Notes under the pieces: generated by a model
Database searches by the model: none
What the model was told of the DNA's origin: nothing
The model's input: the letters and a program-made list of their open reading frames with translations, nothing else
Part shown: positions 1-64,000 of the stretch, piece after piece
How positions within the stretch are numbered: the stretch's first letter is position 1
How the letters are laid out: each line of letters opens with the position of its first letter
Position numbers and translations under genes: made by a program
Origin: Spirochaetae bacterium HGW-Spirochaetae-4
GTDB taxonomy: Bacteria; Spirochaetota; Spirochaetia; Sphaerochaetales; Sphaerochaetaceae
NCBI GenBank assembly: GCA_002839335.1
Contig: PGXU01000008.1
Coordinates: 1 to 64,000 of the forward strand
Length of the DNA: 64,000 nt
Direction: 5' to 3'

Positions 1-203
1 TGATTGTTTGACAGCTCCTGACCCGACAATTCTTTTCAGTTTATAGATTAGGGCAGGCGTTGCATATTCATGTTTGTACTACATTTTGTACAACGCCAGC
101 GGTGGCATGATGTACGGTAGGAGAGGGGACTGCAGTCACAATCCGTGTTCAGGGCAGGAAGTGGCGGTCCTGCGGGACAAGAAAAAATGGTGGAAAAAAA
201 GAT

Positions 204-232
204 TTGACAAATCAATAGTGATGATTCATAGT
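204..232 (+). promoter_or_regulatory. Putative sigma70 promoter of the TRAP operon
   Basis: TTGACA (204-209) and CATAGT (227-232) are separated by 17 bp, giving a perfect -35 box and a 4/6 match to -10. The first gene starts 38 bp after the -10 box behind the strong site GGAGGAGG (259-266). I see no gene in 1-203. Confidence 0.45.
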
Positions 233-269
233 TGACACAGTTGAATGAGAGTCGTCCTGGAGGAGGCCT

Positions 270-800
270 ATGAATATACTGAAGAAGATCGATTATTACG
301 TATCCGTCTTCACCGAGTGGTTGCTGGGGACCAGCATAATCCTCATGGCGGTCGTACTGATATCGAACGTGATCGCACGGAAAGTGTTCTCGAACAGCAT
401 CCCCGCGGCAGACGAAATCGGCGTGACCCTGGTCATCCTCGCCACCTTCAGTGGGATCGGCTATGCGGCCAAGAAGGGACGGCATATCAGGATGTCGGCA
501 TTGTTCGATGCCGTACCACTGAAAGTCCAGAAGATCCTGATCATCCTCATCTCGAGCGTGACATGCGCCACATACGTCTATGTCTGCTTCATCGCCTTCG
601 AATACATCGAATATACGAAGATGCTCGGTCGGGTGACATCCGCCCTTGAAATGCCGGCTTGGATCCGGGTGCTGGTGGTTCCCATAGGCTTCGGACTGGG
701 AGCCATCCAGTATGCGCTGAACATCGTCATGAACATCAAGGAAAGCCAAGTCTACATCGGCACGGAGAAAATGGCCACGGAGGAAAACAATGGTATTTAG
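270..800 (+). CDS. dctQ: TRAP transporter small permease (DctQ family)
   Basis: This is the small membrane subunit of a tripartite ATP-independent periplasmic (TRAP) transporter. The 176-residue protein has four hydrophobic segments, at about residues 15-37, 48-66, 87-110 and 130-150, the usual DctQ layout. The SAADE-like stretch after the first segment (SIPAADEIGVTLVI) is typical of the family. The start is set by GGAGGAGG four bases upstream. The gene overlaps the large permease gene by 11 bp, so the two are translationally coupled. DctQ has no known transport activity alone and pairs with DctM in the inner membrane. The neighbouring hydrolases suggest an amide, peptide-like or amino-acid-derived substrate, but the substrate cannot be read from the sequence. 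Confidence 0.93.
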   Translation: MNILKKIDYYVSVFTEWLLGTSIILMAVVLISNVIARKVFSNSIPAADEIGVTLVILATFSGIGYAAKKGRHIRMSALFDAVPLKVQKILIILISSVTCATYVYVCFIAFEYIEYTKMLGRVTSALEMPAWIRVLVVPIGFGLGAIQYALNIVMNIKESQVYIGTEKMATEENNGI

Positions 801-2067
801 TCTATTGGCGATTATGGTGGTATTGTTGCTGCTCGGGTTCCCTATGATCATGACCATGCTGTTCTCCACCCTCTATTACATGCTGACATTCATGCCCGAT
901 GTGAAGATATTCACCGTGGTGCAGCAAATGGTCCTGGGCGTCCAAAGCCCCGTGCTCATGGCGATCCCGATGTTCATGTTGGCCGCAGACATCATGTGCA
1001 CAGGCCATACCTCGAACCGGTTGTTGGATTTTGTCGAGCGTTTTGTCGGGCACTTGCCCGGGGGCATGGCCACCACGACCTCGGTGACCTGCGCATTGTT
1101 CGGATCCATCAGCGGCTCCACCCAGGCAACAGTCGTGGCGGTAGGCCGTCCGGTCCGCAAGAAGCTGTTGGAACGGGGATACAGTGACAGCGAAGTTATG
1201 GCGTTGATCATCAACTCAAGCAATCTCGCCTACCTGATCCCACCGAGCCTCGGCATGGTCGTATACGGAGTAGCCAGCGGCGCCTCCATAGGCAAACTGT
1301 TTGTCGCCGGCCTGGGACCTGCGGTCGTTATCCTGATCATGTTCGGAATCTATTGCGCCATCTATGCGAAAGTGAAGAAGATTCCCAGTATAGCCAAAGC
1401 CACATGGGCGCAACGGTGGGAGGCGACGAAGAACAGCTTCTTCGCGTTCGGCTTCCCCCTGATCATCATGGGTGGAATCTACACGGGAATATTCAGCCCG
1501 ACCGAAGCCGCCGCCGTCTCCGTATTGTATGCGTTGATCGTCGAGGTGTTCATCTACAAGAGCATCAAGATCCGCGACATATATCGCATCGCCCTGTCGA
1601 CCGGCATCATCACAACCGTCGTATTCGTCCTGGTAGCGGTCGGAGGAGCCTTTTCCTGGGTCATCTCCTATGCTCGTGTTCCCCAGATGTTCACAGAGAG
1701 CATACTTGGAAGCGATCCCTCGGTATTCATGATCCTCTTGGTGGTGAACATCCTGTTCTTCATCAGTTGCATGTTCGTCGAAGCCGTGGTCGTCATCCTG
1801 ATCCTTACCCCCATCTTCGTGCCCATTGCGGTTGCGGCCGGCATCGACCTGGTCCATCTCGGGATCATCATCACGCTGCAAGTCGCCATCGGATCGGGAA
1901 CACCACCGTTCGGAACGAGCATATTCACGTGCAGCGCGATCTTCGACAAACCCTTCCTTACGGTTATCAGGAACGAAGGGCCGTACATCGCGATGCTTCT
2001 GGTGGCGTGTCTGCTGATATCGGCATTCCCCGAGATCTCGTTGTTCCTGGTGAACCTGATGCGCTGA
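790..2067 (+). CDS. dctM: TRAP transporter large permease (DctM family)
   Basis: This is the large membrane subunit that carries the sodium-driven transport step of the TRAP system. The 425-residue length and roughly 12 hydrophobic segments are normal for DctM. Family features include the early QSPVLMAIPMFMLAAD stretch, the ISGSTQATVVAVG segment, and near the C-terminus IGSGTPPFGTSIFT, which belongs to the substrate and sodium site region. It overlaps dctQ by 11 bp and is followed 75 bp later by the matching binding-protein gene. The QM-P order differs from the common P-Q-M order but is well known. Confidence 0.94.
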   Translation: MVFSLLAIMVVLLLLGFPMIMTMLFSTLYYMLTFMPDVKIFTVVQQMVLGVQSPVLMAIPMFMLAADIMCTGHTSNRLLDFVERFVGHLPGGMATTTSVTCALFGSISGSTQATVVAVGRPVRKKLLERGYSDSEVMALIINSSNLAYLIPPSLGMVVYGVASGASIGKLFVAGLGPAVVILIMFGIYCAIYAKVKKIPSIAKATWAQRWEATKNSFFAFGFPLIIMGGIYTGIFSPTEAAAVSVLYALIVEVFIYKSIKIRDIYRIALSTGIITTVVFVLVAVGGAFSWVISYARVPQMFTESILGSDPSVFMILLVVNILFFISCMFVEAVVVILILTPIFVPIAVAAGIDLVHLGIIITLQVAIGSGTPPFGTSIFTCSAIFDKPFLTVIRNEGPYIAMLLVACLLISAFPEISLFLVNLMR

Positions 2068-2142
2068 TCCCGCATCCGATCGACTGCTTGTTATTTCAGG
2101 TTTGCCCGGTGCAGACCCTGTAGATAGAAAAGGAGAATTATC

Positions 2143-3189
2143 ATGAAAAAGGTATGGTTCGTTTTGCTGGCCGCACTGATCGTCCTGTTGCCTTCCTGCA
2201 ATAGGAGCACAGACTCGGCCTCCAGTGAAAAGGCGGAAGTACAGAAGACGTACACGTTCAAGATTACCCATGAGGAGTACGCCGATACGGTACCCGACCT
2301 GTACGCCAAGGAACTGGCCCGGCGGGTCGAGGAGAAGAGCGGCGGCAGGATCAAGTTCGAAGTGTTCCAGGTCGGACAGCTTGGAGTCGGAGTCGATCTG
2401 GTCGAACACCTGCTCACCGGGTCGACCCACATGGCGATCGTGAGCCCAGGGAATGTCGCGACGATCGTTCCCGAGGGACAGGTGTTCGCCTTGCACTACC
2501 TGTTGCCCACCGACGTGAAGGACGCCTATGATTTCCTGGCATCCAGCAAGGTCGCCACCGAGGAATTCCCTGCCATCTACGCCGAGAAGAACCTGAAGCT
2601 GATGGACCTTTGGCCGTTGGGGGCAAGCGATTGGCTGAGCAACCGACGGATCGAAAAGCCCTCGGACTTCAAGGGAATGCCCTTCAGGACCATGGATACC
2701 CCGCTGATCATCAAGAACTACGAGGCGTACGACGCGAACCCAACCCCCGTGCCGTACACCGATGTGTACAGCGCCCTGCAACTCAACATGGTTTCCGGTG
2801 TCGAGAATCCCCTTGGGGCGTTGGTCGACATGAAATGGTATGAAGTGCAGGACTATCTGATCAAATCGAACCACATCATGTATCTGGAAGGCGTGTTCAT
2901 GAACAATGAGAGCTTCAACAACCTTCCGGCGGACCTGCAGCAGATATTGGATGAAACGGTAATAGAGATGCACGAGTACGCATTCGAACTGCAGGACAAG
3001 GCGAATGCCGAAGCGGAGAAGGTGCTTGCCCAGCACTTGGAGGTTGTCGAACTGTCCGAAGCCGCCATAGGTGAATTCAAGGCAGCCGCCGCACCGGTGC
3101 GGGAATTCTTCAAGAAGGAATACGGGAAACGCTCCGAGAAGGTCCTGGTTGGATTGGAGGCGGAAGTCGCCCAATTCTATAGCCGATAG
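2143..3189 (+). CDS. dctP: TRAP substrate-binding lipoprotein (DctP family)
   Basis: This is the periplasmic receptor of the TRAP system. It starts with a lipoprotein signal (MKKVWFVLLAALIVLLPSCN), with the lipobox Cys at residue 19, so it is probably anchored to the outer face of the inner membrane. The DctP core is clear: KELARRVEEKSGGRIKFEVF near residues 53-72, and the PFRTMDTPL strand near 182 that carries the ligand-binding Arg of this family. AGGAGA precedes the ATG by 7 bases. It is the only binding-protein gene of six in the window that is not followed by a hairpin; the next gene starts 19 bp later. The substrate is unknown. Confidence 0.94.
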   Translation: MKKVWFVLLAALIVLLPSCNRSTDSASSEKAEVQKTYTFKITHEEYADTVPDLYAKELARRVEEKSGGRIKFEVFQVGQLGVGVDLVEHLLTGSTHMAIVSPGNVATIVPEGQVFALHYLLPTDVKDAYDFLASSKVATEEFPAIYAEKNLKLMDLWPLGASDWLSNRRIEKPSDFKGMPFRTMDTPLIIKNYEAYDANPTPVPYTDVYSALQLNMVSGVENPLGALVDMKWYEVQDYLIKSNHIMYLEGVFMNNESFNNLPADLQQILDETVIEMHEYAFELQDKANAEAEKVLAQHLEVVELSEAAIGEFKAAAAPVREFFKKEYGKRSEKVLVGLEAEVAQFYSR

Positions 3190-3208
3190 AGAAAGGAGAT
3201 AGCAGACC

Positions 3209-4417
3209 ATGTTTGCCAATGATGTACCACAAGAACTGTTTGAGGAAAGACGTCGTGCCTGCCAGAAAGCCGCGAAGGACCGTTCGTTGACGGGAGTGTT
3301 CGTGTGCTCCCGTGGAGGCGGCACCTTCGACCGGTTCGCAGGCGGAGATTTCTTCGCGAACCATTATCAGCAACGCTGCTATCTCCCCGACAACCTGCCG
3401 TTGTGGAGCGGCCGCTCCCACTCCATGCTGCTCATTCCAGCACAAGGGGAGCCGGTCCTCCTGGTTACGACCCTGGAGTATCGCAAGGATCTGGTGGCAA
3501 TCGAGGATGTGCGGTATGCACCCGATTTCCACCGGTTGTTGTCCGAGACTGCCAAGGAGTTGCATATGGATGCGGGTCCCGCCGGCATCATCTACGAGGA
3601 CACCTTGCATGTCACGACCTGGCGGCACATGCATCACTCCATGCCTCAGTTGGAGCTGGTTCCCTGTGACGATATCATGGGCACACTCAGCCTGATAAAA
3701 GCCCCGCGGGAGCGCCAAGCCATCATCCGGGCCTGCGAGATAGGAAGCGAGGCGGTGCGGATCATCATGGAAGGGGTGGCTCCCGGGAAGACCGAAAGCC
3801 AAGTGATTGGACCCGCGATGGACTACGTGTTCAGCAATGGGGCAGTCCTCTACTTTGTGGTGACAAATGGTAGCCCGGATGCAAATCCGGTCCACAGCAT
3901 CGATTTCCCGGGATTCGACTCCCAGAGGAAGATGCAACGCGGCGATATCTTCAAGGTCGACCTGATCATCCTCTACGAAGGGTACATCTGTGACTTCGGG
4001 AGAACCACCGTCGTGGGCGGTTCACCAAACCCGATCCAACGCAGGATGATCGAAGAGGTCACCGCATCATGCGAGCATGTGATCTCGAAGATCGTACCCA
4101 AAGCCTCCATTCGGGAAATAGTCGAAGCTGGGGACCGGTACCTGCTGGAACATGGGATAAGCCTGGACGCGAAGCAAGAGGATCCGAACCATATCTACGC
4201 AGCGTTCCCTCCCCACTGGGGACATGGGATCGGCATGACATGGGAACGGCCTTGGTTCGTCAACGAAGAGACCATGCTGATCCAGGAACATATGTATCTG
4301 GCTGTTGAGAAATGCCTGTACAAACCCGGTGTCGGTACCGTGAATTATGAACAAAACCTCCTGGTCACGTCCGAGGGGGCTCATGTTTTGACCACCACAC
4401 AAAAACTATGGATATGA
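3209..4417 (+). CDS. M24 family metallopeptidase (Xaa-Pro peptidase or creatinase-like)
   Basis: This is a predicted cytoplasmic pita-bread-fold hydrolase that cleaves an Xaa-Pro peptide bond or a related C-N bond such as creatine-type substrates. The N-terminal creatinase-like domain covers about residues 1-165. All five M24 metal ligands are visible: Asp251 and Asp262 (KVDLIILYEGYICDFGRT), the His of GHGIGM, the Glu of LAVEKCLY and the Glu of NYEQNLL. The gene lies 19 bp behind dctP and 19 bp ahead of an M20 hydrolase, so imported substrate is probably processed by both enzymes. Creatinase, Xaa-Pro dipeptidase and ectoine hydrolase (DoeA-like) activities cannot be separated by motif. Ectoine-type degradation would fit the pairing with a TRAP system and an M20 deacylase, but that is only an inference. 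Confidence 0.9.
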   Translation: MFANDVPQELFEERRRACQKAAKDRSLTGVFVCSRGGGTFDRFAGGDFFANHYQQRCYLPDNLPLWSGRSHSMLLIPAQGEPVLLVTTLEYRKDLVAIEDVRYAPDFHRLLSETAKELHMDAGPAGIIYEDTLHVTTWRHMHHSMPQLELVPCDDIMGTLSLIKAPRERQAIIRACEIGSEAVRIIMEGVAPGKTESQVIGPAMDYVFSNGAVLYFVVTNGSPDANPVHSIDFPGFDSQRKMQRGDIFKVDLIILYEGYICDFGRTTVVGGSPNPIQRRMIEEVTASCEHVISKIVPKASIREIVEAGDRYLLEHGISLDAKQEDPNHIYAAFPPHWGHGIGMTWERPWFVNEETMLIQEHMYLAVEKCLYKPGVGTVNYEQNLLVTSEGAHVLTTTQKLWI

Positions 4418-4436
4418 CATGACAGGAGTCGTTGGG

Positions 4437-5615
4437 GTGAATAACGAGAAATTGATCGCATTCTGCCAGGACCTGATCCGCCTGAAAAGCCTGTCCGGCA
4501 ACGAGCAGGCCGTCGCCGAACGGATTATCCGTGAAATGCGGGAACTCGGATATGACGAGATCCGCTCGGACCAGTATGGGAACGTCATCGGCAAACTGAA
4601 TGGTGACGGTAGGCGATCCATACTCTTCGAAGGCCATATGGATATCGTCGATGTTCCCGATGCCGCTGCCTGGAGCGTCGATCCCTTTGGTGCGGTTATC
4701 AAGGATGGCCGCCTCTACGGTCGAGGGGCGGCCGACATGAAGGCGGCCTTGGCTGCGATGATCCATGGTGCGGCGACGAGCAAGGGCACACGCACCGGCG
4801 CCGACATATGGGTTGTCGCCGTCGTGTACGAGGAGGTATTCGAGGGGGTGGGGTTCGGAAAAGTGCTCGACCACATAGCTCCGGATGCCGTCGTGCTCGG
4901 TGAACCCAATAACCTGGAGATTGCCATCGGACAGAAGGGACGGGCGGAAATCATCTTGGAGACCATCGGGGTGAACGCACACTCGGCGCATCCCGAACGG
5001 GGCGTGAATGCCATAGACCAGATGGTACGATTGCTTCATCACCTGAGAAAAACACCTCCAGCTGTCTCTCCACAACTCGGTGAGGGTATCATGGTGGCGA
5101 CAGATATGATCTCCTCTCCCTATCCGGGCACCTCGATCATCCCGAGCCGTTGCCGTGTGACACTCGATCGGCGGCTACTGGAGGACGAGGATCGCGAGTC
5201 GGTACTTGCACCGATCCGCTCGACCATCGACACATTGGAAAGCCTGGACCCATCGTTCAAGGCCGAAGTCTCGTATGCCAGGGAAGCATTGCCGACGTAT
5301 ACCGGCGAAAGCTTGACCTCGGAACGGTTCTACCCCGGGTGGTATCTGGACGAGGAGGATTTTCTTGTTCTTGCAGCGAAAAAAGTTTATAGTGACATGG
5401 GTCTTGATCCGTTGGTACGCACCTATCAGTTTTGTACCGATGGGAGCGAATCAGCTGGGAATAGGCATATTCCAACCATCGGCATAGGTCCTGGCAAGGT
5501 TGGACAAGCCCATGTTGTGGACGAATATGTGGAGATCCAGCAAATATTGCTGGTCGCAGAAATCTACGGAAGACTGGCGGCTGAATATTGGAACCCTTCA
5601 TGCAAAGGAAGTTGA
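4437..5615 (+). CDS. M20 family metallohydrolase (ArgE/DapE/YgeY-like)
   Basis: This is a zinc-dependent amidohydrolase that removes an acyl group or cleaves a dipeptide-like bond in the cytoplasm. The M20 signatures are in order: the GHMDIV metal site, GRGAADMKAALAAM with the bridging Asp, the catalytic Glu pair in VVYEEVFEG, GEPNNLEIAIGQKG, the dimer-domain NAHSAHPERG, and the C-terminal ligand His in GQAHVVDE. I place the start at GTG 4437, eight bases behind AGGAG (4424-4428). An in-frame ATG at 4419 has no ribosome site. The exact substrate is open: N-acetyl amino acids, N-acyl diamines and YgeY-type compounds are all possible. It sits between the M24 gene and a cupin regulator. Confidence 0.88.
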   Translation: MNNEKLIAFCQDLIRLKSLSGNEQAVAERIIREMRELGYDEIRSDQYGNVIGKLNGDGRRSILFEGHMDIVDVPDAAAWSVDPFGAVIKDGRLYGRGAADMKAALAAMIHGAATSKGTRTGADIWVVAVVYEEVFEGVGFGKVLDHIAPDAVVLGEPNNLEIAIGQKGRAEIILETIGVNAHSAHPERGVNAIDQMVRLLHHLRKTPPAVSPQLGEGIMVATDMISSPYPGTSIIPSRCRVTLDRRLLEDEDRESVLAPIRSTIDTLESLDPSFKAEVSYAREALPTYTGESLTSERFYPGWYLDEEDFLVLAAKKVYSDMGLDPLVRTYQFCTDGSESAGNRHIPTIGIGPGKVGQAHVVDEYVEIQQILLVAEIYGRLAAEYWNPSCKGS

Positions 5616-5624
5616 AAGCGTATA

Positions 5625-6164
5625 ATGGATCAGGTAAAGATTGGATTTCACATCAAGAAGGCCCGGTTGCAACAGAAGCGAACACAGCAGGAGATCGCCG
5701 ATTTCTGTGGCTTCACCAAAAGCCACCTCTCGAAGATCGAGAAGGGCAAGGTGATGCCTTCGATAGGTGTGCTTGCCAAGATCGCCGATTCGTTGGGGAT
5801 AAAGATTTCGTTCCTGCTCGATGAGGACAACCATAAGGATATCACGCATGATGTCCACGCAACGGTTGTCAACCAGCTGATCAAGACCTCCAAGGGCTAC
5901 TCCATGTATCCTTTCGCCTCTGCGCAAGAAGACAAGGCGATGCAGCCCTTCTATTTCGAGACACACAGCAATGAGCATAAATTGCACAAGACCACACACG
6001 AGGGTGAGGAGTTCCTGTATATACTCGAGGGTGAGATGATCCTGAAGATCGGAGACCAGGAGTATCATTTGAAGGAAGGTGACGGCATCTATTTCAACGG
6101 GAGCATGGAACACCAGACCATCCCCTTGTCGGAAACCGTCAAAGTCTTGGATATCATTTCATGA
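5625..6164 (+). CDS. XRE family regulator with C-terminal cupin domain
   Basis: This 179-residue regulator has an N-terminal XRE helix-turn-helix (about residues 5-62; KKARLQQKRTQQEIADFCG, then TKSHLSKIEKG) and a C-terminal cupin_2 barrel (about 105-175). The barrel carries EGEEFLYILEGEM and LKEGDGIYFNGSMEHQ, the usual ligand-sensing layout of the PuuR and MmyB-like groups. It closes the TRAP/hydrolase operon 9 bp after the M20 gene. It is therefore the likely local regulator, sensing the imported substrate or a breakdown product. Whether it represses or activates is unknown. Confidence 0.9.
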   Translation: MDQVKIGFHIKKARLQQKRTQQEIADFCGFTKSHLSKIEKGKVMPSIGVLAKIADSLGIKISFLLDEDNHKDITHDVHATVVNQLIKTSKGYSMYPFASAQEDKAMQPFYFETHSNEHKLHKTTHEGEEFLYILEGEMILKIGDQEYHLKEGDGIYFNGSMEHQTIPLSETVKVLDIIS

Positions 6165-6227
6165 TAGTACCTGGTACGCGTTTGCGACTTTGTATACAAA
6201 ATTTTCATGTGGTAGACACTCGGTAGT

Positions 6228-6273
6228 GACGATCGGTACCAGGAAGAAAATCCACATCCGCAGTAATAAGGCC
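6228..6273 (+). repeat. Fragment of dispersed repeat (5-prime end only)
   Basis: GATCGGTACCAGGAAGAAAA followed by TCCACATCC matches the left end of the longer copies at 16905 and 33490. The match ends after about 45 bp, so this is a solo end fragment. Confidence 0.7.
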
Positions 6274-6326
6274 TCTGCAACAGCAAGCTGAATTCAAATT
6301 CCCAATTACTTCTGGCTTTCCTCCTA

Positions 6327-6351
6327 CGAAAACTATTGTGACAGCTACTGG
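6327..6351 (+). repeat. 25-bp repeat shared with 26536-26560
   Basis: The block CGAAAACTATTGTGACAGCT plus ACTGG is repeated at 26536-26560 with a single T/A difference. Both copies sit in gene-free gaps after an operon end and beside fragments of the larger repeat. Confidence 0.6.
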
Positions 6352-6689
6352 GACGGTTTCTTTGGTTTTCTCATAATATGGTTGTACATGAAGGGATCCG
6401 GTGGATATGCCAGATTCCTTTTTTTTCGTTTATCCTATCCTCCGGGGTGAAATAATTGTGTTTGCCCATCGCTTCCATGATAGACTTGTCTCGTACGGTA
6501 ACGGTCCAGTCTGTTTTTTAATTCCCTGGAACGTATTTTCTTCGCTTCGTAGATAATGTACGCCATGGTTTTATGATATCCGGTCAACTTCTATCGGGAA
6601 CAAGAGTTTTACCATTGGCTTATGGAAACGATAATTTTGGTTGCTCCGCTGAAAAAGACATCTGTATCATTGCAGTAGCAGGAGGTACT

Positions 6690-9059
6690 ATGAATATATT
6701 TTCACTTGCACTGTCCAGTTTTTCCGTTCTCTATATTGTCCTGGGATTCAAAATTTTTCTGATGAATAAAAGTTTGCTTCTGAACAGGCTTTTCCTTGCT
6801 ATCAACTTGAGTCTTTTCATCTGGTCGTTTGCCTCTGCCTTGTATATTTCTGCGCATACTCTGGAAGCCTGCATTTTCTGGTATAAGGTAAGTTCAGTCG
6901 GATGTTTTATTTTCATTGGTCTGATCCTCCATTACTTTTTGGAATATACCCGAAAAGAAGAGCTTTTAAAGAAATGGTGGATATATGTCCTCCTCTATCT
7001 TCCCTGTGTCGTGTTTTCCTATATGGAAATTGCCAATGATTTTTACGCAAAGGCCTATTCTCTCGGAAGCAATGGTTGGACAGTGACGGCGCGGACAGAT
7101 TCACTATGGTTCTGGGCCTGGACTGTCCAGTTTGTAGTTTATATTTGCTTATGCATAGGAATGAGTTATGGATGGGGAAAAAAGGCAACATCCCTAAGAG
7201 AACGAAAACAGACAAGGGTAATTTATATTACAGCTACGATATCCTTGCTCATAGGGCTGGCAATCATGGTAGTTGTCTCAATCCTGGGAGTAGATATCCC
7301 GGATATAACCCCGATAACTGGAATGTGTTGGTCCCTGGGAATATTTTACGCCATTGTCAAATACAGACTGATGGCTATGACACCCTCTTTCATAGCGGAA
7401 AATTTGTTCCAGACAATTATAGATTCGGTAATTCTTGTAGATCCGAAGGGAATGATATTGAATGTCAATGAGGAAACGAAAAGTATGCTTGGATATGATC
7501 AGGCAGAATTGGTCGGCGAGTCCTTGGAGAAACTTTTCCTTCAGGATGATCGATCCCAAAGAAACACTATTCCTGAATTACTGGAGGCAAATCCCATACG
7601 GAACAAGGAAACCTCCATGGTTTCAAAATACGGTGCGAAAATTCCGATAATCCTGTCTGTTTCCGAATGCAAGGATAATTATGATACCCAGATGGGTTTT
7701 GTCCTCGTATCAAAGGACATTACTGAATATAAACATGCCGAAGAAAGCATTCAATATCTTGCTACCCATGACAGCCTGACGGGACTGCCCAATCGATTGA
7801 TGCTTTTGCAGCTTCTTGGCCACATGATCGAGGTCGCGAAACGATACAACCGGAAATTTGCGGTTTTTTTTGTCGACCTTGACCGTTTCAAGATGATCAA
7901 TGACACGAAAGGCCACGATGCCGGTGACCAACTGCTCCAAGAGATTGCCACGCGCTATACGCAAACATTACGCGCAGCGGATGTCGTAAGCCGTCAGGGT
8001 GGCGATGAATTCGTCATCCTGATCGATGACGTCCATAAAGTGAGTGATCTGGGACTCGTAGCCAAAAATATTCTTGCCAATACGTACAAGCCGGTACTTT
8101 TGCAGGGTGATGAATGCAGGGTGACTGCCAGTATCGGCATATCAGTATACCCTCGTGACGGTGAGGACGGGCAAGTATTGATGAAACGTGCGGATATGGC
8201 CATGTATTATGCCAAGGAGGAAGGTAAGAACAATTTCCAGTTCTATTCCAGGGATATCCTGTCAGAACTGACGGGGCGTTTGGATATTGAACAAAATTTG
8301 CGGTTCGCACTCGAACGAGAGGAACTCTCCTTGCATTACCAGGCAAAGGTCAACTTGAAAACAGGTGCCATTACTGGTGTGGAGGCCCTTCTTCGTTGGC
8401 AAAATCCGCAACTTGGTTCTGTAACGCCCACGCGATTCATCCCAGTCGCTGAAGAGACAGGAATGATACTGTCAATTGGCAAATGGGTGTTGATGACTGC
8501 CTGCTTACAAAACGTTACCTGGCAAAAACAGGGGCTTCCTGCTATCTGTATGGCAGTGAACCTGTCATTGAAGCAGCTTACGGATATCAATCTGATGGAT
8601 AATATAGAAGCTGCTTTGAAGGATTCCGGCATGGCACCGAATCTATTGGAATTGGAGATCACCGAAAGCATGATAATGAGCAATCCGAAGAAGATGCGGG
8701 ATGTGTTGGTCAAGATCAAAAACATGGGAGTGCGGCTGGCCATCGATGATTTCGGAACAGGCTATTCCTCTCTTTCCCAACTCAAGCATTTCCCCATCGA
8801 TACACTCAAGATTGATCGTTCCTTTATCCGTAACGTTCCGGTGAACAGTGAAGACAAGGCGATAACCCATGCCATCATCGCCATGGGGGAGACGTTGGGG
8901 TTTGTAGTCGTAGCCGAAGGAGTCGAAACAATAGAACAGATGGACTATCTCAAGGGCCAGGCTTGCGATGAGATGCAGGGATTCTATTTCAGCAAGCCCA
9001 TCGTACCGGAAGAATTTGCCCTTTTGTTGCAGAAGCAGTGTAATACATTGGCAGAATGA
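6690..9059 (+). CDS. Membrane GGDEF-EAL protein with 7TM and PAS domains
   Basis: This is a predicted bifunctional cyclic-di-GMP enzyme of 789 residues. The N-terminal 215 residues form a seven-helix membrane sensor of the histidine-kinase 7TM type, followed by a PAS domain at about 235-345. The diguanylate cyclase domain has an intact GGDEF (about 437-441) and the inhibitory RxxD site five residues before it (RAAD). The EAL domain has EALLRW (about 564), ELEITES, IDDFGTGYSS, LKIDRSF and AEGVET, so phosphodiesterase activity is also expected. The start at ATG 6690 follows GGAGG; an upstream in-frame ATG at 6573 lacks a site. It is a stand-alone gene followed by a terminator. Its signal is unknown. 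Confidence 0.94.
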   Translation: MNIFSLALSSFSVLYIVLGFKIFLMNKSLLLNRLFLAINLSLFIWSFASALYISAHTLEACIFWYKVSSVGCFIFIGLILHYFLEYTRKEELLKKWWIYVLLYLPCVVFSYMEIANDFYAKAYSLGSNGWTVTARTDSLWFWAWTVQFVVYICLCIGMSYGWGKKATSLRERKQTRVIYITATISLLIGLAIMVVVSILGVDIPDITPITGMCWSLGIFYAIVKYRLMAMTPSFIAENLFQTIIDSVILVDPKGMILNVNEETKSMLGYDQAELVGESLEKLFLQDDRSQRNTIPELLEANPIRNKETSMVSKYGAKIPIILSVSECKDNYDTQMGFVLVSKDITEYKHAEESIQYLATHDSLTGLPNRLMLLQLLGHMIEVAKRYNRKFAVFFVDLDRFKMINDTKGHDAGDQLLQEIATRYTQTLRAADVVSRQGGDEFVILIDDVHKVSDLGLVAKNILANTYKPVLLQGDECRVTASIGISVYPRDGEDGQVLMKRADMAMYYAKEEGKNNFQFYSRDILSELTGRLDIEQNLRFALEREELSLHYQAKVNLKTGAITGVEALLRWQNPQLGSVTPTRFIPVAEETGMILSIGKWVLMTACLQNVTWQKQGLPAICMAVNLSLKQLTDINLMDNIEAALKDSGMAPNLLELEITESMIMSNPKKMRDVLVKIKNMGVRLAIDDFGTGYSSLSQLKHFPIDTLKIDRSFIRNVPVNSEDKAITHAIIAMGETLGFVVVAEGVETIEQMDYLKGQACDEMQGFYFSKPIVPEEFALLLQKQCNTLAE

Positions 9060-9065
9060 ACCCTC

Positions 9066-9089
9066 CCCGGGAGCGATCCCCGGGTTTTT
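9066..9089 (+). terminator. Rho-independent terminator of the GGDEF-EAL gene
   Basis: The arms CCCGGG (9066-9071) and CCCGGG (9079-9084) enclose a seven-base loop and are followed by TTTTT. It lies 7 bp after the stop codon. Confidence 0.8.
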
Positions 9090-9211
9090 CCGTATAGCCG
9101 TCGAGAATTACAATTCTCAATATGTTGCATCCAGAATTGTTATCTATCACTTACAATAGGCGGTATCGCGCATCTTGGTAAAAGGAGCACACTCCGTAAG
9201 AAATCCTCGTG

Positions 9212-11014
9212 TCACAACGGCAGTGTCACGGTGAGGCAGGTTCGGTACATACGGTCATCCTCAATTGCTATGGTTCCTTCGTGAGCCTCTACGATATGCT
9301 TCGAGATCGCCAAGCCGAGGCCTGTGTTGAACTTGTTCACTTTCGTGCTGTAGAAGGGTTCAAAGATCTTGTCCCTGATCTCCTCGGGAATGCCGTTGCC
9401 GTTGTCCTTGATGCGAACCTTTGCCTTGCCGAAGTTCTTGACCACCTCTATCTGGATCTTTCCGTAGTCGAGGATCGCGTCAATGCTGTTCATGATCAGG
9501 TTGATGAACAGCTGCTTGAGCTTGTCCTCGATGCCCCTGCTGATCATGACCCCTGGGACTATTCGCCTTACCACTACGATATGCTTGGCATTGAGCCGAT
9601 GGTTCAGCAAAAGCAACACATCCTCGAGCAATGATGACAGGTCGACCTGTTGGAAGTACTCGGTCTTGATCTTCGAGAAGTTCAACAGGGAGGAAATGGT
9701 CCGCACAATCCTATCCAGTTCCAAGTGGATGGTCTGGAGTTTCTCCGCGATGTAGGGGTTCTCATTCTTCATCGCTACAAGCTCCAGGTAGTTTTTTATA
9801 GCAAACAGAGGATTGTTGATCTCGTGGGCAACCCCGACAGCCATCTCCGCAATCGAGGCGAACTTCTCGGTCTTTTGCAGGTATTCCTTGATGCTGTCAT
9901 CGAGAGCGTTGTCCTGCACGATCAGGAGCGTCCCGATCGGCTCGCTGTTGTCATCGCGAATGGAACTGACTTGAACGTCGAGCTTCCGGTTCTGGATAGC
10001 CTCAAGACCGATCCAGTTGTGGCTGGCATGACAGTAAATCTCATTGAGGATCTCATCATGATGCTTCGGGAACGTCGTTGCGAGGAACGCGGGCAAACCC
10101 TCGTTGATCGACTTGGTGGAAAGATCCAGACCGAGTAGGCTCTTGGCTCTCGTGTTCATGGTCTGGATATTCAATTCATTGTCGAGGATGAATACACCTA
10201 AGGGGATTTCGTGGATGAGACGCCGCACATGGTCGTTGAAGAGCATGAGCTTGTCAGCTTGGACCAACTGTTGCTGGTCGATGGAGAATGAGTAGGTCAG
10301 CTCGTAGAGTCTGACACTGTCGAGATTGGAGACCATGTCGGTCTCCAGGCGACGACCCTTGTTGAGGATCGTCACCCGGTCAGCGAATTTGATCACCTCT
10401 TGGATATCGTGCGAGATATAGATGATGCCACAACCCTGTGCTTTCAGTGTATCGATGACTCGGTAGACGTTCTGCATCTCCGTGGGAGTGAGCTTGTTGG
10501 AAAACTCATCGAGAATAAGGATTTGCGGTTCGATGATGAGAGCACGAAGGAACTCGATCAAGAACTGCTGGTCAGCGGGCAAGTTCCTGATTTTCGTATG
10601 GTAATCGATGAAGATACCATAGCGATCCATGAGCTCTTGAAGCGTTGCCTCCATCTTCCTGTAGGTGATCATTCCTCCACGCGTGGGCAATTGGTGGGCG
10701 AATATGAAGTCCAAGGGCTCGAGGTCTGGGATGACCGCGGTATTCTGATACACCGTTCCGATGCGTTGCCGCATCGCAGATCGTGGAGTGAAATAGGAAA
10801 CCTGCTTGCCGTTGAGGCAGATTGTTCCCGAGCGTGCGCGTTCCGCACCGCTGAGGATTTTCACGAGTGTCGATTTTCCTGCCCTGTGCTCACCGGTCAG
10901 TGCGTGGATCTCACCTTGGAACAGATTGAAATCTACCCCCTTCAGGGCTTGTAGCTCTCCATAGTTCATGTGGATGTCATGCATCTCCAGAAGCGACCTC
11001 GCCGATTGGATCAT
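9212..11014 (-). CDS. ABC ATPase domain-PAS-histidine kinase fusion, locus 1
   Basis: This 600-residue hybrid starts with an ABC ATPase domain of the sugar-importer (RbsA-like) kind at about 1-240: Walker A GEHRAGKST (41-49), Q-loop Gln90, Walker B ILILDE (165-170), H-loop His202. The LSGGQ signature is replaced by LPADQQ (145-150), and the Pro after Walker B is Phe171. A PAS-like region (about 260-375) contains GVFILDNELNIQTMNTRAKS. A full HisKA/HATPase kinase follows: phospho-acceptor His397 (VAHEINNP), N-box INLIMNSIDAI, DNGNGIPE, FEPFYSTK and GLGLAISKHIV. There is no membrane segment, so it is cytoplasmic. It overlaps its response regulator by 4 bp and diverges from an ABC importer. I infer a transporter-derived sensor. 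A second copy is at 40184. Confidence 0.92.
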   Translation of the reverse strand: MIQSARSLLEMHDIHMNYGELQALKGVDFNLFQGEIHALTGEHRAGKSTLVKILSGAERARSGTICLNGKQVSYFTPRSAMRQRIGTVYQNTAVIPDLEPLDFIFAHQLPTRGGMITYRKMEATLQELMDRYGIFIDYHTKIRNLPADQQFLIEFLRALIIEPQILILDEFSNKLTPTEMQNVYRVIDTLKAQGCGIIYISHDIQEVIKFADRVTILNKGRRLETDMVSNLDSVRLYELTYSFSIDQQQLVQADKLMLFNDHVRRLIHEIPLGVFILDNELNIQTMNTRAKSLLGLDLSTKSINEGLPAFLATTFPKHHDEILNEIYCHASHNWIGLEAIQNRKLDVQVSSIRDDNSEPIGTLLIVQDNALDDSIKEYLQKTEKFASIAEMAVGVAHEINNPLFAIKNYLELVAMKNENPYIAEKLQTIHLELDRIVRTISSLLNFSKIKTEYFQQVDLSSLLEDVLLLLNHRLNAKHIVVVRRIVPGVMISRGIEDKLKQLFINLIMNSIDAILDYGKIQIEVVKNFGKAKVRIKDNGNGIPEEIRDKIFEPFYSTKVNKFNTGLGLAISKHIVEAHEGTIAIEDDRMYRTCLTVTLPL

Positions 11015-12360
11015 TTCTCTATCCCGTACTTGCGCAACTTCGTATTGAGCGTCTTGCGATCGATTCCCAGCATTTTCGCGGCATTCGTCTTCACTCCGTG
11101 GGAGAGCTCCATAGCTTCCACCAGGATATTCTTGGTCATCTCATCGTACTTGCTCACCAATCCGTCATTCACCGGGTTCTCCCGGCTGTAGTACTGCTCG
11201 GGAAGGTCTCCGAATGTGACAGTCTCCGAGTTGCAGAATATGCAGAGACGCTCCATCAGGTTCTTCAACTCGCGGACATTCCCTGGCCATGTATGGTTGT
11301 AGAGCATTGCCTGGACCTCGTCCGACAGTCGTTTGACACGCTTGCCATAGTTTGCGTTGTAGTATCCGAGGAAGTGGTGGGCTAAGGGAATGATGTCCTC
11401 GCGCCGTTCACGCAGAGGCGGAATTCGCAAGGTTATGACACTCAAGCGGTAGAAAAGGTCGGCCCTGAACAGTTTCTGGTCTATCGCGCTAAGCAGGTCT
11501 GTATTCGTTGCCGCGATGATCCTGGCGTTCGATTCGATCTCCTGGGTCCCCCCGATGCGACTGAACGTGTGTTCCTGCAACACCCGCAGGAGCTTGGCTT
11601 GCGACTCCATCGACATGTCTCCGATCTCATCGAGGAATACTGTGCCGTCACCCGCTGTCTCGAAGATCCCCTTATGCATCTCCTTCGCATCGGTGAACGA
11701 GCCCTTCTCGTGGCCGAACATATAGCTTTCGAGCAAGGTATCGGGTATCGCTGCGCAGTTTACGGTCACCAGCGGTTTCTTGTCCTGCGTGCTGATCATA
11801 TGGAGCATCCGGGCGACAACCTCCTTCCCGGTTCCGCTCTCTCCGGTGATGAGTACGGTTGCCGGGGTAGGGGCTACCTTCTCGATCTTCTCACGAAGAT
11901 TTCGCATGCACGGAGTAGGTGACTCATAGACCACATGGTCCGCGAGCCTCTTTATCTTAAAAGTAGCATCCCGCAATTGGTTGATCTCATCCACGAGCTT
12001 GCTTATGTCGATCGGTTTCTGATAGAGGTTCACCGCTCCATATCGCATCGCCTTCACTGCGTCCTCGACGGAGGCGTATCCGCTTATGATGATCACTGCG
12101 GTTTCGGGGGAGACTTGCTTGAGCTTTCTAAGCAATTCAACACCACTGAGCTGTGGCATCCGGATGTCCAGTAGAACAAGATTGATCGATTCAGATGCAA
12201 GCCTCCCAGGGGCTTGGAGCGGGTCCATGCAGAAGCAGGTTTCGTAGTCAAACTCTTGTAGTATCTCACATAAGGATAAGCAGACGGATTTTTCGTCATC
12301 TATGATCATCACCTTGTATTTCATATAGGCAGTATATGGTAAGGAATCACTCTTGGTCAA
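11011..12360 (-). CDS. NtrC-type sigma54-dependent response regulator, locus 1
   Basis: This 449-residue regulator has a receiver domain (phospho-acceptor Asp65 in LVLLDIRMP), a sigma54-activator AAA+ domain (Walker A GESGTGKE at 173-180, Walker B VFLDEIGD near 241-248) and a Fis-type helix-turn-helix at the end (TNAAKMLGIDRKTLNTKLRK). The sigma54 contact loop reads GSFTDA (220-225) where GAFTGA is the rule; the fifth Gly is Asp. The TTG start is supported by AAGGAG just upstream; the ATG at 12324 has no site. It is translationally coupled to the ABC-kinase fusion, its predicted partner. Its target is probably the sigma54 promoter at 12483, and the palindromes in its own leader suggest autoregulation. 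Confidence 0.93.
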   Translation of the reverse strand: MTKSDSLPYTAYMKYKVMIIDDEKSVCLSLCEILQEFDYETCFCMDPLQAPGRLASESINLVLLDIRMPQLSGVELLRKLKQVSPETAVIIISGYASVEDAVKAMRYGAVNLYQKPIDISKLVDEINQLRDATFKIKRLADHVVYESPTPCMRNLREKIEKVAPTPATVLITGESGTGKEVVARMLHMISTQDKKPLVTVNCAAIPDTLLESYMFGHEKGSFTDAKEMHKGIFETAGDGTVFLDEIGDMSMESQAKLLRVLQEHTFSRIGGTQEIESNARIIAATNTDLLSAIDQKLFRADLFYRLSVITLRIPPLRERREDIIPLAHHFLGYYNANYGKRVKRLSDEVQAMLYNHTWPGNVRELKNLMERLCIFCNSETVTFGDLPEQYYSRENPVNDGLVSKYDEMTKNILVEAMELSHGVKTNAAKMLGIDRKTLNTKLRKYGIEK

Positions 12361-12370
12361 ATTATTCTCC

Positions 12371-12419
12371 TTGGGGATATTTTCCCCACCATGGGCACGT
12401 CTTGGGGAATTTTTTCCCG
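12371..12419. promoter_or_regulatory. Tandem 17-bp palindromes, likely enhancer sites for the NtrC-type regulator
   Basis: Site 1 is TGGGGATATTTTCCCCA (12372-12388), an exact palindrome of 6-bp arms. Site 2 starts with TGGGGA at 12403 and is imperfect (TGGGGAATTTTTTCCCG, 12403-12419). Their centres are 31 bp apart, about three helical turns. They lie about 130 and 99 bp upstream of the expected start from the sigma54 promoter at 12483, which is the normal enhancer distance. The 17-bp TG-N13-CA form matches that of classical NtrC sites. Site 1 also abuts the regulator's own ribosome site. Confidence 0.65.
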
Positions 12420-12482
12420 TCTACGGCATGTGATAATGTGCGATACTGTCGTTGTAACCATCCGGATTGACGGTTTTCTGTG

Positions 12483-12499
12483 TTGGCACGATACGTGCA
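12483..12499 (+). promoter_or_regulatory. Sigma54 (-24/-12) promoter of importer operon 1
   Basis: TTGGCACGATACGTGCA has GG at 12485-12486 and GC at 12497-12498 with exactly 10 bp between them, and a perfect TGGCACG -24 element. The -12 element is GTGCA against the TTGCA consensus. Transcription should start near 12510, 20 bp before the binding-protein ATG. Confidence 0.8.
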
Positions 12500-12529
12500 C
12501 TACACTTGGTATCAAGGAAGGAGGCCCGT

Positions 12530-13522
12530 ATGAAAAAACTGGCAATGATCGTAGTATTAGTGTGTCTTGTCGCGTCCATGACACTCTTCGCCGCCGGACA
12601 GCAGGAAGCTGCAAAGGAAGCCGAGGGATTCAAAGTCGCGTACATGACTCCCGCTCTTCACATCCCATTCTGGAAGGATATCGCTGATGGAATCAGGGAC
12701 GAAGCGGCCAAGGTGCCAAACGTGACCATCATCAATTCCGACTCCAAACTCAGCGCCGCCACCCAGTTCCAGAACGCTCAAGACCTGATCGTTTCGGGTA
12801 TCGATGCCATTATCATTTCCCCCACCGACTCTGCATCTTGCCCAGCGGTGCTCGAGCTTGCGGCTGAGAACAAGGTGCCCGTTTTCATCTGTGATATCGG
12901 AACCGACAGCGGTCCTTACACTGCATTTGTCGCGACCGACAACACTACTGGTGCCAAGACAGCCGGCGATTATTTCTTGAAGGTTGCGAAGGAACGTGGA
13001 GTCACCGGGGGTGAAGTCGCCATGATCACCATCAGCCAAGCCCGCCAGAACGGCAAGGACCGCACAGCAGGATTCAAGAGTGCCCTTGCGGGAAGTGGAT
13101 TCACCGTGACCACGATGCTCGAGTGCAAAGACTACACTCGTAGTGAGTCTATGAACCTCGCCCAGGATATCCTGACCGCGAAGCCAAAGCTTGTCGGACT
13201 GTTCACACAGCACGATGAAGCCAACCTCGGTGTTCTTCCCGCGAAGGAGACTGCGGGTATCATGGACAAGCTGATCCACGTTGGATTCGATGGCAGTCCC
13301 GAGACCGTGGAAGCCATCAAAAAGGGAGAGATCTCTGCCGCTGCCATGCAACAGCCTGTCACCATGGGCCGCGAGGCTTTCAAGGCCGCATACGCCTACC
13401 TGACCGGAAAGCCTTTTGATAAGCTCATTGTCGTCGATACCATACTGGTGACCGCGGAGAATGTCGAGGAAGTGGAACCCATCCTCGCTGACAACGTGTA
13501 CCCGAACGAACTGAAAATGTAA
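12530..13522 (+). CDS. RbsB-like sugar ABC transporter binding protein, locus 1
   Basis: This is a periplasmic type-I binding protein (Peripla_BP_4) of 330 residues. The signal peptide MKKLAMIVVLVCLVASMTLF ends AAGQQE, the spirochaete style; there is no lipobox Cys. Core motifs are HIPFWKDIADGIRDEA, the SGIDAIIISPTDSASCPAVLELA hinge region and GFDGSPETVEAIKKGEISAAAMQQP. GGAAGGAGG (12516-12524) precedes the ATG. It is the first gene of a four-gene operon behind the sigma54 promoter and is followed by a strong hairpin that should raise its level over the downstream genes. The ligand is unknown; it need not be a sugar, given the cyclase-family hydrolase gene next to it. Confidence 0.93.
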   Translation: MKKLAMIVVLVCLVASMTLFAAGQQEAAKEAEGFKVAYMTPALHIPFWKDIADGIRDEAAKVPNVTIINSDSKLSAATQFQNAQDLIVSGIDAIIISPTDSASCPAVLELAAENKVPVFICDIGTDSGPYTAFVATDNTTGAKTAGDYFLKVAKERGVTGGEVAMITISQARQNGKDRTAGFKSALAGSGFTVTTMLECKDYTRSESMNLAQDILTAKPKLVGLFTQHDEANLGVLPAKETAGIMDKLIHVGFDGSPETVEAIKKGEISAAAMQQPVTMGREAFKAAYAYLTGKPFDKLIVVDTILVTAENVEEVEPILADNVYPNELKM

Positions 13523-13538
13523 TTTGATTCCTAGGACT

Positions 13539-13561
13539 GTGGGGATGGCATCCATCCCCAC
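13539..13561 (+). other. Intercistronic hairpin after the binding-protein gene
   Basis: The perfect 10-bp arms GTGGGGATGG (13539-13548) and CCATCCCCAC (13552-13561) enclose a 3-base loop. No T-run follows, so it is more likely an RNA-stability or partial-termination element than a full terminator. Confidence 0.75.
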
Positions 13562-13598
13562 GGCTCATGGGTACGTCGCATCGAATGAGGAGGCATGC

Positions 13599-14384
13599 GT
13601 GAACGATAAGATATTGAACAACGTTGGGAACCACATGCATTGGCCGTTCGACAAGCTAGTGGACCTTAGTGTACCTATTTCACGGGATTTACCCGTCTCC
13701 TGGCCCGGCCACCATGGTTTTGAGCATACGAAGTGGAGATCTTTCAATGCCGGTGATTTTTACCAGACCAGCTACTTCACGATGGACGAGCACTGTGGGA
13801 CCCACTGTGACGCTCCCGCGCACTTTATGCGTCCTGAAGAATTCGAGGGGTCTTGCTATTACGGAGACCTGTTGCCGCTTGATATGATGCATGGGCCCTT
13901 GAAGATTATCGATGTGCGCCCATTGCGTGCAACATCCCACGATGGAATCAGCCCCGAGATAGCACCGGAGGTGATTCAATCATGGGAGCACTCCCACCAA
14001 AGTGTTGAGAGCGGGGATATCGTTGTATTCTTTACCGGGTGGGACCGGTTTCTCTCCGATTCGGGTACGAGGCACCTGTATGTTGACGGACCTGTGATTG
14101 AGAAAAACGCCCCCGGATGGCCAGTGCCCTCGATAGCTACCATCGATTATCTGCATGACAAGGGAGTCCATTGCTTTGGGATCGATACCCCGAGCATGGG
14201 CGCTTCACAAGGCGGCATGGCCTTGCATCGTCACGCATTGTCAAAGAGCTTGATATTCGTGGAAGGATTGGCGAATCTGGACTTGGTGCCCAGCACCGGG
14301 TACCACTTCATGTTCCTGCCTGTAAAACTGGAACTGTCAACGGGATGTCCCGGACGTGCGATCGCAATAGGAGTACATTCCTGA
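13599..14384 (+). CDS. Cyclase family hydrolase (kynurenine formamidase-like)
   Basis: This 261-residue enzyme belongs to the Cyclase superfamily of metal-dependent hydrolases that open cyclic or N-formyl amides, including KynB and isatin hydrolase. The metal-site motif is complete: HCGTHCDAPAHF, with VDLSVPISRDLPVSWPGH near the N-terminus and the GDIVVFFTGWDR strand. Start GTG 13599 lies 5 bases behind GAGGAGG (13587-13593). It sits between the binding protein and the transporter ATPase, and its stop overlaps the ATPase ATG. That placement suggests it acts on the imported molecule, which would then be a cyclic amide, lactone or ester rather than a plain sugar. The substrate assignment is an inference. 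Confidence 0.88.
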   Translation: MNDKILNNVGNHMHWPFDKLVDLSVPISRDLPVSWPGHHGFEHTKWRSFNAGDFYQTSYFTMDEHCGTHCDAPAHFMRPEEFEGSCYYGDLLPLDMMHGPLKIIDVRPLRATSHDGISPEIAPEVIQSWEHSHQSVESGDIVVFFTGWDRFLSDSGTRHLYVDGPVIEKNAPGWPVPSIATIDYLHDKGVHCFGIDTPSMGASQGGMALHRHALSKSLIFVEGLANLDLVPSTGYHFMFLPVKLELSTGCPGRAIAIGVHS

Positions 14385-15928
14385 TGACACAGAATACTCT
14401 GCTGGAAGTTGAGCATATCTCGAAAAATTTTGGAGTTGTGCAAGCGCTGAAGGATGTGTCATTTCCCATTTATGAGGGCGAGATCCTCGCACTCGTAGGT
14501 GAGAATGGAGCAGGAAAGTCGACCCTGGCGAAGATCATCGCTGGAGTTCACACCCAGAGCGAGGGAAGAATTGTCTTCGATGGTGAAGCGCTTGCTTGCA
14601 AGACGACCCGGGAGGCACGGGCGAAGGGGATTGCCATCGTCTTGCAGGAGTTCGCACTCATACCCCACCTCTCGATAGCTGAGAACATATTCTTGACAAG
14701 CAAGGAGATGTATCAGCAAGGAGTTTGGCAGAACCACCAGAAGATGGTTGAGGAAACCGAGGCTTTGTTCAAACGTACGATGATCGATTTCGACCTTGAT
14801 CCGAACGAGAAGGTTCAGAATCTCTCCGTTGCCCAACAGCAGTATGTCGAAATTGTGAAAGCGCTCTCGACGAACGCACGCCTGATCATCCTCGATGAAC
14901 CGACATCCGCGCTTTCGCAGAAAGAGGTCCAACACCTCTTTGCCCTTATGCAAAACCTCAACGCCAATGGAGTGACCCTCATCTTCGTCAGCCATAAGCT
15001 TGATGAGATTTTCACGATCTCCGATAGGATTGTCGTCTTCCGAGACGGTGTGTTCGTGAAGGAGATGGAAACATCCGCGAGCAATGAACAGGAGCTTATC
15101 AAGGCGATGGTGGGTCGTGATGTGGGAGACCTTTACTCGATACGACACCGGGCTCCTCAGGATGAGCGACTCCTCGAGGTAGCTGCATTGCGCAATGGGT
15201 TCTCTCCTGAGACTCCCTATAACCTACATTTGGATAGGGGGGAGGTCCTGGGATTGTTCGGGCTCGTCGGATCAGGGAGAACGGAACTCATGCGTTCGAT
15301 ATTCGGTGCTGATCCGATTATGGACGGCAGTGTGGTGATCAAAGGAAAGCAGACGGCAGGCAAGCCGCTGAAGATGGCTATCCAATCGGGATTCGGGATG
15401 CTCCCTGAGGATCGCAAGAACCAGGGTCTTTTGCTTGAACAATCCATACACGATAATATTTTCTTGGCATATACTGCCAACCGCGCCCATTTCTTCAGGA
15501 ACTTGAAGGAGGAGAAGCGCCAAGCCGAGCAGAAGATCAAGGAACTGCGAATAAAGATGGGATCGGTCAACAATCCGGTGAATTCGCTCAGCGGTGGGAA
15601 CCAACAGAAGGTTGCCTTCGCCAAGTGGCTGCTCGTGCAACCTGATGTGCTGATCCTTGATGAACCTACCAGAGGGATCGACATCGGAGCAAAGTTTGAG
15701 GTCTACGCGCTGATTGACCAGTTGGCAAACCAAGGGACCTCCCTATTGCTGGTCTCCTCGGAATTGCCCGAGATCCTTGCGCTCTCTGACCGAATCCTGG
15801 TGATGAACCAGGGACAGGTAGTCAAGGAGCTCGACCATTCGGAGGCATCCGAGGAGTTGATCATGTACTATTGCACGATGGATCTGGATACTATCGGAAC
15901 TATTGGGGGAACACATGGGAACAATTGA
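14384..15928 (+). CDS. RbsA-like ABC transporter ATPase (two NBDs), locus 1
   Basis: This is the cytoplasmic energy subunit of the CUT2-type importer, with two fused ATPase domains in 514 residues. The first has GENGAGKST, LSVAQQQYVEI and LIILDEPTSAL. The second has the degenerate Walker A typical of the family (GLVGSGRTE), then LSGGNQQKVAFAKWL and LILDEPTRGIDIG. The start is set by the ATG that overlaps the cyclase stop, with AATAGGAG upstream; the long in-frame extension to 14171 is not used. It overlaps the permease gene. Compared with it, the kinase-fused ABC domain at 9212 is a single domain that has lost the signature motif. Confidence 0.95.
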   Translation: MTQNTLLEVEHISKNFGVVQALKDVSFPIYEGEILALVGENGAGKSTLAKIIAGVHTQSEGRIVFDGEALACKTTREARAKGIAIVLQEFALIPHLSIAENIFLTSKEMYQQGVWQNHQKMVEETEALFKRTMIDFDLDPNEKVQNLSVAQQQYVEIVKALSTNARLIILDEPTSALSQKEVQHLFALMQNLNANGVTLIFVSHKLDEIFTISDRIVVFRDGVFVKEMETSASNEQELIKAMVGRDVGDLYSIRHRAPQDERLLEVAALRNGFSPETPYNLHLDRGEVLGLFGLVGSGRTELMRSIFGADPIMDGSVVIKGKQTAGKPLKMAIQSGFGMLPEDRKNQGLLLEQSIHDNIFLAYTANRAHFFRNLKEEKRQAEQKIKELRIKMGSVNNPVNSLSGGNQQKVAFAKWLLVQPDVLILDEPTRGIDIGAKFEVYALIDQLANQGTSLLLVSSELPEILALSDRILVMNQGQVVKELDHSEASEELIMYYCTMDLDTIGTIGGTHGNN

Positions 15929-16895
15929 AATGGACAAGACCAAACACACGCGCATGGGCGGATTGCACAACTTCAGATCGGAGTATTCGGTGGAGATCAT
16001 GATGTTCCTCGTATTCCTTCTGCTCTGTGCATTGATCAGCGTGCTGACTCCCCGCTTTCTCAGTGCTGGGAATATTCGGAATCTCTTCTGGCAGGCGACG
16101 ACCGTGGGCATCATCGCGATCGGACAGACGTTGATTATCCTGACGGCTGGAATCGACCTTTCTGTCGGCGGTATCATGGCTATCTCAGCGATGCTCGGTG
16201 GCTTGGTAATGAGCAACACCAGCCTCGGAGCGGGTATCACCACCGTTTTGCTTACCGGTCTCGGGGTAGGGGTACTGAATGGCGTGTTGGTCTCCTATGC
16301 CCGTTTGGCCCCATTCATCGTGACACTCGGTACGCTCTCGATCACCCAGTCGTTGACCTATGTGATCACCGATGGTAGTTCTATCACCGGACTGCCGGCG
16401 GGATATCGTTTCTTCGGGTACCAGCGGGTTTTCGGTCTCCCGCTTTACACCATTGTGCTGATCGGGCTGTTTATCCTCGGTCACATCATGTTGAAGAAGA
16501 CAAAGCTAGGCCGGTTCCTCTACGCAATCGGCAGTAATGAAGAAGCCTCCCGGTTAGCCGGAGTGAATGTGAAATTCAACAAGATGATCGCCTACAGCAT
16601 CACCGGTTTACTCTGCGCCATCGCTGCTTTAATCCTTACGAGTCGTCTCGGTGCCATTGATCCCGATACCGGAAGCGGTATCGAACTCGATACAATCGCC
16701 GCCGTCGTCATCGGTGGTGCGAGCATGAGCGGTGGAAAGGGTAGCTTGGTGGGAACCTTGATTGGAGTCTTTTTCATCACGGTGTTACACAATGGTCTGA
16801 ATTTGATCGGTGTCTCTCCGTTCTGGCAAGGATCTGCTGTCGGTGCGGTCATTATCATCTCAGTGCTTCTGGACAGCATGCTACGCAGTAGGTAG
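15915..16895 (+). CDS. RbsC-like ABC transporter permease, locus 1
   Basis: This is the membrane subunit of the CUT2-type importer, 326 residues with about eight to ten hydrophobic helices. Family motifs include TPRFLSAGNIRNLFWQ, GQTLIILTAGIDLSVGG, PFIVTLGTLSITQ, GSNEEASRLAGVN and GGASMSGGKGSLVGTLIG. ATG 15915 lies 5 bases behind GGGGGA (15905-15910); a TTG at 15903 is the alternative. The gene overlaps the ATPase gene by 14 bp and ends the operon. A long copy of the dispersed repeat begins 10 bp after it. Confidence 0.94.
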   Translation: MGTIEMDKTKHTRMGGLHNFRSEYSVEIMMFLVFLLLCALISVLTPRFLSAGNIRNLFWQATTVGIIAIGQTLIILTAGIDLSVGGIMAISAMLGGLVMSNTSLGAGITTVLLTGLGVGVLNGVLVSYARLAPFIVTLGTLSITQSLTYVITDGSSITGLPAGYRFFGYQRVFGLPLYTIVLIGLFILGHIMLKKTKLGRFLYAIGSNEEASRLAGVNVKFNKMIAYSITGLLCAIAALILTSRLGAIDPDTGSGIELDTIAAVVIGGASMSGGKGSLVGTLIGVFFITVLHNGLNLIGVSPFWQGSAVGAVIIISVLLDSMLRSR

Positions 16896-16904
16896 GTTCT
16901 CGAT

Positions 16905-17208
16905 AATCGGTACCAGTAAGAAAATCCACATCCAGGGTAAAAAGTGGGCTTTAGGGCGTTTCTGACGGGGTTTTTGGAAATCGCTGTGCATCGATTTCGT
17001 TAGCACATGGTTTCATAACAGGTTGACGAGGGCTATTTCTTGGTTGTGTTGACGGCTCAGTTGCATGGCGGATACCCGTGGTGGGACAATAGGACCGGTA
17101 CGGGTACCGGTTCTCAGGAAGAACTTCTACAGAATCCACACCCTGTAAATCAGGTTTTTATTTGGTTCTTTCGAAAAGTGCTTGCTGAATCGGACTCAGA
17201 TCAACAAT
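16905..17208 (+). repeat. Dispersed repeat, full-length copy A
   Basis: This roughly 300-bp element starts with ATCGGTACCAGTAAGAAAAT and ends near GAATCGGACTCAG. Its core holds the 18-bp palindrome ACCGGTACGGGTACCGGT (17094-17111). It is closely matched by 20552-20758 and 33488-33793. The minus strand shows a short open frame with conserved residues in all copies (FFLRTGTRTG), but no start, domain or full length. It could be a decayed mobile element or a non-coding repeat. Confidence 0.85.
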
Positions 17209-17285
17209 CTTCGTACATGTAAAACGAACACCATGGATGACAGGTCTTGAGGGTTTTGACCATACTCATTCCCAGGAGGGATGGT

Positions 17286-17408
17286 ATGGGAAAAGTCAAA
17301 TATCACCAATATACCCAAGATCATCTATTAGCGTATCTCAAAGCATATGATGAAAGCGGTCAGTCAGTTCGTGCATTCCTCCATGGCTATTTTCATAATT
17401 TCCCGTGA
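17286..17408 (+). CDS. Small 40-residue protein, possibly a truncated transposase-type HTH
   Basis: A 40-codon frame starts with ATG 17286, five bases after AGGAGGG (17274-17280), and ends at TGA 17406. The product has KVKYHQYTQDHLLAYLKAYD followed by ESGQSVRAFL. This resembles the first helices of transposase OrfA-type DNA-binding domains (a run of helix, Gly-Gln-Ser, second helix) and stops where the recognition helix would begin. It lies just after repeat copy A. I cannot assign a family. It may be a remnant carried with the repeat or an independent small protein. Confidence 0.4.
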   Translation: MGKVKYHQYTQDHLLAYLKAYDESGQSVRAFLHGYFHNFP

Positions 17409-17547
17409 AGCCTTCCAACAATCCTAACTTGAAACAAGGATCAAGAATTTAGTGCCTTATTTCAATATAGGTATGCTACAGTCCTATATGAAAGCCAAAA
17501 CGGCAAAAAAATGAATATTTGCCGAAATGGCTGAGGAGGTGATGTGT

Positions 17548-18291
17548 ATGGACAAGCATGCGATCATTCGGAAACTACCCGATGGCACGTGTACGAGACA
17601 ACAGATCCTGCATGCCGCACGGATTGTCGAGCCCTCCTTCAAGGAAACGCAGCTCAGATATTTGATTGGAACCTTGCTCTACTCCTCCCTGATAGTCAGG
17701 GTTGGACGCAATCAATACAAGAAAATCGGGAAGGAGCCTAAGAAAAGCGTCTTTACCGGGGTATATTCCAAAGCAGCCCTGCAGGTGATCGGGTGCATGC
17801 AAGAGCAGTTCCCACTGCTTTCCTATAGGGTTTGGGAACTATCTTGGCTGAACGAGTTTTTCAACCACCAGTTGGCGCGCAATCAGATTTTTCTCGAGGT
17901 GGAGAAGGACGGTTGTGATTTTGTGTTCTCTGCACTTGTTGAGAAATTCCCAGGCAGGGTACTGCTGAGACCCAAAGCCCAAGAGATAGTGCAATATGGT
18001 ACCGATGATGGGATCATTATCGACCGCTTGGTCACAGAGGCGCCCAAGTCAAACGGCGAGCCGTATCAGGTACCTTTGGAAAAGCTGATTGTTGATCTGT
18101 TTGCGAATAAGAGCCTGATGCTTTCCAAAGGTGATTATGCCACTGCAATCGAGACGATGTTCGCAAAATACCGCATCGCCCAGGTCTCAATGCTACGTTA
18201 CGCACGAAGAAGGAATAAAGTGAAGGATGTGTTTGGATTCCTTCGAGGCAAGACGTCGATCGAACTTATGGTCAGGGGTGATATATGGTGA
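17548..18291 (+). CDS. AbiEi-like antitoxin (winged-helix N-terminus, DUF6577-like)
   Basis: This 247-residue protein resembles the antitoxin partner of AbiEii-type nucleotidyltransferase toxins. An N-terminal winged-helix segment (RQQILHAARIVEPSFKETQL, then RYLIGTLLYSSLIVRVGRNQYK) precedes a C-terminal domain with WELSWLNEFFNHQ, FLEVEKDG, PLEKLIVDLF and the basic end MLRYARRRNKV. Start ATG 17548 lies eight bases after GAGGAGG (17533-17539). Antitoxins of this group bind their own promoter and neutralise the toxin. The overlapping downstream gene is a broken toxin, so this antitoxin seems to have outlived its partner. I recall the family from its neighbours rather than a strong signature motif. 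Confidence 0.65.
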   Translation: MDKHAIIRKLPDGTCTRQQILHAARIVEPSFKETQLRYLIGTLLYSSLIVRVGRNQYKKIGKEPKKSVFTGVYSKAALQVIGCMQEQFPLLSYRVWELSWLNEFFNHQLARNQIFLEVEKDGCDFVFSALVEKFPGRVLLRPKAQEIVQYGTDDGIIIDRLVTEAPKSNGEPYQVPLEKLIVDLFANKSLMLSKGDYATAIETMFAKYRIAQVSMLRYARRRNKVKDVFGFLRGKTSIELMVRGDIW

Positions 18292-18473
18292 AGGCTGTCT
18301 GTTTCACACGTGAGCATATAGAGAAAATCAGAAGTGGTTTCACCGTGGATTACTCCATCCTTGAAAGGAGTATCTTTGCTTTGGCTTTGCTTGAGGCGCT
18401 CGCAAACACAATCAGACGTCTGGTCGATATGGGTATACTGATCCTATCAAGCTGGAACTTGCTACTATCCTAG
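18285..18473 (+). pseudogene. Truncated AbiEii-type nucleotidyltransferase toxin
   Basis: This 62-codon frame overlaps the AbiEi-like gene by 7 bp, the standard AbiE coupling. It begins with FTREHIEKIRSGFTVDYSIL, then LLEALAN, which is the usual N-terminal helix of AbiEii/AbiGii toxins before the GG(T/S)-type nucleotidyltransferase motif. That motif and the whole catalytic domain (normally 200-300 residues) are absent. The region after about 18410 shows a shifted frame that could encode a late part of the same gene, so an internal deletion is likely. Predicted non-functional. Confidence 0.6.
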
Positions 18474-18540
18474 AGTTTGAAATTATAAATTACATTATAT
18501 CGTTTGATTGTGTGGATATTGAAAGTTCTGAAAATATTAG

Positions 18541-18569
18541 TTACATTTTTTCGTGAAACAACGTATAGT
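18541..18569 (+). promoter_or_regulatory. Putative promoter of the XRE-ImmA-PIN operon
   Basis: TTACAT (18541-18546) and TATAGT (18564-18569) are spaced 17 bp apart. They lie 21 bp before the XRE start codon, which follows AAAGGAGG (18577-18584). Autoregulation by the XRE protein is likely but no clear operator was seen. Confidence 0.5.
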
Positions 18570-18590
18570 ATAGACAAAGGAGGCCCGTGG

Positions 18591-18956
18591 ATGAGAATAC
18601 TATCCGCAGTTAAGCTGTCTAAAACAGTTTCCCAACTGCGAAATAACATGAATCTGACCCAGGCAGAGCTTGGAGAACGAACTGGGCTCCATCGAATCAT
18701 GATAGGACGCATTGAACGGGAAGACTTCACCCCCTCTATAGTTCAGCTCCAAGCTTTAGCGGATGTCCTTGGATTCGAAATCACCGACATGTTCGTCGAG
18801 AAGGAACAATCACAATCCTTCATTGCCCTTCGTAGTGAAAGTATGAATGAGGTTGAGAAGGAAGGTGTCGATACCCTGCTCGGCATGATGTTTGCGTTAC
18901 GTCAGCAGATCCTACTGAGGAGAAAGTTCGAGCATGAATCGGAAAATCAAGCTTAG
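18591..18956 (+). CDS. XRE family DNA-binding protein of an XRE-ImmA-PIN module
   Basis: This 121-residue protein has a helix-turn-helix at about residues 14-68 (TVSQLRNNMNLTQAELGERT, then HRIMIGRIER) and a helical tail. HipB and ImmR-like repressors have the same form. ATG 18591 is preceded by AAAGGAGG. It overlaps the metallopeptidase gene by 23 bp. In the ImmR/ImmA pairs of mobile elements the peptidase cleaves the repressor on a damage signal. The same relation is likely here, with the third gene supplying the effector. Confidence 0.85.
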   Translation: MRILSAVKLSKTVSQLRNNMNLTQAELGERTGLHRIMIGRIEREDFTPSIVQLQALADVLGFEITDMFVEKEQSQSFIALRSESMNEVEKEGVDTLLGMMFALRQQILLRRKFEHESENQA

Positions 18957-19815
18957 CGCCCAAGATATTGAGTCAATTCGGGAATTAGCCAGAACAAAAC
19001 GGTTTGCACTGGGGTTCTCTGATGATCCGCCGATAGCGAACGATATTCAAACGATTCTCGACAAGCTTGAGATTATCCTGCTCGAAATCCCTATCGAAGT
19101 GGAACGTGGCAAGCCGGCCTTCTCTGCTGTGATTCTATGCTCGGAGGAGGGAGGGAAGAGTCTGGTGTTCATCGGGTTAAATACCGCCGACTATTTTGAT
19201 AAGCAGGTTTTTGCGATTGCCCATGAGCTGTATCATTTTTTCACGAAGACCGGCTCTCATCTGAGTCGACAGGATGGGCAGGATGATGATGTTGTCGAAG
19301 CCAAGGCAAACTGGTTTGCCGCCGAATTCTTGTTACCTGAGGATGTGCTGAAACGCCGGGTATTCGAAGAATTCAAATCCTATTCACTTGAAACGGTTCA
19401 GATAAAAGTCTTGCTGCGTTTCATTGCGAGACTCCATTGTACTTGGTGGCTTCCGTACCGTTCGTTGGTGAAACGGCTATGGGAGACTAAAACCATAACC
19501 GAAATACAATACCAAGAACTCTATGCTATTGATGAACGTGATCTTGAGGGAGAATTTGGTAGGATAGGCCGATCAACGCAGAGTGATGTGTTCCTTAAAT
19601 TGAACACTGCTACCAAGACATTCGGTTCCTCTCCAAGGGCGATAGAGACCATACTACGAAACTTCGAGGATAACCTGATTGATGAGGATACTTTTGTTAG
19701 ACTGTTAGGACGATTCAAAAAGAGTCCTGCCGATTATGGTTATGAGATTTCCATCTCACAGGATGATATGAATGAGATGCATGATTTTATTGAAGGATGG
19801 AATCATGACGGTTGA
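18934..19815 (+). CDS. ImmA/IrrE family metallo-endopeptidase
   Basis: This 293-residue zinc peptidase (COG2856) has its active site in FAIAHELYHFF (HExxH form, residues about 97-101) and the third ligand Glu in VVEAKANWFAAEFLLP, the full family signature. The N-terminal part has the usual PIANDIQTILDKLEIILLEI. The C-terminal 120 residues are a helical extension of unknown role. The gene overlaps the XRE gene upstream and, by 11 bp, the PIN-like gene downstream, so the three are one translational unit. It most likely cleaves the XRE partner to release expression or the toxin. Confidence 0.9.
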   Translation: MNRKIKLSAQDIESIRELARTKRFALGFSDDPPIANDIQTILDKLEIILLEIPIEVERGKPAFSAVILCSEEGGKSLVFIGLNTADYFDKQVFAIAHELYHFFTKTGSHLSRQDGQDDDVVEAKANWFAAEFLLPEDVLKRRVFEEFKSYSLETVQIKVLLRFIARLHCTWWLPYRSLVKRLWETKTITEIQYQELYAIDERDLEGEFGRIGRSTQSDVFLKLNTATKTFGSSPRAIETILRNFEDNLIDEDTFVRLLGRFKKSPADYGYEISISQDDMNEMHDFIEGWNHDG

Positions 19816-20515
19816 TGTTTTAACGAAGAATCCTGCTTTGGAATCATTATTCATTGATCCACAGCAAGTGATTACCTTGGATGCGAATTTTCTCATTCCC
19901 CCGGATCGTTCAATGCACTTGATTCCAGGTATCTCTTTCCCTCAATTTCAAGCTATTTGGCTCGATCCAATCTTTCAATTATTTCCTCACCTCGCAGTCC
20001 ACGAAGCGGTTCGTGATGAGTTGGTTTCCCAGGACATCAAGACATTTATCCAAATTAAGGTGAACGCGATGCCTTCTGAGATAATCATACATAAAGATTC
20101 TGAATTGACAGCTGTTGAACACATGCTTAGAGATTCGATCGAGGCTAGAATCTATCCTCACACGCGATATGATCCGCAAATTGATAATCGAGATGATCGA
20201 GGTGAGGTTAAGACGCTTGCTTTTATCGCCGTCAAAGGCCTTCTATATTTTGCAGCTCATGATTACAACGCTATCCAACTGGTCGAAAAGGCTGAATCGT
20301 GGTCCACGGGACTGGATACTGTCCAAGCGATTAAAATGTACGAGATAATTTTCTTTCTGTGTGTAAGAATCCCCTCCCTCCGAAAGCCCCTAAGAATGCT
20401 TTATAAGTATCAGTATTACTTGACGAAAAACGAAAATCAACGAATCCCGAGTGGGGAGTTTTCATCAAAGCAATGGAATCCTTGTATCAATCACACCAGT
20501 AGCTTTTATTTATAA
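19805..20515 (+). CDS. PIN-like domain protein, probable RNase effector
   Basis: This 236-residue protein has the acidic residues expected of a PIN-type nuclease in order: Asp in VITLDANFLIPP near the N-terminus, Glu in HEAVRDELV, the Asp/Glu cluster DDRGEVKTLAFIAV, and Asp in AAHDYNAIQLV. It starts at ATG 19805 inside the end of the ImmA gene. PIN domains with this N-terminal LDANFL strand are RNA-cleaving toxins or nucleases. With the XRE and ImmA genes it forms a three-part regulated effector module. The C-terminal 60 residues are unassigned. Toxicity is an inference. Confidence 0.65.
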   Translation: MTVDVLTKNPALESLFIDPQQVITLDANFLIPPDRSMHLIPGISFPQFQAIWLDPIFQLFPHLAVHEAVRDELVSQDIKTFIQIKVNAMPSEIIIHKDSELTAVEHMLRDSIEARIYPHTRYDPQIDNRDDRGEVKTLAFIAVKGLLYFAAHDYNAIQLVEKAESWSTGLDTVQAIKMYEIIFFLCVRIPSLRKPLRMLYKYQYYLTKNENQRIPSGEFSSKQWNPCINHTSSFYL

Positions 20516-20551
20516 TCCGGGCATGATCCGAAATTGAACCGACCATGTTGA

Positions 20552-20758
20552 CAATCGGTACTAGACAGAAAAGTGAGCTTGTAGCGCATTTCTGAAGGGA
20601 TCTGTGGAAATGCCGTGGATCGATTTCGTTAGCACCTGGTTTCATAACAGGTTGACGAGGGCTAATCCCTGGTTGTGTTGACGGTTCAGTTGCATGGCGG
20701 ATACCCGTGGTGGGACAATAGGACCGGTACGGGTACCGGTTCTCAGGAAGAACTTCCT
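20552..20758 (+). repeat. Dispersed repeat, copy B (right end missing)
   Basis: About 200 bp match copy A, including the 18-bp palindrome (20723-20740) and the following TCTCAGGAAGAACTTC. Similarity stops abruptly at about 20758, where a short coding remnant is fused on. This copy separates the XRE-ImmA-PIN module from the RloAB module. Confidence 0.85.
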
Positions 20759-20759
20759 T

Positions 20760-20855
20760 GATTCCGAGGTCATTGCCAAAGCGGTTGAGAGGATCGTCGT
20801 CAAGCCGTACGGGTTTGATATGGTGATGAAGTATCGGCCGGTGGTAAATAGATGA
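20760..20855 (+). pseudogene. C-terminal remnant of an unidentified gene
   Basis: A 31-codon open stretch reads through DSEVIAKAVERIVVKPYGFD and ends VVNR-stop, but has no start: it begins exactly where repeat copy B breaks off. The beta-strand-rich basic end resembles tails of recombinases or transposases, which is not enough for a call. Confidence 0.35.
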
Positions 20856-20917
20856 TTGAATTCAGGTGAAAATATTACGTGTAACTCACTTGAGATTACT
20901 ATTAAGAAAAGTTTTTC

Positions 20918-20946
20918 TTGCAATACGTATCTTGAAGTGATAAAAT
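20918..20946 (+). promoter_or_regulatory. Promoter of the RloA-like gene, possibly leaderless
   Basis: TTGCAA (20918-20923) and TAAAAT (20941-20946) are spaced 17 bp apart. The expected start point is within a few bases of the ATG at 20954, and no ribosome site precedes that ATG. A leaderless mRNA is likely. Confidence 0.5.
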
Positions 20947-20953
20947 CACGCAT

Positions 20954-22318
20954 ATGTTTATCAGATGTATGCTACGTAATATTTATTCATTCGGAGACGA
21001 GAAGGAATTCAATATGATTCCTGCTCCCCGATTTACTCGTTTGAAAGGCCACAAGTACCAGTCGCGTGGGATTGAGCTACTGAAATTGGCCTCATTCTAC
21101 GGTGCAAACGGAGCCGGCAAGTCGAACCTGATCCGTGCGCTCGAGTTTCTTCAGGACATTGTTGTCACAGGAGACCTCCCCAGTCCGATGAAGCTGAGAA
21201 GGATGAAGCATTTCCATTCCTCCGAAAGTCCGATGGTGTTGGCTGTTGAGTTCATCAATGAGGATGTTCCTTACATCTATGCTGTGGAGATCGGCGAGCA
21301 GTCGGTTCTCAAGGAAGAGTTGTATATCTCTGGCTTGGGCAAGCGTACAGATGAGCTCGTGTTCGAACGATCCACGAAGGATGGCGGTAAGACAGTCCTG
21401 CAACTTTCCGAAGGGTTCCTGAAGAGCGAGGAAGGTCGTGTGCTGAAAGGGATTCTGGAGAACAACCTGATCAAACAGAACAAGACTTGTCTGAAAATAC
21501 TCTCTGAGCTCGACAATCCACTGTTGGGGGATACCAGGAATGCGTATCGATGGTTCACGCATAAGTTGGCGATTATCACACCGGAGGTAAGGTCAGGGGG
21601 GCTTGCCCACAGGCTGGACATCGATAAAGAGTTCCACCGCTATGCCGAACAGGTGTTGTGCTCATTCAGTGTAGGGATTAAGAAACTGTTGACTGTGAAA
21701 AAACCGATCGCGGAGTTTTTCGGTGATGACAATAAGACAGACATGGAGGTGTTGCTGAATAAGGTGTCAGAATCTCCTGGTGCAGTCCTCGGGTTGTTCA
21801 ACAAGGATGGTGAGGAGATTATAGTTGTCGAGGAAAACGGAAAGGTGTTCGTGAAGCAATTGAAGACAGAGCACACCACGAAAGACGGCCGTCCCGTGAT
21901 GTTTGATCTCTCGGAAGAGTCTGACGGATCGATTCGGTTGATGGACTATCTCCCTGCGTTCAAGGACCTGTTGACAAAGGATGTGACCTATTTCATCGAT
22001 GAGATTGAGCGCAGCATCCATCCTCTTCTGATAAAGGAGATCATTGGCAAATTCTCTGCCGACGACAACACCAAGGGACAGCTCATCTGTACGACCCATG
22101 AATCAAATCTGCTTGATCAGGAGATCTTCCGGCAGGATGAGATTTGGTTCGTCGAGAAAAATCCCTCGGGAAGCTCTGATCTCTATTCTTTGTGCGATTT
22201 CAAAGAACACAACACGAAGGATATCAGGAAGGGCTATCTCACCGGTCGATACGGGTCAATACCATTCCTTGCGAACCTGAAAGACCTCAACTGGGATGCC
22301 TATGATTTTAAGAAATAG
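20954..22318 (+). CDS. RloA-like AAA ATPase (abortive infection type)
   Basis: This 454-residue ATPase is of the SMC/OLD-related AAA_15/AAA_21 type (COG1106). The N-terminal strand FIRCMLRNIYSFGDEKEF is followed by Walker A GANGAGKSN at about residues 50-58. Near the C-terminus are a degenerate signature (SDGSIRLMDYLPAF), Walker B TYFIDEIERSIHP and the His switch ICTTHESNLL. This is the usual partner of RloB. The two genes overlap by 23 bp. RloA-RloB pairs occur in restriction and anti-phage loci, where the ATPase is thought to control a nuclease-like partner. Here RloB is interrupted by a stop, so the pair may be inactive. Confidence 0.88.
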   Translation: MFIRCMLRNIYSFGDEKEFNMIPAPRFTRLKGHKYQSRGIELLKLASFYGANGAGKSNLIRALEFLQDIVVTGDLPSPMKLRRMKHFHSSESPMVLAVEFINEDVPYIYAVEIGEQSVLKEELYISGLGKRTDELVFERSTKDGGKTVLQLSEGFLKSEEGRVLKGILENNLIKQNKTCLKILSELDNPLLGDTRNAYRWFTHKLAIITPEVRSGGLAHRLDIDKEFHRYAEQVLCSFSVGIKKLLTVKKPIAEFFGDDNKTDMEVLLNKVSESPGAVLGLFNKDGEEIIVVEENGKVFVKQLKTEHTTKDGRPVMFDLSEESDGSIRLMDYLPAFKDLLTKDVTYFIDEIERSIHPLLIKEIIGKFSADDNTKGQLICTTHESNLLDQEIFRQDEIWFVEKNPSGSSDLYSLCDFKEHNTKDIRKGYLTGRYGSIPFLANLKDLNWDAYDFKK

Positions 22319-22958
22319 GCTGTATGAGCGCAAAGAACCGGATAGGGATGCAACCCTTTGCATAATTTATTGCGAAGGCAGCAAAAAAGAGCCACAATAC
22401 TTCCAATACTTCAAGGGCCTAAGCTCCAGGATCATCCTTGAAGTCGTGGAGGCAGATTCTCAAGGTGACAATTCTCCATCGGGGCTGTATTAGCGAGCCT
22501 GTTCTGATATCGATGGCTGCGGTTCGGATTCACTTGTCAAGTATGAGGTGGGGGAAGGGGATCAGGTCTGGTTTGTCATTGATACGGATGACTGGGGTTC
22601 CCACATTCCCCAATTGAGGCTCGGTTGTGCAAGAAAAACGAATTGGCATGTGGTGCAAAGCAATCCCTGTTTCGAAGTTTGGCTCTACTATCACCTGTTT
22701 GCTGAGGATGCAGCAACTGTCGTATTGGCTGACTGCACCGCATGGAAGAACCATGTGAATGCAATGATTCCGGGAGGGTTTGATAGCAGGAAGCATCCGA
22801 TTTTAATTGCAGATGCCATTGCCAATGCCCAAAGATACTTCAATCCAGCTGGAGTGGAAGTTTTATACGGTTCTACCGAAATGTTTAAACTTGGGAAAGC
22901 GCTCTACCCAATAGTCGCTTCGGCCGTTGAGAAGGCTAGATGGATGATCAACTTGTAG
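22296..22958 (+). pseudogene. RloB family gene with one in-frame stop
   Basis: The frame opens at 22296 (or ATG 22302) inside the RloA end. It reads KEPDRDATLCIIYCEGSKKE and then meets TAG at 22491-22493. The same frame continues without further damage to 22956, with the RloB hallmarks WFVIDTDDWG and NPCFEVWLYYHLF. Removing the single stop gives about 220 residues, the normal RloB size. TAG differs by one base from CAG (Gln), so a recent C-to-T change, a sequencing error or read-through are the options. No other frameshift is seen, which argues for recent loss. Confidence 0.8.
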
Positions 22959-22967
22959 ACGAAAAAT

Positions 22968-23003
22968 GACAATCGGTACCAGGAAGAAAACCCACATCGG
23001 AGT
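22968..23003 (+). repeat. Fragment of dispersed repeat (left end)
   Basis: ACAATCGGTACCAGGAAGAA followed by AACCCACATC matches the left end of the longer copies. It begins 10 bp after the RloB stop, so the RloAB module has repeat sequence on both sides. Confidence 0.7.
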
Positions 23004-23013
23004 CTTGGGGGGG

Positions 23014-23068
23014 GTCATTTTTTTTTTGACCCATAATATCGTTATTGATAATAATAACGAAATATAGG
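23014..23068. other. Two adjacent inverted repeats
   Basis: GGGTCA, a run of about ten T, then TGACCC forms one hairpin (about 23013-23034). TCGTTATT-GATAAT-AATAACGA forms a second (about 23039-23060). The second resembles an operator in form; Fur-family boxes have similar AT content. Neither can be assigned. Confidence 0.4.
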
Positions 23069-23221
23069 CCGGAGCCGTGTGGCTGCTTCATATCCGCAGG
23101 TGGGGGAGGGCACGGGAGAACGATACGCGCATGCCCGGTTTACCTACCTCCAAAGTTGTCCGGACTGGCAGGTAGTGATTGGCGAATTTTTTCCCGATTG
23201 GAGAAATAAAAGGCTGAAAAC

Positions 23222-23249
23222 TTGACTTCAGTGGAAAAATTAGTATTTT
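23222..23249 (+). promoter_or_regulatory. Putative promoter of the NEW3-ABC operon
   Basis: TTGACT (23222-23227) and TATTTT (23244-23249) are separated by 16 bp, 63 bp before the first start codon. Confidence 0.4.
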
Positions 23250-23312
23250 ATTCGATGGGAAAGTTATCCCTGAATCTATGACAGATACCAATATGCTTAT
23301 GGAGGAATGCTT

Positions 23313-24461
23313 ATGAACAGAAAAAGTTTGTTAGTAGCGTTGGCCCTTGTCCTCGTGTGCCTATCACCTGTTTGGGCATATGAAGGTCTGTCGGTGGCCA
23401 CACCGTATCCATCGGTGACAACTGGTGAGACAGAATTGGTGATCTTCGACCTTACCGTGAAGAACTACGACCTGCCGCCACAGCGAATCGACCTGTCGGT
23501 GAGTGGTATTCCCGATGGATGGGATTATGAATTCGTCGGTGGCGGAGGACTGGTCGATGCCGTGTTCGTGGAACCAGAGTCGAACACAAAGGTACAGTTG
23601 TGGGTTGCATTCAACGGGGGAACCGCCTCCGGGCGCCATGAATTCTCAGTAGAGGCCAAAGGGAGCGGGCACTCCTTCTCCCTCCCGCTCTCCTTGCGGC
23701 TTCAACAGGACTTGCCGCAACGGTTGGAACTCGATCCTGAACTCCCGTTCATCAAAGGGACCCCCGATACCGATTTCACTTTCAATGTCGCATTGCGCAA
23801 CCAGAGTGCCCGCGAGGTGTTGGTCGACCTCGATGCACAGGCGCCGGAAGGTTTTTCCGTACAATTCTCGCAACAGTATGGAGGAAAAGCTCTCTCGACC
23901 GTACCGCTTGCATCGGGGGCGGATGAATCGATCAAGGTGACCGTCAAACCAAGAAGGGATACGCCGGAAGGTACCTATCCGGTCACGGTTGTCGCAAAAA
24001 GCGAAGCAGCCCAAGCCATAGCGAACCTGACGATGGAGATCGAAGGTACCCCCACCTTGAAGGTTTCTGGTGAGGGCGGACTACTCAGCGGAACGGCTGT
24101 GGCCGGCAAGGAGAAGACCCTGGCGGTCGAGGTCTCCAATACGGGGACTGCCGATGTCACCGATATCTCGCTTTCGGCCTACAAACCATCCGGGTGGCAA
24201 GTCATCTTCACCCCCGATACCCTAGAGAATCTTCCCGCTGGCGAAACGCGGGAGATCCAGGCGGTCATCCAACCATCGTCCAATGCCATCACCGGTGACT
24301 ACAGCATAACCGTCCGTGCCAATGCGAAGGAGACCTCGGCATCGGAACAGTTCAGGATCACGGTGAAGACCTCGACCCTCTGGGGGATTGTCGCGATCCT
24401 TATCATCGCTGCCGCGGGGGTGGTCCTCGTCCTTGCCGTGAGGAAGTTCGGCAGACGGTAA
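23313..24461 (+). CDS. Exported NEW3-domain protein, membrane-anchored
   Basis: This 382-residue protein has an N-terminal signal peptide (LLVALALVLVCLSPVWA), at least two NEW3-type beta-sandwich repeats of the COG1470 kind (about residues 25-130 and 240-340; NYDLPPQRIDLSVSGIPDGW, NTGTADVTDISLSAYKPSGW), and a C-terminal helix TLWGIVAILIIAAAGVVLVL ending in a short basic tail. It is therefore displayed outside the membrane. ATG 23313 is spaced seven bases from GGAGGA (23301-23306); the ATG at 23307 is too close. It leads a three-gene operon with an ABC-2 ATPase and permease. This set recurs in bacteria and archaea with unknown cargo. Confidence 0.88.
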   Translation: MNRKSLLVALALVLVCLSPVWAYEGLSVATPYPSVTTGETELVIFDLTVKNYDLPPQRIDLSVSGIPDGWDYEFVGGGGLVDAVFVEPESNTKVQLWVAFNGGTASGRHEFSVEAKGSGHSFSLPLSLRLQQDLPQRLELDPELPFIKGTPDTDFTFNVALRNQSAREVLVDLDAQAPEGFSVQFSQQYGGKALSTVPLASGADESIKVTVKPRRDTPEGTYPVTVVAKSEAAQAIANLTMEIEGTPTLKVSGEGGLLSGTAVAGKEKTLAVEVSNTGTADVTDISLSAYKPSGWQVIFTPDTLENLPAGETREIQAVIQPSSNAITGDYSITVRANAKETSASEQFRITVKTSTLWGIVAILIIAAAGVVLVLAVRKFGRR

Positions 24462-24477
24462 CCGCAGGAGGTGTCGT

Positions 24478-25446
24478 ATGGCAACAGAAAGACAAAGTGC
24501 GAATGTGGTGACCTTGCGCAACCTCTCGAAGATCTACGGGAACAATACCGTGGCAGTGGATTCCCTTTCCCTGGAGTTGCGCAAAGGGGAGGTGTTCGGT
24601 ATCCTCGGTCCCAATGGTGCCGGAAAGACGACTACGATCCGTATGATGCTCGGTCTCACCGAACCCACTTCCGGTTCGATCGATATCCTCGGCATGGATC
24701 CCCTGCGAACCCCGTTGGAAGTGAAGCGGAACGTCGCCTATATGCCCGACGATATGGGGTTCTACGAGGATATGAGTGGATACGAGAATCTCGACTATAC
24801 CGCGCGGTTTCTTGGATTGGGTTACGATGAACGCAGGAGCCGCATACTTGCGGCGGTCTCCAGGATGCGGTTGGAACATCGTCTCTCCGACAGGGTGAGG
24901 ACCTATTCCCATGGAATGAAGCGGCGTTTGGCTCTTGCCGAGGTGTTGGTCAAACGACCGGCCATCGCTATCTTGGATGAACCGACCCAAGGGCTGGATC
25001 CCCACAGTACGGCGGAATTCTTGACCCTGATACGTTCCCTTAAAAAGGAAGAGGGCATGTCGGTGATCCTGGCGAGCCACCATCTGGACGAGGTCCAATC
25101 CATTTGTGACCGGGTGGGATTGTTCCATGCCGGTCGGATGGACCTGTCTGGTACTGTGGATGAGCTGGCTACCCGGCTGTTCGGGGGAAAGATGGAGGTC
25201 GTGGTCGAGGTCGGTGAAACCGGGAACCGGGATGTAGCGAAGATCCTTGGCACGATCGGCGGTGTCTCCCATATTCTGCAAGAGAAGGAGGGAGTATATC
25301 GGGTCACTGTCGATAGCGACATACGACCCGGGATCGCTTCCGCGCTGGTAGACTCCGATGTGGCCCTGTACAGTATGGATGTGCACCGGCATACGCTGGA
25401 TGCAGTCTACCAAGCCTATTACAAGGAGGTCCACGATGCGGCGTAA
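24478..25446 (+). CDS. ABC-2 type exporter ATPase (CcmA family)
   Basis: This 322-residue single-domain ATPase has Walker A GPNGAGKTTT, Q-loop Met-Pro-Asp region AYMPDDMGFYEDM, signature YSHGMKRRLALAEVL, Walker B IAILDEPTQGLD and H-loop LASHHLDE. The signature is YSHGM rather than LSGGQ, a common variant in ABC-2 exporters. The C-terminal 90 residues form the regulatory extension found in drug and lipid exporters. The gene lies 16 bp behind the NEW3 gene and overlaps the permease gene by 11 bp. It probably powers export of an unknown molecule or remodels an envelope component. Confidence 0.93.
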   Translation: MATERQSANVVTLRNLSKIYGNNTVAVDSLSLELRKGEVFGILGPNGAGKTTTIRMMLGLTEPTSGSIDILGMDPLRTPLEVKRNVAYMPDDMGFYEDMSGYENLDYTARFLGLGYDERRSRILAAVSRMRLEHRLSDRVRTYSHGMKRRLALAEVLVKRPAIAILDEPTQGLDPHSTAEFLTLIRSLKKEEGMSVILASHHLDEVQSICDRVGLFHAGRMDLSGTVDELATRLFGGKMEVVVEVGETGNRDVAKILGTIGGVSHILQEKEGVYRVTVDSDIRPGIASALVDSDVALYSMDVHRHTLDAVYQAYYKEVHDAA

Positions 25447-26365
25447 TGATTTTGCACTGCGGGGCTTGCGTGTCGTGACGGTGAAGGAGTTGCAGGATTT
25501 CACCGGTAGCGCCCGCATGGTGATCCTGACAGCCCTGATTCTCATCACTGCGGCTAGCAGTCTCTATACTGCAACAAACACGATGAAGACGGTGGTGAGC
25601 GAGGACGAGTTCCTACTGCTCAGCCTGTTCACCCTCTCGCGCAATCCGGTCCCGTCGCTGTTGAGTTTCCTGTCGTTCCTGGTTCCGTTGACCGGGATTG
25701 CTATGGGCTTCGATGTGGTCAATAGCGAATTCCAGAACAGGACGCTCAAAAGGGTGCTCAGTCAACCGATACATAGGGATGTGCTCCTTTTCGGCAAGGC
25801 AGTGGGAGCTCTTGGTGCGATGACGGTCGTCCTGCTCGCGTTGTGGATGTTGGTGATCGGATCTGCCATGTTGGTTCTGGGCCTACCGCCCTCGACCGAG
25901 CAGGTTGCCCGAGCACTGGCATTCTATGGAGTGACACTGGCATTCGGGATGTTCTGGTTTCTCGTAGCCATGTTCTTCTCGGTGGTGTTCAGACAGCAAG
26001 CCACATCTGCGCTAGTCTCGCTGGGTCTGTGGCTGCTGCTCACTGTGTTCTGGTCGATGATTGCCCAGGTTGTCGCAACGGCGGTCGGTGGGGTTGGGTC
26101 CTTCCAAGCTGCCCGGCTGGAGGTACTTCTCTCGAGGATTTCGCCCAACACTCTCTTTGCCGAATCGGCATTGGCATTATTGAGCCCTTCGACCCGTACA
26201 TTGGGTGTGGTGATGTTCACCCAGCTGGAGGGTGCACTCATGGGAAGTCCCTTACCATTCGGGCAAAGCCTGCTCCTCATATGGCCACAGCTCAGTGCGT
26301 TGGTCGCACTCTTGGTACTCCTCTTCACCGCCTCCTATGTCGTCTTCCAACGGCAGGAGCTGTAA
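25436..26365 (+). CDS. ABC-2 type membrane permease (NosY-like)
   Basis: This 309-residue membrane protein has six or more hydrophobic helices of the ABC-2/NosY type. The first helix starts after FTGSARMVILTALILI. An amphipathic stretch follows the loop FQNRTLKRVLSQPIHRDVLL, a typical ABC-2 coupling region. ATG 25436 lies within the end of the ATPase gene. It is the last gene of the NEW3 operon and is followed by a hairpin at 26374-26396. Confidence 0.9.
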   Translation: MRRNDFALRGLRVVTVKELQDFTGSARMVILTALILITAASSLYTATNTMKTVVSEDEFLLLSLFTLSRNPVPSLLSFLSFLVPLTGIAMGFDVVNSEFQNRTLKRVLSQPIHRDVLLFGKAVGALGAMTVVLLALWMLVIGSAMLVLGLPPSTEQVARALAFYGVTLAFGMFWFLVAMFFSVVFRQQATSALVSLGLWLLLTVFWSMIAQVVATAVGGVGSFQAARLEVLLSRISPNTLFAESALALLSPSTRTLGVVMFTQLEGALMGSPLPFGQSLLLIWPQLSALVALLVLLFTASYVVFQRQEL

Positions 26366-26373
26366 GAGGAACG

Positions 26374-26396
26374 GCAGGCCTGGTCCACAGGCCTGC
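26374..26396 (+). terminator. Hairpin after the NEW3-ABC operon
   Basis: The 9-bp arms GCAGGCCTG (26374-26382) and CAGGCCTGC (26388-26396) enclose a 5-base loop. It lies 9 bp after the stop codon. No clear T-run follows, so termination may be partial. Confidence 0.55.
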
Positions 26397-26418
26397 TCCG
26401 ATACCCTGTATTCATGCA

Positions 26419-26485
26419 ACAAAGTGGGCTTTCAGGGCTTTTCTGAAGGGGTTTGTGGGAAACGGGTGCAGGAAGAGAAGGGCCG
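26419..26485 (+). repeat. Internal fragment of the dispersed repeat
   Basis: AACAAAGTGGGCTTTCAGGG and TTTCTGAAGGGGTTTGTGGG match the second 60 bp of copies A and C. Both ends are missing. It lies in the 26366-26761 gap together with the 25-bp repeat at 26536; the gap holds no gene I can support. Confidence 0.65.
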
Positions 26486-26535
26486 ATTAACCACCAGGTG
26501 CGCAGGGTAAAACTTTCCCCTCATAACTGCCCATG

Positions 26536-26560
26536 CGAAAACTATAGTGACAGCTACTGG
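26536..26560 (+). repeat. 25-bp repeat shared with 6327-6351
   Basis: CGAAAACTATAGTGACAGCT plus ACTGG matches the other copy with one mismatch. The surrounding sequence is unrelated apart from T-rich tracts. Confidence 0.6.
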
Positions 26561-26761
26561 TTCCATATAATTTCCACTCGATGAACTTATCCCCTATGAT
26601 TTTTTTTCGGAAGATTGTCCGGTATCGGATGGGGGTGGTAGGCAAGTGATAGTCTCAACTCTTTCATAGGCATCTGTACTGCGCCCTAAAAACAAGTTTC
26701 CAAGCTTGTGGAATACTATGAAGAGATTCTGTTTGTAAAGAAGCGAGATGATATGGTATTG

Positions 26762-27442
26762 TTACCAAGGTCCGGTAAGATTTTCCTTCAACGCCATCTT
26801 GAGTGCACTATACCGGTTGTCTACGCCCATGACCTCATAGATATGACTTACATAGTTTTTCACTGTCTGCTCAGCCAGATTCAATTGTTCGCTGATATCC
26901 TTATTGGAATATCCCTGACAAAGTAGCAGTAACAACTCCCGCTCCCGAACACGTAGCGCTCGGAACCAATCGGGAAGGTCCTGTGGTTCTGTCTCCGATT
27001 TCTCAGCAATCTTTGAGGTGCGAATCTGCACCAGTCTTCTCGCAATAGAGGGGGACATCTGGAACGTCCCTCCATTTACAGCATGGATGGATGCGATCAG
27101 TTCATCAGGCGGCATATCCTTCAACAGATAGCCGATGGCACCATATTTAATGGCATCGGCGACATACTCATCATCGTCAAAGGTGGTGAGCATCATGATC
27201 TTCACCGATGGATAGAGGCGCTTGATAATCTTCGTTCCCTCAACTCCATTCATCACCGGCATACGGATATCCATCAGAATAATATCGGGAACACCGTATT
27301 CCTGGATATATTCAATAGAGACTTTTGCATTCACCACTACTCCCATGACTTCGATATCGGGAGCACGATTTCTTATGATATTGGCTAAACTTTCACTGAA
27401 TAGACGTTGATCGTCAACGATAAGGACGTGAATCTTATTCAT
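26762..27442 (-). CDS. NarL-family response regulator
   Basis: This 226-residue protein has a receiver domain (VLIVDDQRLF, phospho-acceptor Asp in IILMDIRMPVMNG, Lys in GYLLKDMPPDE) and a C-terminal LuxR helix-turn-helix (LRVRERELLLLLCQGYSNKD and then LAEQTVKNYVSHIYEVMGV). It overlaps the histidine kinase gene by 8 bp and is the last gene of the CUT1 sugar operon. ATG 27442 begins exactly at the receiver domain; upstream in-frame codons have no site. It is expected to control the sugar operon, probably from sites before the first gene at 32971. Confidence 0.93.
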   Translation of the reverse strand: MNKIHVLIVDDQRLFSESLANIIRNRAPDIEVMGVVVNAKVSIEYIQEYGVPDIILMDIRMPVMNGVEGTKIIKRLYPSVKIMMLTTFDDDEYVADAIKYGAIGYLLKDMPPDELIASIHAVNGGTFQMSPSIARRLVQIRTSKIAEKSETEPQDLPDWFRALRVRERELLLLLCQGYSNKDISEQLNLAEQTVKNYVSHIYEVMGVDNRYSALKMALKENLTGPW

Positions 27443-28736
27443 GCATAATTCCTTTAGTATGACTATCTTCCTTGCCACTATCTTGCTCATTTTCTTGTGG
27501 AAGTGGGAGATCAATAATCAATTTGAATTCACCTACAGAATTTACAATGGTCATCGAACCTCCGATCAAAGCAAGCCGTTCACGCATTCCGGTAAGACCG
27601 ATACCCTCCTTGATGTGGACGGCTCCTCTCCCATTGTCCTCAATCATCAGATGGATATGGTTCCTGTAGAGGGTCAGGAGAATAGAGACTTCAGTTGCTT
27701 TGCCGTGTTGGATTGCATTGGTCAGTCCCTCCTGTACAATGCGTAGGAGTTGCGCATGGACCTCCGTTGAGACAGGTGGTATGGCTTGTGTTGCTTGGAA
27801 GTCGACGGTAATTCCGGTGATTTCTGAAAACTTTCCGGTCATACGTTGTAGATCGTTGGCGATAGTGGTCACTTCCGCCTGATCTGAACGGAAATGAGCT
27901 AGGGCCTTACGGATATCCTGGTGAGTTGCTTTTGTTTGATCCCGCGCTTTCATGATCAGGGGGAACAGCTGGTTCACATCTTCGCGTATGTAGTGGTCTA
28001 TCGCTTCTTCCAGCATCATGCTCACATTTATGGTTGAGTATCCAACCAAGTCGTGGATTTCGCGAGTGATGCGCATTCGTTCCTCTTTCTTCGATTTCTC
28101 TTCCACGTCGTAGGCATACTCCTGGAAGCTCCGGTTGGCGTTTATCAGTAACTTGCTTGACTGCTCCAGTTGATCTATCCGGGTATGGCAAAAATTCAAT
28201 CGGTCACTCATGCGCTTGGTCGATACTACGGCCATAGTAGCCAAGAGCATCAACACGACATAGATCGTAAGTGTTGACCACCCTGGTGCAGGGCTGGCAA
28301 GACCGTCCACCCTCGTGGGATGTTGCAGTACCAGTTGGAGTGCAGTGAATAGTGTCAACAGGATGAGTGTTTTCTGCCCAGTTGCCATAAAAAGTCCGAT
28401 CTCCATGATTATCACAAACCCAATCAGCAGTTCCACGGTAAGGGATGATCCCATGGGATAACCAAGCATTGATAGGACGATAATGTGCAGGAAGTACCAA
28501 GTGCTAGGCACCTGTTTCCTGTAATGGAATAGGGTATGTATGATCATCGAAACAATCCACGAAGTAGCAACCAATAGATAGAACTGTCCACGAAACCCAT
28601 CCAGTAAGGGAAGTTCCCTAAAGTGTTGTTGGAACCACAACAGGGAACTTAGGTGCAAGACACAGGAGGTTCCTGCGAGTACAATGATACTCTTGTCTCC
28701 TATCCAATCTCGGGTAATTTTGTGGATCTTCGCCAT
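27435..28736 (-). CDS. NarL-partner histidine kinase (HisKA_3), membrane
   Basis: This roughly 433-residue kinase has about six N-terminal membrane helices and a coiled linker. A HisKA_3 dimerisation domain (ITREIHDLVGYSTINVSMML, phospho-His in REIHDL) and an ATP domain (LLRIVQEGLTNAIQHGK, IEDNGRG, GLTGMRERLALIGG) follow. The membrane part contains no large outer domain, so a membrane or intramembrane signal is likely. I place the start at ATG 28736 behind GAAGGG; ATG 28766 is an alternative. It lies 41 bp behind the sugar permease gene, so the operon encodes its own sensor, an unusual order for a CUT1 locus. Confidence 0.9.
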   Translation of the reverse strand: MAKIHKITRDWIGDKSIIVLAGTSCVLHLSSLLWFQQHFRELPLLDGFRGQFYLLVATSWIVSMIIHTLFHYRKQVPSTWYFLHIIVLSMLGYPMGSSLTVELLIGFVIIMEIGLFMATGQKTLILLTLFTALQLVLQHPTRVDGLASPAPGWSTLTIYVVLMLLATMAVVSTKRMSDRLNFCHTRIDQLEQSSKLLINANRSFQEYAYDVEEKSKKEERMRITREIHDLVGYSTINVSMMLEEAIDHYIREDVNQLFPLIMKARDQTKATHQDIRKALAHFRSDQAEVTTIANDLQRMTGKFSEITGITVDFQATQAIPPVSTEVHAQLLRIVQEGLTNAIQHGKATEVSILLTLYRNHIHLMIEDNGRGAVHIKEGIGLTGMRERLALIGGSMTIVNSVGEFKLIIDLPLPQENEQDSGKEDSHTKGIMHE

Positions 28737-28777
28737 CACCCTTCGGATTATACCACATCTGGTCATGATGGATACAA

Positions 28778-29596
28778 TTAACCTTTGATGGCTCCCATGG
28801 TCAGTCCTTTCACCAAGTGTTTCTGTACCAACATCGTGAATACGATTATGGGTAGGATCGCGACGACTCCTACTGCAGCCATCTCGCCCCACAAGACTCC
28901 GAGTACCGATATAAAGCTGTTTACGATGGTGGGAACGGTGCGGGAGTTGAAGCTGGTGAGAAAAAATGCCAGTGCGAATTCATTCCAGCTCTGTATAAAA
29001 CAGAATATCGATGTAGCAGCCAGACCCGGCATCACGGATGGTAGGATGATACGCATGAAGCCTTCCCAACGGGTACATCCGTCAATCCAGGCCGATTCTT
29101 CAAGGGACTCGGGAATATCTTCGATAAAACCCCGCATCATCCAGATGGTGAAGGGGATATTGAACCCAAGATAGGTGATAACCAAGAGTAGTTGTTTATC
29201 CAACAGGTTCAGCATCCTTCCCATAATGAAAAACGGGATCACCACGGCCATCGGAGGTAGCATCCTCAGAGACAGGACCCAGAAGGCTAGATTCTCTTTC
29301 TTCTTGAACTTGAAACGGGCGAACCCATAGGCTGCCAGAGTTCCGAGGAAGATGGAGATTACGGTTGTTGTCGCAACTACACTCAAGCTGTTGAGGATAA
29401 AGCGGATAAAATCATATTTCTCAAAGACGGTTACATAGTTTTTGAAAGTCGGTGTGAAGCTCCAGTTGAACTGTATGATGTCCACGCGTTGTTTTATGGA
29501 GATGAGGAACATCCAGAAGATCGGGAACAGGGTTATCAGGATGATAAGCCAGGTTACGATGGGGACGATCAAGGTTTTACGTTTTATTCCTTTCAT
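28778..29596 (-). CDS. CUT1 sugar ABC permease (MalG-like)
   Basis: This is one of the two membrane subunits of a CUT1 carbohydrate importer, 272 residues with six helices. The EAA coupling loop is clear: EESAWIDGCTRWEGFMRIIL, then PSVMPGLAA. It ends VKGLTMGAIKG, the usual MalG-type tail. It begins directly after its MalF-like partner with no gap. No ATPase gene is encoded in this operon, so a shared MsmX/UgpC-type ATPase from elsewhere in the genome is expected. Confidence 0.93.
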   Translation of the reverse strand: MKGIKRKTLIVPIVTWLIILITLFPIFWMFLISIKQRVDIIQFNWSFTPTFKNYVTVFEKYDFIRFILNSLSVVATTTVISIFLGTLAAYGFARFKFKKKENLAFWVLSLRMLPPMAVVIPFFIMGRMLNLLDKQLLLVITYLGFNIPFTIWMMRGFIEDIPESLEESAWIDGCTRWEGFMRIILPSVMPGLAATSIFCFIQSWNEFALAFFLTSFNSRTVPTIVNSFISVLGVLWGEMAAVGVVAILPIIVFTMLVQKHLVKGLTMGAIKG

Positions 29597-30475
29597 CTAC
29601 ATTTCCCTCGAGTATTTGATATTCTTTGATAGCAGTGTGATAATCGGTATGGTCAATACCAGTAGCAATACCGCGTTTGCACTAGCCCGTCCGATCCAGT
29701 GGGTCTGCTTGAATCCCAGTCGGAAAATATGCAGGCTCATTACCTCGGTTGCATTACCCGGCCCTCCTTGTGTCAAGCCATACACGATATCGAAGCTCTT
29801 GATACATTCGATCGTCTTGAGAAGCAAGGTGATCGACAGGATGGGCTTGATGTGGGGAATAATCACATACCGTGCCCGTTGCAACCAGGATGCGCCATCT
29901 ACAGCAGCCGCCTCCAACGGCTCAGAGGGCACTGTCTGCAACCCCGAATAGGTCATCAGTACGATATACGGGGTCCACTGCCATATATCTATTAAAATCA
30001 ATGAAAGGAGGGCGGTATCTATTCCAAGCCAATTCACGGGATGCAACCCTATTCCTTTTATCATCGTATTGAGAATACCGTATTCGGTATTCAGCATCAG
30101 CTTCCAGATCAACGCGATGATTGCTGGGGTCACCACCATCGGGATGATAATCAGTGATGATTTCAGTCGTCGGAATGTCCTGTTGCCATCGAGCAGGAAC
30201 GCGATAGCCATTCCCAAAATGAGTTCAACACCCACTGAGACTATGGTGAAGATCAAGGTTATTCCGATCGATTTCCAAAAATCCTTATCGATGCTGAACA
30301 GATACCAGTAGTTCTTCAGCCCTACGAAGGAGAGTGATCCCGGTTTCTGGGCAAGATCATAGTTCGTCAGACTGATGATATACAGAAATATCGTGGGGAA
30401 TATGGTAATCAATACCAAAACAATGAGAGCGGGGGCTATGTAGTGCATATGTTCGTGTTTGCAATTCAGATTCAC
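29597..30475 (-). CDS. CUT1 sugar ABC permease (MalF-like)
   Basis: This is the second membrane subunit of the importer, 292 residues with six helices and the EAA loop LEAAAVDGASWLQRARYVII followed by PHIKP. The GTG start at 30475 is supported by GGAGG (CCTCC on the plus strand at 30482-30486). A TTG at 30520 would extend it without a site and would overlap the hairpin after the binding-protein gene. It directly adjoins the MalG-like gene. Confidence 0.92.
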   Translation of the reverse strand: MNLNCKHEHMHYIAPALIVLVLITIFPTIFLYIISLTNYDLAQKPGSLSFVGLKNYWYLFSIDKDFWKSIGITLIFTIVSVGVELILGMAIAFLLDGNRTFRRLKSSLIIIPMVVTPAIIALIWKLMLNTEYGILNTMIKGIGLHPVNWLGIDTALLSLILIDIWQWTPYIVLMTYSGLQTVPSEPLEAAAVDGASWLQRARYVIIPHIKPILSITLLLKTIECIKSFDIVYGLTQGGPGNATEVMSLHIFRLGFKQTHWIGRASANAVLLLVLTIPIITLLSKNIKYSREM

Positions 30476-30507
30476 TGGTATCCTCCATGGCATCAATTGA
30501 AAACAGA

Positions 30508-30536
30508 GGCGGTCGGTCAATCAAGAGCCGACCGCC
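30508..30536 (-). other. Intercistronic hairpin after the CUT1 binding-protein gene
   Basis: The 9-bp arms GGCGGTCGG (30508-30516) and CCGACCGCC (30528-30536) enclose an 11-base loop. It lies 14 bp after the binding-protein stop and before the permease start, with no T-run. Confidence 0.75.
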
Positions 30537-30549
30537 CAAAGTTGTACTA

Positions 30550-31926
30550 TCATTCGGCCATGATCAGTTCCACTTCACGATGGGCTCTTCGCATCGCATC
30601 GGATGCATCGGCTATGCCACTGAGGACATCGTTTCCATAGTTACCCACAATTTCCAATACCTTGATGGCCTTGGGGTGAGGTGGAATCCAGATAATCCCG
30701 TCGTCAACCAGGTTGGCTGCCTGCTTCAGTGCTTCCAGTTGTGCCGGGAGAGAAGCGTTCTGGGCGATGAGATCGGGGTTCTGCAGCAAGGATTCACGTA
30801 CGATGACTCCACCATTATCCACATATTCAACACCATTGCGTTTGCTTGTCATCCATACGATGAATGCCCAAGCAGCATCTTTCTGGCTGTCGTCGATTTC
30901 CGATGAGATTCCTACACTCCATCCTGCCAGTGGGGCATACGATCCGGCTGGACCAGCTGGCATCGGGGCGAACGCGACTTTGTCACTAACTGTTGATTTG
31001 GTCGGGTCGAGAATCCACGTAGCGATAGCTGTTGCATCTATCCACATGGCACTCTTGCCAGCCATGAAGGCACTGATTGCCTCCTCATGGGTGTACACGG
31101 AGATATCTGGAGGTCCTTGCTTCAATAATTCAACATAATAGCGTAGCGAGTCGACTGTTTTCGGCGTGTTGACCAGAACATCCCAATTCTTTTGGTCCAG
31201 ATACTGTCCACCGAGTGAGTACATGAGGGTCATCCAACCACTGGCAAAGTGGATTCCTTTCTGTGCACGCATTGCGATTCCATAGACGCCAGGCTCGTTT
31301 TCCTTGAAGAATTTTGCCGTGGCAAGTAGTTCGTCCAAGGTTTGGGGGGGGGTCTTGCCATACTTGTCGAAGAGATCTTTTCGGTAGGCCATGAATCGGC
31401 TCTCTCCAGCAACCGGAATACCATAAACAGTGCCATTGTAACTACCAACGCCGTTGCGATATGCGGGCATGATGTCTTCATAATCGAACCATTCAGGAGT
31501 CTTTGCTGAATCATCGATCATGGTTTTCAGGTTAACCATCAGATCCACTTCCGAATACTGGGGTAGGTTGAATGCATCAAGAAACAGTACGTCATAAGTA
31601 CCAGTACCCGACTGGTGGTCCAGAAGAATCTTTTCCCGGAGCAGTCCTTCTTCCATGATGTCCCATCGTACTTCGATGCCAGTTATGCGGGAGAATTCCT
31701 TTGTCATCTCCCGCATAGAATCACTGGAAGTATGTGACATACTCGCGATGGTAATTACTTTCCCTTCATTCGCTTCCCGGACAGCTGCCAGATAGGGATC
31801 CGACAGTTCGGGGATATCGGCGGCAACCTCTTTCGCTCCTGCAGCGAATACTGCTGTTGGTGCCAACAGGCTTAGCGCCATCACAGTCAGTATCACTGTA
31901 CGAATCCACATTGAACTTCTTTTCAT
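30550..31926 (-). CDS. CUT1 extracellular sugar-binding protein
   Basis: This is a type-II extracellular solute-binding protein of family 1, 458 residues. The signal peptide ends PTAVFAAGAKE. Family features include REMTKEFSRITGIEVRWDIM, GTYDVLFLDAFNLPQYS, the PPQTLDELLATAKFF hinge, and GKSAMWIDATAIATWI with FAPMPAGPAG. TAAGGAGG precedes the ATG. It is the second gene of a six-gene operon (dehydrogenase, binding protein, two permeases, kinase, regulator). The ligand is probably an oligosaccharide or sugar alcohol, not resolvable further. Confidence 0.94.
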   Translation of the reverse strand: MKRSSMWIRTVILTVMALSLLAPTAVFAAGAKEVAADIPELSDPYLAAVREANEGKVITIASMSHTSSDSMREMTKEFSRITGIEVRWDIMEEGLLREKILLDHQSGTGTYDVLFLDAFNLPQYSEVDLMVNLKTMIDDSAKTPEWFDYEDIMPAYRNGVGSYNGTVYGIPVAGESRFMAYRKDLFDKYGKTPPQTLDELLATAKFFKENEPGVYGIAMRAQKGIHFASGWMTLMYSLGGQYLDQKNWDVLVNTPKTVDSLRYYVELLKQGPPDISVYTHEEAISAFMAGKSAMWIDATAIATWILDPTKSTVSDKVAFAPMPAGPAGSYAPLAGWSVGISSEIDDSQKDAAWAFIVWMTSKRNGVEYVDNGGVIVRESLLQNPDLIAQNASLPAQLEALKQAANLVDDGIIWIPPHPKAIKVLEIVGNYGNDVLSGIADASDAMRRAHREVELIMAE

Positions 31927-31945
31927 CCTTTTCCTCCTTAGGTTT

Positions 31946-32971
31946 TTAATATGAAACCTCTACTATCTGTCTTTTCTCGCTCGATTCCATGATCGCGAGA
32001 ATAACTTTGCTATCTTTATAGGCGTCTTCGAATGAGACAATGAAATCTTCCTTGTTATATAATCGTTCGATGAAACTGACGATACTTGCATAGGAGAATC
32101 CGGTCGGTTTACCGTGGATTATCGGTTTTATCAACACATCTGGATGGTCACTCACATCCTCCAAATAGCGCTCGATTGTCTGGTTGTTCGTCAGATCCAT
32201 ATTGAACATCCCTTTTGTTCCTGTCACATTTACCTTGATGTCGTTCCAGTGGGGATGCGTATTTGGTGTTATCCACCCATTCTCCATGGTAGCGATTACC
32301 CCATTATTAAACTCCACCATAGTCTGGTATACATCCGGTGCATCAACACCCCGTTTCACCAGTACCTCTGAGCGGCTCAGTGAGTACACGCTTTTGATTT
32401 CGCTTTGCGCGAAGAACCGTAGGGTATCAACCGTATGCGATCCAAGAAACCATAATATCGACGATTTTGCACTCCACGCTAACATCTCAGTTGGAACAAA
32501 GATAGTATCGTTCAACCGGTAGTACATCGACACAATATCTCCGATCTTACCTGCCCTGATATCCTCATATGCCAATGCAATCGGCGGGTTCCACCGATTA
32601 TGGAAGTCCACCATACACCGTATTCCAGATTTCTTGTACGCGGCGTACATTGCATGTAAATCTTCATGGGTGGTGGCTAGCGGTTTTTCCAGCAGTACAT
32701 CCACTTTTGCTTCACAACAGGCTATGAACGGCTCTGCGTGTGCGAAGTCGGGTGTAACTACGCTCACTGCATCCAGTTTTTCCTTAGCCAACATCTCTCG
32801 ATAATCGTCGTACGATGAAGCGCCATAGCTGTTTGCCAGTGCATCGGCACGTCCTTTATCCAGATCGGCAATAGCCACCAGTTCGGTAAGATGATGGTTC
32901 TTAATCAAATCCGCATGGGTTTTTCCCCAGGTTCCGGCTCCAATTATTCCCCAGCGTAATGGTCTTTCCAT
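31946..32971 (-). CDS. Gfo/Idh/MocA family oxidoreductase
   Basis: This 341-residue NAD(P)-dependent sugar or inositol dehydrogenase has a Rossmann fold at the start (RWGIIGAGTWGKTHADLI), then AIADLDKGRADALA, the family motif EKPLATTHEDLHAM and the catalytic-domain HTVDTLRFF with its conserved His. ATG 32971 is set by GGAGG seven bases upstream. It is the first gene of the CUT1 operon, so it probably oxidises the imported sugar or inositol-type compound. The precise substrate is unknown. Confidence 0.92.
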   Translation of the reverse strand: MERPLRWGIIGAGTWGKTHADLIKNHHLTELVAIADLDKGRADALANSYGASSYDDYREMLAKEKLDAVSVVTPDFAHAEPFIACCEAKVDVLLEKPLATTHEDLHAMYAAYKKSGIRCMVDFHNRWNPPIALAYEDIRAGKIGDIVSMYYRLNDTIFVPTEMLAWSAKSSILWFLGSHTVDTLRFFAQSEIKSVYSLSRSEVLVKRGVDAPDVYQTMVEFNNGVIATMENGWITPNTHPHWNDIKVNVTGTKGMFNMDLTNNQTIERYLEDVSDHPDVLIKPIIHGKPTGFSYASIVSFIERLYNKEDFIVSFEDAYKDSKVILAIMESSEKRQIVEVSY

Positions 32972-33035
32972 GGCAATCCTCCACATGTCAATTCCAGTAT
33001 GCCTCCCTCATTTTCTGCGCGCAAGATTACTAAAG

Positions 33036-33066
33036 TACTCAATTAGGTACTCACTTTTCGAAAAGG
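33036..33066 (-). promoter_or_regulatory. Direct repeats and palindrome upstream of the CUT1 operon
   Basis: GTACTCA occurs at 33036-33042 and 33048-33054, and CTTTTCGAAAAG at 33055-33066. They are 65-95 bp upstream of the dehydrogenase start. I could not fix a convincing -35/-10 pair, so the role as a regulator site is tentative. Confidence 0.35.
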
Positions 33067-33221
33067 ATTTGGGTTATATCGTACATGTCAAACCGTTACC
33101 GCGTGGAAATTGGACACCAGACAATATGAAGTGACCCCTAGTTAGCAAACCGTGGATTCGCCGTGCATACTGGTAAAAACAATTAACCGTATGCGGCTAA
33201 CGCATGTAAATGGAGGTCACC

Positions 33222-33440
33222 GTGAACACAGTAATCCACATTGGGATATCAAGACGTACTCAAATCACCAGAAGCGGCTCACAACTCAGAAAGTGTCTAC
33301 TAAAACGGACTCATATTTTAGAGACTCTGGAGGTTGCAGTTCGCGGGATATCAGAATTATGTCGAATCAATCCTTCAAGCATCCGATAGGTACCACCAGC
33401 ACACCATCGTCACGGCGGTAGGCAAACTCGGTTCCTATAT
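33222..33440 (+). pseudogene. Possible transposase remnant
   Basis: A frame starting GTG 33222 reads ITRSGSQLRKCLLKRTHILE and stops at 33387; the neighbouring frame continues with HTIVTAVGKLGSYMNHQKRG. The sequence order (a GS-QLR-LL helix followed by a basic helix ending in NHQ) vaguely recalls the end of IS110-type transposases. The frames are short and shifted, so this is a weak call. Confidence 0.25.
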
Positions 33441-33487
33441 GAATCATCAGAAACGAGGGGTCTTTCATCTTCTTGGTATCTACCTAA

Positions 33488-33793
33488 TGATCTATACCAG
33501 TAAGAAAATCCACATCCAAGATGAAAAGTGGGCTTGTAGGGCATTTTTAACGGGGTTTGTGGGAAATGCCGTGGATCGATTTTTTAAAGTCCTCGGGTCC
33601 ATAATATGTTACCGGGGAATATTTGCGGCCTAATTGCCGGCTCGATTGCATCGCCGATACCCTTAGTGGGACTATGGAACCGGTACGGGTACCGGTTCTC
33701 AGGAAGAACTTCCACAAAAACCACACCCTGTAAATCAAGTTCTTATTTGGTTCTTTCGGAAAGTGCTTGCTGAATCGGACTCAGCTCAAGGTA
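33488..33793 (+). repeat. Dispersed repeat, full-length copy C
   Basis: This roughly 300-bp copy is diverged from copy A in the middle (33590-33660) but close to it at both ends. It contains the same 18-bp palindrome (33680-33697) and the right end CTTGCTGAATCGGACTCAG. The palindrome and its flanks are better conserved than the rest. Confidence 0.85.
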
Positions 33794-33987
33794 TTAAAAC
33801 GACAGTGATCTCGGATAATGCGGGGTGCGGATACGCCAGCATGTCATCGTCACCTACCCATGAATCCAATTGCCAGGATTACGAGATGCTTATATAAACC
33901 ATTATGTCTACTGCATGATAGTAATGTCTTGTGTATAACGCTATCCGGCTTTTATCCGATACCTCTACGGCTTATTAATTGACAACT

Positions 33988-34902
33988 TTAGTGCTCTTCA
34001 TAATAGGCTACTCCCAATTTCGAAGGAACATTGAACGATTTTCTGCTAATCGTAAGTACGATGGTCAAAATATAGGGGAGGGAAATAAACAATTCGTTTG
34101 GAAGAATTGTGGAGGCATTGGCCTGCATCAATATAGCGAACGCTTCAGCCAATCCAAAAATAAGAGTTCCAACGAAAGCCCCGATCGGATTCCAGTTCCC
34201 GAGAAAACAGATTGCAAATGCTATCCACCCTCTTCCTCCAATCATGTTGGTGGTGAACTTTCCCAGATACCCGATCGAGTAGAATGCACCTGCGATTCCG
34301 CAGATGATACCGGAAATGGAGACAGTAACGAATCTCACTCGTGATACACTGATTCCAGAAACATCGACCGCTTCCGGATTCTCCCCGGTCGATCTGATCA
34401 CCAGGCCCAACGAAGTCTTATACAGGATGAAGTATCCCAGAGGTACGAGTACATAGATCGAATACGTAAGTATGTTCTGCTGGAAAAATATCGGTCCTAT
34501 GAAAGGAATTTTTGAAAGAAGTGGAATCGCTATCTTTTGCAAAGGTTCAACAGTCAAAGGAGATAGAGGCACTCCGAACACAACTCGCTGTAAGAACGAA
34601 CAGAGACCGAGGATAAGAATGTTGATGGCGGTTCCCGTTACAATCTGATGCTGTTTCAGCGTCACCACGATATAGGCATAGAGCATTGCTACGAGCAATC
34701 CTGAAAGGGCAGCATACAGTAGCCCCATAGCCAAACTTCCTGTTATATAGGCGGCGGTAAAACCTGCCCATGCACCCATCAGGAATATTCCTTCAATTGC
34801 AGTAACCATCACGCCTGTTCTTTCTGAGAACACTTCCGACAAGGACCCGAGTAGAAGAGGGGTACTCATCAATACAGCCCTGGAAAACAAGTTGATCAAC
34901 AT
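33988..34902 (-). CDS. BMP-type ABC importer permease (COG1079), locus 2
   Basis: This is one of two membrane subunits of a BMP-family (nucleoside or simple-sugar-like) ABC importer, 304 residues with about eight helices. COG1079 features are LLLGSLSEVFSERTGVMVTA, IEGIFLMGAW, HQIVTGTAINILILGL and the end region GRGWIAFAICFLGNWNP. It begins exactly at the stop of the upstream permease gene. It is the last gene of the four-gene operon controlled by the sigma54 promoter at 38678. Confidence 0.93.
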   Translation of the reverse strand: MLINLFSRAVLMSTPLLLGSLSEVFSERTGVMVTAIEGIFLMGAWAGFTAAYITGSLAMGLLYAALSGLLVAMLYAYIVVTLKQHQIVTGTAINILILGLCSFLQRVVFGVPLSPLTVEPLQKIAIPLLSKIPFIGPIFFQQNILTYSIYVLVPLGYFILYKTSLGLVIRSTGENPEAVDVSGISVSRVRFVTVSISGIICGIAGAFYSIGYLGKFTTNMIGGRGWIAFAICFLGNWNPIGAFVGTLIFGLAEAFAILMQANASTILPNELFISLPYILTIVLTISRKSFNVPSKLGVAYYEEH

Positions 34903-35954
34903 TATACATTCCCCTCCATAAGCAGCTTCTTATCCCTGTTCATTTCCCATTTTCTACGTACGAAATAGGATATGATCACGAATACCATGACAAACCCCTC
35001 CATCAAGTTGATGATACTCGAAGGAACTCCGGATAACTGACCCATGATGGTTCCTCCCACATGGAGTGCCCCGAAGAGGATTGAAGCGAAGATAATGCCA
35101 ATAGGATTCCCATTCGCCAATATTGCGATTCCGATCCCGAGAGCTCCGATGGAAGGATTGAAGCCTTGCAAGAGCATATGCTGAACGCCATTCACTTCTG
35201 TCACTCCGGCAAGTCCCGCCAATCCTCCACTGATGATGAAGGAGATGATATAGATAATCTCGGGATTGACTCCGCTCATCCTGGCAGCTTCCTGATTCTG
35301 TCCTACCGCTCGTATCCGAAAACCGAATGTTGTCCTGTACAGGATGAGCCAGACGGTTACCGCAGCGAGTATAGCCAGGATGAATCCGAAATGAAGTCGT
35401 GTATGCGGCACGATTTTGAACAACCATGTACTTTTTGCCAGTGATTCGGTTTGCGGATATTCCCCTTTGCTCTCCATCAATATCGTCCTTAGCAGATAAT
35501 TCATCAGATTGAGCGCAACATACGTGCTCATCATACTGATGAGAAACTCGTTTGCTTTGAACTTAGCCTTGGACACACCCATGAAGCCTCCCCAAAGCCC
35601 ACCGGCGAGAAACGACAGGACAATCGCTACAGGAATCGCTAGAGCGGAAGGTATGAGAAGCGATACCGACACAGCCGTGATGGATCCTATGTAGAACTGG
35701 CCTTGGGCGCCGATATTGAACAAATTGGCTTTGAACGTGAAGGCAAAAGCCAATGCGGTGAAGATGAGCGGGGTGGCTTTTACGAATATTTCTCCGATCG
35801 TATATCCGTCGCGGAACATGGAAGAAAAGAGAATGCCGAAGACACTGAATGGATTCTTCTTCAGAAAAAGAATCATGATACCGCTCAGAATCAAACCCAA
35901 TACCACAGCAAAAAAGTTCGTGATTAAAATATCTCGAGTTTTCTTATCCATCAT
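34902..35954 (-). CDS. BMP-type ABC importer permease (COG4603), locus 2
   Basis: This is the second membrane subunit of the BMP-type importer, 350 residues with about ten helices. Family motifs include GEIFVKATPLIFTALAFAFT, KANLFNIGAQGQFYIGSI, KAKFKANEFLISMMSTYVAL, FRIRAVGQNQEAARMSG and GFNPSIGALGIGIAILANGN. It overlaps the ATPase gene by 4 bp and the next permease by 1 bp, so all transport genes are translationally coupled. Confidence 0.93.
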   Translation of the reverse strand: MMDKKTRDILITNFFAVVLGLILSGIMILFLKKNPFSVFGILFSSMFRDGYTIGEIFVKATPLIFTALAFAFTFKANLFNIGAQGQFYIGSITAVSVSLLIPSALAIPVAIVLSFLAGGLWGGFMGVSKAKFKANEFLISMMSTYVALNLMNYLLRTILMESKGEYPQTESLAKSTWLFKIVPHTRLHFGFILAILAAVTVWLILYRTTFGFRIRAVGQNQEAARMSGVNPEIIYIISFIISGGLAGLAGVTEVNGVQHMLLQGFNPSIGALGIGIAILANGNPIGIIFASILFGALHVGGTIMGQLSGVPSSIINLMEGFVMVFVIISYFVRRKWEMNRDKKLLMEGNV

Positions 35955-37468
35955 ACCACTTCCTGATGTGTATAACCGGCCATCAATAGGCCTATCTTTT
36001 GACTATCGAGCTCGGAAGTCCTGAAGATTCCCTGAATCTTTCCTTTATAGAAAACGGCGACTCTATCACACAGGGCGAAAATTTCCGACAATTCAGTGGA
36101 AACCAACATGATCGCTTTGTTATTCTTTTTCTCTTTCAGTATAGCCGAATGCACATTATTGATCGCCCCGAGATCCAATCCCCTGGTCGGCTGGTCAAAG
36201 ATGATGAAATCACCACAAAACTCAACCTCTCTGCCGACAATAACTTTCTGCTGGTTCCCTCCGGAGAGTTCCCGTGCCAATGCGTACGGTCCTGGAGCTT
36301 TTACATCGTATTTGTGCAACATCCGAGATGTAGTCTCAGCGAGTTTTTTCCTGTTTATTATTCCATTATTGTTCCATTCTTTGGAATAGCTGGCTTTCAA
36401 GAACATATTCTCGGAAAGATTCATATCCATCACCATTCCGTACCGGTGTCTATCCGATGGGACATACCCTATTCCCAGGGTTATCCTTTTTCTGATCGAG
36501 AGATGGGTAATATCCTCATTATTCAGTAGGATCGAACCCGATGTAGGTTTCATTGCGCCACAAAGCGTCATGCAAAGTTCCTGCTGTCCATTTCCTGAGA
36601 CTCCGGCAATTCCAAAAATCTCACCTTTATGAATATCAAAATCAACATCATGTAACAACGGGACTTCATTCCGCGGTACCACTGTGAGGCCCTGGACTGA
36701 AAGACACACCTCACCTGCTTCACGTTTGTCTTCTCCCTTATCCAACTCTTCGATCGAATGTTCGATCATCATCCTGGATAATTCCATTTCATTCGTTGCT
36801 TCTTTCAAGACATTACCATGTATTCTTCCGGATCTCATCACAATGATTCTGTTGGCGACATGCATGACCTCTTTCAATTTATGGGTAATGAATATGACAG
36901 CATTTCCTTTCCGGGAATAATTTTCCACAAATTCCATCAGGTTGTCGATTTCCTGTGGAGTGAGGACAGCCGTCGGTTCGTCCATGATCAACAGATTGGC
37001 ATCGAGGTAGAGCGATTTAAGAATTTCCACTTTCTGTTGCTCTCCCACAGAGAGGTCTTGTATTTTTTTTCGTACATCGACATTGAATCCATATCTGTGT
37101 GCAAGTTGTTGTATGGTATTTTCTGCTTCCTTCCAGTTGATTTTTCCTTTCACATTGCCGAGTATGATATTTTCTGTGACCGTGTGGGCCGAGACGAGGG
37201 AGAAATGCTGTTGTATCATCGAAATCTTATACCGCATCGCATCCCTTGGGGTCCGTATCGAGATTCTTTCACCTTCCTTGAAGATTTCTCCTTCATCTGC
37301 CTGATACAAGCCATAGAGGATTTTCATGCAGGTACTCTTTCCAGCACCATTTTCTCCGAGAAGTGCGAGCACCTCACCCCTATCCACCGATAAGGAGACG
37401 TCCTTGTTTGCTATGACTTTTGCAAAATACTTCGAAATGTTCTTTAATTCAAAAAAAGGTGTACTCAT
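35951..37468 (-). CDS. BMP-type ABC importer ATPase (two NBDs), locus 2
   Basis: This 505-residue energy subunit has two fused ATPase domains. The first has GENGAGKST, LSVGEQQKVEILKSL and LLIMDEPTAVLTP. The second has GVSGNGQQE, LSGGNQQKVIVGREV and FIIFDQPTRGLDLG, the usual YufO-type variant in which the Walker B Glu is Gln. It is separated from the binding-protein gene by 154 bp containing a 13-bp-stem hairpin. Its first domain (GLYQADEGEI, MIQQHFSLV) is the closest relative in the window to the ABC domain of the kinase at 40184, which suggests the sensor arose from such an ATPase. Confidence 0.95.
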   Translation of the reverse strand: MSTPFFELKNISKYFAKVIANKDVSLSVDRGEVLALLGENGAGKSTCMKILYGLYQADEGEIFKEGERISIRTPRDAMRYKISMIQQHFSLVSAHTVTENIILGNVKGKINWKEAENTIQQLAHRYGFNVDVRKKIQDLSVGEQQKVEILKSLYLDANLLIMDEPTAVLTPQEIDNLMEFVENYSRKGNAVIFITHKLKEVMHVANRIIVMRSGRIHGNVLKEATNEMELSRMMIEHSIEELDKGEDKREAGEVCLSVQGLTVVPRNEVPLLHDVDFDIHKGEIFGIAGVSGNGQQELCMTLCGAMKPTSGSILLNNEDITHLSIRKRITLGIGYVPSDRHRYGMVMDMNLSENMFLKASYSKEWNNNGIINRKKLAETTSRMLHKYDVKAPGPYALARELSGGNQQKVIVGREVEFCGDFIIFDQPTRGLDLGAINNVHSAILKEKKNNKAIMLVSTELSEIFALCDRVAVFYKGKIQGIFRTSELDSQKIGLLMAGYTHQEVV

Positions 37469-37579
37469 ATCTTTTCCCTGAAAGGATTACATGTTGAATG
37501 TTCCTTTTGTAAGCTTGAAGGAAGGGAAGGCCGGTATGTCCACAGGAGACTACCTTGCAGTCCCATATCCTTGAAAGAC

Positions 37580-37609
37580 ACAATATCCCGATCGAAATCG
37601 GGATATTGT
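37580..37609 (-). other. Intercistronic hairpin after the BMP binding-protein gene
   Basis: The perfect 13-bp arms ACAATATCCCGAT (37580-37592) and ATCGGGATATTGT (37597-37609) flank a 4-base loop. It lies 13 bp after the stop of the binding-protein gene. There is no T-run on the minus strand, so an mRNA-stability or attenuation role is more likely than full termination. Confidence 0.8.
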
Positions 37610-37622
37610 ATGCTAGTATCTT

Positions 37623-38636
37623 CTACTTGAACATTGACTGGAAATCAATTTCCCCTGTGAGGGCTTTTGCGATGCCTGCATCGACTCTTCCCTTGATATC
37701 CCCCGAGAATCCATCGGGATATATTGGCTTGAAGATCCCTTCTGCGATTCCGGCTTCATGCACCTGTCCTCCTGAGAGAGTTCCCTCATAGAATCTCTCG
37801 ACAGCCCAGGTGTAGAATGACTCGAAATCGAAAATGACGGAAGCAACTACAGTACCGGGTGCGATATCATTCTGATTGCTGGAGAAACCGACAAACCGCT
37901 TTCCTTTTTCCTTCGTCGCCTGGATCGCACCAAGACCCACCTGGTTGGCATACACGAACAGTGTATCGGCACCATTGTCGATCATTGTCTCAGCCATCTG
38001 CTTGCCAAGAGCTATATCATCCCAGCTGTTCGCATATGATCTGGTAGCCGAGGCACCAGCGATCCCACGATCAACAGCGATAGCCACTGCGACTGCTTCG
38101 TAGACGTCCAATAACTTTTCCATTGCTTCATTGGGGAATCCACCTATTGTGGCGAATTTTCCATTTACAGTCACTTCACCAGCGATCAGAGCGGCAATGT
38201 AGCTTGCTTCGTATTCCTTTGGGAATATGGGAGATACATTGGGATAATCGGCCTTGAATCCATTCACCACGCAGAATGTCGTGTCGGGATACTCAGCCGC
38301 CACCTTGTTGGCCGCATCATCGAATTGTGTTCCCGCTGCCATAATCAGATCATATCCCCTTTCACTGTAATTCCTGAAAGTCGATTCGTAATCCGAGGCT
38401 TGAACATTCTCGATATACTCCATCCTTGTTCCAAGCTGTTCATTGCATGCTACGAGGCCGGCATAGTTGGTGGCATTCCACGACTGGTCATTGATGGGAC
38501 CGGGAAGGATCAGAACGATCTTCAAATCACTTATGTTCTTCTCCCCGGAAGTTCCCTGAGTTTCTTTGGATCCTGCGGCGAAAAGCGAAGCCGCAACCAA
38601 ACAACAGATTAGCAAGATTGACAGTACCTTTTTCAT
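37623..38636 (-). CDS. BMP-family binding protein, locus 2
   Basis: This 337-residue periplasmic binding protein is of the basic membrane protein / PnrA family, whose members bind purine nucleosides or related ligands. The signal peptide is MKKVLSILLICCLVAASLFA followed by AGSKET. Family motifs are VLILPGPINDQSWNATNYAG, YDLIMAAGTQFDDAANKVA, YIAALIAGEV and FVGFSSNQNDIAPGTVVASV. The start at 38636 follows GGAG; the longer in-frame extension to 38714 would cross the sigma54 promoter and is rejected. It is the first gene of the operon. Nucleoside uptake is the family norm, but the ligand is not certain. Confidence 0.94.
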   Translation of the reverse strand: MKKVLSILLICCLVAASLFAAGSKETQGTSGEKNISDLKIVLILPGPINDQSWNATNYAGLVACNEQLGTRMEYIENVQASDYESTFRNYSERGYDLIMAAGTQFDDAANKVAAEYPDTTFCVVNGFKADYPNVSPIFPKEYEASYIAALIAGEVTVNGKFATIGGFPNEAMEKLLDVYEAVAVAIAVDRGIAGASATRSYANSWDDIALGKQMAETMIDNGADTLFVYANQVGLGAIQATKEKGKRFVGFSSNQNDIAPGTVVASVIFDFESFYTWAVERFYEGTLSGGQVHEAGIAEGIFKPIYPDGFSGDIKGRVDAGIAKALTGEIDFQSMFK

Positions 38637-38677
38637 GTTTTCTCCTTTTTGATGAATATTGTTCCTTCTCCATCCAA

Positions 38678-38694
38678 TGCAAGTACTATGCCAA
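38678..38694 (-). promoter_or_regulatory. Sigma54 (-24/-12) promoter of importer operon 2
   Basis: Minus-strand TTGGCATAGTACTTGCA has GG (plus 38691-38692) and GC (plus 38679-38680) separated by exactly 10 bp. The -12 element TTGCA is perfect and the -24 element TGGCAT is one base from TGGCAC. Transcription should start near 38667, about 31 bp before the binding-protein ATG. Confidence 0.82.
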
Positions 38695-38779
38695 GAGGCA
38701 CTATATCCACGCATATTGTGTATGTGGTATGAATATTACAACTTCATACATTGAGATTTCATTTTTTTTATACTTCAGT

Positions 38780-38827
38780 TGTCCTAAAATAGGACAGTGT
38801 TTGTTCAGATTGTACTGAAATTGTCAG
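38780..38827. promoter_or_regulatory. 17-bp palindrome, likely enhancer site for the locus 2 regulator
   Basis: TGTCCTAAAATAGGACA (38780-38796) is a perfect palindrome of 7-bp arms with an AAA centre. A weaker second site, TGTACTGAAATTGTCAG (38811-38827), has its centre 31 bp away, the same spacing as the pair in locus 1. The main site is about 120 bp upstream of the sigma54 start point at 38667. Both sites lie in the leader of the response-regulator gene if TTG 38857 is the start, which allows autoregulation. Confidence 0.65.
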
Positions 38828-38856
38828 AGTTATACCTATGTGGGGAGAAAAAGATA

Positions 38857-40182
38857 TTGGATATCCTGTTCATTGACGATAACCACCAGCTGTTCCAAGT
38901 CCTCAAAGACAATTTTTCATTTGTCGGGCATTACCTCTTTTATGCAAAGAACACACAAAATGCATTTTCTGTCTTGGAAAAGGAAGACATCGATATCATC
39001 TTGCTTGATGTCAAGTTGGGAAATGAGAATGGGGTGGAGACTCTGGAGAAGCTGAAAGAGATCTATCCCTGTATTCCTGTCATCATGATAACGGGATATG
39101 CCACCGTAGAAGCTGCTGTCAGGGCAATCAAACTCGGTGCATTCGATTTTGTGAGCAAGCCGATCGATTTCAACACGCTTTGTACGATCATCGATTCGGC
39201 GACAGAGCATAAGGTGGAGCAAAAAGCACAGGAAGGGGTAAGTTATGACCTGAACGGTGCACCTATCCTTCTGCAAAGCAAAAATGCCGAGTACTGTAAC
39301 GTCTTGCATCGGGCAAAACAGCTTGCCGCTTCCGATATCACCATCCTGATCATCGGTGAAAATGGTACGGGAAAGGAAGGCTTGGCCGAATATATCTATA
39401 AGAATTCGAATAGGCGCGCGGAGAATTTCATAAAGATCAACTGTGCGGCCTTTCCCGAGAGTCTCCTCGATAATGAACTGTTCGGTCATGAAAAGGGTGC
39501 GTATACCGGGGCTTCCTCGGAATATAGGGGAGTCTTCGAGCAAGCGGATGGTGGAACCCTGCTTCTTGATGAGATTGGGGACATGCCGAAAACATTACAA
39601 GCAAAAATACTCAGAGTACTTCAGAACCAGGAAATCAGAAGAATCGGCGGTAATGAGACGAGGAAGATCAGTGTACGGTTCCTGGCATCCACAAACAAGG
39701 ATCTCCCGACAATGGTGCAAGAGGGGATGTTCAGGGAAGATCTGTTCTACCGGTTGAATGGAGGAATGCTGCAAATCCCCCCTCTGAGGAAGCGTAAGGA
39801 AGATATTGAAGACCTTATTCATCATTTGTTGAACAGGATAACCGACAACACTTCTTTGCCTCATAAGCGACTGTCTCCCGAGGTCCTTTCCGTATTTATC
39901 GGTTATTCTTGGCCGGGGAATATCCGGGAACTCAAGAATGCGCTTCTCTATGCAGTGACTATTTCTCAGAGCGAGGAGCTCATGCTGGAAGATCTGCCAC
40001 CAGGTATCGAAGTCAGTGGATCCCAGATACATAATTCACTGAGCCTGGTTCAACAGAAGGAAAAGGAATTGATACAAAACGTACTGCGCAAAACCAACAA
40101 CAATAAGTCCGAGGCAGCCAAATATCTGAATATGGGTAGAAATACCCTGTATCTGAAACTGAAGAAGTATGGACTAGTGTAA
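38857..40182 (+). CDS. NtrC-type sigma54-dependent response regulator, locus 2
   Basis: This roughly 441-residue regulator has a receiver (LDILFIDDNH; phospho-acceptor Asp51 in IILLDVKLGNENG), a sigma54 AAA+ domain (Walker A GENGTGKE; contact loop GAYTGA at about 214-219, an accepted variant; Walker B LLLDEIGDMP) and a Fis-type helix-turn-helix (SEAAKYLNMGRNTLYLKLKK). I choose TTG 38857, nine bases behind GGGGAG (38842-38847), because it begins at the receiver fold and leaves the palindromes outside the gene. GTG 38797 is the longer option. It lies 1 bp ahead of the ABC-kinase fusion and diverges from the BMP operon, mirroring locus 1. Confidence 0.93.
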   Translation: MDILFIDDNHQLFQVLKDNFSFVGHYLFYAKNTQNAFSVLEKEDIDIILLDVKLGNENGVETLEKLKEIYPCIPVIMITGYATVEAAVRAIKLGAFDFVSKPIDFNTLCTIIDSATEHKVEQKAQEGVSYDLNGAPILLQSKNAEYCNVLHRAKQLAASDITILIIGENGTGKEGLAEYIYKNSNRRAENFIKINCAAFPESLLDNELFGHEKGAYTGASSEYRGVFEQADGGTLLLDEIGDMPKTLQAKILRVLQNQEIRRIGGNETRKISVRFLASTNKDLPTMVQEGMFREDLFYRLNGGMLQIPPLRKRKEDIEDLIHHLLNRITDNTSLPHKRLSPEVLSVFIGYSWPGNIRELKNALLYAVTISQSEELMLEDLPPGIEVSGSQIHNSLSLVQQKEKELIQNVLRKTNNNKSEAAKYLNMGRNTLYLKLKKYGLV

Positions 40183-40183
40183 T

Positions 40184-42016
40184 ATGTATGAAAAGCTCGT
40201 TGATATCAAAGATGTACGGCTCAATTATAATAAAGTGAGAGTGCTGAATCGTATCAATATCAGCTTTCATAGCAACAGCATACATGCCGTAATCGGAGAA
40301 CATGGTGCCGGGAAATCGAGTCTGGGATTGATTCTCTGCGGCTTGGCCAGACCGGATTCGGGGACAATTTCTCTCTGCGATAACGAGTATTCACATATTC
40401 AGACTAAGGTCGCAAAAAAGAAGGGAGTACGATTTGTTCATCAACAATTGATGCTGAATCCTTTATTCAGCATCGCTGAGACTCTTTTTTTCAATGATCA
40501 TACCACTCCGTTTTTTTCTCTTACTCTGAAAAAGCAACTCAATGCCATGGCTGAATCATATCTTCAGGAATTCGGAATATCCATGGATGTTCAACAGTTG
40601 ATTAAGAACCTTACGCTCTCGGAACGTGCCCTTATCGCTATTCTGGCAAAAATTAAAAATAATCCAAGAGTGCTGATACTCGATGAATCCTTGGACAAAC
40701 TCTCTGTCGAGTATTATCAAAAGCTCAAGATTGTTCTGAAAAAGCTGAAGGCAGATGGAAGTTGTATCATCATCATGACCCATAAGATTGACTGGGCATT
40801 CGAAATCTCCGATAGAGTCTCAATCATACGGAATGGAACAAACATTCTCACCGAAGACATCCAGAGTATTGGGAAGATGCAAATCATCAAAATGGCATAT
40901 ACGCAACTATCCGAAACTCCAGAGACCGTGGACCCTTCAGATTCCTTCTATCATTTGATCAAATATAATGAAGCGATACTTGAAAATCTTCCGGTCAATC
41001 TGATAATCCTGAATAACAAAGGCATTCTCAAACTCGCGAACAAATATTTTGTGAGCAACTTCGACGTGAATCTGAAAGCTATGATTGATAAGCCCGGAAG
41101 TATCCTCCTAGATAAAACGTCCGACACTACGAAGAATGTCATATTGAACCAGCTGTCTCAAACTTCCGAACAGACTACGTATCATCTTTCACTTCACATT
41201 CATGGGGTAGAAGGCATATACAATGTTCATTACTCACCAATCTACGATGGCAATGAAAAGATCGGGTCGATGCTGATCTTCTATGATATCACCGAGTATG
41301 ACTACTTGCAGCAAAACCACCACTTGTCTGAAAAACTGTCATCGGTCGGACTGTTGTCCGCTGGTGTTGCCCATGAGATCAACAATCCGCTGGATATCAT
41401 AAGCAACTATCTCACAAATATACGATTCAGATTCAATGATCCGGATCTTCTGGCAATCGTGGATCAGTTGTCAAAACAGGTGACCTTCATCAATAAAATT
41501 GTCAGTAACCTTCAGAATTTCTCCAATTTGGAAAAGGTTTCTCCTGAAGATATCAATATCAATGAATTGGTGAAGGAGATGATTGACCTGTTAAGTGTGA
41601 ATGCAAAGTTGAAGGATATCACGATCAACTTTGTTGAGAAGGACAGGAATACTATTGTCAACATCAATGAAAATGAATTCAAACAAGCCTTATTGAACAT
41701 CATCAAGAATAGTTTTGAGTCAATCCATAGGGATGGAACTATCGATATCATAATTGAAAGGGTCTTCGTAAATAGTGAACACTATCTGGAATTGCAAGTT
41801 CTGGATTCCGGAGATGGGGTAGATCTCAGCAAAGACTATTTTACTCCATTCTATTCAACGAAATCGCACAATGGTGTAAATACTGGATTGGGTTTGTCAC
41901 TTGTGTATGGAATAGTCAAAAAGTACCATGGGACAATATCGATTAAGAACAGGATGGATTCCAAGGGTTGTGTGGTAAAAATGTCTTTTCCACTCGTCGA
42001 ATCAACACAACCTTGA
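40184..42016 (+). CDS. ABC ATPase domain-PAS-histidine kinase fusion, locus 2
   Basis: This 610-residue paralogue of the 9212 protein has the same domain order. The ABC domain (about 1-240) has Walker A GEHGAGKSS (38-46), Gln87 or Gln88 at the Q-loop, LTLSERA (143-149) in place of the signature, Walker B VLILDES (163-169) and H-loop His200. A PAS-like region (about 260-370) is followed by HisKA with phospho-acceptor His397 (VAHEINNP), the same residue number as in the other copy, then NIIKNSFESI, DSGDGVD, FTPFYSTK and GLGLSLVYGIV. Kinase motifs are intact; the ABC signature is not. There is no membrane segment. It probably phosphorylates the NtrC-type regulator encoded just upstream. Confidence 0.92.
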   Translation: MYEKLVDIKDVRLNYNKVRVLNRINISFHSNSIHAVIGEHGAGKSSLGLILCGLARPDSGTISLCDNEYSHIQTKVAKKKGVRFVHQQLMLNPLFSIAETLFFNDHTTPFFSLTLKKQLNAMAESYLQEFGISMDVQQLIKNLTLSERALIAILAKIKNNPRVLILDESLDKLSVEYYQKLKIVLKKLKADGSCIIIMTHKIDWAFEISDRVSIIRNGTNILTEDIQSIGKMQIIKMAYTQLSETPETVDPSDSFYHLIKYNEAILENLPVNLIILNNKGILKLANKYFVSNFDVNLKAMIDKPGSILLDKTSDTTKNVILNQLSQTSEQTTYHLSLHIHGVEGIYNVHYSPIYDGNEKIGSMLIFYDITEYDYLQQNHHLSEKLSSVGLLSAGVAHEINNPLDIISNYLTNIRFRFNDPDLLAIVDQLSKQVTFINKIVSNLQNFSNLEKVSPEDININELVKEMIDLLSVNAKLKDITINFVEKDRNTIVNINENEFKQALLNIIKNSFESIHRDGTIDIIIERVFVNSEHYLELQVLDSGDGVDLSKDYFTPFYSTKSHNGVNTGLGLSLVYGIVKKYHGTISIKNRMDSKGCVVKMSFPLVESTQP

Positions 42017-42021
42017 GACGA

Positions 42022-42113
42022 TCGACAATCGGTACCAGGGAAGATCCAAATCCCGGCTGAAAAGTGGGATTGTTGGGCGTTTCTGAAGGGAGTTGTAGAA
42101 ATCGGGTACCATG
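42022..42113 (+). repeat. Diverged left-half fragment of the dispersed repeat
   Basis: GACAATCGGTACCAGG, then AAAGTGGGATTGTTGGGCGT and TTTCTGAAGGGAGTTG, follow the left 90 bp of copies A and B. The fragment starts 6 bp after the kinase stop and fills most of the gap to the converging TRAP gene. Confidence 0.65.
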
Positions 42114-42168
42114 AAAAACTTCCAGTACCCGGCACTTCGGGAGCATTGGATACGCAACATAGGACACG

Positions 42169-44070
42169 CTAAGAAGGCGATGTGGTTGTTTTAGCTTTTC
42201 TATTCATCATAACCAGAATCACCACCACCACGGCAGCTCCAACAAGACCTACAATATCGGCGATGGGGATGGGGATCAACGTAATGCCTCCCAGCACGAA
42301 CATGATGATACGCAATATGGGGTTGATATGAACTCCCACCCAACCTTCAAAGGAAGCCGCGATGAGAAGGACTGAACATAGGGCGATAATCAGAGCATAT
42401 ATCGTTTCTGTTGACGAAGTCCCCACAATAAGCAAACCTGGATAGTAGATGAAGAGGAAGGGGATGATGAATCCAGCGATGCCCAATTTGAAGGCTTGGA
42501 CTCCGGTTTTCATGGAATCGGACTCGGCGATACCCGAGGCTGCATAGGCCGCCATCGCTACTGGAGGGGTAATGAACGAGATGATCGCAAAGTAGAATAC
42601 GAAAAGGTTTGAAGCAATAGGTGAAATGCCCGCTGCCAACAACGCCGGGGCGGCTACCGTTGCTGCAATGACATAAGCCGCGGTTGATGGTAGACCCATA
42701 CCTAAAATTATACAGGCGATCATAGTCATGAACAGCATTAGGAATAGATTCCCTCCCGAAAGCTGGAAGACTATCTGGGCAAAACGCACCCCCAATCCTG
42801 TCATGCTTACAATGCCTATGACTATACCGGCCGATGCACACGCGATGGTAACCGGTATCGAGGATTTTGCTGCATGGAGAGCCACATCCTTCAGTTCTTT
42901 CAATGGTAATCGTCTCTCCCGAATATACGTTCGGGCAATTCCAACGATAAGGATAGAGGCTATGGAGAAAATCGCGGAGTAACTGGCAGAAAAGCCAAAG
43001 CCCAACAAACAGGTAATCAACACCACAATGGGGATCAAGTGATAGTATCCTTGCTTGAGAATAAGTCTCGCACTCTGCAACTTCGAACTTTCCTCCGGCT
43101 TTATCCCCAACCTGCCGGCTTCAAAGTAGACAGCGGCGGCCAGACTTACATAGTAGAGGATTCCAGGAATCAAGGCTGCGATGATTATGGTTGAATAGGC
43201 GATACCGGTCATGTCGGCCATGACAAAGGCGGCGGCTCCCATGACAGGAGGAAGGATTTGTCCACCTGTCGAAGCAACAGCTTCAACCGCCCCCGCATAG
43301 TCTTTTTTGTACCCGACCTTCTTCATCAAAGGAATGGTGAATGTCCCGGTGGTCACGACATTGGCAACCGCCGAACCGTTGATTGAACCCATCAGTGCAC
43401 TGGAAAGGACAGCCGCTTCCGCCGGACCTCCCCGCATTCTCCCAGTCAGAGCGTAGGCGATATCGATGAAAAATTTTCCAGCCCCGAATTTATCAAGCAA
43501 TTCCCCAAAAATAATATACAGAACGACAAATGAGACCGCAGCTCCGATTGGTGTACCAAAGATTCCTTCATTGGTCCAGCAAACGTAACTTGTGATATAG
43601 GTCAGATCATACCCGCGATGGGCAATGATATTGGGAAGAAAGGGACCGAATACCGCGTAGGCAAGAAAGACGACGGCTATGATGGGTAACGCCAGACCAA
43701 TGGCCTGGCGGGATGTTTCCAATATCAAAAGAATCAATATCAGCCCCGCCACCATATCCAACGAGGAGATGCCCCAGATACCTTTGTCCATGAGCATCGT
43801 ACGGGTGGTCTGCGTCATGTAATATATCCAAAGTGCAAGTATTAAGATTGATATTGCGGAAAAAGTGAGCTTTGCCACCTTTTTCTGGGCATTCTGCGTC
43901 TTATAGAGGTACCACAAAAACGTCAGGGAAAAGAGGTGCAACACCCTGCTTTGCATTACACTTACAGCAGTATTGGTGCTGATAAAGATATGGAACAAAC
44001 AGATACTTACAGATAAAAGCAACAAGAGCCAACCAAAAAAGGTCTCTTTCCCAGATTTCAAATTTTGCAC
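42169..44070 (-). CDS. TAXI-type TRAP transporter fused permease
   Basis: This roughly 633-residue permease fuses the small (4TM) and large (12TM) subunits, the standard form in TAXI-TRAP systems. DctM-like signatures include MGSINGSAVANVVTTGTFTI, GQILPPVMGAAAFVMADMTG and ILGMGLPSTAAYVIAATVAA. The start is placed at GTG 44070, nine bases behind AAGGAG; a TTG at 44109 gives 13 more residues without a site. The gene lies downstream of the TAXI binding-protein gene on the same strand. Sodium-coupled uptake of an organic acid is the family norm; here the neighbouring enolpyruvyl-transferase-like gene may point to a shikimate-like or carboxylic ligand. Confidence 0.94.
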   Translation of the reverse strand: MQNLKSGKETFFGWLLLLLSVSICLFHIFISTNTAVSVMQSRVLHLFSLTFLWYLYKTQNAQKKVAKLTFSAISILILALWIYYMTQTTRTMLMDKGIWGISSLDMVAGLILILLILETSRQAIGLALPIIAVVFLAYAVFGPFLPNIIAHRGYDLTYITSYVCWTNEGIFGTPIGAAVSFVVLYIIFGELLDKFGAGKFFIDIAYALTGRMRGGPAEAAVLSSALMGSINGSAVANVVTTGTFTIPLMKKVGYKKDYAGAVEAVASTGGQILPPVMGAAAFVMADMTGIAYSTIIIAALIPGILYYVSLAAAVYFEAGRLGIKPEESSKLQSARLILKQGYYHLIPIVVLITCLLGFGFSASYSAIFSIASILIVGIARTYIRERRLPLKELKDVALHAAKSSIPVTIACASAGIVIGIVSMTGLGVRFAQIVFQLSGGNLFLMLFMTMIACIILGMGLPSTAAYVIAATVAAPALLAAGISPIASNLFVFYFAIISFITPPVAMAAYAASGIAESDSMKTGVQAFKLGIAGFIIPFLFIYYPGLLIVGTSSTETIYALIIALCSVLLIAASFEGWVGVHINPILRIIMFVLGGITLIPIPIADIVGLVGAAVVVVILVMMNRKAKTTTSPS

Positions 44071-44218
44071 GAAAGGACTCTCCTTACATAAGCAGGATAC
44101 ATCTAACAAACAAAGATGTATCCTGCACTACAATCAACAGTACTTCGACCTATTCCCTGATGGGAAGATTGAGAAAGAAATATCTTGACGATTTGTTTGG
44201 CAAGCGGATGCCGGCAGT

Positions 44219-44245
44219 GCAAAGGAGAATCCTATTCCCCTTTGC
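44219..44245 (-). other. Intercistronic hairpin after the TAXI binding-protein gene
   Basis: On the minus strand GCAAAGG pairs with CCTTTGC and the inner GAAT with ATTC. It lies between the binding-protein stop (44304) and the permease start (44070), a gap of 233 bp that holds no gene. Confidence 0.6.
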
Positions 44246-44303
44246 GCCTTTACGCATGTGCAGCCGTTCAAGCCCAGCTTGTGCCACAAAGATTCAATAC
44301 CTC

Positions 44304-45317
44304 TCATTTTGTTCCGGAAGGAATCAAAGAAGCAGGAATTGTGAAACCTTTTTCCCTGTAATACTTGATGGCACCGGGATGGAAGGGAACGGGAATCTCG
44401 GATAAAGCGGTCTCGAGGACGACTTGATTCGAAACGGCCGCAGTCACACTTCCCCATTCATTTCGGTTTTCCCAAATGGCCTTGACAATATTATATACCT
44501 CTTCATCCGATAAGCCGGCTTTGGTTGAAGTCAGCATGACCACCCGACTGATGGGTACGGTTACAGCGGTGTCAATATTTGCATAGGTTCCTGCAGGAAT
44601 CTCATATCGGGTCCAGAATGGGAAGGCTTTGTAAAGACTGTCGTCTTCGAATGATATCATCTTGACTTTTATGGAGGTGGTCAGATCCATGAGAGCCGCG
44701 GATTTTAGTGGGTGGGTACAGATGAAGGCAGCAATCTTGTTGTCTTTCAACGCGGATACAGCTTCACTCTCGGGGATGAACTGCGGCCTGATGTCATCGT
44801 ACGTAATACCATGGAAGTTCAGGAGCATACGAGCCGCCATCTCACCACCGCTTCCGGCAGCGCCTACACCAATTGCCTTTCCCTTGAAATCGGCAATAGT
44901 ATTGATCGGACTCTCAGCGCGAGTAAATACTTGGACGTAACTGTAGATAGTGCTGAACAATGAACGAAGGTCGTCGGCCTTGCGCTTCTCAAAATCACCC
45001 TGTCCATTGAAAGCAAGCCAGGCTATGTCACTTTGGGAGATACCCATAGCGAGTTTGCCACTGGTCAGATTCCTGATATTCTCAACCGAGGCGGCTGTCG
45101 CTTCTCCAGTGCTTGCAATTCCCGGAACATGCTTTGTTATGGTCTCGGACATTGCCACACCCATGGGATACAGGGATCCGGCGGTACCAGCGGTACCAAT
45201 GGAAATTCTCTTGAGCTGAGGCTCGGCTGGTTTTTCGGTGGTCTCCGCTCCTCCCTGAGCCAGAACGGGAACCAATACGATACAGAGAACCAAGAGTAAT
45301 AAGAACAGTTTTTTCAT
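44304..45317 (-). CDS. TAXI family TRAP substrate-binding protein
   Basis: This 337-residue periplasmic receptor is of the TAXI (TRAP-associated extracytoplasmic immunogenic) family. The signal peptide is MKKLFLLLLVLCIVLVPVLA. Signatures are ISIGTAGTAGSLYPMGVAMS, IPGIASTGEATAASVENIRN, AMGISQSDIAWLAFNG, and FKGKAIGVGAAGSGGEMAAR. GGAGA precedes the ATG. It lies 14 bp behind the EPSP-synthase-like gene and before the fused permease gene, so all three are probably one transcript. A LacI-type palindrome (45335-45344) lies 18 bp upstream of its start, within the end of the previous gene. Confidence 0.94.
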   Translation of the reverse strand: MKKLFLLLLVLCIVLVPVLAQGGAETTEKPAEPQLKRISIGTAGTAGSLYPMGVAMSETITKHVPGIASTGEATAASVENIRNLTSGKLAMGISQSDIAWLAFNGQGDFEKRKADDLRSLFSTIYSYVQVFTRAESPINTIADFKGKAIGVGAAGSGGEMAARMLLNFHGITYDDIRPQFIPESEAVSALKDNKIAAFICTHPLKSAALMDLTTSIKVKMISFEDDSLYKAFPFWTRYEIPAGTYANIDTAVTVPISRVVMLTSTKAGLSDEEVYNIVKAIWENRNEWGSVTAAVSNQVVLETALSEIPVPFHPGAIKYYREKGFTIPASLIPSGTK

Positions 45318-45331
45318 CGTTTTCTCCTTTT

Positions 45332-46618
45332 TTACAAACGTTTGATATCAGCATTGATTGAGGTCATCAATTCATGGAAATTTGGGAAGGAGACCGCTGC
45401 ATATTCTGCATGGTCCACTTCACTCTGTCCGTCGGCAATCAAAGCAGCCACAGTCGTTGCCATTACAATCCGGTGGTCATGGTGCCCGTTGATTTTAGCA
45501 CCGTGCAACTTCGAATGATAAATAGTGAGGGTATCCATGGTTTCATCAAACCTCGCACCCATCTTTTCAAGCTCTTCCCGAATGGATTTAGCCCTATCGG
45601 TTTCCTTCAGACGGCAAGCCCCAATATTTTTCAGCACTGTTTTTCCTTTGGCATAACAACCTAGGACAGAGAGGATAGGTACGGCGTCAGGGGTTCCACT
45701 GCAATCAATTTCTATGCCCTGGAGTTCATAGCCTCCTTCTACGGTTATTCCACCTTTTCCGTTGTCTACGACCTCCAGTTTGGCTCCCATGTCTTCTAGG
45801 ATTTGAATGAAGGCCTTTTCTCCCGCGTAATCACCTAGGTCCAGACCGTGGAAGGTTACCTTGGAATCCTTGGTGATAGCTGTTGCGATGAGCGGATATC
45901 CCGAGGTACCCCAGTCGCTTGGCAGAGTATACGTGAAGGGTTTGAATTGTTGTCTACCAGAGATGAAGAATTCGTCGTAATTGCGGTTTTCGATTGTGAT
46001 TCCAGCAAGTTTGAGCATACCGATGGTCATATCCACATAGGGTCGCTCAAGCAGGTTCGTCTCATGGATCAGAGTGTCCTCTTCCGCCATGGCACAGGCA
46101 CAAAGGAAGGGAGTCATCCACTGGGAGTTTACCCCCGGCAGCGAGATCTCTCCTCCTTTGAAAGGGCCTTTGACTACTACTGGAGCGGTTCCGGTTCCCC
46201 TCGTTGAGAAGGCTTGCCCACCAAGTTTGTTGATGGCATCGATCATCGGCTGCGCTGGACGATAGCAGATTTGGTAGTCGCCGGTCAGCACGCTGTAACC
46301 AGGTATCAAACCGGTAAGTGCCAACAGAAAGTAGAAGCCGGTACCAGAATTTTCTGCATCAAGGACACAGGCTGGAACCTTCAAGTTACCACCTGTGCCA
46401 TCGATGATCCATTTTCCATCATCGGATGTGTCGATTTTCGCTCCAAGTGCAGTCATCATCTTTACGATAGAATAACTATCCAAGTTGGTCAGCGGATTAA
46501 TTAGCGTGGTGGTTCCACTTGCAAGTGACCCGAATACGATTCCCCGAGCTGTTCCAGACTTGTTTCCAGGGATGCGGGCTTGTCCATTGAGGGTTGATGG
46601 ATTGATTACAAACTTCAA
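45332..46618 (-). CDS. EPSP-synthase-like enolpyruvyl transferase
   Basis: This 428-residue member of the EPSP synthase (AroA) family has many E. coli active-site equivalents by eye: Lys20, Ser21 and Arg25 (GNKSGTAR), the NSQ motif (164-166), PYVDMT, the catalytic Asp in GTPDAVP, KETDR and HDHRI. Two positions differ: the Arg of GTAMR is Tyr96 (SGTGFY), and the Lys of AKTFPDYF is Val in AVSFPNF; that Lys normally helps bind PEP. It may be a specialised paralogue rather than the housekeeping enzyme, since it is the first gene of a LacI-flanked TAXI-TRAP operon and no other shikimate gene is nearby. A true AroA cannot be excluded without the rest of the genome. Confidence 0.85.
   Translation of the reverse strand: MKFVINPSTLNGQARIPGNKSGTARGIVFGSLASGTTTLINPLTNLDSYSIVKMMTALGAKIDTSDDGKWIIDGTGGNLKVPACVLDAENSGTGFYFLLALTGLIPGYSVLTGDYQICYRPAQPMIDAINKLGGQAFSTRGTGTAPVVVKGPFKGGEISLPGVNSQWMTPFLCACAMAEEDTLIHETNLLERPYVDMTIGMLKLAGITIENRNYDEFFISGRQQFKPFTYTLPSDWGTSGYPLIATAITKDSKVTFHGLDLGDYAGEKAFIQILEDMGAKLEVVDNGKGGITVEGGYELQGIEIDCSGTPDAVPILSVLGCYAKGKTVLKNIGACRLKETDRAKSIREELEKMGARFDETMDTLTIYHSKLHGAKINGHHDHRIVMATTVAALIADGQSEVDHAEYAAVSFPNFHELMTSINADIKRL
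45335..45344. promoter_or_regulatory. LacI-type palindrome CAAACGTTTG inside the AroA-like gene end
   Basis: This 10-bp palindrome has the same AAACGTTT core as two copies in the divergent promoter region at 46645 and 46808. It is 18 bp before the TAXI gene start. It could be an internal operator, but it also encodes the last residues of the AroA-like protein, so chance is possible. Confidence 0.35.
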
Positions 46619-46644
46619 AATTGTGGTCCTCCAAGTTGAATTGA

Positions 46645-46815
46645 TAAACGTTTACAGTTCTGTATTTCCAATAATACCACACATTTTATTCCTGTCAATA
46701 CATAATAATAAATTTATAAATATTTACCATATAAGTATATAAAAAATATTTAACAATTATAGTAAATTTTAAGTTTTATTTGTTTCCTCATAGTGTAAGT
46801 TTTGATAAAACGTTT
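46645..46815. promoter_or_regulatory. LacI-type operators in the divergent promoter region
   Basis: TAAACGTTTA (46645-46654) is a perfect palindrome 27 bp upstream of the AroA-like start. AAACGTTT (46808-46815) is a second core 24 bp upstream of the LacI gene. Both have the central CG typical of LacI/GalR operators. The 220-bp gap between the genes is very AT-rich (46680-46800). Repression of both directions by the LacI protein is likely. Confidence 0.6.
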
Positions 46816-46838
46816 ATTGATAATCAATTTCATGTATT

Positions 46839-47951
46839 GTGAAAATGGAAATTGTTCCATATACTATGATCATGCGTGAAAATGAAAAGAAAAGCCAACT
46901 GTCCATCAAAGACATATCCCGATTGAGCGGAGTTTCCATCGCTACTCTTTCCAGATTCTTCAATGGGCAGTCGGTTCGACCGTCGAATGAGGTAATAATC
47001 CGGAAGGTCCTGCAGGAAACCGGGTATAGGCCAAGTATTGCCGCACGATTCATCAAAGGTCATAACTCGGGCGTTATCGGTCTGATTGTTCCAGAAATCA
47101 CCCATCCTTTTTTTGCCATGATTGCCGAAGGGGTGATGCGTGAAGCACGTAACCTAGGGAAGCTGGTACTGCTAGGTTCAAGCGAAGGCTCGATGGAGAT
47201 CGAGAAGCAGATCATCGACAGATTCAGCCAATCCATCCTGGATGGGTTGATATATATCCCGGTCGCCAAAGCCGAAAACATTCCCGCGCTGAAAAGCTTC
47301 AGGGATCTTCCTTTGGTGGTGACTGCCAGAAAAGGAATTATCCCCGGAGTCCCTCATGTATACCATGATGGCGAAGGCGGCGGATATCTGGCTACCAAAC
47401 ATCTTGTCAGTCTTGGGCGGCGGAGAATCGCTTTTGTTGCAAGTTTCTGGGATATACCTTGTTCAAACACAGAATTGTTGGCTAACCATCTAAAACCTTC
47501 CATGTACTCCTTTTCCTCTATCGAGCGATACAAAGGCTATCTCAAGGCTTTGGAAGAGGCTGGTATTCCCTATGATCCGAATCTGGTTGTGATTACCGGG
47601 TATGGGCACAAGCATGGTGTGGATGCTGCTTCGGTATTGAAAGGACGGTTTGTCGATTGCAATGGCGTGGTCACCATGACCCAAGCGGTTGCGAATGGTT
47701 TTACCGCTCAAGCGAAGCGATTGGGTTACAGGGTCCCCGAGGATATTTCTGTGGTGCTGTTCGATACCAATGAGAGCAAAGCCGATTATACTTTCACCTA
47801 TATCGAGCTACACCTTATAAAAATGGGTCAGGAGTCGGTACGGACGTTGAGCGAGCTTATTGAGGGAAGGGAGGCTCAGGATACATGTCTGGATGTTGAG
47901 CTCCGCATACGGGAGACCTCGGTAAAGCTTCCTCCCGAGACTTCCCGATGA
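46839..47951 (+). CDS. LacI family transcriptional regulator
   Basis: This 370-residue regulator has an N-terminal LacI helix-turn-helix (LSIKDISRLSGVSIATLSRF at about residues 20-40, then FFNGQSVRPS) and a periplasmic-binding-like ligand domain (GVIGLIVPEITHPFFAMIAE, DGLIYIPV, GYLATKHLVSLGRRRIAFV). The start is uncertain: GTG 46839, ATG 46845 and ATG 46872 all lack a clear ribosome site. It is divergent from the AroA-like/TAXI operon with AAACGTTT palindromes between. It therefore probably represses that operon and responds to its substrate. The next gene overlaps its stop by 4 bp. Confidence 0.92.
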   Translation: MKMEIVPYTMIMRENEKKSQLSIKDISRLSGVSIATLSRFFNGQSVRPSNEVIIRKVLQETGYRPSIAARFIKGHNSGVIGLIVPEITHPFFAMIAEGVMREARNLGKLVLLGSSEGSMEIEKQIIDRFSQSILDGLIYIPVAKAENIPALKSFRDLPLVVTARKGIIPGVPHVYHDGEGGGYLATKHLVSLGRRRIAFVASFWDIPCSNTELLANHLKPSMYSFSSIERYKGYLKALEEAGIPYDPNLVVITGYGHKHGVDAASVLKGRFVDCNGVVTMTQAVANGFTAQAKRLGYRVPEDISVVLFDTNESKADYTFTYIELHLIKMGQESVRTLSELIEGREAQDTCLDVELRIRETSVKLPPETSR

Positions 47952-48628
47952 TTCCCTTCGGTGTCCTGGCCAACGGAGGCGGCATCGCCGCAGGAGGAAT
48001 ACTCGGAATCCTGCTGGCCAAATATCTCCCCAAATCCCTGCTCAAAGCCCTTCCTCCAGTGTTGGGGCTCTGCGCTTTAAGCATCGGCCTTGTCAATATC
48101 ATTAAATTGGACAACCTGTTGGTGGTGATTCTTTCCTTGATTCTAGGAACCATAGTGGGTGAGCTTGGTAAGTTGGAAGAGCGGGCAACCAAATTGGTGG
48201 GAAGACTCGGGCCTTTGTGTAAAGTGGAGAACCGTAGTCTGTTTCTCTCTCTGGTAGTGCTGTTTTGTGCAAGCGGGACGGGTATTTTTGGTTCGTTGCA
48301 AGCCGGAATGACTGGTGATCACTCCATCCTGTATGCCAAAGCTATCCTGGATTTCTTCACTTCATTTTCATTCTCATCGATCCTGGGCATTCTGATTTCC
48401 GCGATTGCAATTCCGCAGATGCTTTTCCAAGTGCTATTGTTCTATGTCGCAGGTGGATTTCTCAGTATGTTGCCAGTTGGCATGGTTGCCAACTTCCAAG
48501 CCGTTGGAGGCCTCATCACCTTCGCCATTGGGTTGAGAATCCTCCAGATAAAGGAATTGAGTGTACTCAATTTTACTCCAGCATTACTGTTGGTGTTTCC
48601 ACTGACTCGGTTACTGGAGCTAGTTTAA
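47948..48628 (+). CDS. DUF554 family membrane protein
   Basis: This 226-residue membrane protein has about seven hydrophobic segments and the DUF554 hallmarks: GVLANGGGIAAGGILGILLA at the start, LGLCALSIGLVNI, the central FCASGTGIFGSLQAGMTGDH followed by SILYAKAILDF, and a C-terminal IGLRILQIKEL. It overlaps the LacI gene (ATGA). The family is thought to be transport-related, but no substrate is established. Its coupling to the LacI gene suggests it belongs to the same pathway as the TAXI operon. Confidence 0.88.
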   Translation: MIPFGVLANGGGIAAGGILGILLAKYLPKSLLKALPPVLGLCALSIGLVNIIKLDNLLVVILSLILGTIVGELGKLEERATKLVGRLGPLCKVENRSLFLSLVVLFCASGTGIFGSLQAGMTGDHSILYAKAILDFFTSFSFSSILGILISAIAIPQMLFQVLLFYVAGGFLSMLPVGMVANFQAVGGLITFAIGLRILQIKELSVLNFTPALLLVFPLTRLLELV

Positions 48629-48716
48629 TTCTTGACCTTCGAAACCAGGAGAAAAATCCACTCCGCCCCGGCACAATCAGATCCGTTTTCCATATACCGA
48701 CAGCATATCTTGAAGG

Positions 48717-48850
48717 GGTCGCGCCGCATTGGCCGGCTCCGGCCTGCGGACCGTAGGGGAGCGAGGGACAGGAGCCGATCAGCCGATAGGCGCGCAGGGG
48801 TGGTAGGCGAGCCGGTACAGCCTTCCCTTTCCCTCCCCCCACCTGTGTGA
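48717..48850. other. G+C-rich non-coding patch
   Basis: This 130-bp stretch is far richer in G and C than its surroundings and contains several short inverted repeats (for example GGCCGGCTCCGGCC near 48730). It holds no gene. Its reverse complement shares CAGGTGGGG, GAGGG and CCTACC blocks in order with 23096-23150, so it may be part of a second, diverged repeat family. Confidence 0.4.
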
Positions 48851-48870
48851 GCATGGACCCATTGGCGGCG

Positions 48871-50223
48871 TTACAATAGCGGAGCCATATAGAGGGGGAG
48901 ATAGGTGATTCCTTCATCCTCCTTCACATCGCTTGTATGCAGCACATAGGGAGTATGCAGTTGCCGCGCATACTTTGACCTGAACTTTTTCAACGAACCC
49001 AGCGTGTAGTTCTTACCCGATTTTACCTCAATGGGAGAAATGTTGTGCCTATTGCTGATCTTGCTCTTTGCAATCAGAAAGTCGATCTCCATTCGGGACG
49101 CGGCATCATCGCGGGATGAGTTGGAATAGAAATACAGCTTATGGCCGCTTGCTACCAACATCTGCGCCACCATATTTTCCATGATCATTCCCAGATTGGT
49201 TTCCAGCTTGTCGAAGAGGATCTTCTTGTAGATTTCTTCACTCACAATGCCGTTTTCGTCAAATGCGTGACTGATAAGAAGCCCCGTATCGGCCAAATAG
49301 CATTTCAGCGTCAAGCGGTCCATGTTGAGTCTCAATCCGATATCTGGCGCACTGGAGTTGTAACACATGTTTGCGATCATGGCATCACCCAACCAGAACA
49401 ATGCATCTTCATAATCCCGCATGCGGGCTTCTTTTTTCAACGACGACAGCTTGAATTTTCTATCGTGCTTTCGGAGTTGCGAGGGGATATCGTCGAAGAT
49501 CTGTTCAACCTTCATTTCATAACCTTTTGCGTGCTTAACAATGTCGGATCGGTAGAGTGCGAGGATATCCCGTTTCACTCGGTCCACCCTGGCAAAGTCA
49601 TGGGTACCCACATATGCCTCGATCGCTTGGGGCATCCCTCCCACAATGAGGTACTGCCTGAAATAATCCATGGCTTTTCGATGAAGGGCTTGTCCCAACG
49701 GCTTCATATCCTTGAAACACTTCCTGATGAGGTCCATTAGTGTCTCATGTCCGAGAGCCCACAGGAATTCCTCAAAATCCAGAGGATACATGCTGAGATG
49801 ACGTTCTTCCGAGGGAATGACAATATCCTCCACATGCTTTTTAATGCTCATGAGGGATCCGGTTTCGATATAGTCATACCGGCCGTCGGCTACAAGATAC
49901 TTGATTGCCGCCCGTGCTCGCGGAAAGAGCTGCACCTCATCGAGAATGATCAGCGTTTCCCGTTCATGCAACGTTATATTATAGTAATTTGAAAGGTACA
50001 GGAAGAATGTATCCAAGTCTTCGAGGTGGGTTATGAAGAGGTCCGTGACTTCTTTGCTGACACGGTTGAAGTCGATCATGATATAGGTCTTGTACTCAGC
50101 CTTCGCAAATTCCTCTACTATATAGCTCTTCCCTACACGACGAGCCCCATCGATCAACAATGCTGTCTGTCCGTCTTCTTCCCGTTTCCATCCTACCATA
50201 TCTGCATAGATCTTTCTTTTCAT
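48871..50223 (-). CDS. AAA ATPase with DUF4143 C-terminal domain
   Basis: This 450-residue protein is of the widespread AAA_14/DUF4143 family. It has Walker A GARRVGKSY near residues 25-33, Walker B LIILDEVQLFPRA, a sensor region DYIETGSLMSIKK, and the C-terminal DUF4143 nuclease-like domain with EIDFLIAKSKISNRHNISPI, then EVKSGK (a PD-(D/E)XK-type core: D, E-x-K). ATG 50223 is set by GGAGG eight bases upstream; the longer in-frame extension is rejected. It is a single gene. The role is unknown, although the domain pair suggests a DNA-related or defence function. Confidence 0.9.
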   Translation of the reverse strand: MKRKIYADMVGWKREEDGQTALLIDGARRVGKSYIVEEFAKAEYKTYIMIDFNRVSKEVTDLFITHLEDLDTFFLYLSNYYNITLHERETLIILDEVQLFPRARAAIKYLVADGRYDYIETGSLMSIKKHVEDIVIPSEERHLSMYPLDFEEFLWALGHETLMDLIRKCFKDMKPLGQALHRKAMDYFRQYLIVGGMPQAIEAYVGTHDFARVDRVKRDILALYRSDIVKHAKGYEMKVEQIFDDIPSQLRKHDRKFKLSSLKKEARMRDYEDALFWLGDAMIANMCYNSSAPDIGLRLNMDRLTLKCYLADTGLLISHAFDENGIVSEEIYKKILFDKLETNLGMIMENMVAQMLVASGHKLYFYSNSSRDDAASRMEIDFLIAKSKISNRHNISPIEVKSGKNYTLGSLKKFRSKYARQLHTPYVLHTSDVKEDEGITYLPLYMAPLL

Positions 50224-50711
50224 TGTACGAACCTCCCAAATCCACGTTTTCAAGGTTTTGTATGTTAATATTAACACACATAATCAAGGAATTTAAGCAT
50301 TAAAATATACACCTTTTCAAGGTTGTTGCAGAAAGTCTGTAGCTGTCAATAAAAGTAGACACGCCAACGTAATGTAATTGCATGTCAGATGGTACATCAA
50401 GGCGGTCCTTCGCTTCTTCTTGTGAAATCGCTCCTTTTACCCGAATGGGCACGCCAGGTGGTGAAAACCATGTCCAAACTGATGTTCAAATATGTTTCGC
50501 CTTCCTTCTTCGTGTTTGCTTTAACGATAGCATCAAGGGTTGGTTACTCCCCATCGAATTCGGGTGTCGGGAACAATTTCCACACAACCTCCTGGATCTG
50601 CTTTACCCTCGCCACGATTAATCGTGCCCAACTACCCCAAAGGGGTGGACAGGATGGTTTCAACCCTGCATATTACTGTTGTAAAGTTGTAGAATCAAGG
50701 AGCCTTTTTGC
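50224..50711. other. Gap of about 490 bp without a supported gene
   Basis: The segment next to the DUF4143 gene is AT-rich (50260-50320). The rest has open frames on the plus strand but no ribosome site or recognisable domain. A stretch at 50336-50350 in reverse (TTGACAGCTACAGA) resembles part of the 25-bp repeat. I could not place a promoter for the LuxR-type gene with confidence. Confidence 0.4.
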
Positions 50712-51620
50712 ATGAACCTCCTTACCTTTTGGTTGAGCATCCTAGGATTCACATCCCTCTTTGGCACGTTCATACTTTCCTACTTGGCACAAAAGGAGGA
50801 GTATGAAGAGTACCGCAAACAATACCTCTGGTATGTCGCTATCTCTTGGTTCTGGTTCGTGCTGCAGTTCATCGGATTTGTCCACAACACATTCCTCGAT
50901 TCCTACCATATGGTGCTCCTCACCTTCATTGGTATCATGCGGGTTGTTATCTCTATCATCATCATCTACAGGATTGTCACATTGTTGGGTTCCATCGAAC
51001 AGGGCACCGTCTCCAATAGGGTAAAGAAGACCGGTTTCCTTATCGCATCCGGCATAGCGATCCTTGTGGTTCCCATCATGTTCCTCAATATCCTCTTTCT
51101 CGGTCCACTGTTTACCACTCTGGTGAATGTAGCGATCGGCCTTGCTTTCCTCATGTATAGGATCCGCACGACCAAAGTCACGACCTACCGGGTGCAACGC
51201 ATGCAATCGTTTATGAGTATCTCGGCGATCGCTTATCTGCTGTTCGGGCTGTATGCGCTTCTGTTCACCTTCTTTCCCGCCAGCTATAAACCTGTGTACG
51301 ACTCTCTGGCGACAGCGATCTTTATCCTGATCTGGTGTGTCAACGATGTACTGATGTATCTGAGGGAGGCCTCCTCGACCGAACGGGACCCGATTGTCGA
51401 CCCTTTGGATTTCTTCGGGACAACATATGGATTAAGCCCACGTGAGCTGCAAATCGTCACCTACCTGGTAAAGGGACACCCGTATAAGGAGATTGCCGGA
51501 TTCCTAAGCATTTCCACACGGACCGTAGAGACTCATGTGTATCGGATATGCAAGAAATGTTCAGTCTCTAATCGGGCCGAGTTGACCCACTCCTTCATGC
51601 AGATACGTAACACTACGTAA
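50712..51620 (+). CDS. Membrane LuxR-type transcriptional regulator
   Basis: This 302-residue protein has about seven N-terminal membrane helices (residues 1-220) joined to a LuxR/NarL DNA-binding domain (about 235-295; LSPRELQIVTYLVKGHPYKE, then ISTRTVETHVYRI). It therefore senses at the membrane and binds DNA in one chain, without a kinase. The ATG at 50712 follows AAGGAG (50698-50703). It lies 80 bp before a hydrolase-exporter gene set in the same direction and is the likely regulator of that set. The signal is unknown. Confidence 0.88.
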   Translation: MNLLTFWLSILGFTSLFGTFILSYLAQKEEYEEYRKQYLWYVAISWFWFVLQFIGFVHNTFLDSYHMVLLTFIGIMRVVISIIIIYRIVTLLGSIEQGTVSNRVKKTGFLIASGIAILVVPIMFLNILFLGPLFTTLVNVAIGLAFLMYRIRTTKVTTYRVQRMQSFMSISAIAYLLFGLYALLFTFFPASYKPVYDSLATAIFILIWCVNDVLMYLREASSTERDPIVDPLDFFGTTYGLSPRELQIVTYLVKGHPYKEIAGFLSISTRTVETHVYRICKKCSVSNRAELTHSFMQIRNTT

Positions 51621-51700
51621 CCAAAATCTCCCCGATTACGTATATTTCCCGACTATTTTTACTTTCGCGGTACGGCTAGACTTCATGCTGTGAGGTCACT

Positions 51701-52990
51701 ATGCGTAATTATGTCATACTCTTCTTGCTGACTCTTGTAGTGTTCCAGGGATGTAGCAGAAGCGATATGGTTCTCGAAGACAACCGATGGGAAGGTATCG
51801 TCACCATCGATGAAACGAAATTCTTCATCCATATGGAGGCAGAGGACAATACGGTATATCTTTCTATTCCGGAACTGCTGGCAATGGATATTCCGGTAGA
51901 TGATCTGCGTTTGTCGGCCGAACAATGGTCATTCAAGATTGGCCTCGGTACCTCTGTCATGCGTTTCCTCTTGACGCCACAAGAAGTGGGTTTCGATGGA
52001 AAGATCCTCTATGACAACAAGAGCGGTGAGGTAATGCTCAGACCGGGCAGATACACCGTGGAACATCGTAAACTACAACAGCCCCCACGAATTGGAGAAT
52101 CGGTTTCTGTGGCGGTAGCACAGGGCATGTTGTACGGGACCCACCTGGTTCCAGAAGGAGAGGGACCTTTCCCGACGGTACTGATAGTAGCCGGTTCTGG
52201 ACCCACCGACAGGGATGGAAACTCTGAGCTGATCGTTGAAAGCAATGATAGTCTCTGGCTGCTTGCCAGACGATTGTATGAAGCCGGAATCGCTTCTGTC
52301 AGATATGACAAGATGGGAGTAGGAGAGAGCATCGTAGACGACGAATCCGTACTTGTTGAGGGGACCTTCGACGACTATGTCGATCATGCAGTGGCATGGC
52401 TCGAGTATTTGGAATCCGAACATACCACCGGCGCATTGGGAGTGGTAGGCCATTCGGAAGGCTCTCTCATCGGCCTTCTTGCAGCGAAAGCTTTCCCCAT
52501 CGATTTTGCGATATCCGTTGCGGGAAATGGTGATCCGATCGATCGGCAGATGGTAAAACAAATAGGACGATTGGATAGCGAAGCCGCTCCCATTCTGGAG
52601 AAAAGACTGGGAGAGATAGCAAATTCCATGTATCGGGAAACGGATAACCTGCTGGTCGATTCTCTGGTTCCCCTTGGTCGTGAACTATATCTGCAGACGT
52701 GGATGGCATACGATCCGAGTGAGGTGCTCCGATCGCTGGATATGCCTGTCCTGGTGGTATGGGGAGACCATGACGAGCGGCTTGTGGGAGAAGACGATCT
52801 CTTTAGGCAAGACAATGTGCCCGATTCCGTCAAATTCGTAGAGATCAAGAATATGGGGCACCTCTTGCGTTGGGCAGAAACCGACGAAGATCTCGTACAG
52901 TCTTATAAAAATAGGAATTTGCCGTTGCATGACCAATTCATGGACACGGTACTAGCGTTTATCAAAGAACAAAACAAAGGAGACCAATAA
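51701..52990 (+). CDS. Alpha/beta hydrolase lipoprotein
   Basis: This 429-residue exported hydrolase begins with a lipoprotein signal (LLTLVVFQGCSRSD; lipobox Cys at residue 18) and an N-terminal region of about 120 residues. An alpha/beta-hydrolase domain follows. The nucleophile Ser lies in VVGHSEGSLIG, the acid in VLVVWGDHDERLVGED and the His in EIKNMGHLLRWA. The PTVLIVAGSGPTDRDGNSEL stretch marks the family of secreted dienelactone-type and YqiA-like peptidase/esterases. It is the first of four tightly linked genes with an ABC exporter, so it may act on or confer tolerance to an extracellular ester or peptide. Confidence 0.9.
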   Translation: MRNYVILFLLTLVVFQGCSRSDMVLEDNRWEGIVTIDETKFFIHMEAEDNTVYLSIPELLAMDIPVDDLRLSAEQWSFKIGLGTSVMRFLLTPQEVGFDGKILYDNKSGEVMLRPGRYTVEHRKLQQPPRIGESVSVAVAQGMLYGTHLVPEGEGPFPTVLIVAGSGPTDRDGNSELIVESNDSLWLLARRLYEAGIASVRYDKMGVGESIVDDESVLVEGTFDDYVDHAVAWLEYLESEHTTGALGVVGHSEGSLIGLLAAKAFPIDFAISVAGNGDPIDRQMVKQIGRLDSEAAPILEKRLGEIANSMYRETDNLLVDSLVPLGRELYLQTWMAYDPSEVLRSLDMPVLVVWGDHDERLVGEDDLFRQDNVPDSVKFVEIKNMGHLLRWAETDEDLVQSYKNRNLPLHDQFMDTVLAFIKEQNKGDQ

Positions 52991-52992
52991 TC

Positions 52993-53196
52993 ATGGATAC
53001 ACAAACGATTGTATTGCTACTTCCGCTTATTATCCTTGAACTTGTGCTGAAAATCATCTGTCTCAGGGATTGGCTGCATAGGGAGCGATTCAAAGGAGTA
53101 CCGAAGTCGGCATGGCTTCTCATATTCCTTTTTATCAATCTTTTTGGTCCGGTAGTCTATTTGCTGTATGGGAGAAAAACAGATGGCGATTATTGA
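52993..53196 (+). CDS. PLDc_N domain membrane protein (YxlE-like)
   Basis: This small 67-residue membrane protein has two hydrophobic helices and the PLDc_N signature: ELVLKIICLRDWLHRERFKG, then KSAWLLIFLFINLFGPVVYL ending LYGRKTDGDY. It begins 2 bp after the hydrolase stop and overlaps the ABC ATPase gene by 14 bp. In Bacillus subtilis the corresponding YxlE protein lies next to the YxlFG ABC exporter in the sigY operon; the order here is the same. The molecular role is unknown. Confidence 0.88.
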   Translation: MDTQTIVLLLPLIILELVLKIICLRDWLHRERFKGVPKSAWLLIFLFINLFGPVVYLLYGRKTDGDY

Positions 53197-54106
53197 AGTA
53201 AGCAATCTCACCAAGAGGTACGGATCCGTACAAGCGCTCGATGGCGTCACCTTGTCGGTTGAGGAGGGTAGGGTATTCGGATTCCTTGGTCCCAATGGAG
53301 CAGGAAAGACCACCCTCATACGCATACTCACCGGTTTGATTTCCGCGACTTCCGGCACCTTCAGAATCAATGGCCAAGTTGACGATGGGAGCAAGGGTAG
53401 CTTTGGGTACCTGGCGCAACAACCCTCCTATTACAGTTGGATGACCGGGCGGGAATTGCTCGACCTGTCGGGCAGCCTGTATGGAATGGAAAAGAATGAG
53501 AAGGGCCGAAGGATCCGGGAAATGTTGCATCTGTGCGGAATCGAGGAGGCCGCTGATCGTAGGATCGGTGGTTACTCGGGTGGCATGCGACAGAGACTAG
53601 GGATTGCACAGGCGATACTACACAGCCCCAAGGTTGTCTTTCTCGATGAACCGGTGTCAGCCTTGGATCCCGTGGGAAGGAAAGAGGTTCTTTCTCTGAT
53701 CGCCATATTACGGGAGAGGACTACCATCTTCATGTCCTCCCATATCCTGGATGATGTGCAGAGGACCTGCGATGAAGTCGCCATCATCAACAAGGGCTCG
53801 ATTCGGATACAAGAGAAGACAAAGACCCTTCTTCGTTTGCATGCCCAACCGATCGTCCATATGGAATTCGAAAGTAAGACGGCGGCGCATCAATGTCTTA
53901 TCCAGATAATGGAAATGGGCCTCCATGCTACAGTCTCTGATTTTACCGTTTCGATCTCATCCGAAACGTACGCACAGGAGAGCAGCCGTATATTGAACCT
54001 CATAGGCAATGGGGGCTGGAAGTTGGAAAAATTGGAACATCAAGAGGCGACACTGGAGGATGTTTTCATGCACCATATACAGGAGGCAGGTGATGACCTT
54101 TCTTGA
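53183..54106 (+). CDS. ABC exporter ATPase (YxlF-like)
   Basis: This 307-residue ATPase has Walker A GPNGAGKTT, signature YSGGMRQRLGIAQAI, Walker B VVFLDEPVSALD and H-loop MSSHILDD, followed by a C-terminal regulatory part. ATG 53183 lies six bases behind GGGAGA; an in-frame ATG 53168 lies within the same site. It overlaps the PLDc_N gene and, by 14 bp, the permease gene. It is expected to drive export with the 54093 permease. Confidence 0.93.
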   Translation: MAIIEVSNLTKRYGSVQALDGVTLSVEEGRVFGFLGPNGAGKTTLIRILTGLISATSGTFRINGQVDDGSKGSFGYLAQQPSYYSWMTGRELLDLSGSLYGMEKNEKGRRIREMLHLCGIEEAADRRIGGYSGGMRQRLGIAQAILHSPKVVFLDEPVSALDPVGRKEVLSLIAILRERTTIFMSSHILDDVQRTCDEVAIINKGSIRIQEKTKTLLRLHAQPIVHMEFESKTAAHQCLIQIMEMGLHATVSDFTVSISSETYAQESSRILNLIGNGGWKLEKLEHQEATLEDVFMHHIQEAGDDLS

Positions 54107-54860
54107 AAAATCGATTGTAAAAAAGGAAATCTTGGAAATGGTGAGGACAAGTAGGCTTTTGATCTGGACTGTGGTCTGTATGATTATCGGTATCGTCTCG
54201 CCACTAACAGCCTACTATCTTCCCGATATCATCTCCGCATTCGGAGCGACCGAGAATATCGCCATCTCTTTTGGAAAGATAACCTATCAGGATTCGGTGG
54301 AACAGTATATCAAGAATTTCGGTCAAATAGGGACCATTGTGCTTATCCTCATGATGATGGGTTCGGTCGCTGGAGAGAAGGTCGATGGATCTGTGCAGTT
54401 CCTTCTCGTAAGGCCAGTAGGAACGATCAGTATACTCGTGGCGAAGTTTGTTTCCTTGTTGGTCCTCTTGGTGACAGGCCTTTTGGGATCGATGCTGACT
54501 ATGGGGTTCTACACGTGGTATCTATTTCCAGGATTTCCGGGTTTCCGATTCATATACGCCAATCTGTTTCTGTTTCTCTATTTCTTTGCCATAGGGATAA
54601 TCACCATTGCCATATCGGCATCGGTACGGAAACCGATACTGGCGGGAATCGGGACCCTGGGGGTCTGGCTACTGGCCTCGATCATGGGAGCCATCCGCTC
54701 GATCGGGCCCTTCTCATTCGCCAAGCTTCCCGAACAAGTAATCCAGACTATCGAAGGCTTCCCATTCGAGTGGCAACCTATTGTAGGCACAGCAATCCTC
54801 CTTTGCCTATTCATCCTTGCAGGTACTATGCTTTTCAATAGATGGGAACCGAATGACTGA
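54093..54860 (+). CDS. ABC-2 type permease (YxlG-like)
   Basis: This 255-residue membrane protein has six hydrophobic helices of the ABC-2 type, with the basic motif VKKEILEMVRTSRLLIWTVV at the start and GEKVDGSVQFLLVRPVGTIS in the first cytoplasmic loop, the usual coupling region. It starts inside the end of the ATPase gene and closes the operon. The cargo is unknown; relatives protect against antimicrobial peptides or export lipids. Confidence 0.9.
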   Translation: MTFLEKSIVKKEILEMVRTSRLLIWTVVCMIIGIVSPLTAYYLPDIISAFGATENIAISFGKITYQDSVEQYIKNFGQIGTIVLILMMMGSVAGEKVDGSVQFLLVRPVGTISILVAKFVSLLVLLVTGLLGSMLTMGFYTWYLFPGFPGFRFIYANLFLFLYFFAIGIITIAISASVRKPILAGIGTLGVWLLASIMGAIRSIGPFSFAKLPEQVIQTIEGFPFEWQPIVGTAILLCLFILAGTMLFNRWEPND

Positions 54861-55182
54861 TACCGTGAAGATTGTATGACCCCCCCCATCCACCCGGTCG
54901 GCTTCCAAGTGCTCCCGATTCCCCCGATAGAGGCCATGCGGATCCAACGACAGAAGATGCGGTTGCTTTCCGACCGGATCGCCCGTACACTGGGACGCAC
55001 GGGATTGCAGGTGGGAGAGATGGGCCTCGGCACAGAGCATGTGGTTCGCGAGGACTGGTATGGATGTTTTTTAGAGGGGGAGTGAGTGTGCGTATGCCCT
55101 TTTTCGGGTATATGGATTATGGGCAACTGCGCACCATTGTATTCCTTCTGGGATGGGCTTATGCTATTGACATGGGTTTGGT
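54861..55182. other. Gap with an unassigned G+C-rich frame
   Basis: A plus-strand frame from ATG 54933 to 55085 encodes a 50-residue basic product containing RQKMRLLSDRIARTLGRTGL. It has no ribosome site and no family I recognise. A second short frame (about 55094-55201) encodes a hydrophobic 35-residue peptide. Composition is richer in G and C than the neighbours. A broken gene is the best guess. Confidence 0.35.
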
Positions 55183-55815
55183 ATGGATAGAAAAGTATTG
55201 ATAACCGGAGGCAACGGAGATATTGCCCAGGCAATAAAAAGACTATTGGAAGCTCAAGGATATATCGTGTATTCCCCCTCCCATGCCGAGATGGATGTAA
55301 CCGATTTAAAAAGCATCGAAAATGCTATCAGTGGTTTTACACCAAATATTCTCATCAACAACGCAGGTTTTGTGATGCCACAATCTATAAGGAATGCGAA
55401 TCTTGAATGTATAAGGAAGCATATCGATATCAATATCGGTGGAACATTTTATTGTACTGCGGTTGCACTCAAGAATAATCCTGACCTTGAGATTATCAAT
55501 ATCGGTTCAGCCGCTTCAATCGAGGTGCATGCGACGTGGGGCGAGTATTGCGCTTCAAAAGCGGCTATCGTAATGGCTACAAAGTGCTGGGCAGAGGATG
55601 GGTTGTATGCCGTTTGTGTTTCACCAGCTAGAACCAAGACAAAGATGAGAAGAAACCTATTTCCAGATGAGGACCAATCAACCTTACTGGAGCCTTCGGA
55701 TTTTGCGAAAATTGTAATGAAGGCGGTCAACAAGGAATATGAATCGGGAGCCCATATAGTAGTGAGGAAACAAAATGTTGCTCAACTTCTAGGACAAGCA
55801 CCAGCTATACCATAA
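55183..55815 (+). CDS. Short-chain dehydrogenase/reductase
   Basis: This 210-residue Rossmann-fold oxidoreductase has the NAD(P) motif TGGNGDIA, NNAG at about residues 60-63, the active-site Ser in INIGSAASIE and YxxxK as YCASKAA. PARTKT replaces the common PGxxxT motif. It is shorter than the usual 250 residues, with a reduced C-terminal region, like SDR domains attached to polyol-phosphate cytidylyltransferases. It stands alone before the convergent kinase gene. The substrate is unknown. Confidence 0.9.
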   Translation: MDRKVLITGGNGDIAQAIKRLLEAQGYIVYSPSHAEMDVTDLKSIENAISGFTPNILINNAGFVMPQSIRNANLECIRKHIDINIGGTFYCTAVALKNNPDLEIINIGSAASIEVHATWGEYCASKAAIVMATKCWAEDGLYAVCVSPARTKTKMRRNLFPDEDQSTLLEPSDFAKIVMKAVNKEYESGAHIVVRKQNVAQLLGQAPAIP

Positions 55816-55865
55816 CTTTCCCACGATGATAGCCAAACCATGCTTCATCCCTTTAGATCACCTGA

Positions 55866-57407
55866 TTATCCGAGGGTGCTTACCAGCCTTCTGGAATCGT
55901 CCTTAAGATGCTCGTACGTCGCCTCATACTGATAGATATACTCTCTGTAGATCTCATGGTTCTCTGGATTGGGTTCAATGAATTTCCTCATTCGTACCAT
56001 CCTGTCGGCAGCTTCGTTCAGGTTGCCATATATCCCGGCAGCCACTGTCGCGGCAATCGCACTTCCAAGGGAAGTAGCCTGTTGCTCCTCAGGTATCGCA
56101 ATCCTCTTATTCACCACATCGGCCGTGATCTGCATCCATAGGTCACTCTTGGTTGCACCGCCACAGGCGATAATCTCGTCGATAAAAACTCCCCCAGCGG
56201 CCATTCGCTGCAGGATCACCGCCGTACCGTACGCAACGCCCTCCATGATAGCTCTGAAAATGTGCCCTGGTGTGTGTTTCAAAGTTAGACCACGAATCAC
56301 ACCCCTGCTGTTCGCATCAACCCACGGAGTGCGATTTCCCTGCCAGTGCTCAAGCACAATCAACCCTTCCGAACCTGGAGGTATCTCGGCGGCCTTCTCA
56401 TCGAGAAGTGCATAGATACCGATACCACGCTGCTTAGCTTCCTGTTTCAGCTCGGCGCTGAGAAAGTTCGAGACCCACCACTTGACAATAGACCCGGTAG
56501 AAATCTGACCAGCCTCGACCACTTCCATACCGGGAATGATAGCGCTGGGATACGTCCCGAAAATCCCAGGAGCATGCAACTCAGCCTTGGTCATACCGAT
56601 GTGCAACTGCGAGGATCCGGTTATCAAGGCAAGCTTGCCTGGTTTCAGAGCATTCACTCCAATGACGGCAATAAAGGCATCGGCTCCACCACCGGCCACA
56701 GGAATTCCCTCCCGCAAGCCAGTTTGTGAGGCAACTTTCTTGCTGATGCCACCGACGACTTCGCCGATACTGACCACTCGTTTTGGAAGCTTCTTAAAAA
56801 TATCACCCAAACCAATCTTCTCATACAGAGAGACGGGAAGACCACCTTCCTTGGCATTATAGAACCAGCGGATCGAAACCGTATTGATATTTGCGGTGAT
56901 CTCTCCGGTCAGCCAATACGCCATCCAGTCGGTGTGCTCGAATATGGTATGGGCTTGATCATATATCGCTCTTTCATGCCGTTTGACCCAAAGGTTCTTA
57001 CACGGGAACCACTCGGCCGACACTTTTCCATGTCCCACGTACTTGAGTGCATCATCACCGCATGCCGCAATATCCTCAGCTTCCCGAGAAGCGCGAATAT
57101 CCATCCACATGATCGCATCACGAAGGGGCTTCCCCTCTTGATCAAGATACACCACCGTACAGCTCGTTCCATCGATACCGACTCCCTCAATCTGCTCAGG
57201 TCGTACCCGACAGCCTTTGAATGCGAGTTGAATGGATTCCAGCATTGAGGAACTCCACTGATCTACATTCTGCTCACCCCAACCTGGATGACGATGGATA
57301 TTGGCATTCTCACTGATCGCGAAGCTGATACATTCTCCCTTTTCATTGTAAATACCGCTCCTGATACTCTCAGTACCCGCATCGATACCTAATACGTAGC
57401 GTTCCAT
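55866..57407 (-). CDS. FGGY family carbohydrate kinase
   Basis: This 513-residue kinase phosphorylates a sugar or ketose using ATP. The FGGY signatures are LGIDAGTESIRSGIYNEKG at the N-terminus, the catalytic Asp in GVGIDGTSCTVVYLD, the ATP region ALITGSSQLHIGM and the C-terminal AIMEGVAYGTAVILQRM, EIIACGGATKSDLWMQITAD. The start at ATG 57407 follows GAGGAG; the longer in-frame extension is unsupported. It closes an IclR-TIM-kinase gene set on the minus strand divergent from a CUT2 importer. Together with the TIM-like isomerase next to it, a ketose or tetrulose kinase is a reasonable guess. Confidence 0.92.
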   Translation of the reverse strand: MERYVLGIDAGTESIRSGIYNEKGECISFAISENANIHRHPGWGEQNVDQWSSSMLESIQLAFKGCRVRPEQIEGVGIDGTSCTVVYLDQEGKPLRDAIMWMDIRASREAEDIAACGDDALKYVGHGKVSAEWFPCKNLWVKRHERAIYDQAHTIFEHTDWMAYWLTGEITANINTVSIRWFYNAKEGGLPVSLYEKIGLGDIFKKLPKRVVSIGEVVGGISKKVASQTGLREGIPVAGGGADAFIAVIGVNALKPGKLALITGSSQLHIGMTKAELHAPGIFGTYPSAIIPGMEVVEAGQISTGSIVKWWVSNFLSAELKQEAKQRGIGIYALLDEKAAEIPPGSEGLIVLEHWQGNRTPWVDANSRGVIRGLTLKHTPGHIFRAIMEGVAYGTAVILQRMAAGGVFIDEIIACGGATKSDLWMQITADVVNKRIAIPEEQQATSLGSAIAATVAAGIYGNLNEAADRMVRMRKFIEPNPENHEIYREYIYQYEATYEHLKDDSRRLVSTLG

Positions 57408-57536
57408 CTTTCTTACTCCTCGTGGCATGTACCAGATTGTCATTTCTCTTGTGACTTGTCTGCATGACCCGCTCCACTGCAGTATTCTGGTATACTCGGA
57501 TAATCTCTCAAGTGGTACCACAGGTGATTACACTTC

Positions 57537-58238
57537 CTATGCTGTCCGGGCATCCCACCCGCGACGGGCACCCGCAATCATTTCAATAATCATCTGTCGG
57601 GGATTCTCTGCCTTGAAAATACCACTTGAAGAACCTGTGCCCTGTACTCCGCTGGCAATCACCTGTTGAACATCCATTCCCGATTTGATTCCGGCTCCTT
57701 GGAGAACCAGCATATCGTTTTTTACCATATGCACCGCCTCAGTGACCTGTCTGAGATAACTGCTGTCGAGAATGGTATTGGATGCGATGAATTGCGGTTT
57801 CTCCACCATAATCATGTCTGCATTCATCCAGGCTACTGCGACTGCCTGCTCCAGTGTCTGCGCGAATACCAATGAAATCAAGTCACACGCCTGCGCACGA
57901 ACGATGGATTTCTGCACATCACTGAATAGCAGCTGGCTTTCCGGGTGATTGATCATGGTACCCACTGCTCCAGCTGCCTGAAGACCTTCCGGTAGAATTT
58001 TTCCTGTAGTGGGGCCACTGGCAATGGGATCGATATGTTGGCCGAACACAAACAGATGGTCAGTAGCTACACTGATGCGATACAGGTCACAGGGAGAACA
58101 GGTGAGGATAACCTGTACATCGTAATCCGCAGCAGATCTGTCGGCAACGAGTGCCAGATCAAGCAAATGCTTCCCGTACATCTCGTTCTTGGGATTGATT
58201 ACAAAGATCGGCTTTGAGCCATCCATTGTTCTTCCCAT
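57537..58238 (-). CDS. Triose-phosphate isomerase-like sugar-phosphate isomerase
   Basis: This 233-residue TIM-barrel protein is of the archaeal-type TpiA / tetrulose-phosphate isomerase group. Likely catalytic residues are kept: Asn and Lys in VINPKNEMYG, His in VFGQHIDPIASGP, Glu in IMVEKPQFIASN, and the phosphate loop GAGIKSGMDVQQVIASGVQG, then TGSSSGI. The ATG at 58238 follows GGAG. In erythritol-type pathways a homologue (LerI/EryH) converts L-erythrulose-1-phosphate to D-erythrulose-4-phosphate next to an FGGY kinase, so a similar role is likely here. Glycolytic TIM function is less likely given the gene context. Confidence 0.82.
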   Translation of the reverse strand: MGRTMDGSKPIFVINPKNEMYGKHLLDLALVADRSAADYDVQVILTCSPCDLYRISVATDHLFVFGQHIDPIASGPTTGKILPEGLQAAGAVGTMINHPESQLLFSDVQKSIVRAQACDLISLVFAQTLEQAVAVAWMNADMIMVEKPQFIASNTILDSSYLRQVTEAVHMVKNDMLVLQGAGIKSGMDVQQVIASGVQGTGSSSGIFKAENPRQMIIEMIAGARRGWDARTA

Positions 58239-58292
58239 GCAATTTCTCCTTTTCGCTACGACAGAATGCCAGATCAGGTCTTATCCCAGCAC

Positions 58293-59051
58293 CTAAAAGA
58301 CAAGTTGATTTCCCAATACGACACTCATATGGTCAGCGACCTCCTTGATATATGCTGCATGCTTTTGCATGGCTGAATCAGACATATCTTGAAGCAGACC
58401 AGATATACCGATGGCACCTATTACTTCCTTATAACTATTGAACACGGGCGCCGCCACACAACGGACTCCTTTCATACGCTCCTCATCATCGAAGGCATAT
58501 CCCTGATTGCGAATCTTCCGGAGTTCATCCAGCAGGGCTTCTTTGGTTGTCAGTGTCTTGTCAGTGAACTTCTCCAAACCATCCCCAATAACTTCTTCAA
58601 TTTGCTCGATCGTGAGAAATGCGATCAAAGCTTTCCCATGTGCCGTACAGTGGGGAAGCGGACTGTCTCCTATGTTTGTATAGACGGACAAGGCATTTTC
58701 ATTGGCATATCGATCCACGTACACAATTCGATTCTTGTTGTTGCGTAAACCAAAATAGGTCCACTTGCCTGTTTCATCCGATATTTTCTTCAGATAATTG
58801 TGAATATTGGTTCTCTGATAATAGCTGCTCATGGAAATATTCATGAGCTCGAGCATTTTGGTTGTGAGAATATACTTGTCAGTATGTTCCTCCTGTTCGA
58901 TGTACTCCATTTTTTCCAGAAGTTTTATCATCTGAAAAACGGAACTTTTGCCCATTAGCAACATATTCGAGAGTGTGGTTATTCCCAAGGGGTAATTGTT
59001 TTTGCAGAAAACCTCCAGCAGACTGAACACACTCTCAACTCTATTCGACAT
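58293..59051 (-). CDS. IclR family transcriptional regulator
   Basis: This 252-residue regulator has an N-terminal winged helix (YPLGITTLSNMLLMGKSSVF, then QMIKLLEKMEYIEQ) and the C-terminal IclR effector domain (SPLPHCTAHGKALIAFLTIE, GYAFDDEERMKGVRCVAAPV, GAIGISGL). It is encoded divergently from the CUT2 importer and in the same direction as the kinase and isomerase genes. The 28-bp inverted repeat at 59148-59175 between the two units is its likely operator. Confidence 0.92.
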   Translation of the reverse strand: MSNRVESVFSLLEVFCKNNYPLGITTLSNMLLMGKSSVFQMIKLLEKMEYIEQEEHTDKYILTTKMLELMNISMSSYYQRTNIHNYLKKISDETGKWTYFGLRNNKNRIVYVDRYANENALSVYTNIGDSPLPHCTAHGKALIAFLTIEQIEEVIGDGLEKFTDKTLTTKEALLDELRKIRNQGYAFDDEERMKGVRCVAAPVFNSYKEVIGAIGISGLLQDMSDSAMQKHAAYIKEVADHMSVVLGNQLVF

Positions 59052-59147
59052 GTCAAACCATCCTTTCCATTTTCCTTTAATATCTCATACTTTCAAATCT
59101 TACGGAATACGAATAAAAAAAAGAACAACGTTCAAGATTACACACAT

Positions 59148-59175
59148 ATAATATGTCTCTCTGACGACATATTAT
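59148..59175. promoter_or_regulatory. 28-bp inverted repeat, probable IclR operator
   Basis: The perfect 10-bp arms ATAATATGTC (59148-59157) and GACATATTAT (59166-59175) flank an 8-bp centre. It is between the divergent IclR gene (start 59051) and importer operon, 65 bp upstream of the importer -35 box. A T-run is absent, so it is more likely an operator than a terminator. Confidence 0.65.
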
Positions 59176-59239
59176 CATCAGTATGAGAAAAATTCTAGAG
59201 AATTGACACAGGATTCTCATAAATTGGTTTTAATATTTA

Positions 59240-59267
59240 TTGACAATGTGCATGTTTGGATTATACT
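59240..59267 (+). promoter_or_regulatory. Sigma70 promoter of the IclR-linked importer
   Basis: TTGACA (59240-59245) and TATACT (59262-59267) are 16 bp apart. This contrasts with the sigma54 promoters of the two other RbsB/BMP-type operons in this window; no GG-N10-GC element was seen here. Confidence 0.7.
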
Positions 59268-59313
59268 AAAATCAAGAAATGGTGAATACTGTTCACGATT
59301 TAAGGAGGTTCAT

Positions 59314-60318
59314 ATGAAGCGTACGTTAATTATGCTCGTGATGGTCTTGCTTATTGTCCCATCATTGGTATTTGCTGCGGGGAGTAAGGAGGGCTCTGGT
59401 GGAGAAGATTTGTTCGATATAGTCCTCATCGGTAAACTAGAGCACCCGATGTTTGATAATACATTCATCGGAATGCAGAAAGCCGCCAAGGAACTTGGAG
59501 GGGTGAAGGTTACCATGGTGAATCCGGCAGAAGCCGATGCTGCCCAGCAAGTAGCGTTGGTCGAGGACCAGATTGCAAAGGGTGTGGATGCCATTTTGGT
59601 CGTACCCAATGATCCGGGTGCTTTGGAGCCGGCGTTCAAGAAAGCAAATGACGCAGGTATTCTTACATTTACTCATGAATCGGTCCTATCCAAGAATATC
59701 ACGTTTGATTTCGAGGCGTTTTCCAACGAAGTCTTCGGACAAAATCACATGGATAACTTGGCTAAAGCAATGAATTATGAAGGTGGCTATATTTGTTTTG
59801 TGGGAAACCTTACTGCCGTAACCCATAATTCTTGGGTAGATGCTGAAATCGCTTGGCAAAAGGAGAAATATCCCAAGATGTATCTGCTTCGCGACCGTCT
59901 TGTATCCGATGAACGAACCGAAGTGGCCTATGAGAAAACTATGGAAGCGATCAAGACCTACGGTGACAAGCTCAAGGGAGTCATCGGATCTTCTGCCTCT
60001 GATCCTCCAGGAGCTGGTCTTGCAGTAGCTGAGAAGGGTTTGCAGGATAAGATTGCCGTAGTGGGGACTTCATTGGGTTCAATGGCTGGTCCAGGTCTGG
60101 ACGATGGGTCCATCAAAGTGGTTTCAATCTGGGATCCTCAGAAGATCGGATATGGTGCCGTATGGGTTATGAAGCAAGTGTTGGAAGGGAAAACCGTTGC
60201 GGATGGTACGGATGTTCCGGGACTTGGGAAAATCGACATACAGGATAAGGTTATCTATGGTGACAAGAGTGGTATCTTGAATATCACGAAAGACAACTAC
60301 AAGAATTTCACTTTCTAA
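59314..60318 (+). CDS. RbsB-like sugar-binding protein (IclR locus)
   Basis: This is a 334-residue periplasmic type-I binding protein. The signal peptide is MKRTLIMLVMVLLIVPSLVF followed by AAGSKEG. Family motifs are VLIGKLEHPMFDNTFIGMQK, QIAKGVDAILVVPNDPGALE, HESVLSKNITFDFEAF and the hinge GVIGSSASDPPGAGLAVAEK. GGAGG (59304-59308) sets the ATG. The LsrB/RhaS-like sequence suits a sugar or a small hydroxylated ligand. It is the first gene of the importer operon and is followed by a long-loop hairpin. Confidence 0.94.
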   Translation: MKRTLIMLVMVLLIVPSLVFAAGSKEGSGGEDLFDIVLIGKLEHPMFDNTFIGMQKAAKELGGVKVTMVNPAEADAAQQVALVEDQIAKGVDAILVVPNDPGALEPAFKKANDAGILTFTHESVLSKNITFDFEAFSNEVFGQNHMDNLAKAMNYEGGYICFVGNLTAVTHNSWVDAEIAWQKEKYPKMYLLRDRLVSDERTEVAYEKTMEAIKTYGDKLKGVIGSSASDPPGAGLAVAEKGLQDKIAVVGTSLGSMAGPGLDDGSIKVVSIWDPQKIGYGAVWVMKQVLEGKTVADGTDVPGLGKIDIQDKVIYGDKSGILNITKDNYKNFTF

Positions 60319-60348
60319 CCATACTATCCTTGGGAGAAAGTCAAGAAT

Positions 60349-60398
60349 CGGTCGGTGTGGGATTATCCTGTCTCATAGTGAGCAAGAAACACCGGCCG
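60349..60398 (+). other. Hairpin after the binding-protein gene (IclR locus)
   Basis: CGGTCGGTGT (60349-60358) can pair with ACACCGGCCG (60389-60398) with one G-U pair and a 30-base loop. The 254-bp gap to the ATPase gene holds no other feature. The long loop makes this weaker than the other hairpins. Confidence 0.4.
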
Positions 60399-60572
60399 TG
60401 TTTATATCGATACAGTTTTGCAGCTACCCGGGTCACCCAGTGGGCTGTTTGAGGGAATACCTGACGGAATTACGTTTTTGGTTCATGGGAAAAGGGAAAA
60501 ACCGGCTCAAGTAAGAGAACGATATTTCCCCACTTGAGTAGTTGCGTCAATTCTAAAAGAAGGATACTTGTT

Positions 60573-62063
60573 GTGGCTGAAGAGCATTGCATCGTGATGG
60601 AAAACATCAGCAAATCATATGCTGGAGTCGAGGCTCTCGACAATGTGGGTATTGACATCCTGAAGGGTGAAGTACACTGCCTTATTGGTGAGAATGGATC
60701 TGGCAAATCCACTCTGATAAAGATTATCGCTGGGGTAATCACACCTTCGCGTGGGGCATGCATCACCATACATGGAAAGAACTATTCCAAATTGACTCCA
60801 GTAGACTCCATGCGCCAAGGAATCCAAATTATCTATCAAGATCTCTCGCTCTTTCCGAATATGACTGTGGCTGAGAATATTGCCATCAACCAATTGCTTG
60901 AATCGGGCAAACAGACCATCTCGAAACGTCTGATTCATGAGATAGCTTCGAATGCGTTGAAAACAATTTGCATTGACTTGAAACTCGAAACTTTGGTTGG
61001 AGATCTGCCGATTGCAAAACAACAGATTGTTGCAATCAGCAGAGCTGTTGCATGCGGTGAAAGTCTCATCATTATGGATGAACCTACTTCAAGTCTTGGA
61101 AAGAAGGACATTGATTGTCTGTTCAGAATAATCCGTACCCTGAAATCAAATGGTATCTCTATTCTTTTTGTCGGGCATAAACTAAATGAAATCTTCGAAA
61201 TCGCGGATCGGGTGACAGTCCTGAAGGATGGAAAAAGTTTAGGAACACATGATATCCATGAATTGACATACCAGAAAGTAATTGAGCTGATGACTGGCAA
61301 AGCCCTCGCGATATCCAATTATGAGAGGGATTACCCATCTGCCGAACCCCTCCTCGAGGTTCGGAACCTCTCCAAAAGATTTCAGTTCAAAGATATCAAT
61401 TTTACATTGTATCCCGGTGAGATCATTGGTGTTACCGGCCTGGTGGGTTCCGGAAGAACCGAGATGGTTTCTTCTCTATTTGGTTTGAATCCAGCGGATT
61501 CAGGGAAGATTCTTGTCAACGGAAAGCTTACGCCAATCAGAAGTGTTCGAGATGCGCTGAGAGCAGGAATATGTTATGTCCCGGAAGATCGCCTATCCCA
61601 AGGCTTGTTCATGAACCATTCGATTAAAAATAATATAATAATCACAATATTTCATGACCTGCTAAATAGACTAGGACTTCTTGAATCTGGAAAAGTCAAG
61701 CAGACAAGTTCGCTTTGGGTAAAGGACCTGGCGATAAGGACACCTTCGATCGAATTGCCGGTAAAGCAATTGTCTGGGGGTAATCAACAAAGGGTGGTCA
61801 TTGCAAAATGGTTGGCCCGAAATCCTCGCATACTTATCCTCGACGGACCTACGATTGGCGTGGATGTGGGGGCAAAAGAAGAAATCCATAAAACCATAAG
61901 GGCTTTGGCGGGAAATGGTTTGGGGATCATCTTTGTGAGCGATGAGGCATTTGAAGTCGTGCAGCATTCTCACCGAATAATAATTATGAAGGAAGGGCAA
62001 GTCGTGGAAATTGTGGATTCCAAGGATGTGCTCGAAACCGACCTATTGGAAAAAATAGATTGA
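60573..62063 (+). CDS. RbsA-like ABC transporter ATPase (IclR locus)
   Basis: This roughly 496-residue ATPase has two fused domains. The first has GENGSGKST, the signature-region LPIAKQQIVAISRAV and LIIMDEPTSSL. The second has GLVGSGRTE, LSGGNQQRVVIAKWL and LILDGPTIGVDVG, where the Walker B Glu is Gly. Only the first site should hydrolyse ATP, as is usual for the family. Start GTG 60573 lies eight bases behind GAAGGA; ATG 60597 is an alternative. It lies 34 bp ahead of the first permease gene. Confidence 0.93.
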   Translation: MAEEHCIVMENISKSYAGVEALDNVGIDILKGEVHCLIGENGSGKSTLIKIIAGVITPSRGACITIHGKNYSKLTPVDSMRQGIQIIYQDLSLFPNMTVAENIAINQLLESGKQTISKRLIHEIASNALKTICIDLKLETLVGDLPIAKQQIVAISRAVACGESLIIMDEPTSSLGKKDIDCLFRIIRTLKSNGISILFVGHKLNEIFEIADRVTVLKDGKSLGTHDIHELTYQKVIELMTGKALAISNYERDYPSAEPLLEVRNLSKRFQFKDINFTLYPGEIIGVTGLVGSGRTEMVSSLFGLNPADSGKILVNGKLTPIRSVRDALRAGICYVPEDRLSQGLFMNHSIKNNIIITIFHDLLNRLGLLESGKVKQTSSLWVKDLAIRTPSIELPVKQLSGGNQQRVVIAKWLARNPRILILDGPTIGVDVGAKEEIHKTIRALAGNGLGIIFVSDEAFEVVQHSHRIIIMKEGQVVEIVDSKDVLETDLLEKID

Positions 62064-62097
62064 TGGAACAAATCAAATCATGTTGAGGAGTACAGAA

Positions 62098-63123
62098 TTG
62101 CAGAAACAACAACAAATCACATCAAAATTGTTATTTAGGCATGAAACGATACTTTTCATCATTATGATTGTGTTCGGGGTGGTCGTGAATTCCATCAACC
62201 CGGCATTTCTCAAGGTTGAGAATCTGTTCGATATTCTAAAGACCAGTTCCATTACAGGGATGATGGCTTTGGGAGTCATGGTCGTCATGATTTCAAGCGG
62301 TATGGATATCTCCTTTACCGCGATCGCAACGGTAAGTATGGGTGTGACCGTTCGTATGCTCATCGCCTTGGACAAGGGAAACATCGTTGTTGCGTTTCTC
62401 GTGGCGGGAATCATCGGGGCTCTATTGGGGTGTATCAATGGTTTTTTGGTCTATCGATTCAAGTTGCCCACTCTCATCGTCACTTTAGGAACCTCAAGTA
62501 TATTCCACGGTCTGTTGCTTTCCATTCTCAAGATACCCTATCTATATACTGTTCCAGGTTACTATTCTGATTTCAGCAGGTTGAGTCTTTTCACTTTCAC
62601 CACGGCCGATGGGGCGGTGGTTGGATTTTCATACCTGACAGTGCTTCTGTTTGTCATGGCATGTGTCGTTTGGCTGATTTTGCGTTTCACAATGGTTGGT
62701 CGAGGAATTTATGCCATAGGTGGAAGTATAGAGGCAGCGAAGAGGGCTGGGTTCAATATTTTATTCATTCAGCTCTTCATCTACTCGTTCATTGGGTTTG
62801 TTTCAGGTGTGGCATCGATCGAATATGTAGTGATGTTTCGACATGTGCATCCTTTCAACATGATGAACATGATGAACATGATGCTGAATGTGATTGCTGC
62901 CGTCGTTTTGGGTGGAACGAGCATCAATGGAGGGACGGGAACTGTACTCGGGACCTTGTTTGGAGTATGGATGATTTATATGATCACCAATAGTCTTATT
63001 CTGATGGGAATCCCTTCCGAGTGGGAATCTGTCGTTATCGGATTCATCCTCATCTTAAGCATCGGTGTCAATGCCTATCAAAAATCCTTGCGAAAAGTAG
63101 AGGTGAAAATCATTGAAAGCTAA
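62098..63123 (+). CDS. RbsC-like ABC permease 1 (IclR locus)
   Basis: This roughly 341-residue membrane subunit has about ten helices. Motifs include NPAFLKVENLFDILKTSSIT, MVVMISSGMDISFTAIATVS, LPTLIVTLGTSSIFHGLLLS, AIGGSIEAAKRAGFN and LGGTSINGGTGTVLGTLFG. TTG 62098 lies seven bases behind GAGGAG (62085-62090); the ATG at 62080 overlaps that site. It contains three consecutive Met-Asn-Met repeats (FNMMNMMNMM). It overlaps the second permease by 11 bp. Two different permeases suggest a heterodimer, as in LsrCD. Confidence 0.93.
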   Translation: MQKQQQITSKLLFRHETILFIIMIVFGVVVNSINPAFLKVENLFDILKTSSITGMMALGVMVVMISSGMDISFTAIATVSMGVTVRMLIALDKGNIVVAFLVAGIIGALLGCINGFLVYRFKLPTLIVTLGTSSIFHGLLLSILKIPYLYTVPGYYSDFSRLSLFTFTTADGAVVGFSYLTVLLFVMACVVWLILRFTMVGRGIYAIGGSIEAAKRAGFNILFIQLFIYSFIGFVSGVASIEYVVMFRHVHPFNMMNMMNMMLNVIAAVVLGGTSINGGTGTVLGTLFGVWMIYMITNSLILMGIPSEWESVVIGFILILSIGVNAYQKSLRKVEVKIIES

Positions 63124-64000
63124 ACATCGAATCAAATTTGATTCCAGTCAAAACGAGCTTAATCAGTCGGTAGCTTATTTTTCACTTTTCGTTCTTGTCT
63201 TCGCATTGATGGCAATTCTCCAGCCGCGTCGCTTTCTTAGTGGAATCAATATTCAGCAGCTAGCCTTTCAGATTCCTGAATTCGGAATATTCTCGATCGG
63301 AATGATGATTGTAATGATCAGTGGAGGTATCGATCTTTCAATAATAACGACTGCCACTCTTTCAGGTATCATCTCCTCGATTGTGCTCCTTTTTTTAAGT
63401 CATAGGGGAACGATGGATCTGGGTGCCTTATTAAAGGGAATCATGGCTGATGATACTATCAGAAGTGGACTTCATGCCACCATGCCTACCGGAATCAGCA
63501 TGATAGGAATTATTGTACTTACCATTTTTGTGGCATTGGCTGTGGGATTCTTATGCGGCCTATTGAATGGTTTTTTAGTAGCTAAGGTGAAGATACCACC
63601 TATTCTTGCTACTCTGGGGACTATGCGGCTCTATGAGGGAATCGCATTGGTTATCACGAAGGGAGCTCCATTGACAGGTTTTCCGGATGAATTCATCTTC
63701 CTCGGTAGTGGGGAGATACTGGGAATCCCCGTTCCCATGATCATATTCATCCTTGCAATACTAGCAGTCGCCACGCTGCTGGCTAAAACACCCCTTGGTC
63801 GAGGTATCTATGCGGTAGGAGAAAATCCTTTGGCGGCCCAGTACTCCGGTTTGGATAATTCAAAGATTCTCATGAAAACCTATGCCATCACCGGTGTATT
63901 GGCTGGTCTGGCAGCCTTGATAATGATGGCGAGGGTTGATTCCATCAAGGTGGGTTATGGCAATTCGTTCCTATTGCAATCTGTCCTCGTGGTTATACTC
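63113..64000 (+). CDS. RbsC-like ABC permease 2 (partial, runs off the window)
   Basis: The second membrane subunit of the IclR-linked importer begins at TTG 63113 within the end of permease 1 and stays open to the window edge (296 codons). Motifs are QPRRFLSGINIQQLAFQIPE, GMMIVMISGGIDLSIITTAT, IPPILATLGTMRLYEGIALV and VGENPLAAQYSGLDNSKILM. GAGGT lies about eight bases upstream of the TTG. The 3-prime end is missing. The protein has the family's two extra loop residues stretch around TMDLGALLKGIMADDTIRSG, which is not in permease 1. Confidence 0.9.
   Translation, partial: MKAKHRIKFDSSQNELNQSVAYFSLFVLVFALMAILQPRRFLSGINIQQLAFQIPEFGIFSIGMMIVMISGGIDLSIITTATLSGIISSIVLLFLSHRGTMDLGALLKGIMADDTIRSGLHATMPTGISMIGIIVLTIFVALAVGFLCGLLNGFLVAKVKIPPILATLGTMRLYEGIALVITKGAPLTGFPDEFIFLGSGEILGIPVPMIIFILAILAVATLLAKTPLGRGIYAVGENPLAAQYSGLDNSKILMKTYAITGVLAGLAALIMMARVDSIKVGYGNSFLLQSVLVVIL

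Follow-up and report, generated by a model that had tools for sequence, protein, structure and literature searches.

The region at 12372-12510 of the window (the whole 64 kb stretch of DNA that was analysed) is very probably the control region of an inducible, sigma54-dependent importer operon. This confidence applies to the sigma54 control circuit; the docking of its partner kinase on the importer is graded separately below. The control region itself is of a known kind, with a textbook layout. The unusual part of the circuit is the partner kinase (9212-11014), which combines an ABC ATPase with PAS, HisKA and HATPase domains in one protein. The features of this system, termed the window-1 system with importer 1, are as follows.

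9212-11014, minus strand: histidine kinase with an RbsA-like ABC ATPase head, PAS, HisKA and HATPase_c (domain search, full-length conservation in relatives, and a model)
11011-12360, minus strand: NtrC-type response regulator with receiver, sigma54-interaction and Fis-type HTH domains; start at TTG 12360 or ATG 12324
12372-12388, no strand: palindrome 1, TGGGGATATTTTCCCCA, a perfect dyad and proposed regulator binding site, centre about -130
12403-12419, no strand: imperfect copy 2, TGGGGAATTTTTTCCCG, starting 31 bp on from palindrome 1, centre about -99
12483-12499, plus strand: -24/-12 promoter, TTGGCACGATACGTGCA, expected start 12510 (consensus match and relatives)
12530-13522, plus strand: RbsB-like substrate-binding protein, first gene of importer 1 (domain search)
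13524-14384, plus strand: putative cyclase (PF04199) hydrolase inside the importer operon (domain search; also at L032 and L050)
14390-15928, plus strand: RbsA/AraG-type importer ATPase, start approximate (domain search)
15903-16895, plus strand: importer permease, BPD_transp_2 (domain search)

Promoter, activator and upstream sites of importer 1

The -24/-12 promoter contains one mismatch to TGGCACGN4TTGCW. Its GG (12485-12486) and GC (12497-12498) are separated by N10 in the TGGCAC-N5-TTGC context of a sigma54 promoter, and the exact spacing described in the first-pass annotation is indeed present. The predicted start lies 12 nt past GC, and is followed by the ribosome-binding site AAGGAAGGAGG and then by ATG 12530 of the binding protein. 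No terminator was found. When the 64 kb are searched for YTGGCAYGN4TTGCW with at most one mismatch, two sites are detected (0.55 expected), one at importer 1 and the other at importer 2. Both of these near-consensus sites precede importers that are divergent from regulator operons of the same type.

The search of the genome for rpoN, which had been set as a check of the sigma54 reading, gives one match (Sigma54_DBD, E 8.7e-53). A relaxed -24/-12 pattern (at most one mismatch) is detected 29 times genome-wide versus 17 times for the reversed control, which is a moderate excess. Several perfect sites are located just ahead of plausible sigma54-type targets, including PspA-like and Hsp20-like genes as judged by reading the sequences by eye, and this location would fit with an active RpoN.

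The regulator encoded next door had been taken to be a sigma54 activator, and the three domains listed above bear this out. Its Walker motifs are GESGTGKE and FLDEIGDM, and its domains are those of the NtrC type. The sigma54-contact loop is GSFTDA, not GAFTGA, with F and T retained. Loops of the forms GAFTDA, GSFTDA and GSYTDA occur commonly in this clade, in many cases next to strong -24/-12 sites, and for Desulfovibrio vulgaris GAFTDA and GSFTGA have been listed among the loop variants expected to keep function (PMC4641369). All parts for activator-dependent transcription are present, as had been claimed: rpoN, the NtrC-type regulator, the -24/-12 promoter with its leader and ribosome-binding site, and the paired upstream sites.

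The first-pass annotation described the upstream sites as two 17-bp TG...CA palindromes. Palindrome 1 is perfect, in agreement with this description, but copy 2 has two mismatches to TGGGGA-N5-TCCCCA, ends in CG, and is not a TG...CA palindrome. The spacing of 31 bp and the position of the centres about 130 and 99 bp upstream of the expected start were given correctly. When 12361-12482 is subjected to dinucleotide shuffles, a single dyad with 6-bp arms appears in 10% of the shuffles, and a dyad with a second copy (at most two mismatches) in 0.06%.

In G001, whose regulator is 98% identical, palindrome 1 and copy 2 are both unchanged. The 17-bp -24/-12 sequence of G001 contains three changes, which leave GG, GC and the spacing intact, and the site is weakened. 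At L050 (Sphaerochaeta MAG3), where the kinase head is 72% identical to that of the window-1 system and the recognition-helix residues RKTLN are shared, the corresponding -24/-12 is TTGGCATACTAATTGCA. The dyad at the same place of L050 is TGAGGAATTTTTCCTCA, in which both half-sites are altered together at the same position. This matched change is the best evidence for a functional dyad. The conservation of palindrome 1 and the matched change would fit a binding site for a protein dimer, and an RNA stem would fit them as well. The same layout at homologous loci, together with the conserved palindrome and its two-sided change in the nearest outgroup, supports the reading of this region as a sigma54 control region at the level of sequence comparison.

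Among the palindrome tests, only this comparison of close relatives is to be regarded as strong. The family-wide test against shuffles (15/40 at p <=0.1) is weak, since chance dyads are frequent and the motif is not the same from clade to clade; the window-1 dyad alone gives p 0.15. The first-pass annotation expected a genome-wide scan for the palindrome to reveal a regulon. The strict TGGGGA-N5-TCCCCA pattern detects three perfect palindromes in the genome, and no wider regulon is seen with it. A broader regulon defined by the palindrome is rejected, because the other two copies are located inside long ORFs. The relaxed pattern TGRGGA-N5-TCCYCA detects two extra genome sites.

Conservation of the arrangement among related loci

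From 61 searched genomes and one scan of the species-genome collection, a set of 57 non-redundant regulator/kinase pairs was obtained, almost all of them in spirochaete records. Most of these pairs adjoin an RbsA- or BMP-type importer. A divergent -24/-12 scoring at least 17.5, with a matrix whose weights were hand-set from the known consensus, is detected at 37 of the 57 pairs versus 7 of 350 control genes taken from these loci (Fisher p about 7e-31, a value that overstates independence because the pairs are related to each other). Among the pairs found without motif selection, 13/16 have a strong divergent -24/-12. At several loci whose importer is located downstream of the kinase (L035, L053, L060, L079 and L108), the -24/-12 is located before the importer or before the genes leading to it, which is the usual finding for this layout. 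L061 contains a strong -24/-12 inside the predicted binding-protein ORF, and L081 a weaker one at the start of this ORF. No strong -24/-12 is detected at the expected place of about a dozen related loci, and no convincing site at L054, L058, L059, L062, L063 and L064. These comparisons indicate that the predicted control circuit is conserved and mostly spirochaetal. Two candidates from the genome scan, L091 and L100, are not fusions, and match as ordinary BMP-type importer ATPases.

The full arrangement occurs a second time in the window, in diverged form, at 33988-42016, where the regulator/kinase pair is divergent from a BMP-type importer.

38678-38694, minus strand: -24/-12 TTGGCATAGTACTTGCA before the BMP-type importer (pattern match)
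38780-38796, no strand: palindrome TGTCCTATTTTAGGACA, identical in L046
38797-40182, plus strand: NtrC-type regulator, start uncertain (sequence comparison)
40184-42016, plus strand: ABC-headed histidine kinase (sequence comparison)

The palindrome of this second system differs from that of importer 1, and its kinase is about 26-28% identical to the window-1 kinase.

Kinase head and proposed mechanism

Looping contact and ATP-driven promoter opening are established for the NtrC family. The course of events that we infer for importer 1, including binding, activation and the sign of the signal, is as follows. The partner kinase would phosphorylate the divergent NtrC-type regulator, and dimers of the phosphorylated regulator would bind both TGGGGA-type sites, which are located on the same DNA face about three helical turns apart. 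The regulator would then loop to the sigma54-polymerase at 12483-12499 and open the promoter by ATP hydrolysis, so that the genes for the binding protein, ATPase and permease would be transcribed from a start near 12510.

The first 240 residues of the kinase form an ABC ATPase domain, which is most like the importer ATPases YtfR, AraG and AlsA. No clear membrane segment is detected in the kinase; the top 19-residue hydropathy is 1.52, and this stretch is inside the ABC domain. The two membrane helices that precede the kinase core in BceS-type kinases were not found in the window-1 kinase, which is without a periplasmic domain. The ABC domain is well predicted in the AlphaFold model of the kinase (pTM 0.44), and the linkers are predicted with lower confidence. 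Foldseek matches this model both to ABC ATPases and to structures of PAS-kinases; among the matches listed, none is described as a fusion of an ABC ATPase with a PAS-kinase.

Walker A Lys, Q-loop Gln and Walker B Asp, which are the residues looked for in nucleotide binding, are invariant in 61/61 kinase heads and are kept in the neighbouring importer ATPases too (n=56). The H-loop His is present in 43/61 kinases (lost in 18) versus 56/56 neighbouring importer ATPases, and the residues after Walker B are relaxed in the kinase family, with Pro and Thr lost. The conserved H-loop and post-Walker-B residues of a functional RbsA-type ATPase are not found across the kinase family; the window-1 kinase itself retains the H-loop His. 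Walker A Asn is replaced by His in the kinase heads. Because the scan pattern includes this His, its invariance is to be judged on the sequences gathered without the pattern, in which it is present in 17/17. The retention of Walker A, Q-loop and Walker B and the relaxation of other positions make it look as if nucleotide binding is kept, and as if turnover or the ATPase-ATPase interface is changed in the family.

We infer, tentatively and at a little under an even chance, that the RbsA-related head docks on the importer permease to sense the state of the importer. A docked head would report substrate delivery, and the importer would therefore serve as its own sensor. The two ATPase-like domains of the kinase dimer might replace the importer ATPase on the permease or compete with it, and the conformation of the transporter might set the activity of the kinase and, via sigma54, the expression of the importer; this scheme is held with the same reserve. 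Docking is favoured by the RbsA-type head, by the invariant nucleotide-binding residues with relaxed post-Walker-B and H-loop positions, by the lack of a clear membrane segment, and by the tracking of the permease by the head. According to a partial Mantel test, which is prone to false positives, head distances track those of the permease after correction for the kinase core (0.30, p 0.0005), and the reverse comparison gives -0.07. The difference between head and core reaches significance in the whole set (p 0.002) and within clade 2 (p 0.006), but not in clade 1 (p 0.27), of which the window-1 system is a member. This distance tracking speaks for a contact of the head with the permease but does not prove it. 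The importer 1 operon contains one permease gene.

It is also possible, likewise at a little under an even chance, that the sigma54 region acts as described but that the head makes no contact with the permease. The head would then sense a nucleotide or a ligand in the cytosol, or serve only for dimerisation, and an internal metabolite would be read by the PAS domain. Retention of the nucleotide-binding residues and the presence of the PAS domain are as expected from such a head, but the linkage of the pair to an importer in most loci is not, nor is the finding that divergence of the permease is tracked more closely by the head than by the kinase core.

The proposed role of the palindrome as an importer enhancer has its own alternative, in which the palindrome acts mainly on the regulator operon, where it would serve in autoregulation or form an RNA stem next to the ribosome-binding site. 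Palindrome 1 directly adjoins the AAGGAG that precedes TTG 12360, a sigma70-like site (TTGACC-18-TATACT) is located at 12360-12331 on the minus strand, and the paired changes also fit an RNA stem. This alternative is nevertheless improbable, because two copies are present at enhancer distance on one helical face, and because the -24/-12 promoter needs an activator and the sole DNA-binding protein encoded next door is an activator. The two roles are compatible and can coexist. The TTG 12360 start has a good ribosome-binding site and is accompanied by two synonymous changes in G001, and this arrangement is not evident in L050. The sigma70-like site overlaps this possible start; if it is used, the mRNA of the regulator would begin at or just before ATG 12324, and would be nearly leaderless.

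That the -24/-12 and the palindromes are chance matches is hardly credible: a single dyad is frequent in shuffles and the near-consensus sites of the window are mildly above expectation (2 vs 0.55), but the enrichment at the pairs over the control genes, the conservation of the dyad in relatives, and the location of both window sites exactly at the two systems argue against it.

Relation to known systems

NtrB/NtrC, AtoS/AtoC and ZraS/ZraR resemble the window-1 system in that a PAS/HisKA/HATPase kinase is combined with an NtrC-type activator and a -24/-12 target. The best-scoring family is AtoS for the core of the window-1 kinase and AtoC for its regulator, with all scores far below the family cut-offs. 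To our knowledge, none of the NtrB, AtoS and ZraS kinases has an ABC ATPase head. The systems nearest to the window-1 circuit in logic are BceAB-BceS and PstB-PhoU-PhoR, in which the kinase reads the state of an ABC transporter and controls the genes of that transporter (PMC6978683). However, BceS and PhoR are membrane kinases that contact the transporter directly or with PhoU, whereas the window-1 system has a transporter-type ATPase domain within a soluble kinase, and its output is via sigma54. The CrbS-type kinases, in which a transporter-derived SLC5 module is fused to a kinase (PMC5715377), are the nearest in construction, but their module is a membrane symporter, whereas that of the window-1 kinase is a soluble ABC ATPase domain. 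In a literature search of open-licence papers, no description of a histidine kinase that carries an ABC ATPase was found.

The mechanism by which kinases sense transporters is still an open question, and a built-in transporter-type ATPase domain would permit a direct test with purified parts. The control region gives the ATPase-headed kinase a well-defined target and read-out, with one promoter, one regulator and one importer. If the proposed docking is true, an importer ATPase has become a sensor head in a mostly spirochaetal family of kinases. The PF04199 hydrolase, which is arylformamidase-like and is present in the importer operon here and at L032 and L050, may be a clue to the substrate.

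Beyond this locus, the control region suggests that a set of importers is under sigma54 control across the spirochaetes, for which the literature found contains little on sigma54 regulation. Contig C63 of G000 contains two PspA-like genes (L110 and L126), each with a strong -24/-12 in front. Contig C121 of the same genome contains a perfect -24/-12 (L113, near 14549-14565) 23 nt before an ORF for an RpoD-type-like sigma factor, and this site, if so read, would hint that a further sigma factor is under the control of sigma54.
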